A program made the position numbers and the translations under genes. Shown piece after piece: positions 1 to 64,000 of a stretch of 64,000 bases of DNA. The notes under the pieces were generated by a model. The model was not told the DNA's origin, did not search any database, and worked only from the letters and a program-made list of their open reading frames with translations. The stretch covers positions 17,973 to 81,972 of the forward strand of contig KQ965829.1 of assembly GCA_001574975.1 (NCBI GenBank), written 5' to 3'. Every line of letters starts with the position of its first letter. Position 1 is the first letter of the stretch. Source of the DNA: Gonapodya prolifera JEL478 (taxonomy: Eukaryota; Monoblepharomycota; Monoblepharidomycetes; Monoblepharidales; Gonapodyaceae).

Positions 1-706
1 TATTCCTGTCTTTGGTATCCCAGCGAGGACACGGCGGAAGATAGACTGATTGTACCGGTCACGCTGTCCAGTGCATCAACTTCCTGCTGTGCAATGAACT
101 CCATGAGCGACGCGTCTTCTGCAAGTTGGACGAGTAGGGCATCCTCCACCGAAGGATCGAAGCTCTGCACTTCCGCCTGCGCAAACGAGAGTTGTTCATG
201 CGGTACGAACGAGAACTCCGACGACAAGTGTGAGGGAGGCAGGGAGGAAGTTGCCTTGGGTGGGGGAGGCTCCGTTCGCTTGCGCTTCTGCCTGGGGGAC
301 GATTCTACCGACTTCGTGGATGGCACTCCTACAGCGTCAAGCGGGGGAAGGCCCAGCATAACTTCGAGTCGCCCGATTCGGTCTGCGGCACTTTCGGTGG
401 GGAACGTAAGTTTAACAACTCAGGAGAAAAGGAACCTCACAAGAGCGCTCACCGGTCCTGCTTCTGCTGGTTCGCTGGCGCTGGCACTCGTCTCCTGCGC
501 TCGCGAGGTTGCGGGGTGGTGCTGGGCATATTCTTTGTGACCGGCGGAGTGCGACGTGGACCTTGGCTTCGCAACCTCCGAGGTTGTGGCACAGAGTGAC
601 CTTTTGTAATCAAGGGCCCATCGATATTTTGGTACGTTGGTACATATCTTTTCAGCATGAAGAAAGAAATGATTAAATTTGCGTGATACTCGCTTGATTC
701 AATCAA
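1..706 (-). CDS. Unknown protein, 3' part cut by window start
   Basis: Two open segments on the minus strand join in frame. The upstream exon ends at a GTGAGC donor near 456, and the downstream exon begins after an AG near 393 and stays open to base 1, so the C-terminus is missing. The upstream part is basic and proline/arginine-rich. The downstream part has a short nuclear-localisation-like run (RQKRKR) followed by an acidic, serine-rich, hydrophobic stretch. I recognise no domain. The start is uncertain: methionines lie at 706 and 658, and the true first exon may be further upstream. A regulatory or nuclear protein would fit, but that is inference only. Confidence 0.45.
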
Positions 707-791
707 TTTGATGATTAGTCCGATGCAACATGGTGGAACCAGCCAGCTGTACTTTCACATCCCCCCAATCCAAAGAAAAAAAAAAGACGAT

Positions 792-2304
792 CTAGCGTGC
801 CTCCCATCCTTTCAACTCCGACATCCTTTCCAACACCAGCCCGAGTGTCACCTTCCTCGCCTCCCACTTCGCCATCTGCTGGGCCGACCAGGCACTCCCC
901 GGTTTTCCCTCCGGCACGTGCACCTCATCAAACCCATGCGTTGCCCCCTGGGGCACAAATTGTGTTACCCTTCCGTCCGCAGGTACCTCCAACCCATGGT
1001 CCACAAGAAACGCTGCGTGTGCTCTGGCTCGGTCTGAAAGATGTGGCGCCCCTGCGACATACAGCGGGTCAAGAGAGCCGTGGAATACGAGCAGGGGCAA
1101 TCGGGGCATATAAGATTTTGGAAGTGGAGGGAGGTCGGGCCGCCCGAAGAGCCCGAACAGGCGCTCGCCGGGGTAATATGAGATGGCAAAGGAAAGGTTG
1201 ATGGGAAGAGAGGGAGGACGGGGCGTAGAGATGTAGAAGGGAGGGCCGCTGATCGACTTTGTGGTGGTAGCGGAAGGACGGCATTAGAAGTTTGAGGGCT
1301 GACCGACTGGACAACCAACGTAATGGACGGCCGTTGGTCACTTCAACTCACAAAGTACATCTGCTCCCACGCCCTATCCACACTCGGGTCTAACACAGCC
1401 GAAAGAACGGTCTCGGCGCCGTGCGAGAATCCAAGAAGCCCGAGTCGCGTCGGGTCAATCAATCCCGCGCAGGGTGTCGAAAGTTGATCCTCCAAAGTTG
1501 GCGCAGAAGGACCGAACAGGGAAAGGAGGTATTCGAAGGCTCGTGCTGTGAGTGAGTGTCGATCATTCGCACGAATTCGAGTTGCTCGCCTGGAGCAACA
1601 ACTTTTGAGAGAACACCTACTCGTATCACCTACACGCACCCACACCGGACTTACAGCCGCGTCGTCCCGGCCAGGATCCTCGTCGGGTCTACGTCCACAG
1701 AACCTGGCGAACCCTCTCGGTTGGAACGAGTCTAGCATGAAAGAGGCGATACCGTGTTCGAAGAGGATGGAAGACCCTGTCACGAACGTCGGTAAGTAGT
1801 CTTAACTCCTTCGGTATATTATGAACGAGTTGCCGACGCGGGTGTACATATTAGGGTGCTCACATTCGCGGAAGTTGAGTTTCGGAAGACCACGACGTGT
1901 GACAGGATTGTAAATGTGCGAACCATTGGGGTACGGTGTCCAGAGGCCGCCGCAGCCCTGTTAGGTTTTGGAGGGAGGCTTTCAAGAATTGGTGTCCTGA
2001 CGTCCAATCCTTCATATTCAAGCCCGACAACGCCTATCGTTAGACACCCCCCCCCCCCCCCCCCCAAAAGGGCAATTATGCTTTGGCAGCACTCCCAGTC
2101 TCCAGTCTACCGCTCGGTGCATTTGGTTGCCAGCTGAAAACTCACGTGAAGGATCATAACGGCAGGATGTGGTCCTGTTCCGGGCGGCATGTAGAGCCAC
2201 CCACCGGCCTTCTCTCGACTAGGAAGGCCGAGATCAAAGTCTGTAATCTCGAAGATGGCACCTGAGGCTTTCGCGGGGGTGCATTGTTCGGGAGAGTTGA
2301 ACAA
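792..2304 (-). CDS. Dienelactone-hydrolase-like alpha/beta hydrolase
   Basis: Multi-exon gene on the minus strand. Exon 1 (2304-2146) encodes a beta-strand segment ending in PAVMILH and stops at a GTGAGT donor. A middle part (about 1776-1343) carries SFQPRGFARFCGRRPDEDPG and then the nucleophile elbow GFSHGAE. The last exon (about 1205-792) has HGSLDPLY, supplying the acid residue, and ATHGFDEV, supplying the catalytic histidine. The order Ser, Asp, His and the length fit the dienelactone hydrolase family, which hydrolyses esters or lactones. The substrate cannot be read from sequence. Serine replaces the cysteine nucleophile of classical bacterial enzymes. The exon between 2146 and 1776 is not resolved; that stretch contains a run of about 19 G (on the coding strand) that looks intronic. 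Confidence 0.72.
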
Positions 2305-2780
2305 TGTTGGCGTAAGCCCTTGAGGTATCGCAGTGAGGACGTGCTTTGAGAGGAGGTGGGGCCGAGGTAGCGACGGGTGACATTATTGAGCGACAGGACA
2401 TGTGGAGAGACTCACCTCAACGTGGGTTGAGCTGTGAGTGCTCGCTTCCACTCTGTCTAGGGTCAAACAGCAGAGGGCGACGGCGATCGCCGTAAAGAGA
2501 ACCATCGTCGCTGCCACGACAGCCATCGTGCATTGTTTTTCACAAGCGATGTGTCCAGTTGCTTCCCAAATGACGGCGAAAACGTCTCGTACTGCTGCGG
2601 CCGGAAGGAAGGAATGTGTCTTTTCGATTAAATTGCCACATCCACCCTCGCTCTTTTCAGGGAACTCTATGCAGCTATCACAGCCAGCTCAATGCACAAG
2701 CCGTGCCAGGGGAACTCGCTGATACCATCTAATTGTGCAAAGAACGACTGAATGCGCTGGAGTGATCTAAGGCGGGAAAC
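2305..2780. other. Intergenic, nothing recognised
   Basis: Only short unsupported reading frames on both strands. It separates the divergently oriented hydrolase gene and F-box pseudogene, so it should hold both promoters. I see no clear core promoter motif. Confidence 0.4.
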
Positions 2781-4333
2781 GCGCCCTGCGGAGGTTTTTG
2801 ATGCAATCGCAATGTATTTCGAAACGCGGTTACGCTGGTGTGGTGTGTTTGGACGTATTTGGGGTTCATCCGTCTGTTGGTAACGGTATTCACCGCCACC
2901 AATCGCTTCCACAGTCTTGCATGGAGCAACAGCGCTCGGAGAAAAGTCTGGGCCACTCTAGATTTGGACAGAATCCCACTCCTGAACTGGCAGATCGTCA
3001 ACCGAATCTCAGACGAGAGTTACACCCACTAGTGACGGCTGTATCCTCTTTCAGCCTTTGCGATAACGACGATCCTTAGCGAGGGATCGAGAGACGGGTG
3101 TAAATACGACACGAGCAAGGAGCTTGGGGCTCCCGACAACGGTCAGAAAGGTTTTTTTAAGCAAGGCAACAGATCTCAACCAAGCCAGCTACGTGGGCGA
3201 TGCCTTCCTCAGGATTCTTGGAAGCTTCTGCGGATTGACTGAGTTGGAGATGTTCTGGCCACGAAGCGATACTAGCCTTGCGCCCCGTTCAGGAGCTTAT
3301 CCCGACCCCCTGTCCACAATGGCCGACATGCAGCATCTCAAGCGAGTCACCATAATCATGTACCGTGGCCTCTCCGAGGCAGAAAGCTGGGACGATGATG
3401 GAAACCCTGTGGATCGTGTTGGGTTCAAGAACATTCGGAATTCCCCTCTCTGTCGTGGCGTGGAGCACCTCACCATCAAGGAGAATGAGATCGACGTCGA
3501 CTCCCTGCCCCCGCTGAGCGACGGTCGTCCCCGGACGAAATATGACCGCGAGATTGCTTTCAGTGGGCTGTTAAGTCAGCTTGGGAATCTCCGGAGTCTG
3601 ACGTGTGGTGATGTCCGCTCGCGGTCGCCGTACATGTGGATCAAATGGACAAGTGATACGATACCCTTTTTCCGCGAGTTTCTGGAGAAAATGAATTGGA
3701 GCCGCCTCGAGTATCTCTCGTTTCCTGTGGACTTCACCTCGGGGGTCCGTGCTCGAGAACAGTACATCCAGATCGCCAGTCAGTGCAACAACCTTCGCTC
3801 CCTCAGTCTTTAGAGATACAGTTACGATCGCTCAGACGAAGAGAAATTTTCAGACCCTGCACTTATCACCCTCCTGACCTCACTTCCATCCCTGAAAGAG
3901 CTCTATCTATGCCCGACGGCATCCGGGTGGCATCCAGAGAATGAGTTTCCAGGAGGGCAGATCGACCTCGAACACATCTTTGCTCGCCACCACACGATGC
4001 GGGTTTTCTCATTCGACTGGTGCTCCGTGTTTGACCGTACAACTCCGGCCGCACTCGAACGATTATGCCCCAAACTCACCAGTCTTGAGCTCTCCTCCAT
4101 CGACCGCGAGCACACTCACCGCAACTGACGTGACCAAAGCGGTGGCCCGCTTGCCGCAACTCCGGGAGCTGAAGCTGGCCAAATTGGGCTCGAGGTGGGG
4201 TCCAGTTGAGATGGCACATGCGAAAGTATTGGTGGTACACCCGCGGCTGAAGACGTTTGAATATAGACCCTATGACGTTTCGCTGGTGGATAATGTTGAG
4301 GAGGTGCTGTTTTGGAAGTTTAACATGAAGTGA
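2780..4333 (+). pseudogene. F-box/LRR-type protein, decayed
   Basis: An F-box-like start (PAEVFDAIAMYFETRL near 2790) is followed in another frame by a segment with ARRKVWATLDLDRIP. A long open stretch (3067-3810) then shows leucine-rich-repeat phrasing such as LTELEMFWP, GVEHLTIKE, LGNLRSLTCGD and CNNLRSLSL. An in-frame TAG lies at 3811-3813, yet the same frame goes on with LPSLKELYLCP and PKLTSLELSS. A last shift moves the frame to LPQLRELKLAKLG, ending at 4333. At least one stop and two frame changes with no good splice signals argue for a pseudogene, though assembly error is possible. Functional relatives serve as SCF ubiquitin-ligase substrate receptors. Confidence 0.6.
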
Positions 4334-4439
4334 TATTATTATATATCTGCTCTGCCTGGCGCCGGTTGATCTAGCTTCGAGGGGGAGAAGGGCGCGAAAG
4401 TCCTTTATCATACATTCAAACACTGTTCATACCATGAGG

Positions 4440-5566
4440 AAATGGACGAGGTTTCCACGATTTGGCAGAACGATATCGGCAGAAATTCAGCCCTTCCTTT
4501 GTCTCGGCGACTCACAAACCCTACAAAATCACTCGACTACTCATGGAACACGCGACGAGGGCGGATGAGGTTCTCGCTTTGATGGAGAGTCAGGAGGACG
4601 GCTACCGCAAAACCATTGGGGAATTTGGACGGTTGTGGCAGGGCGTGGACGGTGTGGACGACGGCCTTGGCCGATACGAAGATGCTGCACGTTTTGCGTT
4701 GAGGGCATTCCTGAACGTGTGGGGGGGGTAACGTGTTACAAGATCCCAACCCAATCAAAGAAGCATTGAAGCGCAAGGTGTTGAGCAGGCTCTTTGCGAG
4801 TTCGCTTGGAAAGGATCTCGCCATCCATACGTTTACGATGACGCCAACAGTCGCCTCGCTTGTGAGATGCTCCAAGTTTGCCGAATTTGCAACACGGTCC
4901 CGGGCCTGCCGGCAAATGCTGATAGGGCCAGACATTGGTTTGCTCCCCGCGTTCATTCACGTCGCCCATCTCTTTATTGTGGCAAGCCTTGGATATGTTC
5001 TTCAAGCGACATTCTATGATCCCGGAACCTGGTGGTTCCCTCACGACCAACTTTCAACATATCTGTTCGCTTTAGTCTGTCTTATCTCACCTGAGATAAA
5101 GTGTGAATCGGCTACATATTATGCAGCAACTGTGAACTCGAACGGGAAATTTTGCCTAGCGCTCACGAATATATGTGACGTTGCGCGGATGGGGGATCTC
5201 TTACCTAAAGACATCAGCATGGCTCTCTTATTTTACCATGTGCGCGAACAACTGTTACAGGCAGTTCAATTTGAAACTTCCTCTCGCACAGCATCTCACG
5301 AACCGACTGGAGCTGGATGTGCATGCTCTTGAACTCACTCGTTCATCGTGGAAGAACATAAAGGGAATGGGCACTGAGTCTGTGTGCAGCGATTGGGTGC
5401 ACCAACTTGGCACCGAAAAGAACATGTGCCCGGTGCCAGTTGACGATACTGCGACGCTGTGTGCCAGAAGGCACACTGGAAGCTCCATAAGCCAGTGTGT
5501 CGGGAGGACTTTTGGAATTTGGAGGGTGTCGCGGCGCCTCCCGGGGAAGGAGTTGCGTTGGAATAA
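4440..5566 (+). pseudogene. MYND zinc-finger protein, decayed (copy A)
   Basis: The 3' end carries the second half of a MYND finger, RYCDAVCQKAHWKLHKPVC, then a short tail ending at TAA 5564-5566. The first cysteine pair appears only in another frame (VCSDW...KNMC), and a stop lies between. Two open stretches upstream (4462-4731 and 4733-5332) overlap in different frames and show no other domain. The whole reads as a protein with several frame lesions. MYND fingers mediate protein-protein contacts. Its neighbours are two F-box pseudogenes on the same strand, so this is a small cluster of decayed regulatory-type genes. Confidence 0.55.
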
Positions 5567-5761
5567 ATGAAGGTCGCCGTGTCGTGGAGGTCATGTTACA
5601 AATGCAGTATCGAGATGGATTGAATGAATGGGTAGTGTACCGAAGCCAGACGTTGCTTTCTTTCGAACGTTTTGGAGGTAGTTTTGAATAATTTTTTCAT
5701 GCTAGGGGCATGAAGTACTAAATTTAATGATTTTAGGTACTTTGATCGTTCTCGGGTCAAA

Positions 5762-6904
5762 ATGGCAACCACCGCTCCATCCACTATCAGAACATCAATT
5801 ATTCCGCGTCAGGAGTCTCCGTCCCCTGCCTTGCGATGTCTTTTCCTGCCGGAGATCCTGGCCCAGGTTCTGGGCTTGTCGACGACATCACAACAAATCC
5901 TGCATCATACGCTCTCGTCTGGCGAGTGATTCCGTCACGTTTAATCGCTCCGTACATTTAAGTCAAGTTTTTGGCATTGGTGGCTCCTACGCGCTTCAGC
6001 AAGGCGTGGTACCGTCCTGTAGCGAACGCGAGTTGGCACACAGTGGAGATTGGAAGCAAAACGGACAAAGATGGCGAATCTCCACTCATTCTTCGACGCT
6101 GGCAAGCCCTCAGAGAGGACAGTAAGGACACGGCACGGCCGCGTGTTGTATCGATCGACGGAAACTATCTGACGGATGCGCAGTACGCGCGAGAGGCGTA
6201 CATGTTCCTCGAAAACGTCTCAACGTCTCTTCAATCGCTGAATTATGAAGGTTACAACGTGGATTTGTTCGACTGGATGCCGACTATCTTTGCTTTGGTG
6301 GGGACGTCGAAGAGAACAGCACCCATCAGGAAACGGACAGTCTACTTTCCACGAAACGGACTTGGTGACTTACATGGACACAACTATCCGAAAGACAAAG
6401 CACTTAGCATTACTCACAATTCAAACAATAGGAGGGCGCCTTCTAGTACTCCCCAGACTTTTGAACTTGAGAGAGTGTCTTAGGCTGTTTGATCTCTTCA
6501 AAAGTCACGAATCCTCCCCAACCTTTGTTCTCGGAAGTTTATCAGTCAGTGCTACCTCTTATAAGGAATCAGATCGCCTGATTCTGAGCATCATTAAGAA
6601 CGTCAATCGATACGGCAAACCGGGGCGGAAAGTTCGTTTGCATTATATGGGCTTCATTGCGCAAGAAATCGCTGCTGCGACGCCCAAAATTGATATAGCT
6701 TCTTTACCATGGGAGCAAGGTCTTTTTCCTATACTGCAGTGTGCAAGTGACCAGCAACTTGGAGCATTGTCTCTTTCAACTGATCTCATATTTTTCGACC
6801 AGTTTGCCAAGCAATGCCCAAATGTGGAATATCTTGTAATGCCTTTCCAGTACCTCTTTTACCCGACATTCCCAGCAACTGCTTATGCCGTTTTCATTTT
6901 ATAA
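5762..6904 (+). pseudogene. F-box protein, decayed (second F-box locus)
   Basis: An ATG at 5762 opens a peptide with an F-box core, LFLPEILAQVLGLSTTSQQI. The frame changes near 5875 (to NPASYALVWRVIPSRLI) and again near 5950, continuing as KAWYRPVANASWHTVEIG, typical of the strand following an F-box. A third change near 6380-6420 leads into a leucine-rich C-terminal part ending at 6904 (for example LPRLLNLRECLRLFDLF). There are no convincing introns at the shifts. The layout matches the F-box locus at 2.8-4.3 kb, but the sequences are not close. Likely a pseudogene, as three separate frame breaks are hard to explain otherwise. Confidence 0.58.
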
Positions 6905-7296
6905 AGACACTTCGATCTCGCTTCCTCATCTTTGCCCGCCTCAGCTCTGACGAAAGCTAGTTCCTTGCCACTGCGTCCCGCCTTGCTCATCACGTCACCT
7001 CTACGTGTCTCTACCCCATTTCCTGGGTTAAGATCGTACTTCGCCGTGCTTTCTTTCTTCACTCTGAAATGCGTCCCAGGTTTCCCAGCCGACGTCATGC
7101 CAACCTTCTCATCAACACCATTTTGTCTGCTTGCTAATAGCCCCTCTCTCCCATACATATTCATACTTTTCTTCTTTTTCTTGGCTTGTTTTTTGTGTAC
7201 CTGTTTTTGTGTGCCTCCAAGCTTCAAAACTGCACGCCCCTGCCTCCCAATTGGGGCCTCCTCTTAGGCCTCGTTTAACTTTACCGTCCTCCCATA
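6905..7296. other. Intergenic, pyrimidine-rich
   Basis: T/C-rich DNA with no supported gene. It could be the 5' region of the small gene starting at 7297. Confidence 0.35.
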
Positions 7297-7980
7297 TGGC
7301 GAATCCCCCACCTCATTGCGGCTATGAACTATTCCCCATGAATTATGACGATGACCTCTACCTACAGGTAAGCTCTTCCGTTTTTAGAGGCCCCCACCCT
7401 CTCTCGTTTTCCTCTTGCCTATTATGATCGCTGGACACGATGGAGGAGACGGCCCTGCCACTGTTCAGTTAACAGGTCCCGTATCAAAGGTGTGTACGGG
7501 AATCGTTGCAGCGATAGCTGCGCGATAGTCAGCGAAACTGCTGCATCGCCGACTTCACTGCAATCCCGCACCTGATGCTGAGATTGGGACACAGTTTGAG
7601 GATTATGGACATCAGTAATAATACCATCGAGACACCTGACGAGGCTGCAGCTCGATTCACGCAACATCTTCTTACTGATATGTGTCTTATAAACTTTTCT
7701 GCCGACAATGATCTTATGGAGATGTTATCACTGGAGCTCTGCTCTCACTGTGGACGTAGAGTGTTTCTAAGGACTTCGGGAAGCTGCAACCGCTGTGGTG
7801 GAGTGTGTCAGGATGACGCGGAGAAAGGCACTGTTGAAGGCGCATTGAGAAGAACTAACAGATGGGGTTTACGGATAAATCTCATAATTAAGAGCAATCA
7901 ATGTGTGGTGTGTAGTCCATTTGATTTCAATTGGATTAATTCCACTCTTGTTTTTTGTGTCTGGCCGGCTGAATCGAACT
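7297..7980 (+). CDS. Possible zinc-binding (MYND-like) hypothetical protein
   Basis: A short first exon (ATG at 7297, MANPPPHCGYELF onward) ends at a GTAAGC donor near 7369. Downstream, an open stretch (7575-7980) contains LCSHCGRR followed by CNRCGGVCQDD, giving two CxxC pairs spaced like the first half of a MYND finger. The canonical second half (YCxxxC, HxxxC) is absent. The link between the two parts is not resolved; a stop in one plausible path lies near 7533. It may be a fourth decayed MYND relative or a small independent gene. Confidence 0.3.
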
Positions 7981-8042
7981 AGTAGAGCAGCAAAAATTTA
8001 CCCAACACGAACACCCCACCACCGGCCGTCAACTTTCCACCG

Positions 8043-10035
8043 ATGGCCACTACGCCACCCGCCTGGGACTACGCCGCACAAGCGAATCCGATGGTTGTCT
8101 CCGACGCCCCCTTACCACCAGATGGCGCGGGATTCGTCGTCAACTTTCGACTCAGGGAGAAACCAGTGCTGGTCGTCAACGGGGGATTTGAGGTGCGACG
8201 CATCAGCAATACGAGTGTTTCGAGTACCTCGCCCGTCCTTACGCGCCCGATCGCACTCCACACAGGCCCTCTCCCGCATTCTCTCCTGTCTTGACGCACT
8301 AGCACGGGTGTCTTTCATCTCTCCCTCTTCCCGCGTGCACCCCAAAGTCCGCAAACTCCTCGACCTGCATCCCATGCGGCACCTTATCGAGTACCACGAC
8401 AGGGAAATCGATCTGGACTCGGATATGGACGCCAAAGAGTGGGCATTGGTTTTGTCGTGCTACGAGCCGGAGGAGGAGGACGAGGAGAGGTCGGCGACGA
8501 GGAACTTGTATAGGGAGTGCAAGAAGCGGAGGATTGTGGTGAATTGTGCGGATGTGCCGGAGTGGTGAGTGAAGAGTGGCATTGATTCTCCCAAACCCGG
8601 TGACCAGAAACGTCGCCCAACTTACCCCAGCTGCGACTTCCACATCCCAACCACCCTCCGGGACGGCCCCGTCCAAATCTCCGTCTCCACCTCCGGGTTC
8701 GCACCGGGTCTGAGCCGTCGAATCAAAAAATCTCTCTTGGCCTCGTTGGACCCAAATACGGGCCAGGCCGTGACCAACTGCGGAAAGCTCCGTGAAAAGC
8801 TCAAGACCAAGGGGGTAGAGCGCACAAGGAGGATCAAGTTTATGACGGACGCGCAGAAGAAGTGGAGTATGCGGCAGTGGGCCGGGATGAAGGGGGAGGA
8901 GGTGGAGGATGTCGCGGGCAAGGTGGCGAGGGGCGAGGATGTCACACCGCCAGCAGTGGGGTCAGAAGTGAGCGAGGGGTCGGAAGCGGCGATTGGGGAG
9001 GATACGAAGGCGCTGGAACCTGCAGCAGCGTCTTCAAAGCCTCAACCAGCGCCAGCGCAACCTCAGGAATCAACCGAAAGCATAGCCTCACTACCACCAA
9101 AACCACTGGAAACCGTTACAATTTCCCAACCTTCCTCCACCTTGCCCTCGATCACCCCAACCCACCTCGCCTCCCTCCTCCCACCACCATCATTCTCCTT
9201 CTTCCACCCCACTCCTTCCACCCCCTCCATACCCGGCACGATCCTCCTTCTCGGCGGCGGCCCAGGCCACCCCTCCCACCTCACGCTCTCGTGCCTGTCC
9301 TCTCTCCTCCTCGCCGACCACGTCGTGTCAGACCGCCTGGTCGGCCCGAGCCTCCTCGACTGGGTCCCGGGCCTTAGAGCAAAGACGACGTTCGTGGCAG
9401 AGAAGAGCGGGTCGGGTGGGGCGTCGGACGCGGCCCAGATGGGCGCCAACGAGACCTGTCTTGCCAAGCTAGTTTCGATCCAACGCGCGGATGGGGACGA
9501 CCGACTGCCCCTCGTAGCCCGTCTCAAAAACGGCGACCCCTTCTTATTCGCCCGGGGCATGGAAGAAGTCGCCTGGTTTACGTCCCGGGGGGTCCGCGTC
9601 GGTGTCGCCCCCGGTGTTCCCTCGGCCACGTCCGCGGCCCTCGCTGCCGGAATCGCCGTGACGCACCGCGGAGTCGCTGACTGCGTGTCCGTCGTCACCG
9701 CGCGGGGCGAGGGCGGGTACATCCCGGAGCTCCCCGAATGGACAAATGGGCGCACGGCGGTCGTTTTGATGGGGCTTGGAAGACTTGCGGAGATCGTGAA
9801 GGCGTTTGGAGCCAAAGGGTGGCCCGAAAGTTGTCCTGTGGCGGTTGTACAGAAGGCGTGGTGGGAGGACGGGAACAGTGGGAGTCTGCAGAAAGTGGTT
9901 CGGGCGACCATGATTACGGTTGCGGAGGCTGTGAAGGAGGCTGGGTTGGAGAGTCCGGTGGCGATTGTTGTGGGAGATGCAGTGGCTGTTGGTGGTGGGG
10001 AGTGGAAGGGGATTGGGGAGCTTACATTGACGTAA
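8043..10035 (+). CDS. MET1: Siroheme synthase: Met8-like plus uroporphyrinogen-III C-methyltransferase fusion
   Basis: Three exons, 8043-8192, 8266-8564 and 8631-10035, join with consistent phase into 617 aa. Introns are 73 and 66 nt with GT/AG ends. The N-terminal ~190 residues resemble Met8/CysG-N (precorrin-2 dehydrogenase and ferrochelatase): EKPVLVV, an NAD-binding turn, VNCADVPECCDFHIP and the helical SGFAPGLSRRIKKSL. An acidic, proline-rich linker follows. The C-terminal half is a SUMT domain: LLGGGPGHPSHLTLSC, RLKNGDPFLFARGMEE, VAPGVPSATSAALAAGI and VVLMGLGRL. Together these reactions turn uroporphyrinogen III into siroheme, the cofactor of sulfite and nitrite reductases. The usual GGG of the Met8 NAD site reads NGG here. 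The gene is intact. Confidence 0.93.
8193..8265 (+). other. Intron 1 of siroheme synthase gene
   Basis: GTGCGA donor and CACAG acceptor, phase 0. Splicing joins GGFE to ALSRILSC in the Met8 domain. Confidence 0.8.
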
Positions 10036-10329
10036 TAGTGTGAATACAATGACCAAGACTTCTTTCATTGGAGGCAGTGGATTAACAATCCAGTAGTATA
10101 ATTTCTCAAACTTAGAGCGCTGCACCAATGTGGCTGAGGCATTCGCGAGAGACACTGGTCAGGATTCATTTAACTATCACTGCCGAATCGTACAACGAAT
10201 GTGTTGAGATGACCACGGATCAATTAGAATACCGAATTTCATGAGTGCGAAGTGGCACTACTTCTGCTCTACCGAGTCCAAGAACCTCTTCAACCGCTTC
10301 TCAAACCCGTCGATGTCCACAACTCGGGC

Positions 10330-11137
10330 TTACACTTCGCCACTCCCGGACAGTCGACTTGTCCGCGATGAGTACAATACACCCAGTCCAACTTCCTCGG
10401 GCCGCGGCATGGTTTTCACCCCGCAGAACGTCTTGTGCCCTTTCCAGTCGACCTTCTGACACCCTTTGGAGGAGTACTTGATACGTCTGCAATTAGAGCA
10501 AGAAAACAAATGAGTTAGGTCCGTCGTGTTGCAAGCATTGCTGGTCTTTTCGGCTCCCAGTTGCAGGTAAAATTTCCGCACGTTTGAAGAACTCTTTTGG
10601 AACGGCTCTTCCCGTGTGCAGTGTGGCATCAACAGTGACCCACTTCTTGCCGCGCAGTCCACGATTGTTATATGAGAATTCCAGGAGGTTGACGAACTGT
10701 CTGTTGCTTGTAGCATCTTCGTGGAGTTTGGTGAGGCTCGTTTGGTCAGCCAAACGGACCATGGTGAGAAGTAGTTCTGTCGCAATGTTGCCTCTGCGTA
10801 GCACAGCGAATGGGCTAGCTCCATTGCGAGTTGTGCGGGCGTCCAGGGCGGCATCTCTGCCATCAGCTTCGCAGCGCAGATGCTGGAAGTTTGCGCAGCC
10901 CTGGCACGTACAGCTTTCCGATAAGGTGGTACCTTTGTCGCAGCATTGCGCGTGATAGTCCGCGTGACTGGATATTCGCATTTCCGGATGTTGCGGATGT
11001 GTTCTTTCCTTTTGCAAAACACTAAATGTACTTCCGTTTCTCAGCTCGTACCAGAGTTCTTCAGAACGACACGAATTAATAAATGAATTGACCATTGCGT
11101 GCTTTCTCCTTCTCTCTGCCAAATCCGACATCGCCAC
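10330..11137 (-). CDS. MYND-finger protein (copy B), frame join unresolved
   Basis: The minus-strand start MAMSDLAERRRK (11137) leads through segments shared with copy C at 15.7-16.9 kb. Shared elements include a WTPAQLAMELAHSLC motif, a helical region around VRLADQTSLTKLHEDA, and a terminal half-MYND finger CSNCRRIKYSSKGCQ with HKTFC. Both copies end with a conserved tail, MPRPEEVGLG here. The motifs lie in at least two frames, so there is an intron or frameshift that I could not place. The second MYND cysteine set has YS where YC is expected, losing a zinc ligand. A lineage-specific MYND family member, possibly decaying. Confidence 0.5.
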
Positions 11138-11384
11138 GCACGCTGTAGTCGAAGACAGCTCAGCTTATAGCTACTTTTTATTGACAGTGGCGCAAAGTCT
11201 CTGCATCCGGGTGTCGAGGTCATTAACGTCGATTTGCGTGATCATTTTGCATGTGGCGCATGAGAAGAGTCATGACGGTCACATTTTTGATTTCAGTGAG
11301 CTGTGCAAAGGCGGAGCAACTAAACGCGCCGGTGTGCCAAGTGTAAGTGCCAGAGCAAGCTGAAGGCCGATCACGTCTGTCTCT

Positions 11385-12960
11385 ATGGCGATCGTGGACT
11401 TTCTTCCGCTGCAGAAGAAATCGCACCACAAACTGCAAGATGTGCGGAGACTTATGGTCGAAGAGGGACTGGACGCGCTCATCGTGGTAAACGGCAGTTC
11501 TGGTGCCGGACCACGTTCATGCACAAAATATCAGCTTTCGTTCGTACGAGGACTTTCTCCCAGATGTCCGCGCATTTGCCTTGCGCTGTAGTACTGACGG
11601 CACACCATTCTTTGTGGACGCGAGGATAAGCATTACTTTGATGAGAAACCTTGCCGTCCCGATGCGCGTTCTCAAGGAAGACGACACATCCACCCTGTCG
11701 ACAGCAGTGATTCGTCAAGTGGCATCTAATCAAATATCTACACTTCAACGCTTGAAATCTGTGAAGAATCCCGTGGAGCTGGTCCAAGTTCGCAAATGCC
11801 ACCTACGAGACTGCACCGGTGCGATTGAGCTCTTTGCTTGGATTGAGCAAGAGATTGAAAATCGGCACCGCAAGGGTGATCCTTCGCTTTCGGAACTTGA
11901 ATGTGCTGAAAAGGAACTTAGACGGTTGGTTGCCCACTACCACTTCAAGCCGGTCGGAAGACCTTTCAACAGCCCATCACTTTTTCCAACAGTCTCCAAG
12001 CAGGATACATATCCAACTCCTTTTCTACAATATCAGCATATGCCCGAAACACATCCCTTCCAACCGCGCCTTCACCCTCCCGCAATCTGAGCTTTGAACC
12101 TTCAGGACCTTACGTACATGTTTCCGGAGCCCAGTATCCAGATGGCACGACGGTCAGTAGTGAACGAGATTTGGCTCATGCTTTGAAGCTTGGTGTGATG
12201 CGAATAATCCCCCGGCCGCGGGGGCGTTGAATTTACAGAACTTCTCTCGCGTATTCTTCTACCAACACCCATCACATCCTCGAGCCCCCACCCAACACGA
12301 GAAACAAGTGTATACCGCCCTTCTACGCTCCTTCATATCGCTGTCCAACCTCGTCTTCCCCGCCGGTACGACCCGGTACCAGATCGACTCACTCGCCCGC
12401 CGGCCGCTGTGGGACCTCGGCCTGGAATCCACGAGTCTTCAGGGGCATGGCGTTGGCGTAGGGTCGTGCGTCGTGGAGGGACCGCATGGCATTGGGTCGT
12501 CGCGGACGTTTGATAGGGTACCGCTCGTGCAGGGGAATGTCGTCACGATCGAGCCTGCGGTTTCGTTGAGGGAGAGTTCGGGTACCGGTTGGAAAATGTG
12601 ACAGTGTTGTCCCGTGCGGAGCGTCATCAGCAGTTCGCTGATGGTCGTCAGGAAAGGAAGATCACTTGGTTGACATTCGAAGCGTTGAATTTTCTGCCTA
12701 TTGAGACGGACCTCATTGACGTGAATGCGATGACGCATGACGAGAAGCAGTGGTTGGTAAAGCTGATATGTGGAAGTTTGTTCCGCAGGCTGACACTTCC
12801 CCGCTCACCACAGGCTGAATGATTACCATGCTATGGTACAGCGGACCATGCTGGAGGCGTTGGAGGTGTATGGATCCAAGGAAAGTGCGAGAATCGACTC
12901 TGAAACAGTGAGGGCGTGGCTGAAGAAGAAAACAGCGCCTATCTGAAGGGTTGTATTTCT
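11385..12960 (+). pseudogene. M24B aminopeptidase-P-like, apparently catalytically dead
   Basis: Segments in order match Xaa-Pro aminopeptidases, which remove an N-terminal residue before proline. First comes an N-terminal creatinase-like part (MVEEGLDALIVVN; YEDFLPDVRAFAL; FFVDARISITLMR), then the linker KNPVELVQVRKCHLRDC, then catalytic-domain pieces. Metal-binding residues are eroded: the expected DSGAQY reads HVSGAQYPDGTT and DVTRT is missing; VHEGPH reads VVEGPHG within GHGVGVGSCVVEGPHG. The glutamates of TIEPAVS and KMENV remain. The reading frame changes several times (near 11.5, 12.1 and 12.6 kb) and introns explain only part of this. I read it as a pseudogene or a non-catalytic relic. 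Confidence 0.65.
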
Positions 12961-13372
12961 AGCGGTGTTTGGTATCGTACCTCTCGTTCTCATATTGCAA
13001 AAACGCTACAGTCAGTGTGCATAATTTTTCGTTTTTCATATGTGGTCGGTACATTCTTGGCCAGCTGAAAACACATCCAGCTTGTCTGCAAGTGAAACCA
13101 ATTGTAATGTACACTTGAATTTCTACTTTTTCTACAACAGTTCAATCCACACAGCACTTCTATCCGAGCTGGCACTTGTCCGTCTCCTTCTCGGAAGCGG
13201 TTTAACAACGAAGCACTATTGTGGCATCAATCGAACCCTCGTTGGCGGGATCCAGTCAAAAGTTTTGGTCTACAGAGCCAGCAACAGCTGTGAATCACGC
13301 TACCGGACAGAGGAGACGAAGAGAATTAAGTCAACCATCGCAAAACCCATCTTTTTCGGCAAAACAGCACTG
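12961..13372. other. Intergenic / 5' region of the FCP1-like gene
   Basis: AT-richer DNA without a supported gene. It probably carries the promoter and 5' leader of the phosphatase gene. Confidence 0.35.
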
Positions 13373-15359
13373 ATGGCTGACGCAGACCCGAATTCGACGT
13401 CTTTGGTGGACAGTGGCAGCTCTCACGCTGTTCCACCCAGCACAAACGGAAGCGGCACACGCGCCAACATCCTTGCAGTGCTCGACCTTAACGGAACACT
13501 CCTTGATCGTGTTACGAAACGCCGCAAGAGTGAAACCAAGAACCGAAACCCCAAATCTCCCACCTCCGAATTCTCCCTTAACTCAAACCCGATATACCTT
13601 CGACCCTACCTCCTCCCGTTCCTCGAGTTCCTTTTTGCAAACTTTCATGTTGCTGTGTGGACTTCGGCGACCGTCAAGAACGCCCGGGCGATGGTCGAAG
13701 GCGCTGTTCCACCACACCTCGTTTCGAAGCTCGAGTTCGTGTGGGACAGGTCGAAATGCGATTTGGTGGGGTCGGCGGAGGACCATGAGTCGAGGAAGGA
13801 TTTGGATAAGATTTGGAAGGCACATCGGAGGTGGAAGGAGGTGAGTGGGGATCATCAGCTGTGGGTGGTTTCATTTAAGTGCGAACAGAGAGATACCCTG
13901 GGGCGGACACACTCTGAGACATCGCGCGGTGATTATAAGCTGCGTGACAGCTGGATCTCTTGGCGTCCTTCGTAGAAGGATTGAACAATTGCCGGGACTC
14001 ATTCAGCTCTCTCCACTGTCACAGCAAAACACCTTCATCCTCGACGACACCTCCAACAAGCACCTCTTCAACCCCTCGAACGCCATTCTGCTCCCCAGCT
14101 ACGATGTGCTCGACTGCCCCGAGGGCATACGGGAAGAAGACAATGTGCTTCCTCGCGTGGCAAACTATCTTCGCGACTTGCGTGCGTGGAGTGATGTGAA
14201 GAGTGCAAACGGCGAGTCTGCGGACGTGAGGGAGTGGATTGGTGGGACCCCTTTCGATGCGCTGACTAGACAGGCACACGACGATCCTTCCTTTTCGAGC
14301 CCGCTCTCGACACTCCCCACCAATCTGTTCCTGGACCACGCAATCACCACGGATGATCGAGGGCGGGTGCTTCGCAAGTCTCGGATTGTCGGAAGGCCTG
14401 ACCGGGTCCTGGACCCTGAGGACGCCGAACGCATCGCGAGGGAGCGGGAGGAGGCCAAGAAGAAAGCGAAGACGGAGAAGAACACGCGGAGGAGGCAGAG
14501 GAAGACTGCAGGGATGTTGGTGGGGGCACAACAAATTGGGGACTCCGGCATGGTCGTCAATGGAGAGTCAGCGGAAGGAGCCAACGGGGAAGCTGGACCG
14601 ACAGACTCTCCACCCGTGCCTGGGGCCCAAGCTACTGCAGCTGTCGACGCCCAAGCACCAAAGACATCTCGGAGGGGGGGCAAAAGGGAAAAGGGCAAAG
14701 GCAAAGGGGCTTCTTCTGGTACGGGTAGTGAAGTCGTAATGGGCGGAGTAGGACTGGCAGCTGCGGTTGGGAGCGAGGTACGAAACATGGACGTCGTAGA
14801 GAGTGGTCAAGCGGAAGCCAATGTGAGTTGTTGAGGTGGGTGCCTCATTTTGATACCATATTATTGGCTCCATTTCTGTTTCTGACGGATGCGACCGATT
14901 CAATAGGTCGCCCACGTTGCACACTCGGCGGGAAGCACGAGTTTGACACCTGCCGGGCCGCAAGGCGGAACAAGGAAGGAGAGGAAGAGGGAACGTGATA
15001 GCAGGCGGTTGGCAGAGTGGGAGGCAAAACGAGCCGGAGAAATAGTTCAACAGGTGCACACAAGGGAGAATGTGACGGGAGCCGAAAGCGGGCTGAATGA
15101 GTCCACGAGAAGTCAACCTCAAGCTGCCCCGAAACTTTCAAGGATGCAGAGAAGAGCACTTCGAAGATTGAAACAAGCTGCAATGGTTCAAGGAGGAAGT
15201 GTACAAAACGGAGTTACGGCGGGAAACAATGTGGTGGAAGTGGGGAGCGGGGTGACTCCTGATGAACAAGACGCGAAGAGAAAGAAGACGGAGGGTGAGG
15301 ATGATGGGCGGGATGCGAAGAGGAGGAAGACGGATGATTCGGAATTCGGGGATGCCTGA
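13373..15359 (+). CDS. FCP1-homology (NIF-type HAD) phosphatase-like protein
   Basis: Exons 13373-13840, 14025-14822 and 14907-15359 join in frame to 572 aa. The HAD signature is VLDLNGTLLDR, where the second acidic residue is Asn, as I recall from fungal DLNGTL relatives. It is followed by YLRPYLLPFLEFL, VAVWTSATVKNA (motif II Thr/Ser), the Lys-containing WDRSKC and QNTFILDDTSNKH (motif III/IV aspartates). This is the fold of CTD-phosphatase-like enzymes. The last ~280 residues are low-complexity, Lys/Arg-rich and Gly/Ala-rich with bipartite basic runs, suggesting nucleic-acid binding or nuclear/nucleolar location. The start at 13373 is the first ATG after an AT-rich leader; an in-frame ATG at 13040 would add about 111 unlikely residues. 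Intact. Confidence 0.82.
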
Positions 15360-15683
15360 AAGAGGTGCATGAGGACGAAGCTGGGACATTTTCAAAGCAT
15401 TTAATTACGTCGAGTTTGAAGTACCACGGTACAATGTTTTCTGATGAATTTTCGGTCAAATGAATCCGTGTAAATGACAGAAGAAGCGAAGGTACAGCAT
15501 AAAAGACTGGATAGGAAGAAGCAGCTTGGTCACAGGCTTGTGAAACAGAACAATACAGCATCTAATGCAATAAATTAAGTCAGCAGCAAAGCCCAATAAA
15601 TACACGTCAAGTGGATTCTAACTCATAAAATGAAATTGGAATAACGTCCGGGAAGCCTACTTGCTATCTATGGAGTCCATAAA
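15360..15683. other. Intergenic between convergent genes
   Basis: Lies between the 3' ends of the FCP1-like gene (+) and MYND copy C (-). It is AT-rich with several AATAAA-like words (for example near 15570 and 15597), consistent with 3' end formation for either gene. Confidence 0.4.
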
Positions 15684-16850
15684 CTATTGCATCCGTCGCT
15701 CAAACAAGGCTGGGTTTACACCAGGCGCTTGTTCGTCAAGACCACATGTCAAACGACACGTCTCCGACACACACAACGCTCCCAATCCGATATCCTCTGG
15801 TCGCGGCATGACCTTATGCAACGTCCAATCGGCCCTCTGACACTCCTTTGAGCAATATTTGATCCGTTTGCATTTCGCGCGGGCAGAGAAGCGCAAAAGC
15901 TTAGACGTGTCAAAGGGATCAGTTGATGGGTCTGGGTCGACATTGCAGATGGAATTTCCAAATGTCTGTCGGAATAGAACTTTGGAGACCTTCCTGGTGG
16001 GAAGTGGTTTTCCGGTATAGAGCACCTCCGTAACAATATCCCATTGTCCGTCACGAGATGCGGGGCCAGCAAAATAATCGTTTCATCAGGTTGAAAAACG
16101 CACTAATACTTTTCGCCATGTCGTGGATTTTCTCAATGCTCGTTTTGTCCCCCACCATGAGGATGGTGGGGAGTAGATCCACCACTCGTCTGACGAGCTT
16201 GAGAATTTATCCGATGGATTGCCGTTCGAACGTTTGCTTGAACAGGGTGAAGATAAGCTTCTGTTCATTCGCGACCATGTGTCGCACAAGCGCGTGGCAC
16301 CCTGTCACGAGGTGATAGAGGAGAAACGCAGATTGGTTGAGCGTCTTTGAGAGGAAGCGGGCTCACTCTCGCTCGACACTCCCAAACAGTTTCATCTTCA
16401 TGTCGACGTCCCAGTCCGCGACCGGAACCAACTTCACTCCAGCGGTGAGAGTCTTTGCCAAGAGTCCTACGACAGGCGTAGACGCGAGAAAACCCGGGCC
16501 GTGTATGCTGAATGCGTGTCTCGAATCCATTCGCCCGGCGGGATTTGGGCTCCGTTCAGGATGCCCTACCTGGCATCAAACGAATCCATCAGGACTTCTC
16601 CCAGCGCCTCGTTGCACCCACTCCCACAGCAGAGCGAGTGCGCGAGCTCCATCGCCACCTGCTCGGGTGTCCAGAGGTGCACCACTTCCCGCAGCACATC
16701 CGACAAGCGGAAGAACTTGTCCATGTCCCACATTTTCCCTCCGTTCTTGCATTGCTCGTAGTTGCATTGTCGGCCGAGGGGCGGCATTGTCAATTTCCTT
16801 TTTTTTGGTGCGGCGGACCACAGCAATGCTAAAGTTTGCTTCATCTGCAT
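15684..16850 (-). pseudogene. MYND-finger protein (copy C)
   Basis: Starts at 16850 or 16787. The N-terminal exon has CNYEQCKNGG and LWTPEQVAMELAHSLCCGSG, matching copy B. The middle reads ALVRHMVANEQKLIFTLFKQ, a stop near 16200, then LPTILMVGDKTSIEKIHDM in the same frame. The C-terminal exon has GKPLPTRKVSKVLFRQTFGN, then the half-MYND finger KCKRIKYCSKECQRADWTLH and the family tail MPRPEDIGLGAL, stopping at 15684. The final HxxxC of the MYND finger is lost (HKVMPRP). One in-frame stop plus a frame change suggest a pseudogene, though the family resemblance to copy B is strong along the whole length. Confidence 0.55.
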
Positions 16851-16991
16851 GACATCACTTCAGATAATTCTCTCCCCCGCTACATTAGAAGCCAATATCG
16901 TTTAAAAGACGTGCATTAAATGGACCTGCAATGTCCCGGGTCGCGTTTCCACATGTTCCGTGACAGTACACACCCCTTTCCAGCCACGATG

Positions 16992-18377
16992 TCACGGTGC
17001 CACCGCCAGAGACGTGGAAGGGAGCAATACCCTCCTATGAGTCCATGCCCACCATAATGCCACTTTGGCTCCCGTCCCATGTTCGAGGGCCCATGGTGTC
17101 CATGCAGTGCCGGGTGCAGTTGCGGGTGGGTAGATCGGGTTACGGAAATTGCGGCGAGTAGGTGTAGCGTCTGGTTCTGGGAGTGTGGTCTTGAAGTGTT
17201 CATATTGCCGAACGAGCTGTTCAACTTGTCCCCGAGTCATCTCCTTGTCCCTAACAGCACTTCTCGCGCTCCTCCTCGACAACTTTATGCAGCCATCTCG
17301 GACCCAACCACCCCCGTCTGAGATAATCCCGACGTGTTCTAGAAGCATTTGCACAACTGCTTCCCCAGTGGGGTACCACCCCGCCATCCACACCAGCTTC
17401 CTCAGACCCACCAAATCCACGTCCGCACCACTTTCCAACAACAGTTTGACCACGTCAACACGAACACCGCGGCTCACGGCTTTGAGCAGCGGCGCCCCCG
17501 CATCGTAGTTGACGTCCGCCCCGGTATCAAGGAGAAGTGAAATAGCATCGGGGAGGCCGAGACGTGATGCGAGTACAAGCGCAGTGGACGTTGCGGTAGA
17601 GCCGGGGGAATCTGGGTGGGAGAGGAGGAATTCGAGGGTCGGGATGTCGGCTGCGGTGACGGCCTCGCAAAGGGGAAGACCAGAGTTTGAATTGGGGTCC
17701 GCACCATGGGAAAGAAGGATTGCCACAATGTCCACGACTCGAAAACGCACGGCAGTCGCAAGGGCAGAGTCAACCATGCTCTGCATGTGAGTCCGTGAAT
17801 GGATAAGAACGAGCTGGACAACCTCCGCATTTCCTGATTTCACGGCTCTGGTCAATACGTCGTCGCCGCCGCGTGTGCCGCCAACTGCAACCTTACGCTG
17901 CAATGACGCGCCCAAATCGAGCAATGTTCTTGCAAGATCCAAATGCCCACCGGAAACCGCGGCGCACAGCGACCCCTCACTCGCACCATCGATGTGTGCA
18001 CCGTGGCAGACGAACAGAAGCGTTGCTGGTTCGTGATTGTGTCTGCAGGAGACTGTGAGGCAGAGCGATAGAAGATCCTGCGGGCAGCCGGGCTCGCGGT
18101 CTCCGATATTGTCTGCGAGTTGCAGCAGACGTTTCAACACCTCGATGTTCCCGAAATACGACTCCTCGTACATCAGCCTCTCGACTGTTTGAAACCTGCG
18201 CATCCCTCTCTCCACGATACCACCTGGCTCAGAAAATACCCCGTAGAGGCGCCGATTCAACGCGGTGGCGGGAAGTGCGAGTCGATGTGAGCATAGACAG
18301 CCGATGAGCGCGATTAGTTCGGAGGGGAGGCCTAGGAGAGGGAATGGTGTGCTTTCAGGATGGGTCGAGTGAAGCAT
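16992..18377 (-). CDS. Ankyrin-repeat protein with F-box-like N-terminus
   Basis: Single-exon, intact, 461 aa from the ATG at 18377 (an upstream in-frame ATG at 18518 would add 47 unlikely residues). The N-terminus PFPLLGLPSELIALIGCL is F-box-like, followed by RRLYGVFSEPGGIVER. About seven ankyrin repeats follow between residues ~85 and ~390; the clearest are GHLDLARTLLDLGAS, VVDIVAILLSHGADPNSNSG, GLPDAISLLLDTGADVNYDAG and VRVDVVKLLLESGADVDLVG. Ankyrin stacks bind partner proteins, and with an F-box such proteins recruit substrates to ubiquitin ligases. A broken tandem paralogue lies immediately upstream on the same strand. Function otherwise unknown. Confidence 0.85.
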   Translation of the reverse strand: MLHSTHPESTPFPLLGLPSELIALIGCLCSHRLALPATALNRRLYGVFSEPGGIVERGMRRFQTVERLMYEESYFGNIEVLKRLLQLADNIGDREPGCPQDLLSLCLTVSCRHNHEPATLLFVCHGAHIDGASEGSLCAAVSGGHLDLARTLLDLGASLQRKVAVGGTRGGDDVLTRAVKSGNAEVVQLVLIHSRTHMQSMVDSALATAVRFRVVDIVAILLSHGADPNSNSGLPLCEAVTAADIPTLEFLLSHPDSPGSTATSTALVLASRLGLPDAISLLLDTGADVNYDAGAPLLKAVSRGVRVDVVKLLLESGADVDLVGLRKLVWMAGWYPTGEAVVQMLLEHVGIISDGGGWVRDGCIKLSRRSARSAVRDKEMTRGQVEQLVRQYEHFKTTLPEPDATPTRRNFRNPIYPPATAPGTAWTPWALEHGTGAKVALWWAWTHRRVLLPSTSLAVAP

Positions 18378-18870
18378 CTCGCGAAGGGACGAATGGAGAG
18401 AGTGTCTTGTAAAAGGAAAGCTTGGATGGGTGCTTAGGCGGGTGTAGGAAGGCCGCAGCACGATTGACCAGTTCACCGTACAATTCAAATTTTGACCACA
18501 TACTTTACGGTTCCACAATCACGTGTTGCTTTTATACACCTCCTTTTCCCCCTTCCCGCAATCCTCGGCCCTTGCTCGATCCGATTGCCGCCCATAATTA
18601 TCAGTACCGTCTCGCCGCCCTCGTACTCCCCAACTCCGGGCTGAATTCAGCATTGCGGTTTTATTCTTTGAGCGAGGAGCGTCATTTCATTCCAGACGGT
18701 GGTATGCTCTCTACTGCTATTGGAAGTCGAAACCGCCTTACAATAAAAGTCACGACATGTCCAAAGGAACAAACGCGATTAGGACCTTCCGTCTGGTCCT
18801 ATTCCACCACCGCACCAATTTGCTTTCCGTCGCGTGTCGGCGGAACTGTGGAGTGACTGCCTTGCCAAGT
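18378..18870. other. Intergenic between the tandem ankyrin loci
   Basis: No gene recognised. Should hold the promoter of the intact ankyrin gene. Confidence 0.4.
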
Positions 18871-20160
18871 ACTTCCTGAGTTTAGCCGTGAAGAGGGTTG
18901 CTGAGGTTTTCGCAAGGTGATGCGCTGTCCGATTCAGGGAGTCCTTGCTTGCTGCGCTCGTACTTCCGATGTAGCTCTTCAAACTGTTCCCGCGTCAGCT
19001 TAACCGTCTTATCCTTGTCGTCCCCCCCAATCTCCTCGGCCCCTTGGGTCTCCTCGATACCACGCCCATCAGAGACGATCACCACATGTTGGAACAGCAG
19101 CTGCACCACGGTCGCCAATCGGGGACCACCGCGCAATATATACGAGGTTGCTCGGTCCCCTTACCCCCACATCCACATCCACATCCGCGCCTCGCCCAGG
19201 CAACACCTTGACGGTCTCCGAGTGCGAGTCGCGACGCATGCCTTCAAGCAGAGGCGCCCCGTTGGAGTAGTTGACGTCCACCGCAGCGTCCAAGAGGAGT
19301 GAAGTGGCGTCGGCACACCCGTGCTCGTGGCGTGGACCATCGCGGTACCTGTGGCGGCGTGCGGTGAGTGTGCGAGGAGGAGTGCAGCAACCGGAGTGTG
19401 GCGTGCGGTGATAGCCTCCATGAGCGCACGGGAGGAGTCAGAAGCTGGGTCGCTGCCATAGTCCTGCAGGAGGGTTGTAACAACGTCAATCGACCCACAG
19501 CGCGCAGCAGTCCTGAGCGCAGCGCTAATCAAACGCTGAATGGCATCTGGTGCTTGGGCGAGGGAATACGTAAGGACAAATTAACAAAAAAACTCAATGT
19601 TTCCGGTTTCCACCGCGCTCGATATCACATCTAATTCGCCCTTGATAGGAATCCTGCTTCCCCATATTACGTCCTCGCTGCGACCTTTCCTCGCACTGAC
19701 GCGCCCACATCCCGAAGTGTCCTTGAAAGGTTCAAATGTCCCCCGAAACCGCCGCCTGCAGCGAGCCCTCACTCGCACCATCGATGGGTGCACCATGGGA
19801 GAGTAACGGAAGAGCTGCTGGGGTGTGATTGTGTCTACAGGAGACTGTGAGACAGGGCGCCAAAAGTGGTAGGCGGGTCACGGACTCTGTTCTTGAATGC
19901 TTGTTTCAGCAGAAGTTCCAACACTGCGACCTTCCCGAAATACAACTCCTCGTTAAGTGCCCTCTCAGCTGTTTGGAACCTGCGCACCGCTCTCTCCACG
20001 ATGCCGCGAGGCTCAGAGAACACCGCGTAGAGAGGCCGATTCAACGCGATGGTCGGAAATGCGAGTCGATGGGGCAAACGTCGACCGATGAGCGCGATTA
20101 GTTTGTGGGGGAGATGCAGGAGGGGAAAGGGCGTACGGTCGCGATCGGAAGAGCCGTGCG
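18870..20160 (-). pseudogene. Broken tandem paralogue of the ankyrin protein
   Basis: Fragments in several minus frames line up in order with the intact neighbour. They are TPFPLLHLPHKLIALIG and RLAFPTIALNRPLYAVFSEP (near 20.1 kb), AVRRFQTAERALNEELYFG, ankyrin pieces around 19.2-19.8 kb such as DVVTTLLQDYGSDPASDSSR and AAVDVNYSNGAPLLEGM, and a C-terminal EQFEELHRKYERSKQGLPES matching the neighbour's EQLVRQYEHFKTTLPEPD. At least four frame changes are needed. The copy is clearly a duplicate of the 16992-18377 gene that has lost function. Confidence 0.75.
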
Positions 20161-20429
20161 TCGGGGGGGAATGGGAGCGTGGTGCTTATAACTAACAGGG
20201 TAAAGTCTGGAAGAGCCCCAGCTGCTCGCCTTTCGCCGCCATTGACACGCCGCTGCCACGTGCTCGTCATCAGAAATGACCGCTCTGCGCCAGCATAACC
20301 CACGATGGACGATGGGAAGAGGAAACGGAGGTTGACGGGTGCCACCTGTGGAACTTTAGAACCGTCGAGGGTCATCTGCCGACGCTCGGATGGCGTCCAG
20401 TCGTTAGAGTTTCGCAGCTCAAATGTACA

Positions 20430-21217
20430 TCAATACGGTTGACAGAGATGGCGGCCAATAGGCGACCCATGTTTCCAAATGAATGGACTTCGAGTGTGGT
20501 GAGAGTAGGAGTGGTCTTGTACAGCGGCGCGCACAAGTGCAAGACTGGGTGAGAGGCCAGGTGCGATATGACGAAGATTTGTCGTCGCGTAGCTCCACCT
20601 CACTGCAACCTCTGCGCCTGGAGCAGGTACAATTAGGTTGAATGGGACAAGCGACCGGGACGCGCTGGTAGACGGCACCCCGAGGCAAATGTCCACGTGA
20701 GTGAGGCGGGGGTACAATGCCCCGGTTTGGAACAGAATATCGGTCACACGACTCTGTCCTTCCATTATTATTATGCTCGTCGGCAGATTTGGAATCTCGT
20801 CGTCGGGTGGCCGACAGCCTAATTAATGATCCACACGTTTTCTCTCACCGCCCCAGCAAGAATTGCCAGAGCGTGCACATCCAAAGAATCGTTACACCAT
20901 AAATTGAAGTCCAATTCCACTGAGCGTACCAAGGAGAGCCACGTGCTGGCAGTCTGGTCTCGGAGGGTCGTCGACAAGGCATATAATCCGTCGATCATGT
21001 GAGAGTACTCCCTGCCAGCCAGTCTATCCAGAGCATTTGTGTCGGGCATGTAGAGGTATTTCCATACCGAGGGTCTGGCGAGAACGGCGCAGAAGCGGGA
21101 TGTGAGGGCGAAAGAATGGATGGAGCGACGGTCGAGAGACCCGAGGAGCACCACCACCACATCGGGGTTCAGAGGAAACACAGAAAGAGGCGCGGGTAGA
21201 ACACATGGAGATTGCAT
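20430..21217 (-). CDS. F-box protein with one frame break
   Basis: From the ATG at 21217 the peptide reads PLNPDVVVVLLGSLDRRSIH then FALTSRFCAVLARPSVWKYL, a good F-box. It continues open to ENVWIIN and a TAG near 20819. The sequence then resumes one frame over as LGCRPPDDEIPNLPTS and TDILFQTGALYPRLTHVDIC, ending at 20430. No donor/acceptor pair fits the junction, so this is either a one-base indel in the genome or an assembly error. If repaired it would be about 260 aa, an F-box plus LRR-like tail. F-box proteins act as substrate adaptors in SCF ubiquitin ligases. Confidence 0.6.
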
Positions 21218-21398
21218 TTGATTGCACTAAGGATGGGTGTGTCCAGTCTCCGCTGTGGAGACAGTTCCTGGAAGCCTTTTCTCCTCAGCCAAAGTGTCTT
21301 TCATTTGCACTGCTTTTCTATTTGATGTGTCTTACCACCTAAATTTTCATATTATTTGCCCCCTTAATCCCCCTTGGTTCCACCTTTCCTCCACGTGA

Positions 21399-24361
21399 TC
21401 ACCCATAATTAATGGTCTCCTCCTGTTCGCCGACCCCCACCAAATCCAAATCCGTATACGACACGATCTCTCTGCCTCCGCCACCCCTTCCACCCCTTCC
21501 GCCTCTCTGCCCTCCACCTCCTCTTCCACCACCAGCACTTCCCCTTCCACCCCGTCCGCCACCTCCGCCTCCACTCCTGCCGCCTCCGCCTCCACCACCG
21601 CCACCCATTCCGCCACCACCCATGCCCCACCCGCCGCCTCCTCCACCGCCCCAGGCCCCCGCCATTCCAAACATTTCAAATGCATTGGGCCAGTACTGCA
21701 TTTGCTGTGCGGCAGGGTACCCGTACGCTCCCATGCCCATGCCGCCACCGCCGCCCGCCGCTGCGCGAGATGAGGGACCGTCGCGCTGGTCACCGGGAGC
21801 GCGGTCGCTGGTGAGTTTGGTCGGGTCCGTTGCGTACTGGTTGAAATACTGCAGTTGGTGGTCCGACGGTAGCACATTAGTTTCGTCACACACCACACAG
21901 GAGCCCCCTCGACGCAAGCGTAACGCACCTCAGCGGCCTTCTTAGCATCATCGACCACTTCGGGATGCTTATTCTTGATGTGCTTGTGCACGAACTCATC
22001 CCCCTTGAACAGCTTCTGGCACTTATTGCACCTGTACTTGCTCTCGCTCTCCCTCACAGTCTCGGCCACCACCGCGCGGTCGGCTTCCACTTCAAGGTCT
22101 TTCCCGCCCAGATGGAACGTCTGCCCCACGTCCGTCTTCTTGATCCGAGACTCGATCTTGTCGTCCAGCCGGTCGCACCACCGGTCCTCGGGCGTGTGCT
22201 TGGTGGTCGGGGCGATGCTCAGTTCGGAGCCGGGTGGGAGACGGCACCGGAACGTCGGAGAGTTCTTGCGCGAGAAGTCTTCAACGGACGACGTTTCCGA
22301 TGCAGTGTAGTAGTCGTACAGGTGCACTCGGCGGAGGTAGGTGATGTATAGGTCGAGCGTTTTCTTGGTCTGTCGCAGGAAGTCGCGGGGAGTTTGAGGG
22401 GTGGGGAAAAGTTCACGAAACACGTCAGTCCACCCATCGACCTCAACCCAACCCCCGAGCACCATCAACCCACCAACGCAACATCACCCTTTGCCTTATC
22501 ATCGTCCTTCCCGACAACCTCCCTGGCCCGTTCTTCAATCTTATCGCCGAACGAAAACTCCATATCCACATCCACATCCATCTTCACTGCTGCCTGTCCT
22601 TCACCTGCTCCAGCTGCAGCTCCACCCTCGCCTCCCTCCTCTCCCTTAGCGTCCGCACCCGCGCCCGTCCCCAATCCACCAACCCCCGCAGCAGTAGCAG
22701 CTGCAACGACATCCCTCGCCTCCCGCTCGAGCGTCTCGGCAAGCTTGCGCACGAGCTCCAAGTCGCGCCGAAGTCGGGCCGGGCGGTTCGCGGCTTCAGG
22801 GGCGGAGCGGAACCGCACGGGTTGCATTTCGTGTGGGGCGACTTTGAATTCGTGGCCTTCGAACTGGTGCGGGCGCGTGCGGGTGGGGGGGGGGGGGGGG
22901 GGGGGAAAACGTTTGGTGAAAGGTTCACAATGTAACAAAACCAAGTTCGAACTCACGGTCTTATTATTCAACGCTTCGATCGCCCTGCTCACATCGGTCC
23001 CCTTGACGAACGTCAGCCACGCGAGACGCATCATCTGCTGGCGTGGGTTGGGCTCGGACAGGTGCGCGGCGGAGAAGTTTTCGGCTTGCGAGCAGAACTG
23101 TGGTTGGGAGTGGGGAGCAGGGAGTGGGGGAAGAGAGAGGATGAGGAAGGTAGAAATCGATGCCACGAAGCTGCGAACTCCTTTCAACACTCTCCGTCAA
23201 CAAATTCTTCTGCCTCGCGGTGTGCGAGCCTGCCAGTTCGTCTGGATCTTTGCTCTCCCCTCGTCTTTCTTTGGTCCCATGGCCCCTACACATCCCCCTC
23301 GACGCTTCCGCCAATACGACCATAAGCCCACCTCATTAAACTTCTCCCTCGACATCCCCGCCGGCACGCTCTTCACAAACACCTTCCTGTCCCTATCCGC
23401 TGGATCCTCCGGACTCTCCCAAGCCCGTCTCATGATCTTCCTCAGCGTCTCGTCCCTCGCTTCCTGGCGATCACCCTGGTCGGGCCATGTCGCCGCGAGG
23501 GATTCGGGAAGTGGGTCGTCGAAGGATGCGTCGTCGAATGCGCCGGAAGAGAGGTCGGAGAGGAAGGTGCTCAGAAGGCTGGATTTGAGACGCGCGACTG
23601 AGAGACGGAGCGGGAGTGAGTCGACGGGGTGGTATTTCTCGCGGAACCTGGTGTGGTGGGCGGGGGGAATCGGGTCGTGGTGTGGTGAACTTCGTGAAGG
23701 GGCACTTCAGGCAAGAGAAGACAGGGTAAACGCACCACGCGCTGCTCTTATGCTTCTCGAAAAACGCCTCGAACTGCTGCCTGTTGAACTTCTCCTTGTA
23801 CTGGTCGTACTCCCTGCGCAGGGCTTCGTCGGACGCGCTGGGGTCCTTCTCGCGGTACCAATCGCGGAACTTGCGTGGAGAGAAAGGAAGCGTGAGGAAC
23901 AGGTAGAGGAATAGAAAAGGAAAAGGGCGACAGTACCTGAGCGTAGGTGGCGACGAAGTCGAGTCGCATCGGGTCGCGGACGACTTGTGGGCGGCTGTTT
24001 CTTGGGGACGATGGTTAGAGGTGAAGCGACCAAGACCCCACGCAGGGCGTCACCCCCGCACTTTACGAGACTCACCCGTAGCTTCTATCGTCGTAGTCTT
24101 CCCGTTTGTACCCTTCGCGGTAGTCCGGGTAGTACGAGTCGCGGTACTTTCCCGCAGGCGACTGGGACCCTCTACGCGCGCGCTTCTGGTTGCGGCGGTC
24201 TGCTGGTAGCGAAATTAGTGAGTTGAAGAGTAGGCAGAGAGAAGAAAAGGGAGGGGAAAGAGACCTTCTCTGCTTCTGCTCCTGGACTCGTCGTCCCTGT
24301 TTCGCTTGATGGTGACGGGCGGGTCCGCGTCCATTCCGTCCGGGGCGGTTTCGTCGACCAT
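21399..24361 (-). CDS. ARS2: ARS2/Serrate RNA effector protein
   Basis: Multi-exon (about eight) gene. Start at 24361 with a short acidic/RS exon. Next come exons with RRGSQSPAGKYRDSYYPDY, RPQVVRDPMRLDFVATY, KFRDWYREKDPSASDEAL and the DUF3546-like EYDQYKEKFNRQQFEAFFEK. An RRM-like part follows (DRKVFVKSVPAGMSREKFNE; QQMMRLAWLTFVKGTDVSRA). Next is LDLYITYLRRVHLYDYYTAS, then a C2H2 finger YRCNKCQKLFKGDEFVHKHI. The last exon (21848-21399) begins YFNQYATDPTKLTSDRAPGD, is extremely Gly/Arg-rich, and ends EIVSYTDLDL. Domain order is that of ARS2/Serrate, which links the nuclear cap-binding complex to RNA processing. Two exon edges are firm: 21929 (donor GTGCGT) and 21848 (acceptor CAG). The intron near 22.9 kb has a run of about 20 C as its pyrimidine tract. 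Confidence 0.88.
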
Positions 24362-24881
24362 TTTCCCACTTTTGTTTCTCTTTTTGTGTTCAGGCAAAAA
24401 CAGCAAGTAAGCGCGTCAGGAATCGAACGTTGGCAGCGACGGGCATTGGCGTCACCGAGAACGAGGACAAGTACGAGGTGGTACAGGCATCAACGGGTGC
24501 GTGTGAGACAAATGTGGCAAGTGCGCACGCATGACGCTCGGGGCATCGCCCGGTTTGGAACTCACGGGTTGGTGAGGGCAGATGGCGTTGCGCGATTTTG
24601 TGGAGAGTGGTGTGCCAACATTGTTTGTGTAACACCTTGTCTATTCTGCCAGCTCTCCCACAATTATAAGCGCAAAATACTGACGAGCGGTACTTAAATA
24701 CAAACGAGGGAAAATGTGTAGTCTAGTTTTTTCGGTAGGTATGGTATGCGAGGGTTGCAAGTTTGATGAAACGAAAGAAATCTGATCAGAGTGAAGAGAG
24801 AAACGATGAGAAACTCTGATTTCCAAACCGTTCAAGTCGAGAAACTCACCTAAGACGTCGTGTCCCGACAGTACGAACCAC

Positions 24882-25370
24882 TCAAAACCCCAGTAGTTCA
24901 TCCAAATCCCACTCCAGCTCGCCAGGAACAACAGCAGGCACCAAAAACGGGTCCGCCTGCCGTCCCACATCACCACTAGGGGCGACGAGAATGAATTGCG
25001 ACGCTGACATTGGCTCCACGCCTCCAACCGGTCTAAACGAGGAGCTCTGCCCCACAATGTCCCTCCCACCAAGCAGCGTCACATCCCCCAACGGCGCCGT
25101 CCCATACAGAACCGACGCGGGAAGCCGCGGCCTCGCTTCCCGCCCATTAGATGTGGGGGGCGGGGAGTTTGGCGGCGTTGGGAGCTGGGGCTGCTTGTGT
25201 TGACGCGGACATCTGTACACGTTCGTCGACGCGATCAAGCCACGCGCCAGAATATCGAGCTCGGGCGTGGACATGGAGTAGCCCGGGAGTGGCGCGGTGG
25301 TGTGAGGCGGCAGGTATATTGGCGGGAAGGACGTTGCCGCGTATGAAATCGAGAGCGTTTCCATTGCCAT
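24882..25370 (-). CDS. Hypothetical protein, 162 aa
   Basis: Intact single-exon frame starting MAMETLSISYAATSFPPIYL. Proline/serine-rich, with a middle (SVLYGTAPLGDVTLLGGRDI) of alternating hydrophobics and an acidic, tryptophan-containing C-terminus ELEWDLDELLGF. That C-terminal pattern resembles an acidic activation or docking motif. I recognise no family. The start is supported by the absence of an upstream in-frame Met. The 3' side abuts the ARS2 promoter region. Confidence 0.45.
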   Translation of the reverse strand: MAMETLSISYAATSFPPIYLPPHTTAPLPGYSMSTPELDILARGLIASTNVYRCPRQHKQPQLPTPPNSPPPTSNGREARPRLPASVLYGTAPLGDVTLLGGRDIVGQSSSFRPVGGVEPMSASQFILVAPSGDVGRQADPFLVPAVVPGELEWDLDELLGF

Positions 25371-25399
25371 GGCAGCGATCGATGGATTGTGATTTGAGT

Positions 25400-26716
25400 G
25401 TTTGATGGGAATAGGAATGAGGAATCTCCGCGCAATCGCGGCTTTAAATACGACCCACTGCCGATATTATTGGGCAAGGCTTACCACATTCGCCGGCAGG
25501 TACTGAGTGCACGGCGGGGCCAGGGAGGCGGAGATTCAAGAATCGCCGCCACAGGGAACAGGAAAAGGAACACGTTCAATATATAGCGGCAGATTCAGAT
25601 TTAAGCCTTGCAAAGCGAAATATAATAGCGTGGAGGGGGATGTGCAGTGCGGGCCGCTGTTCGTTTGAGCGCGGCAAGAGAAAATTCGTGTGTCTAATGG
25701 AGAGAACTCTGAGAATTCCGAGACGTTGTGAAAAGATGAGAGGTCTTGGACAAGCTTGCCAAAAAACGAGCACTATTAGAATAACTGCACCAACTCTTCT
25801 TTGGTAATTTGTCAACACATTCACAATGATGACACAACTTTGAAACACCACTGCCGTTATTTCTTCACCCTTGAGCATGTACATTGTCCAATCAAACATC
25901 AAAGGAGGAGATTGGCGTGGCCTTGTGCATGCTTCAACAACACCCAATGGCCTAAAAAAGAAATGTGGTTTGGCATTGCCAATGAATGTGCAGTAAAAAC
26001 AATTCAGAATGTAGCCAAAAGCCCTTCAGAGGCTCCATATTATGTAGGTATGATATGATGCTGTTGGTGTTGGGACAATTTGGCATTTGCTGTATGTGAT
26101 GTCACTTGTTCATGCAATTTGGCAAGTGGCAAAGAAGGATAGACAAGTTTCTGCAGATATAAAAGGTTGGGTAACACCCTGCAGAGAAAATAGTTTTCTA
26201 ATCTTCTGGTAGCAAGAAACTGTGCTACTGACAGAACCAGATCTAACAGAGCTGAGCTGTGTTAAAGAGTGGAAAGGAGTCTGCATCAACCACAGCAAGA
26301 GCTACAAGTAATGGTCTATGTGTTGTTAAATATGAAATGAGTGAGACACAAATCATAAGTCTTTGATGTTGCAGAGACTTGAGTACACTGAATGGAGCAA
26401 ATGTGCAGTGTGCCATAGTATGGAAGATATTTACACACAAACTTGCAGCAGGATAACATGTCAGGGTAATGTCATCAGAAACAACAGCAAGCTGACAAAA
26501 TGTGTGGGAGGGTTTCTAGTAATCAGGCAACTATGGCAAAAGCCATTATGTATGATCTGGGACATTATGATTATGGTAGCAAGTTGCAATGGTATAGAGC
26601 AGACAAAACTGATGTCAAGCCCATGCCAGGATATCATAACACAACATTGTATGGTACCTGTATGCAAAGGGTGATGTCACTTATGTAACATGTCAAGGAA
26701 CCCCAAAAATGGTAGT
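25400..26716. other. AT-rich stretch, no recognised gene
   Basis: GC content falls sharply from about 25.6 kb. Short frames only. A minus-strand run near 26.3 kb (VALAVVDADSF) vaguely recalls a transposase core, but neighbouring motifs are absent. Probably remnants of older insertions. Confidence 0.4.
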
Positions 26717-26929
26717 AGGGACCTTGCACAGAATTTCCTTCAGCAATTTTCACTCATGTAAAAAATTGTTATTCTCCTCCATTAAAGCAGCAGCTTCATC
26801 AAGTATACTCTGAACTATTAATTAAAACATATTCGAATTTATCCTCATCCCCAAGTTTCTCACCCTGCATCTTGGCAAATTGTTTGACATCAGTGAAAAG
26901 TGCTGAATGATATTTTGCGCAAGGTCCCT
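26717..26929. mobile_element. MITE, 213 bp, Harbinger-like ends
   Basis: Imperfect inverted repeats of about 60 bp face each other. The left end begins AGGGACCTTGCACAGAATTT and the right end, read inward on the other strand, AGGGACCTTGCGCAAAATAT. The match continues through the TTTTCACT words on both arms. The element is flanked by AGT on both sides, a 3-bp target-site duplication. AGGG termini and a 3-bp duplication match the larger Harbinger element 400 bp away, suggesting mobilisation by that superfamily. There is no coding capacity. Confidence 0.75.
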
Positions 26930-27331
26930 AGTAAACAAAGAGACAAAACATTCATAGGAGGCAGAGTGTGGTGAAAGCTTGTCTGGACTGTGGTAGTATT
27001 GACACTCTCAGTCAGGTAACAGGTTGGAAATGGGCTACTCTGTTCCAGCAGATACTACTAAGGCATATGACACAGGTATTCCATAAGAACAACATGGCTA
27101 TGCATGTCTGCACTATTTCAGTACATTATTACATTTCAGTCCATAACAAATCAGTTAGACTGATACCAATACACATCACAACTACACTATTCTAATATTA
27201 GCCCAGAATCTGCAGTACCATTTCTGCAGGGAAAATTTGGCAGCAATTTGTTTTGGTGGTTTCACCTGAAGCAACCTAACATCAAATGTTTGACAGGAAT
27301 CTTGAAATGACAGATGACACAACAAGACAAT
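26930..27331. other. AT-rich spacer between the MITE and the Harbinger element
   Basis: No gene recognised. It contains a phrase (about 27262-27281, TTTCACCTGAAGCAACCTAA) resembling one near 30665 on the other side of the Harbinger insertion. Confidence 0.35.
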
Positions 27332-27389
27332 AGGGAGGTTGCGCAACCATGAAATTGTATGTAGATCTTTATGTGGTCGCACACAAAAA
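27332..27389. repeat. Left terminal inverted repeat of Harbinger element
   Basis: 58 bp. Starts AGGGAGGTTGCGCAACC and ends in GTCGCACACAAAAA. Two mismatches to the right TIR. Preceded by AAT. Confidence 0.9.
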
Positions 27390-27681
27390 ATAATTGTCCC
27401 ACCCTAGATGAAAATCGTTAATGTCTTTTTCAAGTGTGCCCCATTTTACATTCAATCTGTAACCCCCTAACGCAGCCCTCCCAAATTCACGGAGCCACCT
27501 CTCCTTGGGTTCGAAGCTCGAATTCTGGTGAATTCTTGCGGGATCCATTGTCGGAAGGGACCTGTTGGCAAGGACGTATTTGAAAGCTTTCAGTGAGAAA
27601 TCTTGGTGAGTTCCATGTGAGGCGGATGGAAAAACAGGCGTATTCTATCATTTCAACTACTGTGCAATTGCGTGGATAGTG

Positions 27682-28882
27682 ATGTCTGGCCAATATGACT
27701 TGCTTCCGGGGTTCAATGACCCCAACGACACCGATTCACTCCTGGTAGAAGGTGGATGGGACCACAACAACAACAAGACTGCCATGGATAATGAGGCGGG
27801 CGCTCCTGCCACAAAGAAGCGGAAGAAGCAGTTCCGCTTTGACAAGGATGGCGGTCATGACCTTCCTTTGGCCCATGCCGTTCTGCGGACTCGGACATGG
27901 GAGGTGGGAAGGAACGCGAGGCACAAGACGGTTCCTGCAGCGTGGGAAGCTACAATTGAAGCGGCAACCGCTCTCCCCTTACCTAGGCAGAAGGAAGGGA
28001 AGGTGTGGGTTCAGTTGACGTGGGATGGATTGGTGTATTCCATGGCCCACCGACACTACAAGACTCTTATAACTGATTACAAGGGTCGGCAAGCTGCTAG
28101 CCAGAAGGAGTCAGGTGTGGATGAACCGGAAGAGGATGAGCTTGACAAGGTTCTGTGTGATTGTGTTTGTCTGGTGAGTTTTTGTGATCGGCGCTTTGAA
28201 TATCTTGACCAATAACCTTGTTTGGCAGGAAAATGACTTTCTCAAGATGAAGGCTGCTGCAAAGGAGGAGGATGCTGCAAAGAAGTTGCGGGAAGAGGGG
28301 GACGCGATCAGTTGAGTTGAACTTCAAGGCACATATCCCTGTCAGACCATGTCTCACCTTCCATTTTCAGTTGCCCGTGATGACGCCATGCGTTGTTTGT
28401 CAGATAAGTCATCCAAGAGGTTAGGTCGTGCATCTCTGAGTGAAGACGGCGATGATGACTTCAAGGGTGATGTTAATGACATGGCAAGTAATGCGTCCAA
28501 CTCCAAGCATTCCTCCAAGAAGGGCAGCACTGCAGCAACAGCTATTGCAGAACTGAGCAAGTCCTACAAGGCAACTAACCAGGCAAGTATGTCCCAGATG
28601 CGGGAAGTCGTGGATGCAATTGCAGCCACTTCTACCTCTCAAGCCACCTCCCTCAAGATTCAAGAAGCACGTCTGCGACATGAAGAGAGGAAGCTTGAAC
28701 TGGACAGGGAGAAGTGGGAGTTTGACAAGGACGAGAGACGGGAGGAAAGGGAGGATCGGGACAAATGGGAACGTGAGTGGCAGGAGAGGCAAGACCGAAG
28801 GGATAATGAGGAGAAGGCGCAACGGCGTGCTATGGATGAGCGGATGATGTTATTGATGGAGAAGTTAGCTGGGCCCAAATAG
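27682..28882 (+). CDS. Harbinger accessory Myb/SANT-like DNA-binding protein
   Basis: Exons 27682-28173, 28229-28310 and 28371-28882 join in phase to 361 aa. The N-terminus is acidic, with a nuclear-signal-like TKKRKKQ. A trihelical Myb/SANT-like region follows, with tryptophans in RTRTWEVG, PAAWEATIEA and VWVQLTWDGL. The C-terminal third is a long charged coiled coil (LRHEERKLELDREKWEFDK onward) typical of such accessory proteins. In characterised Harbinger elements a Myb-like protein binds the transposon ends and brings the transposase into the nucleus; that role here follows from the family. Donor 2 is GTTGAG, weaker than usual. Intact. Confidence 0.8.
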
Positions 28883-29275
28883 CTATGATTAGGGAACATG
28901 TGATGGAAATAAGTGAATAGTAATACACTAACTCTGGGAATGACAAGATACAGTTGCAGTGTGGCTGACCCATTTGTGCTCAATGTTTTTGTGTTGAATG
29001 CTCCCCTCCACGGGACAAGTTACAGTCTCAAAAACCCTTTGTAAGATAATTGTGTCCAGATAGACGCACATACATGTAGAATTACAATTTCAAACAACAG
29101 ATTGTTATCTGTGTTGCTACCAGAGATATTTGTATCATATTTTGCATCACACCGGACGGTTGACACATTCATAGCACAACAACCGTCCACGTGGTCCCAG
29201 TCCCACCAATTATCCATTAAATGATACCAACATGTTCACATGGCATGAGCTGGTACATGTAAATATTCTTCTAAA

Positions 29276-30420
29276 CTAGGGGGGTCCAACATAAACTTGG
29301 TGACCATAAATACATGTATGACAGTTAGAGAAAAGCACAGCAACAACATAATATGACCCTACTGGTGATAGTCCAGTTTTCAAATTTGGAGCAAAGTCCA
29401 GATGGGCACATTGGCTGCAAACCTTGGTGAAGCCCCACTCCACAGCAATCCTGATCTTTGCCATTGCAGTGTTAAACTCCTGTTCTGCTTGTGTAAGATA
29501 GCCACGATAGGCAGGTATAACTCCAAGGGCACTGAGGTATGCTGGGTCCCCATAGACATAGATACGGCGATTGTTGGTGTCAAATGCTGCTCAAACATCA
29601 CAATAAGCAAGGGGAGAGGAAAAACCCAACATCACACACCTTTGTTTCGCAAAATATCCTCCATGCCACTCATCCTCCATATGCTCACATCGTGGTAACG
29701 TCCAACAAAAGGACCCGTCAAACACACGATCCCATCTGGGAAGATGATTGACGTGTACTTTAGTCCATGCATCCATTTATGTCCGTTGTAATACAACCTC
29801 TGGTTCAACTCCAGCCGTGTAATTTCCTTGACAGTCCCGTCACCAAACCCAAAAACGTTGTCAAGTGGGCTACCTGCTCCCATGATGGCATGACAAAAAG
29901 TAGTCAGTTTGCCCTGAGTGAGACGTTGCACATCCCACTTAAGAAGCTCCCAAAACTCCTCCACAAGGTGATTGATCACCCATTCCAATNNNNNNNNNNN
30001 NNNNNNNNNNNNNNNNNNNNNNNNNNNNNNNNNNNNGCCATATCGCACAGGATATGACAAACGTCGAAGAGTCAGGCACAATGCAAACATCCCATCTATT
30101 TTCAAGCGATTTTTGGTCCTGAAAATAGGTGGGATGCACAATGCGCGTCGCAGGCGAGGCAAATCAGCTTGCTGGAACCTTTCGATCTCTTCAGCATTGC
30201 AACGCACCACAAGGAACTGTAGCAAGGAAACTCACCAAAAAAGAAACCAACAGTCTGCGTCTGACAGCAAGCTCAAGTCGAATCAAGGCCCAACTGATGG
30301 GGAATTGGCACCTTCCTCCACAATTGCCTGAATCGACGCCAACTGAAGCATCTGCGCAGCCCAGGCAAACTGCGCAGACATAAAAACGTACACTGCAGCA
30401 AAGGCAAGAGTTGCGGAGAC
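29276..30420 (-). CDS. Harbinger DDE transposase (interrupted by sequence gap)
   Basis: The main exon (about 30225-29635) has LTLRRLSYPVRYG, then the N gap, then a helical region (FWELLKWDVQRLTQGKL). After it come GFGDGTVKEITRLELNQRLY (first catalytic Asp), SIIFPDGIVCLTGPFVGRYH and DVSIWRMSGM. After an intron (GTGTGT donor, GAGCAG acceptor) the final exon reads RRIYVYGDPAYLSALGVIP (second Asp) and MAKIRIAVEWGFTKV (Glu), stopping at 29276. The full DDE triad is therefore visible. An N-terminal exon upstream of 30225 is not resolved. Apart from the assembly gap, no break is seen, so the element may still be mobile. Confidence 0.8.
29990..30036. other. Assembly gap (47 N)
   Basis: Run of N inside the transposase gene; true length unknown. 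Confidence 1.
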
Positions 30421-30504
30421 GTGAATGTCTGATGAATAGTCCATTGGTCCAGTTGCAAGCGTAGATGCAATTGCATGAGTGCGCAAGCAAAATTTTACAT
30501 GAAA

Positions 30505-30562
30505 TTTTTGTGTGCGACCACATAAAAATCTACACACAATTTCATGGTTGCGCAACCTCCCT
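30505..30562. repeat. Right terminal inverted repeat of Harbinger element
   Basis: Inverted partner of 27332-27389, followed by AAT. The TIR begins with a short internal palindrome (GGTTGCGCAACC) that could help transposase binding. Confidence 0.9.
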
Positions 30563-30801
30563 AATGTGCTATTTTGGAAGAGCTACTTGGGATGTAGCAT
30601 TGTACAAAGGATGACACACAACTGGGAGCAGGACAAATTATATGTGTGCTTTGGTAGTACTATCACCTGAAACAACATAAGCAAGTTCCCCAAAAGCCAA
30701 AAAAATGTACAGGAGGCTTTTTCTGTCCCTATTTTTCAAAAAAATCCTTCTTTATACATGGTAAAAAGACTAAAGTCTGAAAGTAATCTGAATTGGACAT
30801 A
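30563..30801. other. Spacer between Harbinger and pogo-like elements
   Basis: About 240 bp of AT-rich DNA with no gene; includes the AAT and TA target duplications at its two edges. Confidence 0.5.
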
Positions 30802-33519
30802 CAGTCAAAGTCTGCCAGTCGCAGGTGCAACAGCTGCAGCTGTGCACCGACTGCATGCAGCTTCCCCCCACCAAGTTGGGAGAGGTGTTATCTGCAGGTT
30901 TTTGGTCTAACTGCCATCTGCAGGTTTGGTCAGGCACAATCAGGTGGGAGCTGCAGTTAGATGGAGATATTCTGTGGGCCGTTTCTTTCATTCTATAATT
31001 ATTTTCATAGATAAATGAATAATTAGACTGTGTTTTCTCCTGAAAATGTGAATTTGGCCTTGAACGTGCCATTGATGTGGTACTGAAGCCACAAAAGGCA
31101 CCACTCTTGAGAAAACATGCACACTGACCAATTGCAGAGCTGGTACATACCACATGACAGCAAGATGGAGTGTCATCAGATTCCATTTTGGGGATGGATG
31201 TGATTGTCCCAGTCCATCCATCCTAATTGATTCAAAGATGTGTTATTGAGGTGAGGCCAATGCAACACTCCAGCTGAAAAATCATGATTGAAAGCTCCCA
31301 TTTGCGGTTTCAAGGAATCACTTCAAAAATTGGTGACATACTGATACATCTTCCAACACAAGTATTATCTTCCTTGCTTCATACATTCCTGATGATGCAT
31401 GCTTGTCCAATCAAGCAATACAATATCCAAATGAAAAACCTCTCACTTCTCAAGAATCTGTAGTCCACGCATTCAGGGCTTGAACTTTCATTCCAACTCT
31501 AATGAAGTTCCCACATCCCAACAGGTGACTTTCACAGGAATGCCCATTGTCTTCATAGAATCTCCCAGCAATTTGGGCAAGGAATGAAGTCATTGAGCCT
31601 TCCTGAAATGAATGTTGTATCTAAAAAAAACTCTGGGAGAACAATTCACCCAAAGAACATTATCCATCCATCATGCCCAAGGCTGACAAAAAGAAGGTGG
31701 TATCACTGACCAATGCACAGCAACTAAAAACGCTTCTGAAGTAATGAACAGCAATGCAAGGATGGAAGGAAACCCTGCTACCATGACCTGGCAGAATGGG
31801 TGTGCATCAAGTTTAAACTGGATTCACACCCAGACAACACAACCATTGGACACATTGTTAAGGACAAAGCTTGCATTGTTGCTACGGCACCAGAGGATTG
31901 CAATTTAAAACCCCCCAGAGCTCAGGGTGGTGCTTACCCAGAGTTCAACAAGGCATTGTTCCAATTGCTGCTTTCCCTCCAATCAGAAGGGAATATACTC
32001 AATGGACCTGCCATCAAAGCTGTTGCATTGAAGAATGGGATTAATGACAAATTGCAGGAGGAAAGAGGGGAAGAGATTATCCTGGGGCTCTCAGATGGTT
32101 GGCTAGCATGCTTTATGGAGCACTACCACCTGAAGGCTTGGAAAATACATGGCAAGAGCAGTGACGTTATTGCTGATGCATTGGAAGAGGCAATGCCAGA
32201 GCTATTGGAGTTGGTTGGTGATATTTAAACCATTGGACATTTTCAATGGCGACAAAACTGGACTCTTTTACTCAGCAGCACCAGACACAGCAATCTCAAC
32301 AGAGCAACTGCAAGGGAGGAAGAAGGACAAGGCAAGAATAGCAGCCCTGTTGTGCAGCAATGTTACAGGGAGTGAATGTCTCAAACCTTTGTTTATTGGG
32401 AAGTCAAACCAGCAGAGGTGCTTTAAGTGCAAGTCAGCCTCATAGCTTGGATTTTACTACAAAAACAACAAAAAAGCATGGCTGACACTGGAGATCTTTC
32501 TTGATGGGCTCAAGGGGGTTGATACATATGTTGTGTCTGCCAACCCAAACTGGAAGATCCTCCTCTTGATTGACAAAATGCCCTGCACATGGTTGCCCTG
32601 CCATCATGCAGGATCTCCAGCTCCCACACATTCATCTACATTTCTTTCCCCTAAATGCAACTGCTCAAATCCAACCAATGGATGCAGGGATAATTGCTGC
32701 ATGGAAATTGAGGTATTGAAGGCAGCAAATCAACTATGCCTTGGACAGGAAGGACACAAGTGCAAAGGACTACTACAAAGTGGGTACACTGAAGGCCATG
32801 ACATGGGGAAAGGTAAGAATGGAAGGCTTAATGTTGGAATTGCATCTCACTAATCACCATCACCTGATCTCCATAGTCCATCTGGTTTGAAATGCCCAAC
32901 TCCATCTTTCAGAATTGCTTTGCCCACACAAAGCTTCTCTCAAAGGCTCGCATTGAAGCCAATCTGCTTGTGGAGAATGGAGACAATGATGTGGTGGTGG
33001 TGGAAACAAACACATTGGACAGACAGGGGAATGAAGAAGCCATCATCAGAAGAGAAATCAAGGAATGGATGACTGAGCTTGTTGGCTCTTGATTTGGATT
33101 TTGATTCAGGATTTGATCAATCAGCCAGGCAAGGAAGTTGTAGGGGAAGCTAAGGTGGAAGATGGAATTGTCAATCATGCAGTGAGTAACATGCTGGGAA
33201 ATGGAGTGGAGATTTTGGATGGAGAGGACTCAGATGAGTCCAGGGACAAGGTGGAAAGTGGGGTGAGCAACTTTGAAAAGCTGAAAGCACTCATGACTGT
33301 GGTGGCTATTCTAAAATCCACACCAGACCCCAACAATGCAATTGCAATCTGGTTAATTCGCAAGAAACAACAGGCCTTGTGCTTAGAAATTAATAATAAC
33401 CTTAAACAGACTACTGTTGATAGTTCTTAAACTAAAATAAGAAGGCTCTCCATCTGCAGCCATGTGCTTAGTGCAGGTAAAATCTCTCCTGAGGGCCAGC
33501 AGCTAGCAGGCTTTGACTG
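30802..33519 (+). mobile_element. pogo/Tigger-like DNA transposon, 2.7 kb, decayed
   Basis: Ends are CAGTCAAAGTCTGCCAG on the left and its near-perfect inverse CTAGCAGGCTTTGACTG on the right (two mismatches in 17). Each is flanked by TA, the Tc1/mariner-pogo target duplication. The interior carries a CENP-B-type HTH and a DDE_1 transposase in pieces (see gene). The left arm also has repeated CTGCAG-containing words between 30810 and 30960. Confidence 0.8.
31674..33092 (+). pseudogene. pogo-like transposase remnant (CENP-B HTH + DDE_1)
   Basis: It begins MPKADKKKVVSLTNAQQLKT, then has stops and a frame change. Next come YHDLAEWVCIKFKLDSHP, the CENP-B-type domain YPEFNKALFQLLLSLQSEGN and SDGWLACFMEHYHLKAWKIH. 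After another shift the DDE domain appears: IFNGDKTGLFYSAAPDTA (first Asp), IAALLCSNVTGSECLKPLFI, a frame with WKILLLIDKMPCT (second Asp), then NATAQIQPMDAGIIAAWKLR (third Asp) in another frame. All three catalytic aspartates survive in sequence, but at least three frame changes and several stops make it non-coding as a whole. Confidence 0.75.
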
Positions 33520-33990
33520 TATGTATAAGTATTGTGTGCAGAAGTACAACTGGTAAGGACTATTTGAGATAATTTCTTGTAACGTTATGGACTCTGTTGC
33601 TTAGCAAGAGTACAATAACAGGGTGGTGTGCCTTGGTGATATCTGATGTCAGCAATGCAGTTTCCATTCTGCAAAGAGATGATGTTCAATTTGTCATGTA
33701 CTGATGTGTAACTGAACTGGAAAAAGACTATGGAGTCTCTTTCTAAACTCACTAGCTAACCCAAAGCTGCAAGGAGTGCAATTTAACAACTGACCAGGGC
33801 ACAAAATCCCACAAACCCCAATAGTAGCGTACCATATTGGTGATTCTATGGGCAAAAAACCACAGCTTCCCACCACTGAGAGCGTCGGACGTCGGTTTTC
33901 TATGACCGCGGCGGTTCATTTGAAATTTAGGTGCCGATGGACCCTTTCGGCATCTCCGGCTAAAATACAAACCTTTCCACCAGACGTGAA
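33520..33990. other. Transition from AT-rich island to gene-rich DNA
   Basis: AT-rich until about 33840, then GC rises. No gene recognised; the promoter of the hotdog gene should lie here. Confidence 0.4.
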
Positions 33991-33991
33991 C

Positions 33992-34951
33992 ATGCCGACC
34001 TCGCTCTCCTCGCTCCTCTCGCACCTCTCCTCCCTTTACCCAAAGACCCCACTCGATGCTCTCAAAACGCTCCTTATTCTCTTCTACGCCGTCAACTACC
34101 GCATCATGCCCGGATACTGGCACATCACAATGGGTCGATTCGCAGCGCAGGCCGCCATCGCGCGCGCGATCGAAGTCGTCCAGAGACGGAATTTGTCGGA
34201 GAACGAGAAGGGCGCCTCGATTGCCCGCGGGTTCTTTTCGGAAGTCGTCGCGGAGTGGGTTGTCACTCCGGGGGATAGCGATGTGAGTTGCGCGCGGGCG
34301 GGGGTGTTGAGGCAGTGTGTTGACTCGTTTTGGGTAGATTAATATGCATTTGTGAGCTCAACCTTGCATCGCCGTAATGAAACAAACCTTTTGACGAAAC
34401 CTTCGAAACCTTCGGAAACCTCGACCTCGGCAGAAGCAACACGTCCTACGGCGTGTACGCTGACTATAGTCGGACAGCTCTAATCTTCCGATCAGGTGTC
34501 AGCGACGCGCTCGTGTTCGCGGCGCCTGATCCCCTCAGGAGGACGCGGATGATGGTCGGGTCGACGGAGTATCGGTACTTCAAGGAGATTCCGATCGGGG
34601 TTAAGTTTGTTGTGCGGACCAGGTAAAGGCCTTCTTGCTTTGGATTCGAAAACGCGACTTATGGTGTATTTTGGTCGTTGTTGCCTTGCTACGTAATGCA
34701 ATATCCCAGATGGTCAGGCTGGAACCGCAAATGGTTCATCGTGGAGACCCGATTCGAGAATCCTTCCGGTACTGTTCTGCACTGCGTCGGGTGAGTCATG
34801 CATCATTGGCGCTGAACTACTCGTGAGTCCGAATTGATAAGTGTTGTGACTCTCCCTCGGAAGGCACGCAAAGATGGTTGTAAAGCGAGGCGGAAAGACC
34901 CTCCGACCTGCGAAAATGCTCAAGGAAATTGGAATTCCGGATGACCATGAG
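33992..34951 (+). CDS. THEM6-type hotdog (thioesterase-like) protein
   Basis: Exon 1 (33992-34282, phase 0) reads MPTSLSSLLSHLSS then LFYAVNYRIMPGYWHITMG, the hydrophobic entry typical of this family. A later exon (about 34395-34622) has NTSYGVYADYSRTALIF and the strand TEYRYFKEIPIGVKFVVRTR. It splices cleanly to 34711-34791 (WSGWNRKWFIVETRFENPSG), then to an exon starting near 34866 (MVVKRGGKTLRPAKMLKEIG). These match the single-domain hotdog proteins related to mammalian THEM6, whose activity is poorly defined. The junction between exon 1 and the next segment has no good acceptor and hits stops, so that part is either a missed exon or broken. The usual NMHMNNS-type active-site loop reads SNTSYGVY. 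Confidence 0.65.
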
Positions 34952-35484
34952 CAGGTGGGTGGTCAAGCTCTTGGCTTACATGGGTTGGTCAATTTATATG
35001 ACTTGAATCGTCGTTCAAACTTCAAACTATCGCGAGTAGTATATGCGTCCGCCCCCCGAGTGCTGCCTCGCGATGCTTCAAGATACTGTGGACGGCAAGC
35101 GACTGGCCAAATTATGACGTTCGTCAGTCGACGTGGCTCCGGTCCCCTAATTGCGGCAGGTGACGCGTGGTGCACTTTTTGTATCGTAACTTTACGTATT
35201 GCTAGATTGTACTCTAAATTATACGAAGACATCCGATTATAATCAAATTTCTATAAGGCCATCGCTCTGTGTTGGTTGTCCAATGCGGATTGCAAGTCTA
35301 TATGTTCCAATTCGGATCAAACATTCAGGACTATTTTGAAAACAAAAACCTGGGATGGATGCTTGAAAATTTTACCTCATGAATGCAAAACATTATATAC
35401 AACACACCACATATGCCAATCCTTCCTCCAAGGCTGTCGACACCGGCGCCACTTCCCAACGTCCCCACCCCCCAAACCAACAAA
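34952..35484. other. Intergenic between convergent genes
   Basis: AT-rich, no supported gene. A last small exon of the hotdog gene could be hidden here. Confidence 0.35.
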
Positions 35485-36602
35485 TCAATACGTCGCCCTC
35501 ATCACTGCCTCCCCTTCCAACGTGAACCAAAAGTCGGCCACCCTTAGATCCTCCAGCTCGGTCTCGAGGTCCTCGAACGTAGGTAAGTGCGTCACCCAGG
35601 TGGACAGGTCGAGCGGGAGTTTGGGAGCGGGTTTGAGGGGGAGGCCGTGTACGCGGTATGCGGTCTTTGAGCGGCGGGGCGGGTGGTGGAGGGGGGGGGC
35701 AGGGGCAGGGGGGAGTGAGTGAAATGAAACCCAGGCGTGAAGAGACCGACGACTCACCATCCCCCACTCCTCATACATCTGCCGAAATAGCTCCATAGCT
35801 TCCTCCCTCGGCACGCCAAACGCCTCCTACGAGTTGGGCCCCAGTTCCACGAGGATGTTGGGAATGGCGCGCTCGGCGAGGAGAGGCCGCAGCGAGCGGA
35901 GTATGTTGGCTTCGTAGCCTTCGGTGTCGATCTGAGTTTGGTGCGATGGGGGTTTTGGTCAGACGCGATGTTGCGGCTTTGGAACCAGTTGATGGCAAGG
36001 GCTCACCTTGACAGCCGCAATCTTCAACCCCCGCTCCATCACCATCCTCCCCACATCCAGCGGCCTCATCGGCACAAACTCCGTCTTGGGCGTATGCCCC
36101 AACCCCTCCTGCACGACGCTCGTATGCCCCGAACACAACCCTGCATCAATCTGAATCACCCTGCCCGACACCTCGTCCACCTGCTCGGCAGCATACCAGT
36201 TCCACAACTCGTGCCCCACGTATCCGTTCCACACGGCGTTGCACGAGAAGTGTTCCGCACATGTGGGTTGGACTTCGATCCCGATCGCGCGGTAGCCGCG
36301 ACCACCGGCGATAAGGGAGTAGAAGCCTTGGTTGGCACCGATGTCGAAGAAGTGGTGCGTGGAGGCGGCGTTGGCGGAGGCGAGGGCGCGGTCTGGAGGT
36401 GTGGGAGGTTCGTGGCTCGCATCAATTCGAAGTACGCGAAGAAAACAAGGAGGATAGCGTTGAACTGACCTACAATGGTGATCGCGGAGCCTTCTTGCGT
36501 GTTGAACCAAGATTGCTGGAGTTTGACTTTGGCTGGATGGTGTAAGACGACATGAGACCAATGATGGAGAAACCACCGCCATTCAAGGTTTGTTGACATC
36601 AT
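35485..36602 (-). CDS. FkbM-family methyltransferase, one in-frame stop
   Basis: Four exons. Exon 1 starts MMSTNLEWRWFLHHW (36602 or 36599). Exon 2 carries the SAM-binding motif FFDIGANQGFYSLIAGGRGY, AIGIEVQPTCAEHFSCNAVW and IQIDAGLCSGHTSVVQEG, ending at GTGAGC. Exon 3 has QIDTEGYEANILRSLRPLLA and IPNILVELGPNS, then TAG at 35827-35829, and continues in the same frame with EAFGVPREEAMELFRQMYEE. Exon 4 gives KTAYRVHGLPLKPAPKLPLD and ends at 35485. FkbM enzymes transfer methyl groups to hydroxyls of diverse metabolites or glycans; the substrate is unknown. The stop sits where relatives commonly have an aromatic residue (TGG to TAG would do). Everything else is coding-like, so a recent nonsense change or sequence error is likely. 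Confidence 0.72.
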
Positions 36603-36639
36603 TCCTACTTGGCCTATTGTGGTTAAATGCAACTACGTT

Positions 36640-37140
36640 TTCTGAAGACTCTTTTATTTCTGTCAGTCGTGGAATATCGTAGGACTTCCTCAATTCTCGG
36701 AAAAAGCTCATCTCGGATAGGTGCGTCATGTCCAATCCAGACCAGCATACCAAGGAGACACAGGGTCTTGGAAGTCCCCTATTTCATTGGCAATATTTGC
36801 AAACTTCTACGTATTGCAATTGCAAGCTAAGCGCTGGCACTCAATGTCGCTACAATATGTTTTGGATCGTGCAAGGTCATTGGCTGACTCGGTTTTTGGA
36901 ATGCTGAAAGCCAATGATTCTCATGGTCAGTTTTCGATTCGTATGATAGCCTAGTTGGGCACCCAGCTTGACGATGACGGAGTCACTCTATTGTTTAGCC
37001 ATTGTGATCATGCCATCATCCAGACTCAAACCGCTACCAACGCTCATTTCATTTTGATAATGTGCGATTTGCGAAGAACTCTGCAATTTCCAACTTTGGA
37101 CTTTCGTCCACGGATATTTTCTGATGTTCCTGGAACTTGA
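36640..37140 (+). repeat. Dispersed repeat, copy 1
   Basis: Core near 36855-36915 (TTTTGGATCGTGCAAGGTCA onward) recurs almost unchanged near 41600-41660 and in inverted, more diverged form near 40205-40265. The similarity extends upstream through GCAAACTTC...ATTGCAA words and downstream to about 37140. A weak open frame (YVLDRARSLADSVFGMLKAN) is shared by copies, so it may derive from an old gene. Confidence 0.65.
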
Positions 37141-37277
37141 ACAACAACATCAGGTTGTCACCCTTCCACAAGTGAGGCTCATCGCACGAGAGTAAGAGCT
37201 ATTCGTCGCAGTTGTTCCGGTTGCAAATACATTTCGATTATCATTAAACGTTACAAGTCCATTACATGAATGCCATT

Positions 37278-38421
37278 TCAAAACTTCACCACCTTCTTTT
37301 TCGCGCCAGCTCTACCACGTTGTTGTTGACCCGTTCGGGACGCCGTGGCTGCAGGTGCGCCCACCGTCTTATCCGACGTTACCTTCTGCCTCTCCATCGC
37401 ACCTCCACGCGCCTTACCCACCCCACTCACCTCCGTCCGCACCGGAACATCATCATCATCCCCTCCCTGCCCAGGTCTCACCTCACCCACCACATCCTCC
37501 CTCGGCTCCTGCCTCTTCGTCCCGCCTTTCTCGGGGCAATCCTTGGCCAAATGCCGCACATTCCCGCACCACTTGCAGCACCCGCCGTTGGGGTACATCC
37601 CGCGCTCGTTGGACGGGCATTGGGAGGACAGGTGTCCGCGCGTCTTGCAGACGAAGCAAGAGGCGAAGGGGAGCGGGTTGGATGGGTCTGAGGGGGGTTT
37701 TCAGGCGGAGAGGCGGTGCGAGGTTGAGCCACATCGGTAGCAGATGCCGCTGGTTGGGGTGGTGGATGTGGGTTTCGAGGAGGGCTCGGATGGGGTGGCG
37801 GCGTCACCAGGAAGGTCCGCGTTCAGCTTCTCAGTGCAGGTCGCCGAATCGTGCCCCTTATTCCTGCACACGAAGCAGACGGTGTTTCGTACCTTCGCCC
37901 GTTTACGCAGCTCGATACGGTGCAGGCGCCGTTTCTCGAGGGTTATGGCGCCGTAGGCACGTTTCTTTTTCGACCCTGGAGCCGGAGCTGGTGGAGTGGT
38001 TTGAGTGGTCGTTGAGATTGAGACGCGATTGAAGGGCAGACTCACCAGCGTCTTGTCCATTCTCCTTGGTCGCCTTCGCCTTCACTTCAACGGTCTCAAC
38101 AACGTCCTTGGGTTCCTTGTTGAACCTTTGCCGCTTCTTCTTCTTCGACCCGTCGCCCGCAGCTGGGGCGGTTTCGTTCGTCGATTCTGCCTGCGCGTCT
38201 GCCACCTTCTCATTCCCTCCCTCCACCTTCCCCCCTGTTGTCTTCGCCTTTCCCTCTCTTTTCCGCTTAGCGCCAGCTATTTCAGCGGAGGCGACCGGCT
38301 CTGACGAAGTTTCCTGTTCATGCCCAATTTCTTTGCCCTCCGGAGCTTTCTCGTCCTTGACCGCCCATCCAGACGCGGGCAAGAACTTCTTCTTATACCC
38401 CATGCTCGTGATGCGGGTCAT
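37278..38421 (-). CDS. ZCCHC9-type zinc-knuckle protein, one in-frame stop
   Basis: Start at 38421 (MTRITSMGYKKKFLPASGW), followed by a Lys-rich region. An intron with GTGAGT donor (near 38045) joins DAG to SKKKRAYGAITLEKRRLHR. Four CCHC knuckles follow: CFVCRNKGHDSATC; CYRCGSTSHRLSA plus a TGA at 37701-37703 in place of the last Cys; CFVCKTRGHLSSQC; and CKWCGNVRHLAKDC. A basic tail ends at 37278. Order and spacing match ZCCHC9, a nucleolar RNA-binding protein of rRNA metabolism. The frame is preserved across the TGA, and only one base (TGC to TGA) separates it from an intact gene. Confidence 0.8.
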
Positions 38422-38785
38422 GACTGGTGTCGAAAGCGGTTCTAAAAGTGGGGCTATCCTTCCCAAGTGTGGGTGTGGCCATGAATATTTGTACCACAAA
38501 AAAAAAATTACTCTCTTTGAGAGGGCAGTTGGAATCCATCCATCCGTCGACCCGTGAGTGTTCCCCACCGCCGTTCCCCGTCCGGCCGCGTTTGCTCACT
38601 CGAATCTCCTCGCGGACGTTTTTTCGACCCCTTTTTCGGCGCGGTTCGCGGTTGTGTTTGGACGATAAAACTATTCACCACGGGCAGAAAAGTCAGTACA
38701 CGTACAGCCCCCTCCCAGGTTAAAGACCTCTCGTCAGCGTACGGAACTCGACTTTCTTCTCTCTCAAACACAACAAACAGAACAC

Positions 38786-39543
38786 ATGGCTGCTGCTGCT
38801 GGTTCGCTTACAGTCGCTGAGGCCGCGTCCGTCTACGCGGCACTTATCCTCCACGATGCCGAGAAGGAGATCACGGTGAGCAGAGCATAAGCACAAGCAG
38901 ATGGCTGGGTCGGATGCAATGGGAGGATTGCGGGGTCTGGTGGTGGTTGATGGGTCACGGAAAGTTTACGAAGCTCGATTCAATGCTGGCACACGCCGGG
39001 ACCGACACGAAGAAAGAGATGTTAGAGAACAGGAAATGCGGACCCACGGCAGACGTGGCATTGGGGCTTCTGGGGTTCCTTTCCATTTCCTATCGGCTGG
39101 TCCTAACCACGCCACCCCCTTCCAGGCCGAGCACATCACCTCGCTCCTCGAGGCCGCCAGCATCGAGGTCGACTCGTTCTACCCCCGTGTCTTCGCCAAG
39201 GCTCTTGCCGGAAAGGACCTCAGCTTCCTGACTAAGATCGGTGAGCACTCCAGTTCTCTTCACGACCGGTTGCTCTACAAATGGAATCTGACACCAACCC
39301 ATCGTCTCCCAGGCGCTGCCGGCCCCGCCGCTGCCCCCGCTGCCGCTGCCGCCGCTCCTGCTGCTGCTGCTGCCCCTGCCGCCGCGGCCGCTGCCCCCGC
39401 TGCCGCCAAGGTTGAGGAGAAGAAGGAGGAAGAGGAGGACGACGACATGGGCTTCGGTGAGTCCCGTGGTTTTTCATCCCCCGTCCAAGAACGTGAAAAA
39501 TTAACCACACGCACATGCGCATTCTTCAGGTCTCTTCGACTAA
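38786..39543 (+). CDS. RPP1: 60S acidic ribosomal protein P1
   Basis: Four exons, 38786-38875, 39126-39240, 39313-39456 and 39530-39543, join in phase to 120 aa. The N-terminal dimerisation domain reads SLTVAEAASVYAALILHDAE and AEHITSLLEAASIEVDSFYP. An alanine-rich hinge (GAAGPAAAPAAAAAA onward) follows, then the acidic tail KVEEKKEEEEDDDMGFGLFD, in which the last six residues are the invariant factor-binding end. P1/P2 form the ribosomal stalk that recruits translation GTPases. The last exon encodes only the end of the tail (LFD and stop), a small terminal exon. Intact. Confidence 0.96.
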
Positions 39544-39880
39544 ACGCCCTGATATCGTCCGTCCACCAGTCCACGCGTCCAAATCCCTCGTTGTTGTTCG
39601 CTCGTCTAGGCCTCGGACTGGATCACTGTACTGCAATGTCGTTTTCGCAACGGCGCATAGCATACGCTGCTTTCTGTACGAGATCCGGACCTCGTGAATA
39701 CATTCTACGCACACAAGAAATGCCTGGCCCCCTCCCGACATCCCGCTGTCAAAGTGTTTGCTCTGGGAAACCCATGCGAGATGAGCTTGGGCATTTAGAT
39801 GCCACCTATTCCTGATATGACATGTATGCCTCCGTTCACTACCACCCACATAATTACGTCTGTCCTCACAAAACTGGTCA
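39544..39880. other. 3' flank of RPP1, nothing else recognised
   Basis: No supported gene. Confidence 0.4.
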
Positions 39881-39883
39881 AAT

Positions 39884-40370
39884 TCAGAATTCAAGATTAG
39901 TTTGACGGTCAGGGGCAAGGACAGCTGCGACAGTGATGAGCTCTTGTGGAAGATTGACAACATGTTTTCTACATTCCAGGAACATCAGCAAATATCCGTG
40001 GACGAAAGACCAAATGTTGGAAACTGAAAAGTTCTTCATACATGACCAAAATTGAGACGAGTATTGTTCCGCGGTTTGAGTCAGGATCATGAATGATATC
40101 ATGCCGGTAGTTGTAACACGATGCAGAGTGACTCCGTCAACGTCAAGATGGGCGACAAAATGCTCTATCACTTCTGACGAACTACTTCGATCATGAGAAT
40201 AATTGGCTTTTGGCATTCCAAAAACCGAGTCAGCCAATGAACTTGCATGATCCAAAACAAATGGTAGTGACATGGAGTACCAGCGCTCAGCTTAGAAATT
40301 GCCCTTTGCAGAGAATGTTTGCATGTGGTGATTTCAGTTAAGAAGCAAGCCGGCAACAGCCTTGCAAGAG
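39884..40370 (-). repeat. Dispersed repeat, copy 2 (inverted)
   Basis: Minus-strand relative of 36640-37140: VLDHASSLADSVFGMPKAN corresponds to VLDRARSLADSVFGMLKAN. The downstream segment about a CCACGGATATTT...GATGTTCCTGGAA phrase also matches copy 1. More diverged than copies 1 and 4. Confidence 0.6.
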
Positions 40371-40399
40371 CACAAAATTATGCTTCAGCTTTTATGGTC

Positions 40400-41240
40400 A
40401 GTACTTGCGCTTATGTAATTGTGTGTCCGTCCTCCTTGCCAACAATGCGAGGAGTCGAAGTCCGGAAGATGACATCGAGGCCACACCTACTTAGGCGCAC
40501 AAAAGACCCATTTATTCTTTAAAATCCTCCGTTGCGGTGAGATTATTTGCGAACTTCCTCACATTGCAACCCAAACTGAGTGCCTGTGCTACTTTGGACA
40601 ACCGACGGAAAAACGGACGAGAACTCGCGTAAAGGTGGATTGGGCACTCATAAATTGTTCGCCAGAGTCGTGTGCGTGAATTGTTACTTGCCGTCGATCG
40701 ATATCTGCATGCCTACTGCCGAGGTTGTTCGACGACTGGAGAAACCATGCCGCGGGGTACAGGACAACTACCGAGAGAGGCTATCAACGACAGAACCGTC
40801 TGCGATATTCAAAATTTTAGTAGTCCCGATTGTGGAAGATCTTTGGGGGAGATGGGAGACGCATTCCGCGCTTCCGTCTTCAGTCACGAAAGAATGAATG
40901 CTTGTTGTCCTTACTTCAGAATTGTCTCGTAAGATGTAAAGAGCAGTTGTACTCCAAAAATTTATGAAGTATTGCTCAAAGCTGCACTGATTTTTGTTTG
41001 ACCTGCATTTGCACCGAAACTTAAGTGCGCCAGTGCTGCATGCAAGAATAGAGCGTCTTTTGTTCTTAGTCCCACTGGGAGTCGCCCGAACAGTTTAGCG
41101 ACAGAAGGCGCGTCTGTGACACCCAATATGGACTACCGTGGGAGAGACAGACGGGAGTCACATTCCGCGCTTCAGTCGTCAGCCACAAATATAATATTGT
41201 AGCGTCGTCACTTGTCCCGTAATATGCAAGTCACTGGAAC
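40400..41240 (+). repeat. Degenerate internal duplication
   Basis: Two related segments, about 40780-40940 and 41095-41235, share phrases such as GAGACGCATTCCGCGCTTCC / GAGTCACATTCCGCGCTTCA and end in a similar TTGTC(T/C)CGTAA. The stretch at 40400-40600 resembles the upstream part of the dispersed repeat. No intact gene is present. Confidence 0.45.
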
Positions 41241-41389
41241 TTGTAAAGCTGCGCGTGACTTTCCTGGCGCTATGTGTGGTCAAAAAAATCCCGTTATAGG
41301 AGAAGGAAGACCAAAACTCCATGAATTGATGGCAACATTCAATCTTGGAGCGATTGCCGTCTCTTTCTTGAGGTTACGTAACGCTGCGC

Positions 41390-41690
41390 TTTCCGAAGAA
41401 AATTCTGTTTCTATTAGTCGTGGACATTGACATCCTCAACTCTTGAAAAAGTAAAATCCGGTAGGAAGAACATATCGTAACGTAGAAGCCACACCCCTCC
41501 TATTAAGGCACACACAAGACTCCGTTGCAGCGACACTATTTGCAAACTTCATTATATTGCAACTCTAAGATGAGCGCTGGTACCAAATGTCAATGCAATA
41601 ATATGTTTTGGATCGTGCAAGGTCATTGGCTGACTCGGTTGTTGGAATGCTGAAAGCCTATAAATCTCATGATCAGAGCCATAACGTTGC
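41390..41690 (+). repeat. Dispersed repeat, copy 4
   Basis: Best partner of copy 1: about 57 bases around 41600-41660 differ at roughly one position. The upstream words (AGTCGTGGA..., GCAAACTTC) are also shared. Confidence 0.65.
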
Positions 41691-41699
41691 GTTTCTGGC

Positions 41700-43729
41700 A
41701 TATGGCGTGACTGTGACAACTTCAAACTATATTTCTTAACTACTCGGATGTCATCACGCGCCCCCTACTAGAAGACGTTTTCCAAGAGTCAGAATGAACC
41801 GCGACTAACAGAAATAAATTTTTTCTCCGGAAAGTGAATCGTTATGAAACACCAATGAAGCGGGAGCCAATGCACTTTTCGCTTTCGAGGAGGGAATGAT
41901 GTCATCCATTTGAGTTTTGATATCCTACTCCTATAAAAGCAGCGTTACATGAACCTTGTCATAATTGTGTTGCAATACCCAACGGCGAGAACAGTCACGT
42001 GTAGCTATACAAAATCGTGAAAGAACCTTTTTGGACTCGTCTCAGCTTTTAATCATCACGAGTTTTAGATGGACCCATTCATTTCACTACATCTCTGGAC
42101 TTGCGTATCATACGTTGTGCCATGCGACGAGGGCCGGCGTTTCGCACATTCGTGTGAAGAGACGCTATTTTTTCGTGACAACGTGTCACGCAAGGCCAAC
42201 GTTCACTGTTCTCCGAACGCAAGAGTGTCAACGATATATACTCACCAATTTTTGAGGAAGCCTGTCACAGCATGCTAGCCTGCTAAGCTGAAGTGAAAAG
42301 CACGTGACATATTTCGCAGTCAAAGCTGGAACCAAAGAGTCAAGAGACTACCATTTCTGCCCCTGGCACCTTTTACTTTCTGCTGTACACTCAAACACCC
42401 CGACGAATAGGAAAATGACGCTTAAAGTACAAAGTACAGCGTTTGAAACATTTGGCCGTCCAGTACCTTTGCAAAGGATAAACTGAAGTCCTTTGCTGCT
42501 GGACAGCAGTTGTAGCTCTTTTATAATCATGCCTTAAACATGTATGTATTGCAGAGATCGATATCGTTGGCAAAGTTGACGTCATCTGACAACTCGCACA
42601 TCTCATCCAGTTAACTGTTCGTTCGTGCATCCGTGGTTGTGCTTGGAGGGGGAGGGGGGGGCTGGTCGTCCGGTCGGGAGTAATGGCTGAACCGACTCTC
42701 ACGTTCCCTGCCTCACAACTTCAGCGGCAGCCGGCAGGGACACACCTCACACTTTCGCTTTACTTCAAACCGGTGTTGCGCGCGGCGTGCGGCGTGCGCA
42801 GGTGTTATTGTTCAGTGCCCCGCCCTTCTATACCGCGCTGAAATGTATGGCACGTGTGTCCTCACTCGTTTATGAGACGAGCTGAACAGCTGGTCTGGCG
42901 AATTCATCAGGTGATGTGCGACATTGGGCGGCGGGCGCTCAGGGTGCGCTGTTAGGCGAAGAGGGCGAGCGTGGTCACACAAAAATAGCAATCAGGGGGG
43001 ACAACTGTGGGGGCGAACCGAACACATTCTCAGTGGCAGCCGTCTTATTGAAACTATGTATGCGCATCGCACCACGGTGAACATACTGCACCTTGGAATT
43101 TCTTTTGAAAAATTAGATGTCTCTTACTTTGCTATCGAAAGTTCACGCATCGCCCCTGGTTGCAAGTTGCATGCGACCCATGCACTCTCGAGCGAGAGTG
43201 TATTTATATAGGTAAACGAGGCAATGACAGTTCCGTCTCGGAGGAGGACGGATCGCACCGGAGATGCAGCGGTGTGCAGCCACCCACCGAGTGTTTCTGA
43301 GTGGCGCCGAATTCGTAGGACGTCTGTGCCTCGGCGTTTTCGAACCGGGAACAGGGAACAGGGAAGGAACGCCCTTGATTTTAGGACGCTTGCTCCTTTT
43401 CTTTTTCCTGGTCTCGCCAGGGCAACACCGCGATCCTGTGGAGCGTGGCCACTGCAGTGCCCCTGTATCGCTCGATCACCTTTCGACCCCCAGCTCGTCA
43501 CGTCGGTGCATCCGTTGCGTCTCCAAATCCGGACATTTGCCTTCTTTACCCATGCGCGTCGCATCGTCACGCCATGTGGCGCACCGGTCCCACCATGACA
43601 AATCAGGACACTGGGGTCGGCTGAGGGTCCGGAATCTGCCGGAGGCTTGGAAGCACAAAAAGACCGAATCCGGGAAATCGACACTCGCACTCTCCGCCAC
43701 TCCGCNTCGCACCCGCACCACTTACTGCC
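41700..43729. other. Gene-poor region
   Basis: About 2 kb with only short unsupported frames, AT-rich until 42.6 kb then GC-rich. A TATATA-like word lies near 43202. It contains a single N at 43706. I see no gene, RNA gene or element ends. Confidence 0.4.
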
Positions 43730-46280
43730 ATGCCCATCGCGTCGCTCCTCGCAGCCGCTCTCGTGGCGTCCGCGTCAACGGTTGTCCTCGCGCAGGCACC
43801 GACGGCCAACCTGCAGTCGTGTGTCCCCGCCGGAGCATACAACGCCGCGTACGACTACTTCCCGAACAAGGCGCAGAGTGAGTTCGAGTCTCGGATTGTG
43901 CGGTTTGTGCAGGGGGTGGAAGAGGGGGAGTGTGGAGAGAGTGTCGGTGGTCGCCCTGCCAAGGAAAGGGTAACCGTGTCTCGGAAGGCGGACAGAATTC
44001 GCACTCGTCGCACTAGACAACGAAATCGTCTCTTCCTTTCCACTCACTCCGTCGGATTCCTCGGTCTTGTCCATTTTTTCTTTCGCATCCCCTCGGAAGG
44101 AAAGGGTAAACCACACTCGTCGGAAGGAAGGACAAGGCAGACATGTCTTCCGTAGTCAACTCCCAAGTCGTCGCTTTTATTCGGTTGACGTGCTCGGATT
44201 TCGGCGCTTTTGTCTTTTTACTCGTTCCCTCGGAACCTCGCTCTGACTTACCACACCCCCTTCCCATCCCATCCCCTCCCCTTCCCTTCCCTCCCTTTCT
44301 CTCCCCTCACTTCCACAGACATTTCCTCATCCGGCTACACAATCGCCTACTACCCCAACTACAAAATCGTCACAAATATCATCGCGAACACCACCACCGT
44401 GCTGTACCAATGCGGGACGCCCGCTCCGGCCAATGGGAGTATTCCGGCCGGGGCCAAGGTTGTGGCCGTGCCGATCGTGAATGCGACCTTGAGTGATGTG
44501 ACGAGTTTGACGTTTATTGAGGTGGGTCACGCCGGGGGGGAGGCGCGGAAGAAGGAACGAACGAGGTGAAGCCGAGTGAAGTGGAGTCGAGCCCCGCGAC
44601 CAGCGGAGGCCTGTACAGGCCGGAAGAGGGAGCCCGAGGCCTAAGCGCCGCTACGCGCTGACCGAGGAGTCCACCGGAGGCGAATGATCCTTGCGCGTAG
44701 CGCGAAAGCCGCGCGGAGCGGAATACTCTTCCTGCTCAATGGAAATCCGTTTGATTTCTTTTTCTTTCATTTTTCGCCTTCGTACAATTCTCATCTCTTT
44801 TCTTCCCCCTTCCTCCTTCTCCCTTCCCCATCCCCAGCTCCTCGGTAAACGCACCACTCTCTCCTACATCGACGGCGTGGACTTTATCGTCAGTCCCTGC
44901 ATCCAGCAACTCAACGCGACTGGTGCCGTGGATGAACTCGAGAGCGCGAACCAGACGCTGCAGGACGCGCAGTTTTTGAGTACGAGCGTGGTGTTTGGGA
45001 GTCCGTTTGGAGCGGCGCCGGAGCCGAATTTCGTTAGGTGGGTGTTGGGGTGCAGGGGAAGCTTCAGATGGAAGAAGGAGAAGATGCCGAGTGATGTTGG
45101 AGTCGAGCCCTGGGCGCTGCGAGCACAGCGAGGACTCCGAGGCCTAAGCGCCGGAAGGCGCTGGCGAGGATTTTTTCGCGGAGGGACGTCGAGTGAAGCC
45201 GCCCGCATACTTTGAATATCTCCGGATGTTACCCCTTGTGATGCAATCGTACTCACCGTGTTTTCACCGCCTTCAGCTTCTCCGCCACATCCGCCCCCTC
45301 ACCCCTACTCCGCTCCTCCTGGATTAACTTCATCTCGCTCTTCTACAACGCCGAATCCGACGCCGCCACCGTCCTCAACTCCATCAACGCCTCGTACACC
45401 TGCGTTTCCGGTGCAGCAAAGAACGCGTCCACGGCCGTTGCGACCCCCCCGACGTTGGCGTGGGCGCAGTACAATGCGCCGAGTCAGTACAACAACAACA
45501 CGGCGTCGTGGCAGGTGAGCATGAGCACCGGCTTGAGTTTTTGTGTGTGGAACGGAGGTTGACGATTGGTTTGTGGCAGTTCAACAACGCGTCGTACAAG
45601 CTCGCATACACACGTGACGCCGGGCTTACCCCGCTCAACTCGGCCGCCAAGTTCACCTCGGCTGCTGACTTCCAGGTACGTGCCCTCCCTTTCGCTCTCC
45701 CATTCCCCTTCACCTCTAACCCCGCCTTCTCCCACCCACCCACCCACCCCGCCAGGCCGCCCTCGCCTCCGTCGACTACCTCATCGACGAAACCTTCCTC
45801 GGAACCACCACCTGGTCCACCTTCCTCTCCAAATACAACCTGACCGCCGACTCGTCGCTCAAATTCATCAAGAACAAGCAAGTCTACCGCACAGACCTCC
45901 TCCAGAACTCAGGGGAGTGGACGTCGTGGTTCGAGGCCGCCGTCCCGCTCTCTCATGTGGTTTTGAGCGATATTGTCAACATCGCCTATGGACCGACTGT
46001 GTTCCCGAGCAGTGCATACAGCAATGTGTTCCTCCGCAACATTGCCCAAAACGTTACCGCGTTCTCCACCGCCGCCCAGTGCACCAACGCTTCGGCACCC
46101 CTCCCGATCGGGGGACCTGCAAAGTGCCCCGCCGTGTTGGCAAGCGCGACCCCCGCCGCTGCGGGAACTAACGGCACCACCTCGAGCCCGGCCGCTAAGC
46201 CCGGGTTCGCTACTAAGGCCGTGGTGGGACCTGCGTCGATTGCCGCCGCCGTCGTTGCAGCGCTTTTCGTCCTGGCTTAA
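43730..46280 (+). CDS. GPI-anchored TroA-like (class III periplasmic-binding-fold) surface protein
   Basis: Six exons, 43730-43877, 44319-44521, 44838-45037, 45277-45514, 45580-45675 and 45756-46280, join in phase to 469 aa. A signal peptide (MPIASLLAAALVASASTVVL) is followed by YTIAYYPNYKIVTNI, NATLSDVTSLTFIELLGKR and IDGVDFIVSPCIQQL, the pattern of a class III solute-binding protein N-lobe. Next come SPLLRSSWINFISLFYNAES and VATPPTLAWAQYNAP (linker helix and C-lobe start), and AALASVDYLIDETFLGTTTW. Many N-x-S/T sites are present. The end is Ser/Thr/Ala-rich, then a hydrophobic tail (VGPASIAAAVVAALFVLA) like a GPI signal. Bacterial relatives bind metals or siderophores; ligand unknown here. 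Intact. Confidence 0.78.
44560..44720. repeat. GC-rich repeat in intron 2, copy 1
   Basis: Contains GAGTCGAGCCC, GAGGCCTAAGCGCC and GCGCTGACCGAGGA, plus a small palindrome GCGCGTAGCGCG near 44694. A related unit occurs in the next intron. Confidence 0.55.
45090..45210. repeat. GC-rich repeat in intron 3, copy 2
   Basis: Shares GAGTCGAGCCC, GAGGCCTAAGCGCC and GCGCTGGCGAGGA with 44560-44720 in the same order. Confidence 0.55.
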
Positions 46281-46980
46281 GTGGACTAATTTGGGAGAGA
46301 AGGAAGGAAAGAGGGAAGGACTATGGACATGGTATCAAACACGGGAACGAGTCTAATGGTTTAATTGTTGGTGATCACGTAACTCAACGGACGAACACGT
46401 GAAACTTGGAAGTAGTGGACAAGGAGAAAAGGACTAATAGGCCTAAATACATAATCTTACAACTGAATTTTACTCTCATTCGTGCCATTCGTGCTCTGCA
46501 ACGAAAGTTACTCCATGTGACTTTGTGAAAACTAAATGACTTGGTCGGTGATGCGTTGTTCGGCCGCCTTTGTCAACCAAAGTCTTTGCCGAAGAGCAAA
46601 GTGGAGCATTGCGCTACGTTATATGAGCAAAGGTCCTCCCTGAAGCGCAAAGTTCAGACATGCACTACATATTAAAGACCAAACACAAGTTGCGTACAAA
46701 TGCGAGGATATGTTCTATATACAGTAAGGGGACACCCCGACCAGTCGTCTAGTCTGGGCCCCGATACAGCCCAACCGATAGTCCACGAAGCAAAATGCCA
46801 TAGCCAAATTCTGGGGTGGAGAGGCGCAAATAATGCCCTCACGCGGGACGCATCATCGTCGAGACAAAGGTCTTGCATACGCCGGGGCTACATCCGCCCC
46901 TGTGATGTGAAAAACAAAATAAAGGACGTCAATGAAATCGGACCGAAGAGCAAAGAGCAACAGCTAGACGCAGGGTGGAG
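46281..46980. other. Intergenic between convergent genes
   Basis: AT-richer, no supported gene; holds both 3' ends. Confidence 0.4.
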
Positions 46981-46981
46981 C

Positions 46982-48939
46982 TTACAATTCGTTGTCCCAG
47001 TAGCTGGGAAGACTGTAGTACGCGTTGTCGGTGATGTACCACCAGCCGAGGCGGTAGGTGGAGAGGATCTTGGAAAGGGGACGGGGGGGTTGTGTTGGGT
47101 GGGTTGGGTTGATTAGCACGGAGGAGAACCAGAGTGCGGTTTCGACTGATCAACTTACAGTGGCGGCATTTTTGGCGTTATCCTCGGTGTTGGTTCCCGC
47201 TATTTGTCCGGTGGAGTGGACGAAGCCGCACGTTTGGGAGCCTATCCGGTTGATTGCGGTTACGTTATCGTCTGCACTCGGCGGCAGCAGAGGTTGGCAC
47301 TTCGCGTCGCGCTACTCACGGTTTGCAACGGTGGGAGCCAGTCCGTTCGTACCCAGGAACCGGTCGTAGTAGGATCCATTTACGACGAGACTGGAATTGT
47401 GGCGAGATTGGTTATGGACGGATTGGCAGTAAACACAAAGGACATCAAAACACACCCTTCGTATGCACTTTGAGGATGGGAAGGGAAGGGAGGGCGTGGC
47501 CGTGTTGAGGTCCAGCTTCTTCGGAACAACACGAATGACGGACTCACTTTTCGACGACTCCGACAAGATCGAAACCGTTGGTGTTCGTGTCGTTGCGGAA
47601 CCAGGTCTCGATTCCTTCACCCAGGAAACCGGGGTTGACTGCACACATGGCGCGGTACTCGGGTTAGGAATACGGCAACGACGAAACATCGTGAAGTTGC
47701 GTTCTGGGACTCACCGGCCAAGAAATCACCCATGGTTGACGGCATCAACGGCCGGATTTTGCCAAAGAAGCGGTCGTAGTCTTCAGGGAACCCTCCGAAC
47801 GCCCATGCCTAGTGAAACATGCATCGCTGAGTCCGCATTCCTTTGTTCGGAGTCCCCCGCCATCCTCGCTCTCACCTGATCGATGTAAATCCCGTCAAGA
47901 CGACCGTACGTCGTGCAGTTGTATGCCCCCCACTGTTGCATCATGAGCTGGATGGACGGGTACACGGTGGGACCGTTGTCGAACGCGCATTGCCACGTTC
48001 CCGTTCCATTCAGGATTACGTATTCAAAGCCCCAGCAGGCGGGGGTGTACCTTGGTAAGTGGGAAGGGGAAGGGTGAGGCGAAGGGTTGCGTGGTGGCCA
48101 GGTCCCGGTGAAACTCACCCGAGGACTTTCACGCGGTCTTTGTAAGGTGCCAGGCCGTTCAGAAGCTATGTGTCCCGTGTGAGTGCAGATTTGAGTGGAG
48201 AATGATGCGCGATAACTCACCATGGCCGCTCCTGGGTGTCTGGTTGTCAGTGCTCCCGCACACGCTGTTCCCAATGGACCGGGTCCGTTCTCGAAGTTGA
48301 GGCTGTACGGCACGAAGGTGAGCCATTCAGTACGTTTGTTCGGGCACAAAGCAACACGGCGGGTTCTTACACGATCAGAAACTTGGTCCGTGTTGTGTTG
48401 GTGTTGACCACCATCGCCAAAAGGGAGTCCAGAAACTCCCCATTCTGCTCCGACGCATCAAGCGCGTACAATAGATTGTTGCTAAACACCGGTACAATGA
48501 ACCCGTTCTGGGGTAGGGTCTTCCAAGCATTCGCAGGGTTGGATGGGGGAGCCGTCACTGGCGCGGGGCTGACCCGGTTTGCCGTTTCGGGGTTATTCTG
48601 GTCGGAGGTGGAAGCTACAGAGCTAGCGACGACGTTTGCAGACGTCGGCGCCGGAAAGCGGGTTTAGAACGACGAGCTCAGACCGGGGCCGCGCTCCTTT
48701 GTGCCGAGTACGTACCTTTTTCCGAGCAGGAAGATGGACGGGATGCCGATAATGGCGGCGGCAAAAAACACGAACATGATGATGAGGAAAACGAGCGAGC
48801 GTCCGCGCGGCCGTTGCGAGAGTTGGGAGAGCAGACTGGTTTTGGCTTTTGTGTCGAAGGGGTCGCCGCCCGACATCTCGCGCTTCAGGACCATTGGCAC
48901 GTTGCCGCCCGAGTAAGATTTCTTGTGATGGGTCGCCAT
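46982..48939 (-). CDS. Spherulin-4-like type II membrane protein
   Basis: Start 48939; exon 1 (48939-48716) encodes a basic cytosolic stretch and one membrane segment SLVFLIIMFVFFAAAIIGIP. Exon 2 begins at 48622 with a Ser/Thr/Pro stalk, then GFIVPVFSNNLLYALDAS. About six further exons include FENGPGPLGTACAGAL, YTPACWGFEYVILNGTG, QWGAYNCTTYGRLDGIYIDQ, FGGFPEDYDRFFGKIRPL, MGDFLAVNPGFLGEG, TNTNGFDLVGVVEK and RLGWWYITDNAYYSLPSYWD, ending at 46982. The DGIYIDQ strand, the VNPG turn and the TDN..LPSYW end match the spherulation-specific family 4 (distant to TIM-barrel glycosidases). Location would be plasma membrane or secretory lumen. Catalysis is not shown. The catalytic-looking Asp of DGIYID is kept. 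Confidence 0.65.
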
Positions 48940-49380
48940 TGCGCGGGGATGGGCGACGTTTTTGGGTGCCCTTACCAAACGGAGGGCGCCACACAGGTTG
49001 TCAAACTTTAAATACATTACACTTCAACTAGAAATGTGGTTGGACATATAAATATGCGATAAATGCTTCGGATATACATCATTTTTTTCTTCTTTTGGGT
49101 GCAGCGACATGTCCTGGTTTGATCATTGAAGCAACAATCGAATTTTCGACCGACAGCCTTTGTCTCGATGATGTCGGGGGGATTGACAACCCAAGCCCAG
49201 GAAACGCAAACTCAGCACGCGACGAAAAAATCAAATATTACTTAACAGCACAGAAAAACATCCAAAAGGGTATCAAAATAGTACGTCTCGCACCATAACT
49301 ACCAACACCACCAACACCGGCGGCACCTTGCACTCTCTCTGTTGAATGCACTGTCCAGCCCCACGAACGTACGCACGCCC
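48940..49380. other. Intergenic, AT-rich
   Basis: Lies between the 5' end of the spherulin-4-like gene and the 3' end of the Csm1-like gene. No gene recognised. Confidence 0.4.
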
Positions 49381-51748
49381 TCACCACCCCTTCTGCACAC
49401 CTAGCCTAAACCACCTTCCTCCATTCGATTTTGCAAACTGCACGTTCTTGCCGAAGTACCCCGGCACGAGCCCATTAGCCACGTCGGCGCGCGTCTCGTC
49501 CGTCGGGGCGTAGATATACTGCGCGGGTTCGCCCGACGCGGCGGAAGGCTGTTGGAGTTGCATGACGTAGTGGAGGGCTGGAGGGTAGTGTTAAGTTGAG
49601 GTGGGTCAAAATCAGAACCAGCGAGAGAGCACCCCGACACCCCCGATAATACTCACTCCCACTCTTGACCTTCTGCTCACACTCAAACTCCAAAGTGTCG
49701 TTCCCGTTTCCATCCCCTTCACCATCCTCATCCTCCTCGGCTTGAAACACCCCCGTGACCTTCACACCTGTCAAGTCCTCGTACAGTTCCCGCATGCGTT
49801 CCAGCTCGGTGACCTGTCCTTGTAATTCCGGAATTGAATCCACTACAGAAAAGAACAGATTCGCGCACCGTAAGCCGATCGAACTTGCGACCAAAAACCG
49901 GGACGGCGGACACACCTTGACTCCTCAACGCCTCCACCTCCGCACGCGCATTAGCCAGCTCTTGTTCGTACTTGAGCAGCTCCTTCTTGCTCTCCTTGGC
50001 CGCTTTCGCGCTCCCGCTCCCACTTGACTCGGAATCACTCCCGCCCTTTGCGACACGACTCTCCAAATGCGCAATCTGGGCCCGTAATGCCGCGAGTTCT
50101 TGTTCGTGCACTAAAAGCCCAGAACATTACACGTATCAGTATCGTCAAGCCAACCGCCACAAGCACTACCCTGCGGAAACGCACCATTTTGCAGCTCCTC
50201 ACCCGCACGCTTCACAAACTCGTAATGCTCCTGAGCGTGCGGGCCCACGGTGTTCCGGAGTTCATCGTACTTCTTCTGAAGTGCGGTGAGGTCCGCTCGG
50301 ACCTTTGGAGTTGGGATGGAAGTCGAGGGGGGGAGGTTGCAGGGATTTGGGGGGTTCGGGGTTGTCAGCCACCACCAAGGACCCAACAATAACGCCCCAC
50401 CCTCCCTCCAAACCACTCACAGCCTTCAGCGCCTCATTCTCGCTCACAGTCCCACAATTTTCCACGAACTTCACAGTGTTCCCCTCGAGCGTCTTGAGCA
50501 TCTGCACGAACCCTTCGTCGCTGGTTCGCGTGATAGTGGCGGGTGGGAGGGGGAGGGTGAGCGCCGTCGTTGCGGTTGTGTGGGGCGAGGGTTTGGCGAG
50601 TGTGACGGCATTTGGGGCCGAGGAAGACGGAGCCGCCGTGGCCGATGCAAGTTGTCCATGTCTTGGCACTGTGATGGTTGCAACCCTGGCGACGGCCGCG
50701 ACAGGTCCCGCCTCCACCTCTTCCTCGTCCTCGACGTTGGCGCCCCGACCTCCCTTCTTCCCACCCGGCGTCGTCGGTTTCGCGGTCGCCTTTGCACCTT
50801 CCACGGTGCTCTTTCCTTTCCCCTTCGCACCCTGTGCGGATCCGCTGGATGCGACATCGTCTTCAAAGGCGGACGAGTCGGCGGGACTCCGGGTGGGAGC
50901 GGGTTTGGGTTTGATTGAGGGTTTCGGAATCGATGCGGCGGTGGTGGAGGCGGGGGGTTTGATTCTGGGTTTCTGCTTGTTGTCCACCAACGTAACGCGT
51001 CGCGCAGCGGGAGCGGGAGCCGGCTCCGGTTTGGGCGGGGTGACGTCCTCGATCTCCACATCGCTGTGCTCGCTCTCCTTCTGCGGCCCCTTCTTCGCCG
51101 GCTTCTTCGGTGCAGGGACTTCCTCTTCAACATCACTCTCGTCACTCTCCTTCGCCTGCTTCTTCTTCACCACGGCAGTCTTACGCTTCTTCACCGCGTC
51201 TTTCCCCTCCTGTCCTTGCTTCGACTTCACACTCGGCTTGGGCTTCGCTTCGGGCGTGTCCTCATCCGCATGTGCAACGGTCAGAGCAGCCGCAAGCCCA
51301 GCTGCCCGCCGCCGACCCTGGACTGGACTGACGCGGTACATGGTGTCGAGTTCCTTGAGCGCCTGTCTCTTATGTTTTGGGGCGGGTGTGTGCGCGGGTG
51401 TTGTGGGGGATGCTGGGCACGTTGAGGGTGAAGGATGGAGTGCGTGAGAGAGGCCCGAAGCGAGAGAGCGAGGGGGGAAGAAAGATTGACTCACGTTTCT
51501 TGACGCTCGCTTTGGGCTTCTTTTGAGGCGGGGCTTTCATCAGAAATACATCAGCGCCGTTCTCCATTATCAACACAACTTCCAAGCAACGACTCACCAT
51601 CATCCTCGCTCTCGCTGTCCGACTCCTGTACCTTCTTCTTCCCCCTAGCATGATTCGGCGTCTTGTTCTCGTGCCCCGACGGCGCGGGTCGTTTGCGTTT
51701 CGTATCTTTGGCTTTGGCAGCGGGAGCCTGCCGCCGGTGCCGTGTCAT
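49381..51748 (-). CDS. Csm1/Pcs1-like chromosome segregation protein
   Basis: About seven exons from the ATG at 51748 (MTRHRRQAPAAKAKDTKRK). The N-terminal half is long, disordered, and rich in Lys, Pro, Glu and Ser with nuclear-signal-like KKRKTAVVKKK. Coiled coil follows in small exons: KVRADLTALQKKYDELRNTV, HEQELAALRAQIAHLESRVA and EQELANARAEVEALRSQG. Then comes a globular end: LQGQVTELERMRELYEDLTG, VKVTGVFQAEEDEDG, TLEFECEQKV and ARADVANGLVPGYFGKNVQF-type sequence finishing at 49381. Coiled coil plus this LTG...FE..LPxYF pattern matches fungal Csm1/Pcs1, the monopolin subunit at kinetochores and rDNA. The N-terminal disordered extension is much longer than in yeast. Confidence 0.6.
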
Positions 51749-52095
51749 GTGGTTCGATGGCGATATAGCGGAATCGCAAGTACGGTAGGACGCCGCAGCG
51801 TGCGCGATGGCACCGCGTAGCAGGAAAATCATGAGGTGAGGTGACTCTGCTCAATTCAGCGGCCTCCCTCGATTCGTCCCATTCACGCACCAATCCGACT
51901 CCCACACCCGCCATCACTAGGGAATCGTCTTCGTCCGTCATCGCGAAAGGGGATCGGCGGGGTGGCGCCATCGCGTGTGTTTGCTGGCGAAATTTGTGGT
52001 GGTGCCCGAGCCACCTCACCTTCTGGTGGCAACACACTAGACAGCCCAGAAATTGAGATTACAGTTGCAAGAAATACGAGCAAAATAAAATTAAT

Positions 52096-52600
52096 TTATT
52101 TAGGATGTGGGGTCGGTTTGCACCGTAAAGAGTATATCACGAGGTTTTCCTTTTCGTACGTCGGGCGGACGTCGGTGTCTATAATCTGGTGCAGTGTAGG
52201 AGGGAACAGAAATCGTGAATGTCGGTGCGGGAGATGTGACTGCACTTCCACCGTCTGCCTTCTTCGCAGCCGTCGCACTATCCACGTCCGGCCCGGCCTC
52301 CACCGTCGTTCCCTCCAACACACCCCTATTGGTCTCCACATTCCTCCTCGCCACGTCCAGCACCACTCCAAATCCGTCAGAAGCACCTCCCGCGCCGCAA
52401 GGCCCGTCGCAACAAGTCCCACCACGCCAGTCCCGCACCCGAGTTCAAGCACGCGTTTTTGCCGGACCACGTCAGGATGTGAGTAGGAACGCGGAGTCCA
52501 TGTGCGTCCGCCACAGCCGGGGAGGACGTCTGTGGGGAGGGAGGCCGGGAATAGGTGGTCGGAAATGGTGAGTCGAGGTATCTAGGTTTGGTGAGGTATT
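52096..52600 (-). pseudogene. METTL21/NNT1-type methyltransferase, frame break
   Basis: Minus-strand SHPDVVRQKRVLELGCGTGV is the SAM-binding motif I of the small lysine/protein methyltransferase group. GLVATGLAAREVLLTDL follows. The expected continuation GVVLDVARRNVETNRGVLEG appears one frame over, without splice signals, so there is a one- or two-base shift near 52375. A frame then runs to a stop near 52100. An N-terminal part upstream of 52500 is not resolved. Either a recent frameshift or a sequence error. Confidence 0.5.
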
Positions 52601-52802
52601 GACCACGACGAGGTCCGAAATTCAAATTGTACATACGACCTATTCTCGTAAGCACACAGTTTACTCTATACATCACCGCGTTGCTATTCCTTACTTCATC
52701 TCATTGAGCCACCATCAACACTCCAGCACCTCCACCGCACCGATCACACATACACTTACTCCACACCTCAACTCCCGTCTCATTCCACCTCTCCACATTA
52801 TC

Positions 52803-53770
52803 TCAAAGCTCTTCGGAAGTTGAATCCCTCAGCAGGTCCATGGGGTCGATGATCTCGTTTGTCATGCTGGGTACTGGGCGCGTGGGTCGTGTGGGGCGTG
52901 TCGGACGCGCAGTGGAGCGGGAGCGTGGTGGAGGAGGCCGAGAACGAGGCGATGGGGAGGGCGACGGAGTTGGCCCGGGCCGACCATGATGAGAACCGGC
53001 CAGATATCGACGCGGACCACAGGTCGGGTGACGAAAGCCGGCGATGCTGTGATAGCGGAAGCGGAGTGGAGGGCACCGCGAGGGTGGTGTATTGCTCGGA
53101 ATCGCTGGTCTCGGGGCGTTGGGATGGGGTGTGGTCGGCGTCGGCGGCTGGCCGTGTGCCGACAAATATGGGGCGACGTCGTGATGAGAATGAGGAGGCA
53201 CGCACTGATCAATACGGGGCCTTTTGAATGGGTTCGGGTCTGTGGTTGCTGAAGGGCTTGAGATAGTATGTACTCTGTCTTCAGGGTGTATTAGTAACTG
53301 GATATCGAGGTGACTTACTTTTGTTCTTCCTCTTCTTGCAGGTTACCGATGTCGTGGATTACCACATCGAAACCAGCGCGACTTGTCACGTCCATGACCG
53401 TCTCCGCCTGTCCCGCTCACTTCGGCGTTCTTGCTTTCCCCGCGGCGGCACTCGCGCGCCCCCTCTTCGCCCTCCTCCGTGCTACCTCTCGTACTGCAAG
53501 CACTACAGGAACTCCAGCTGACATGGCTGGCTCAGGTCTTCCCTGCCCAGGCTCTCCGGCTGCACCCACTTCATCTGCACTCGTGTTCACGTCCTCAACC
53601 GGTTCCGAGCTCAACGCCCTCTTACAGCTGCCGCACAAATTCCTCGACTGGTGTCCCTTGTCCTCGCACCTTCCACTGGATTTCACAGCGATTGGAGGGG
53701 TTGCTTCGGAGGGCATGAAGACTAGGCCTTCATTGTCAAATCCCGATGTAGAAGCGTCTTCCGAGCTTGC
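52803..53770 (-). CDS. Proline-rich hypothetical protein, copy A of an inverted pair
   Basis: The last exon (about 53259-52803) reads TTDPNPFKRPRIDQ, then a Pro/Arg/Ser-rich region and TRPVPSMTNEIIDPMDLLRD, matching copy B on the opposite strand. The upstream exon ends at GTAAGTCACC, the same donor as copy B. It carries CEDKGHQSRNLCGSCKRAL, a Cys/His cluster that could bind zinc, and REVARRRAKRGRASAAAGKA, matching B's REATQKRAKRSVSSVAGEA. Between this motif and the donor the frame shifts, so copy A is probably damaged. No family recognised. Confidence 0.45.
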
Positions 53771-53924
53771 CTAGTGACAAGAGCAGTTTCGTTCAAAGGT
53801 CAAACACGAACGATCGCATGACATGCCGGAGACAATCAGATGTTTGGAGCGTTGATTAGGTGTCCATTCCAAACTGCTTTGGTCGGATGTTCCTTCGCTG
53901 ACCACTGCCACACCCGATTTCCGA

Positions 53925-55169
53925 ATGATTTTCGAAGGAATTCGCGCGCGCTTCTCGCCGCCACTTGCATACAGTCGAATCCTTGAATTGTTTGGTGCGT
54001 TTCTCCACCGACGACCGTTGATCCGCCCCTGTCCGGGACTGACACATTCCACGTCGTCAGAGGCCCAAGGTGGAAACGTTGTTGCCGAGGACGAGGACGA
54101 GGGTCATTCTGACGTGTATTTCTGCGAAGATGCAGCGGATGCGTACGTATTCTCGTTGATGAACAGCAACTTCATTCGATCTCGAGCTGCTTGCTCCATG
54201 CCACCTCTCCCTAGCCAAATCCCCATCACGGTACCTCTCATCCACTCGACCTACATCTCCAATTGCGTCCGTGCACAATCCTTGCTCTCTGTCGCCCCAT
54301 ACCGGATCCTCACACCCTCACTCTCCGCCGACATTGCGACCCTCCTCGCCGCCCACCGCGACGCCGAACGGGAGTTTCTCGAGGCCGATGCAGAGTTTGC
54401 GCCGGGCGAAGATGCTGGAGCGAGCGGGGTGGGAGGAACGGAAGCGGGGAGGGGAAGACCGGGGCCTGCAGCCGGACCTGAAGTGCCTGCAGTGAGAGAG
54501 GCGACACAGAAGAGGGCCAAGAGGAGTGTGAGCTCTGTCGCGGGGGAGGCCAGAGCGACGAAGAGTGCAGTACCGCCTGAGACGGTCAAGGATGCGGGAA
54601 GTCACGACGTCGGTGACGTGAAAATGGACGAATTTGGTGATGGGGAAGAGCTGGAACAAAAGTAAGTCACCCCGTACACTGTTTCCGGTCGCAATCTCAC
54701 ACCGCCGCCTTCTCACAGTCCTCCATCAACGTCGAACCCAAACCCACCCAAACGGCCCCGCATCCAGCGCAGTACACCACCTCGCTCTCACCCCGACGCC
54801 GCCCCACCTGCTTTGAACCAACCGCCGGCCCCGACAACCAGCTCCAAAGCTCAAAATCCTGCCATACCGCTCCAAGAGGCACGCAAATCAGTTCCGTCGA
54901 CTCCCCTACCACCAACATCATCATCAGAACCATCCCTTTGGTCTCTCCAACCCTCACCTGCACCTCCACCTCCTCCACCCCGAACCCGAACTGCCGCGCG
55001 TCCCACTCGCCCCAATCGCCCGACCCGACCACTCCCCAACGTGACAAACGACGGGTACGAGATCATCGACCCCGCCGAGTTGGTGAGGACGGCCAGTTCG
55101 AGGGTGTTGTGGGAGACGGTGGAGAGGTTTGATGAGGCGGGTGTTGTGGTGTTGCGGATTGAGCATTAG
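53925..55169 (+). CDS. Proline-rich hypothetical protein, copy B of an inverted pair
   Basis: Exons 53925-54661 and 54719-55169 join in phase to 395 aa; intron 57 nt (GTAAGT/CACAG). The N-terminal half has IFEGIRARFSPPLAYSRILE, an acidic patch, and a helical region (LSADIATLLAAHRDAEREFL). The middle is acidic/basic mixed. The second exon has NPNPPKRPRIQRSTPPRSH (nuclear-signal-like), a poly-Pro run, the arginine/proline repeat AARPTRPNRPTRPLP and the conserved end DGYEIIDPAELVR plus a helical tail. Intact. Function unknown; nuclear location is a guess. Could also start at the Met near 54159. Confidence 0.6.
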
Positions 55170-55616
55170 GAGGTGGAGTTTGGGTTGGGAATGGGAGAGG
55201 TTTGATGGGGGGAGAGTGGTGGCCGGCGTGGAGTGAAGACGGTGTGGTTTTGTGCAAGTGGGAGGGAAGTGCGGAGCAAGAAGGGGTTCGCGGGTTCATT
55301 TTCTTTTCATGTGTTAGTGTTTTTAATAGCACAATAACATTGTTGGTTACATATTATGTTGCATGCAAAGTTGTATTCAGATTATTCAGGCAATGTACAT
55401 TATGCAGCGATCATTCAGGCTATATACATTATTGAGCTTATTGGAATTACTCAGATAGTTCATGTAATTCGCGTGATTTGGTTGTTTTCAATTAATCGAT
55501 GTCAAGCATGTTGAGTGGTATTAACATGCGCTGCTCCAAGAAAGCCTCTTCAGTCGATTCAGGAGCCTTTCGCTCTGAAAAATAGCAGGGTAGAGTGGTT
55601 AAGACTTGCTCTTGAG
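55170..55616. other. Intergenic with short imperfect tandem repeat
   Basis: Around 55381-55437 two units of about 28 bases (ATTATTCAGGCAATGTACAT / ATCATTCAGGCTATATACAT) lie head to tail. No gene seen. Confidence 0.5.
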
Positions 55617-56666
55617 CTAATGCAAAGTGTATTGCTCACCTGTTTTTTGCGTTCGTTCCAATAAATAGTTCAGCTGCCGCCGTTGCTGCTTGCGAGGCAT
55701 TTGGTAAGCTTCCCTCATCTTGTCAAGTATGGAGGTGTCGCCATTCTTCACGAACTGCAGCTCGAGCTTCGAAAGCGTCTGGGGGAGAGGAGGTGCGAGA
55801 ACCGGTGCCCATCCCTCGACATCCACCTCTCTCAGGGCGAGGAGAACGTGTTGGTTTCCAGCCGCGGCGTGTGTTGCTGCTATGGTATCGGGCGGCACAA
55901 TATGGGGAAGTTGAGAGTTATTCTGAAGGAAGGTTTGGAGGTTGCCGAGGCGTGCCGCCATTTCACGGTAGAGGATGATCAGAAACCCAGGGGAGACCGA
56001 GTCTTGAGTGTCCGCCCAGAGGCATAGTGTTGATATCGCTCTTTGTGGGTTGAATCCAGCGGCTACAGCGTCAGAGCACAGTCGAACTCTGCGAAGATAG
56101 GATGCGAGAAGGACGGGATGCTTCCTCTCAAACCGCGCAGCGGCTGCTTCTGCAGGGGGGCACCAGTAGTGTGTATCTCCGTTGGTCGTTTTCACAAAGG
56201 GAACTACGCATTGCATATTGAGGTATCCTGAGTCGGTTGAGCAGGTTTCGGGCCACCTGGATCCGGGTGGGGGAGGTGTGGACGCAAGCTGGGCAAATGG
56301 AACAAATGTATGAGTATTGGAACCTTTCGCGATCCGTCCAACCCCCCGACAATTTCTGGATTCGCCTCTGCTCCTCCGGTCATTGACAACTTCCTCTTCC
56401 GCCCTGTCCAGGATGCTATACGCAACGTCCAGGGGCAATCCGTCCAGAAATTCAATTTTCGACGCTTTGATGAGCCGTCCGTAGTGCTTGGTGAGGATTG
56501 TGTAGTTCCGTTTCGAGGTGAGGGAGAGGCGGAGAAAAGAGGCCACGTTGACGGTGGTTTCCACCGGAAAGGAGTCCAGAGTCGGGGTTCGTTCTTTAGC
56601 GCCATCTGCGCAACTATTTTCGGCGGAGTGCGTGCTATCCGGTTCTATGGTCTTTTGTGCCATCAC
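55617..56666 (-). CDS. F-box-like protein, 349 aa
   Basis: Single uninterrupted frame. After an acidic N-terminus it has an F-box-like TLDSFPVETTVNVASFL, directly followed by SLTSKRNYTILTKHYGRLIK, suggesting a shortened F-box or an intron read through. The rest is helical with no clear repeats (PVLLASYLRRVRLCSDAV; NLQTFLQNNSQLPHI; QTLSKLELQFVKNGDTSIL). A short Lys/Arg/Gln-rich C-terminus ends at 55617. It probably adapts substrates for a ubiquitin ligase. Its start lies inside the 3' end of the kinase remnant upstream, an unusual overlap. Confidence 0.6.
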   Translation of the reverse strand: MMAQKTIEPDSTHSAENSCADGAKERTPTLDSFPVETTVNVASFLRLSLTSKRNYTILTKHYGRLIKASKIEFLDGLPLDVAYSILDRAEEEVVNDRRSRGESRNCRGVGRIAKGSNTHTFVPFAQLASTPPPPGSRWPETCSTDSGYLNMQCVVPFVKTTNGDTHYWCPPAEAAAARFERKHPVLLASYLRRVRLCSDAVAAGFNPQRAISTLCLWADTQDSVSPGFLIILYREMAARLGNLQTFLQNNSQLPHIVPPDTIAATHAAAGNQHVLLALREVDVEGWAPVLAPPLPQTLSKLELQFVKNGDTSILDKMREAYQMPRKQQRRQLNYLLERTQKTGEQYTLH

Positions 56667-58110
56667 CGCGATCTGTTATGGTGACCACGATGAACTGTTG
56701 GGAATGAAAAGTGGGGCAAAGAGGACAGAAAAGATGCGGTGAGTCAAATCTTCCAATGATCTGGCCATGCCCAACCGCCACGTATGTGGCCAAAATGTGC
56801 CACTTACCTCCCCCGCCTCCTCCACTCCAACAGATATGTCTTCAAAACGCTCTCCTTCCACCGCATTCTCCATCACTGCCCTAATTGCATTCTTAAGTAC
56901 CTCGAACACAATCATGCGTACATGACCAGGCACACCAGGGATCCTGCTCTGAGTCCCAACTTCGACCACGGCTCGTGGGGGCTCTTCCCCACCAAAATAG
57001 TCCCGCGCAACAGAACGAGCGTCATCCACTGCCACTCTCACGACATCACCGACATCCATTGCTGGATCCACGATTCCCACCATCCTCTCCGAAGCTTTCC
57101 CCGTCCTATGCTTTCCACCATCGAAAGCGTTTCGAAGTAGCTCCAAATGTTGAGTCGTCAACATGCGGTTTCCCAGAGCGGCGAGGTGGTAAGAGTCAAG
57201 GTATTGTTGCACGGTGTCTGAGAGGATGTAAACCTCGGGAAGGGAGTCGGGGAGCCGGAGGAGGGCGGAGGCCAGAACCTGTGAGATAGGATCATGGCGA
57301 GTGCGATAGGCTTTGAGCAGAGTCGCGAAGTGACTGGAGCACCAAAGTCAGCGTGTGCCGCATGAGTTGATCACGTTTGGTTCGGGTCTCACTTGTTGAG
57401 AGCCTCATACCGAGGAGTATTATTGGTCGTCAAGGGAAGGTAGTATGGATTTTCATTGTAAGGGTTCCTCAAACTTGCGTGGAACGACACGCGCTGGACT
57501 TCCGCAACACCACGTCGGAGGAGGACGTCGCGTGGCCGTGCAGACGTGAGTGTGCAGAATCCTCTTCCGTTGGCCCAACGTGACCAGGCGCCCCCTCCAG
57601 CCGATACGGATTCCGAAGACGTAGAGGGCGAAGAGTTGAGTGGGGTTCCAAATGCCAATGAGGAATGTCCTCTTCATTGAACAGGACAAGGTCCCACTGA
57701 AGCAAATCAACAATTCACCATCACCCAAATTGTCGTAGCTGTCATCTCTTCCACGTTATATCTCGCACCTGAAAACTCCTCATGTGCCATCCAACCAGTG
57801 TCTTCATCTCCTCCATCTCTGCCAATCCTGGAACTGGAATTCTCTCCAGCAATCGAATCCGCGACGCCAGCCGGATTTGTATATCCTCTCCCAAAAATTC
57901 CGAAGCATTCAGGAGGGTGGCCTGGTTTGGGTTCGGGCCGAACTTCACTCCTTGAGTGGAACCATGGTTGGGTGTTTGGAAGCGTATCTGGAGCGCGGAT
58001 GACAGGTAAAGCAACGATTGAAGAGCGCGAGTTCGATTCGACGCACTCGTCGATCTTTTCTTTCAACGCCGGAGACCACGCGGTCGAAGCGGTCTGGGTT
58101 GACATGGAAC
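56630..58110 (-). CDS. Mitochondrial-type histidine kinase (PDK/BCKDK family), C-terminally truncated
   Basis: An exon near 58.0-57.77 kb has PNQATLLNASEFLGEDIQ, IRLASRIRLLERIPV and MKTLVGWHMRSFQ, the N-terminal helical domain. A later exon gives NPYNENPYYLPLTTNNTPRY, and another HFATLLKAYRTRHDPISQ, LASALLRLPDSLPE, QQYLDSYHLAALGNRMLTTQ, IVDPAMDVGDVVRVAVDDAR and VRMIVFEVLKNAIRAVMEN (the N box of the ATPase). After an intron, FIVVTITDRGDGTKDHRTG holds the G1 box (DxGxG), then TAG near 56640. Complete members continue ~80 residues with the ATP lid and G2 box; these are missing. Family members phosphorylate branched-chain or pyruvate dehydrogenase E1. The start exon is uncertain. Confidence 0.7.
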
Positions 58111-58439
58111 GAGTTCCCGGGCTGATAGCATCTGAAGAGCGATGGAGCGAGAGGCAACTTCTAGTTTAATAGTGTAAGGGGTAGCAACGGGAGGTCATGG
58201 GACGCATGGCCAAGGGTGCAATGGTGGGTGTGGCTTCCAAGGTGCATTTCAGCGTTATTGGAGCACGGAATGAGACGGCGAAAGTGAGCGAAGATGTATT
58301 CAAAGCACGTCACACTTAAATAAGTACTCTTGTGAAATTGACGAAATCCGCATCAATGCATTTCATCCTCGGTTGACTTGACAAATGAGCCGTTCTCGCC
58401 ACATAAATTGTAGGCAAGGTGCGCTGCTACTCCTTAACG
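58111..58439. other. Probable shared promoter region of the kinase and PRP28 genes
   Basis: Divergent arrangement; about 330 bp, AT-rich close to PRP28. No specific motif identified. Confidence 0.4.
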
Positions 58440-61400
58440 ATGGAAAACGGACGCTTCTACGACGAGCGCGAGCAAGGACCACGAGGCCACAGTCGTGGCG
58501 GACGAGGATTTGGGCGAGGATTTGGCAGTGGCGGTCGGGGACGAGGGTTTGGTGGTCCTCGCGACTACACGGCCGACGACAGGGAGCGAGAACGCGGGTG
58601 GGGCCCTGGAGGTGGTCCACCGAAGCCACGTGACTGGGAACGAGATGGTCCCGGTCGGCTTCGAGACGAGCGAGACGGGAGAGACCGAGGATACGGTCCC
58701 CCTCCTAGTGGACGCGATGGGAGGGATTCGAGAGACCGCAGGGATGGCCCGTACGGTGGAAGAGAGCTTAGAGATGCTCCGCCGCGAGGTGCCAACGGCA
58801 TGGCGAACGGGAACGGGAACGGTCATGGGGCACCCATGGACATTGACGATCACCGAAAGCCTCCACCACCACCTGGAAAGCACGAAAATGGAGGTCCTCC
58901 CCCTCCACCATCTCCTCCTCCGCCACCGGAAGAGCTTGTGCCAGCTCCGCCTCCGGTGAAGAAGGTGCCACTCTCTCTTGAGGAAATTCTCGCCAAGAAA
59001 GCGGAGGAGAAGAATGCCACCGAAAAGGTCAGTCTGAGCTTTTTTGAGACACTGTTTATAAGCATACTAATTGGCTGGCATCACTTAAAGCCGAAATTTT
59101 TGACCAAAGAGGAGCGCGCAAAGATTGCTCTTGAACGTCGGCAAAAGGAAGTCGAAGAGGAGCAGTCTCGCCAGGATACTGAGCGAAAGCAAAGAATGGA
59201 ATTTCTCAAAGAAGCGGAAGAAGTCGGAAGTGAGTACTCAAAGCTCTGTGGGCGCTTAGGGCGACCTGTCAATTAATCCCCGACCATCAACCCGTTAGAC
59301 CGAGCCCGGTTCGACTCTCGCTACGACTCGCGCTATGACAACCGCGCTGCTGGCGGAGGACGCTTCCGAGACGAGCGTCGCGATCCTCGTTTCAACGATC
59401 CTCGTCGGGGAGGCCCGCCCGACCCTCGAGGTCGGTTCGAGAGGGAAAAATCGATGGACGTGGACGATGGGGAATCCGGGCCAGAGGATCTTGATGATTC
59501 CAAGCTCCGAGAGCTCACCGTTGAAGCCACAAGAGCTCGATACATGGGTGCCGACAAAAAGCGGCGTCGGATTCGCAGGGCCAATGAGCGCAAGTTCGTT
59601 TTCGACTGGGACGCTGGGGAGGATACGTCGATTGATAAGGATCCGTTGTACGCGAAAAGGAGGGAGGGGATACTGTTTGGAAGGGGAAGCATTGCTGGGG
59701 TCGACCCGAGAGAGCAAAAGGAAAAGAGGGGGAAGTTTTGGGAGGAGCTTGTGGATAGGAGGATGACTGAAGGAGAGAAAGGGAGAGCTTTGTGAGTTTC
59801 CTGTACTGTGTTTCGGGGCACTGCGCACATCGTGAAACCACTTCGGGTATTTTTCCAGGGAACTTATGGATCTCGAGAAGAAGCAAGATGCCAAAAAAGC
59901 CTTCATGGACCGGCACTGGTCCGAAAAGCCTCTCACAGAGATGGCCGAACGCGACTGGCGTATTCTCAAAGAAGACTTCAACATATCCACCAAAGGAGGC
60001 AACATGCCCAACCCTCTGCGGACGTGGGCGGAAAGTGCGATCCCGGAGAGGATTCTTACCGTTATCAAGGACGTTGGGTACGAGGAACCGACTCCAATCC
60101 AGAGGCAGGCAATTCCCATCGGATTGCAAAACAGGGATGTTATTGGTATAGCCGAGACCGGTACGCAAATGCCTTTCGTTGGTTCTTCAATCAATACCAT
60201 TCAAAACTTCATTTTTTCTAGGTTCCGGAAAAACGGCCGCCTTCCTCGTCCCAATGCTCACCTACATCCTCGACCTTCCTCCTATCACAGAGCACAACGC
60301 TACCGCCGGACCGTACGCGCTCGTGCTTGCACCCACCCGTGAGCTGGCTCAGCAGATTGAACAAGAGGCGACGAAATTCGCCAAGCGGATGGGTTTCAAC
60401 GTTGTGAGCATCGTCGGAGGTCACGCGATCGAGGAACAGGCGTTCCAGCTGAGAAATGGAGCGTATATTATTGTGGCGACGCCCGGACGGTTGAAAGATT
60501 GTTTGGAGAAGAGGATTTTGGTGTTGAGTCAGTGCACGTATGTGGTTATGGTGAGTTGTGGGACGAAGTGTCCAAAGAGTCCCGCAAGATGTCTTACGGT
60601 ATCTCTGCACGCAGGATGAAGCCGACCGAATGATTGACCTTGGTTTTGAGCCCGATGTGAACTTTATCTTGGATGCCCTCCCAGTGTCCAACCTAAAACC
60701 AGACACGGAGGATGCGGAGAACCCGAACGAAACATTGAAGAGCCTCGGCCTGTCTGGCAAGTACAGGCAAACGTTCATGTTTTCAGCAACGTTTCCTCCC
60801 GCGGTGGAAAGGCTTGCCAAGAAGTGAGTTCACGAAGACTCGACGCTGCCAATTTCGTTCAGCCGACCCGAGATTTTGTGCAGGTACCTCCGCAGACCGG
60901 CGGTCGTTACAATTGGAACGGCTGGCAAGGCCGTGGATACAGTGGAGCAGAGGGTGGAGCTTATCGCGAGCGAAGAGAAGAAAAAGTTTGTTGAAAGCTT
61001 TGCCTGTTTCGTTGCGCAACGTTGTCATTCATCAATCTTGGTATCGTAGGAATCGCTTGCTGGAAATCCTCAACGAATTCGAACCTCCTATCATCGTTTT
61101 TGTCAACCAGAAGCGCTCCGTGGACCTCATCGCCCGTGCGCTCGAAAAGCAAAACTTCAACGTTGCCACTCTGCATGGTGGTAAAACGCAAGATAATCGA
61201 GAAGCGAGCTTGCGGGAGCTCAAAACAGGTGTTAAGGATATTTTGGTGGCGACGGACGTGGCAGGTCGTGGTATCGATATCAAGGACGTGAGTTTGGTGG
61301 TGAATTATGACATGGCAAAGAATATCGAAGGTACGTGAAGCGAACACAGACATCTTTTTGAAAGTGGTTTTCACCGCGCATCTTCCTGGAATTTCAGACT

Positions 61401-61697
61401 ACACTCACAGAATCGGACGTACTGGACGAGCCGGAAAGTCGGGTATCGCCATCACTTTCGTCAATCCAACGGCGGATGCTGCCGTAATGTATGACCTCAA
61501 GGTGATGATAACGGATTCACCAATATCAAAATGTCCGCCCGAACTTGCACGACACGAGGTGCGTTCACAGGATCTTCGCGTTTCTCGCCGGTCTGCGTCA
61601 CTAATGGTAATCTTTTGATGTTCAGCACGCACAGCAGAAGCCTGGTGCGGGCGGCGCAGCTTCCAAGCGGAGACAAGACGAAGTGCTTTATTTGTAG
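58440..61697 (+). CDS. PRP28: Pre-mRNA-splicing DEAD-box helicase Prp28/DDX23
   Basis: Ten exons (58440-59027, 59091-59229, 59299-59791, 59859-60160, 60222-60550, 60615-60823, 60884-60985, 61050-61330, 61398-61558, 61626-61697) join in phase to 891 aa. The N-terminus is RGG-, Asp/Arg- and proline-rich. The core has the Q motif ([15 protein letters not shown]), [74 protein letters not shown] and [31 protein letters not shown] and [10 protein letters not shown] are diagnostic of Prp28, which swaps U1 for U6 at the 5' splice site. The helicase core is complete and intact. Intron 7 uses an unusual GTTTGT donor. Exons 4/5 split the Walker A motif. Confidence 0.95.
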
Positions 61698-61892
61698 ATA
61701 CTGAATACTTTACAAGAATAGCTTTGAATAAGTGCGTCACATGGCAGGTGCAACCCTGACAGCAGCCGACGCAGCTGCGGAAGCAACTTCACAGGCGAAG
61801 AAAACACGGGAAACTGAAACCACAAGGGAGCGAGAATCATTAACTTGAGTGCAGCAGAGAGACATCACATCCGCTGTCCTGCGATCACATGG

Positions 61893-64000
61893 ATGTCGGG
61901 AAACGAGTCGAGATCGGGACAACGACAGGCGGTGGACGGGTCCGCTGGACCAGCACATCCTGGCGATGTTGCGACCAGCGCTGTCGATCCGTGGAGACAT
62001 TCTTCCAGGAGGCTACGTCATCCGAAGCTGAGCATTTCGCCGGTTAAGACCACTGGGGATGAAAATGTCCGCTCCTCTACGACACCACCCAGCCCAACAA
62101 CCGAAGAGGTCAGTCCTGGACCGTGGAGACTAGCGGCGTCTTTGATAGGAGCAAGTGAGTTCGATTTGCTCCGCCTTTAGATTAGCAAACATGCTGAAGC
62201 TGGCACGAATGCAATTTGGTAGTGTTGGCCCTCTTCACGTCAGGACAGTGTCTTCTCTGGAGTGTGTACGCGACGCAACTGAGGTATGCGACATTTTTGT
62301 TTGACGCAGCTCGCTCATGCATAGAATCTTAAGAGGCTTCGGCATCATTAGTGCAAAGTTTGCCTACACTTCCAAGCAATCGAACATGATTGTCGCCTTG
62401 TCCATGACGTCAATGAATATCGGAGGACTTGTCTTTGGCAAGCTCACGGACTCTGTCGCGCAGCCTACACTGCTGTACCTCTTGGCAGCTGTGTTATCAA
62501 CATCCGCTTACACAGCGTTGTCATACATTTACGACGGAATGCTCGGACCGTCAGTTCATTTCATGGTCTTTGGAGGGTTGCATATCGTTCTGGGAATTGC
62601 GTGGTCGGCAGGTTCGTGACCCACGTTCCTCCTTGTGGTGATTTGCGCACTACATAGTTGCGACAAAATAATCCCCCACGACTAACCAGGTAATAACACA
62701 TCGATTGCAACAAACATAAGAAACTTTCCACCAGGTCACCATGGAATCGCCGCTGTGAGTGTTAAGAAAATGCCATTGTCTCCGCTGATTGACACACCTT
62801 CCTCTTCGACGAAGGGACTTCCCAACGCCGCATTTGGACTTTCTGCACTCGTATTTGCATTTATCGCTCGAAGACTCTATTTCCACGAGTCACACAACAC
62901 GCATCTCCTCCAACTCACTTTGCAACAATCATCGCAATACATCTCATCGCCATCGCGATCAACACAACCTCCCAAGGAGTCTATTTTCGACGTGGGATCT
63001 TTCTTCTTCCTTCTTGGCATAGTATCTTGTGCATGCAACCTCGCCGCCATGCTTTTGGTCCGAGACTACCGGCTACGAAGAAAGGGTGTTGTTCCCGCAC
63101 CCGCTGCCCCCCCGGTCGACAAACCTCCACAACTCAACAGCGTTCCCACGCCGACTGTGACCGAAGCGTCACCACAGGTCGTGGTGATTCCGTCAGGTGG
63201 ACCGTCCACCTCTATCTCGGTGTTGCCGCCAGACGCAGGTCGCACCCTCTTTGCAAGCCCCATCCCCACCCCATCGCTCCCTATCTCAACTGGAATTGGC
63301 CGTAACCGGTCTCTCCTCCGCACCACCTCTGACCACGAATCCGTCGGAACACGAGGGAGCAGCTCCTCCTACTCAATCTCCTTTCAGGAACCCTATGGGG
63401 ACGGTTCGTTCCTGTTCAGCACGCCAAAAGCAGGCGCCCAGTGGATTGTGCAGACTCCTGAGGGTGAATCGGTTTTGGGAAGGCGACGGGTGGCGTCGGG
63501 CTCGAATTTGAAAAGCGAAACGAGCGACTCAGAGGTTGGAGTGCCGTTCGAGTCTGCGCCGTCCAATGACTGGCTCTACGCATCGTCGCCGTCGTTTCGG
63601 ATCGATGAAGCGGAAACAGGCCCGACTCTCGCGAGGAGATCTCTCGATTCTCTCAGACCAACACCGGCCTCCGAGACGACTCCACTTCTTGCCGAGGACC
63701 GAACCCACGCCGCCGTAGCCTCGGAGCCCAAAATATCCGTCACCGCCGTCCGGTACCGACCCCCACGTTCGAGAACACATCGTAGACCAAAGCGCCAGCG
63801 ATCGTTTTGGGAGTTCTTGACGGGCAAGAACGCCGACCCGTCAGATTTATGGACGAGGGAAGAATTGGCGGAACAGACTGGCGTGGACTTGGCCTTGGTG
63901 GAGACGGACGATGAGACGGATATGGCGAGAGGTTGGCGAAAGGTGGATACGGTGTTGTGGGTTTGCTGTTTCGGGATCATGGTTTCGTCCAGTCAAATGT
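61893..64000 (+). CDS. MFS transporter, nodulin-like/MCH1 type, 3' end beyond window
   Basis: Exons 61893-62154, 62223-62283, about 62328-62613 and about 62738 to the window end join in phase. The first encodes a polar N-terminus ending GPWRLAASLIGA. Membrane segments follow: LALFTSGQCLLWSVYATQL, IVALSMTSMNIGGLVFGKLT, LLYLLAAVLSTSAYTALSYI, VHFMVFGGLHIVLGIAWSAG, GLPNAAFGLSALVFAFIARR and VGSFFFLLGIVSCACNLAAM. HHGIAAVSVKK is the loop typical of nodulin-like/MCH1 transporters. A long Ser/Pro-rich cytosolic loop (over 250 residues) separates the two halves and is followed by VDTVLWVCCFGIMVSS, where the window cuts the gene. The substrate is unknown; yeast Mch1 is vacuolar. No break seen. Confidence 0.8.

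Follow-up and report, generated by a model that had tools for sequence, protein, structure and literature searches.

We propose, with fair though not high confidence, that a six-exon gene of Gonapodya prolifera JEL478 encodes a CBA1-type capture protein for vitamin B12 (or a related corrinoid), which would be secreted, held by a GPI anchor and undocked from any BtuCD-type importer, passing B12 on by endocytosis. Under this proposal, the signal peptide would direct the protein into the secretory pathway with N-glycosylation, the GPI anchor would then hold it at the plasma membrane or wall, and its two lobes, by analogy with the family, would close on B12 as in BtuF. The tethered receptor could thereby concentrate B12 at the surface without a BtuCD-type importer, and endocytosis followed by the usual eukaryotic intracellular route would deliver B12 to METH and methylmalonyl-CoA mutase. 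For B12 uptake in fungi this gene family gives a concrete candidate. The ligand is inferred from independent regulatory evidence, namely bacterial riboswitches, and the prediction that no BtuCD importer takes part in uptake is also of consequence for the mechanism of CBA1 in algae.

The gene lies in a 64,000-nucleotide stretch of DNA, the whole of which was analysed and is called the window here. Its six exons, predicted from splice sites, are separated by five GT..AG introns of 441, 316, 239, 65 and 80 nt and encode 469 amino acids (Table 1). The preliminary description had seen here an intron-rich fungal gene combining a signal peptide, a solute-binding fold, many glycosylation sites and a GPI-like C-terminus, and this observation is confirmed. 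Residues 1-21 have a mean hydropathy of 2.0 and are followed by VLA-QA, which by inspection resembles a signal peptide. The last 20 residues (mean hydropathy 2.4) lack a basic tail, and the omega site, spacer and terminal hydrophobic stretch fit a GPI signal by eye. N-glycosylation sequons number 14, as against 6.2 in shuffled sequences, only 3 of 5000 of which reach at least 14. Four cysteines (31, 81, 138 and 226) are common to all seven copies of the gene described below.

Table 1. Coordinates of the gene in the window and of corrinoid-related genes beside its prokaryotic relatives
Feature	Position	Strand	Remarks
Gene	43730-46280	+	six exons; ORF ends, stop included, at 46280
Exon 1	43730-43877	+	start codon; signal-peptide-like residues 1-21 = 43730-43792
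Exon 2	44319-44521	+	N-lobe; CBA1 K78 = K65, P118 = P101; Cys81
Exon 3	44838-45037	+	N-lobe; CBA1 L136 = L119; Cys138; residue 159 (44961-44963) = Q, position of first docking glutamate in prokaryotic relatives
Exon 4	45277-45514	+	linking helix; FYNAE 45341-45355 = CBA1 F214-E218; PTLAW = CBA1 P251-W255; Cys226
Exon 5	45580-45675	+	DAG = CBA1 G289; residue 292 = A, position of second docking glutamate in prokaryotic relatives
Exon 6	45756-46280	+	remaining C-lobe, linker, stop; WFE 45927-45935 = CBA1 W394-F395-E396; D367 = D408
GPI-signal-like hydrophobic C-terminus	46218-46277	+	residues 450-469, protein ends there; by inspection
CbiZ	L067 1641-2855		beside prokaryotic relative; no riboswitch found at locus
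CbiA/CobB-like	L045 4146-5534		beside prokaryotic relative
CbiA/CobB-like	L066 4129-5610		beside prokaryotic relative; no riboswitch found at locus

Rfam and ARAGORN searches of the window gave no matches. An element of about 105-120 bp occurs both in intron 2 (window 44550-44668) and in intron 3 (45066-45170), at 70% identity. Downstream, on the minus strand at about 46984-48940, is an apparent multi-exon gene whose product would be anchored in the membrane at its N-terminus, the secreted part containing cysteines; it may resemble a spherulin-4-type protein, and one ORF piece of it (47786-48457) had no Pfam match. Elsewhere in the window, one ORF carries a 60S acidic ribosomal protein domain (38880-39812) and another carries ankyrin repeats (16995-18518).

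The genome (47.6 Mb in 207 contigs) holds at least seven copies of the gene on seven contigs: the window copy on C99, a close twin on C76 and divergent ones on C93, C29, C20, C66 and C100. The twin has the same six exons and frames with introns of different sizes (435, 303, 245, 66 and 86 nt), and 458 of the 469 residues are identical (dS 0.42, dN 0.017, dN/dS 0.04). Since exons and frames are retained at this low dN/dS, the frame is real and under purifying selection. That the twin might be an allele was judged unlikely at a dS of 0.42. Both genes lie in a duplicated block that includes the 3' neighbour and has 81-84% DNA identity (window 43289-49647, corresponding to 3557-9899 of the compared stretch L022 of C76); its length of more than 6 kb is a lower bound, as the match runs to the edge of the C76 stretch. 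Given the dS in the gene, the block is best read as either a duplication of old date or part of a second subgenome that has diverged strongly. In the five divergent copies (L023, L024, L025, L026 and L027) the models, which are approximate, most of all around the WFE exon, continue beyond the hydrophobic segment with a basic, polar tail. Unlike the GPI-like window copy, these proteins appear to be single-pass (type I-like) membrane proteins with cytosolic tails.

Conventional searches did not reveal the family to which the protein belongs. On its own it matched nothing in Pfam or among PDB sequences, and five fungal copies gave negative or weak results against Pfam. A profile of these five found nothing better in the PDB than an unrelated hydroxylase (E 0.25), and hhalign gave it a probability of 0.1% against the single sequences of E. 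coli BtuF and FhuD. When viral contigs were scanned with the fungal profile, none of 55 pattern matches was a relative; in prokaryotic genomes, 274 of 475 were. The prokaryotic relatives are 21-32% identical in the best segment. The best 80 of the 274 were taken on; they belong to Chloroflexota, Latescibacterota, cyanobacteria, actinobacteria, methanogens and other groups, with many close kin among them (Caldilineaceae). Five with truncated or ill-chosen ORFs (L061, L062, L081, L084 and L092) were left out of the alignment and tree, for which 75 were used, and are still counted in the riboswitch, neighbour and prokaryotic rigid-block motif figures. A profile built from the 75 recovers the window protein over residues ~7-391 at 124 bits (E 2e-39 in a search of seven sequences) and the six other fungal copies at 104-129 bits.

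It is through these relatives that the class III binding-protein fold claimed in the preliminary description is borne out. All ten prokaryotic relatives tested score above the cut-off for Peripla_BP_2 (PF01497), and none of the ten exceeds the cut-off of any NCBIfam model, that of BtuF included. The window protein itself has no PF01497 match, and the only such match in the genome is to another gene, below the cut-off (L029 on contig C38, minus strand, about 3344-4697; 25.4 bits with a cut-off of 27.5). That gene represents another type of class III-like protein, its ORFs having no obvious signal peptide. The structure prediction and fold search that had been suggested as a check were run on a relative, L042, with 39 others as the alignment; of the window protein, exon 6 was modelled by itself. 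The L042 model (pLDDT 92) has two lobes with a 23-residue helix (230-252) between them, and Foldseek matched it to 189 PDB chains at E <= 0.001, the best 50 of which are solute-binding proteins or iron, heme, molybdate or B12 transport proteins. Exon 6 reached a pLDDT of 69 overall, and no ten-residue block within the first 80 residues fell below 77. Transferred by alignment from L042, the predicted fold of the window protein, with two Rossmann-like lobes and a long helix connecting them, is thus supported. The fold does not give the ligand, because the top matches to L042 are YiuA (iron-siderophore) and RhuT (heme), with Vibrio cholerae BtuF in rank 23 (E 2.5e-12).

The genomic setting of the prokaryotic relatives does bear on the ligand. 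Cobalamin-class riboswitches (Rfam) are present at 45 of the 80 loci (15, 12, 9 and 9 in successive batches of 20). All 45 lie upstream of the gene on the same strand, 37 of them at most 600 bases from the match; at the remaining 35 loci none was found within the flanking stretch examined, and the only other Rfam matches at the 80 loci are two tRNAs. As a control we took the PF01497 matches in 16 of the relatives' genomes, which comprise 30 loci, 11 being family members (10 of these are test loci again) and 19 non-family. A riboswitch accompanies five of the 11 family loci, here with shorter flanks, and two of the 19 non-family loci (L126 and L139). Within about 1.5 kb, the comparison is between 40 of 80 relatives and two of 19 non-family loci (Fisher p 0.0017, which is only approximate because many of the loci are near relatives). 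A BtuC-like gene occurs at 67 of the 80 loci and a BtuD/FhuC-like gene at 53. Ten hand-picked neighbouring ORFs included two CbiA/CobB-like proteins, one CbiZ, two TonB-dependent receptors and one FecCD permease, the rest being one Rnf-Nqr protein, one sensor kinase and two without a match. On the strength of this riboswitch and BtuC-like setting, together with the CBA1 signature residues considered next, vitamin B12, or else a related corrinoid, is the probable ligand, and the metal or siderophore suggested in the preliminary description is not borne out.

In the study by Sayer et al. 2023 (PMC10828217), both Chlamydomonas and Phaeodactylum are shown to require CBA1 in order to take up B12; the legend of its Fig. 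8 gives 16 conserved CBA1 residues, of which W255, W394, F395 and E396 are placed around B12. By hand assignment, 13 of these 16 occur in the window protein (12 by automatic placement): K65, P101, L119, F206, N208, E210, P242, W246, G278, W353, F354, E355 and D367, the equivalence of K65 and G278 being our own. The other three are changed (E206 to S, F215 to Y and V253 to L). At W255, W394 and F395 the window protein is in the CBA1 state, and the prokaryotic relatives mostly differ. In a rigid-block test, whose linker tolerances were fixed after seeing the candidate, the window protein scored 11 of 14; BtuF and FhuD each reached 6, and the best score among 2000 shuffles was 9. The other fungal copies scored 9-12 and the 80 prokaryotic ORFs 5-13. 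The window protein therefore most likely belongs with CBA1, a membership resting on residues listed in a figure legend.

B12-dependent enzymes have recently been demonstrated in early-branching fungi (PMC8085122). The genome considered here encodes METH, methylmalonyl-CoA mutase (MCM) and cobalamin adenosyltransferase (MMAB), along with METE and LMBR1-family proteins, while MMADHC is marginal (36.1 bits with neighbours, cut-off 27). From this complement, the fungus is likely to be a facultative user of B12.

Unlike its prokaryotic relatives, the fungal protein probably does not dock on an importer of the BtuCD type. Class III importers rely on salt bridges between permease arginines and two glutamates of the binding protein (PMC3741162). 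That paper numbers the BtuF pair 74 and 202, and in E. coli btuF as translated here the pair is at 72 and 202. In the prokaryotic family profile, the two residues align with the invariant glutamates of the family (L042 E170 and E310). Both are present in 75 of 75 prokaryotic relatives and in none of the seven fungal copies, which have Q or a gap at the first position and A, V or P at the second. Furthermore, a search of the whole genome for FecCD permeases gave no match at E <= 0.001, whereas 13 of 14 control genomes gave one; the absence of an adjacent importer remarked upon earlier is confirmed. It is the loss of both glutamates and the lack of a FecCD match that argue against BtuCD-type docking. 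Out of 25 near-invariant prokaryotic positions (the start Met aside), seven are kept in all fungal copies and five in none, the latter being the docking glutamates and L042 W274, W322 and H388 (the N-lobe alignment is gapped there). With two tryptophans and a histidine also gone in all seven copies, the changes reach beyond the docking surface, which tells against a loss specific to docking.

A quick tree (82 rows) separates the seven fungal copies, its sole eukaryotic rows, from all 75 prokaryotic ones by a branch with an SH-aLRT of 100, long branches being flagged. A phylogeny against bacterial and algal homologues had been recommended earlier; its prokaryotic part yielded this split. More tentatively, at somewhat below even chances, we suggest that eukaryotic CBA1 goes back to a prokaryotic binding protein of a B12 ABC importer, from a lineage frequently found under cobalamin riboswitches, which eukaryotes acquired, which lost its docking glutamates and which is now a tethered B12 receptor; in this fungus it would have expanded to at least seven copies, a GPI-like pair and five transmembrane forms with a basic cytosolic tail.

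Among the alternatives, the one that survives best, though still unlikely, is a CBA1 descendant with a changed role, wherein the window/C76 pair, without E206 and the docking face, may bind another tetrapyrrole or serve the wall and the five transmembrane copies take up B12. Compared with the other fungal copies the pair has a long branch in the tree, and it is alone among the seven in having S for E206, a residue kept in 75 of 75 prokaryotic relatives and in all five other fungal copies, and N at residue 201 for a conserved K near that site, substitutions that also weigh against the main proposal. Sayer et al. suggest a new role for the CBA1-like proteins of land plants, which are without B12 enzymes (PMC10828217). 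Nevertheless, the window protein keeps all four of W255, W394, F395 and E396, and its dN/dS relative to the twin is low. About equally unlikely is the idea that the protein scavenges heme, iron-siderophore or metal at the surface; such a protein would share the fold, and the best PDB fold matches of L042 speak for it; in addition, NCBIfam matches at E <= 0.1, all far below cut-off, go to IsdE in eight of ten relatives and to the BtuF model in four of ten. We rate it lower than a B12 receptor because of the cobalamin riboswitches upstream of the relatives, which are their regulatory RNAs, and the corrinoid genes beside some of them, the CBA1 residues of the window protein and the B12-dependent enzymes of the genome also counting against it.

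A binding subunit of a eukaryotic ABC transporter, an idea raised for CBA1 by Sayer et al. (PMC10828217), is distinctly improbable: structural kinship with BtuF and the BtuC/BtuD-like genes adjoining the prokaryotic relatives are in keeping with it, but the docking glutamates are lost in all seven copies and the missing FecCD match counts against a partner of the FecCD type. Contamination of the assembly or a pseudogene has a negligible probability, for while the relatives found outside this genome are prokaryotic, the gene has five spliceosomal introns, copies on seven contigs and a dN/dS of 0.04 in a genome that is evidently fungal (72 Fungal_trans matches, as against none in 14 prokaryotic control genomes).

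CBA1 homologues in fungi, some in species with METH, have already been published, and the same source calls for tests of CBA1 in fungi and describes its mechanistic role as not yet clear (PMC10828217). In our literature search no paper turned up that brings together CBA1, vitamin B12 and chytrids, and among the matches listed no title links CBA1 to bacterial riboswitches. The homologues were thus known before; new, within the literature searched, is the evidence from the absent docking glutamates and from the relatives associated with riboswitches. The combination of features is not unprecedented either, as algal CBA1 is a signal-peptide protein of the same fold (PMC10828217).

The proposed B12 receptor can be compared with three known systems. 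The first is CBA1 of Chlamydomonas (Cre02.g081050) and Phaeodactylum, with which it has in common the 13 of 16 residues, the block spacings, a signal-peptide-like start, a predicted BtuF-like fold, a hydrophobic C-terminus and a host with both METH and METE. It differs from them in the substitutions of E206, F215 and V253, in the at least seven copies in this genome and in a GPI-like end with nothing after it, whereas the Chlamydomonas protein has a predicted C-terminal transmembrane helix. With the prokaryotic PF01497 relatives, set among BtuC/BtuD-like neighbours and cobalamin riboswitches, it is homologous over approximately residues 7-391, including common K, P, FxNxE, G, E and D; unlike them, the fungal copies have introns, two further conserved cysteines (C138 and C226), sequons and putative membrane tethers, and lack the docking glutamates. 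Finally, E. coli BtuF has the same class III fold and is reached by the prokaryotic family profile at 33.8 bits, but the fungal profile does not match its sequence directly, and it possesses the docking glutamates that all fungal copies have lost.
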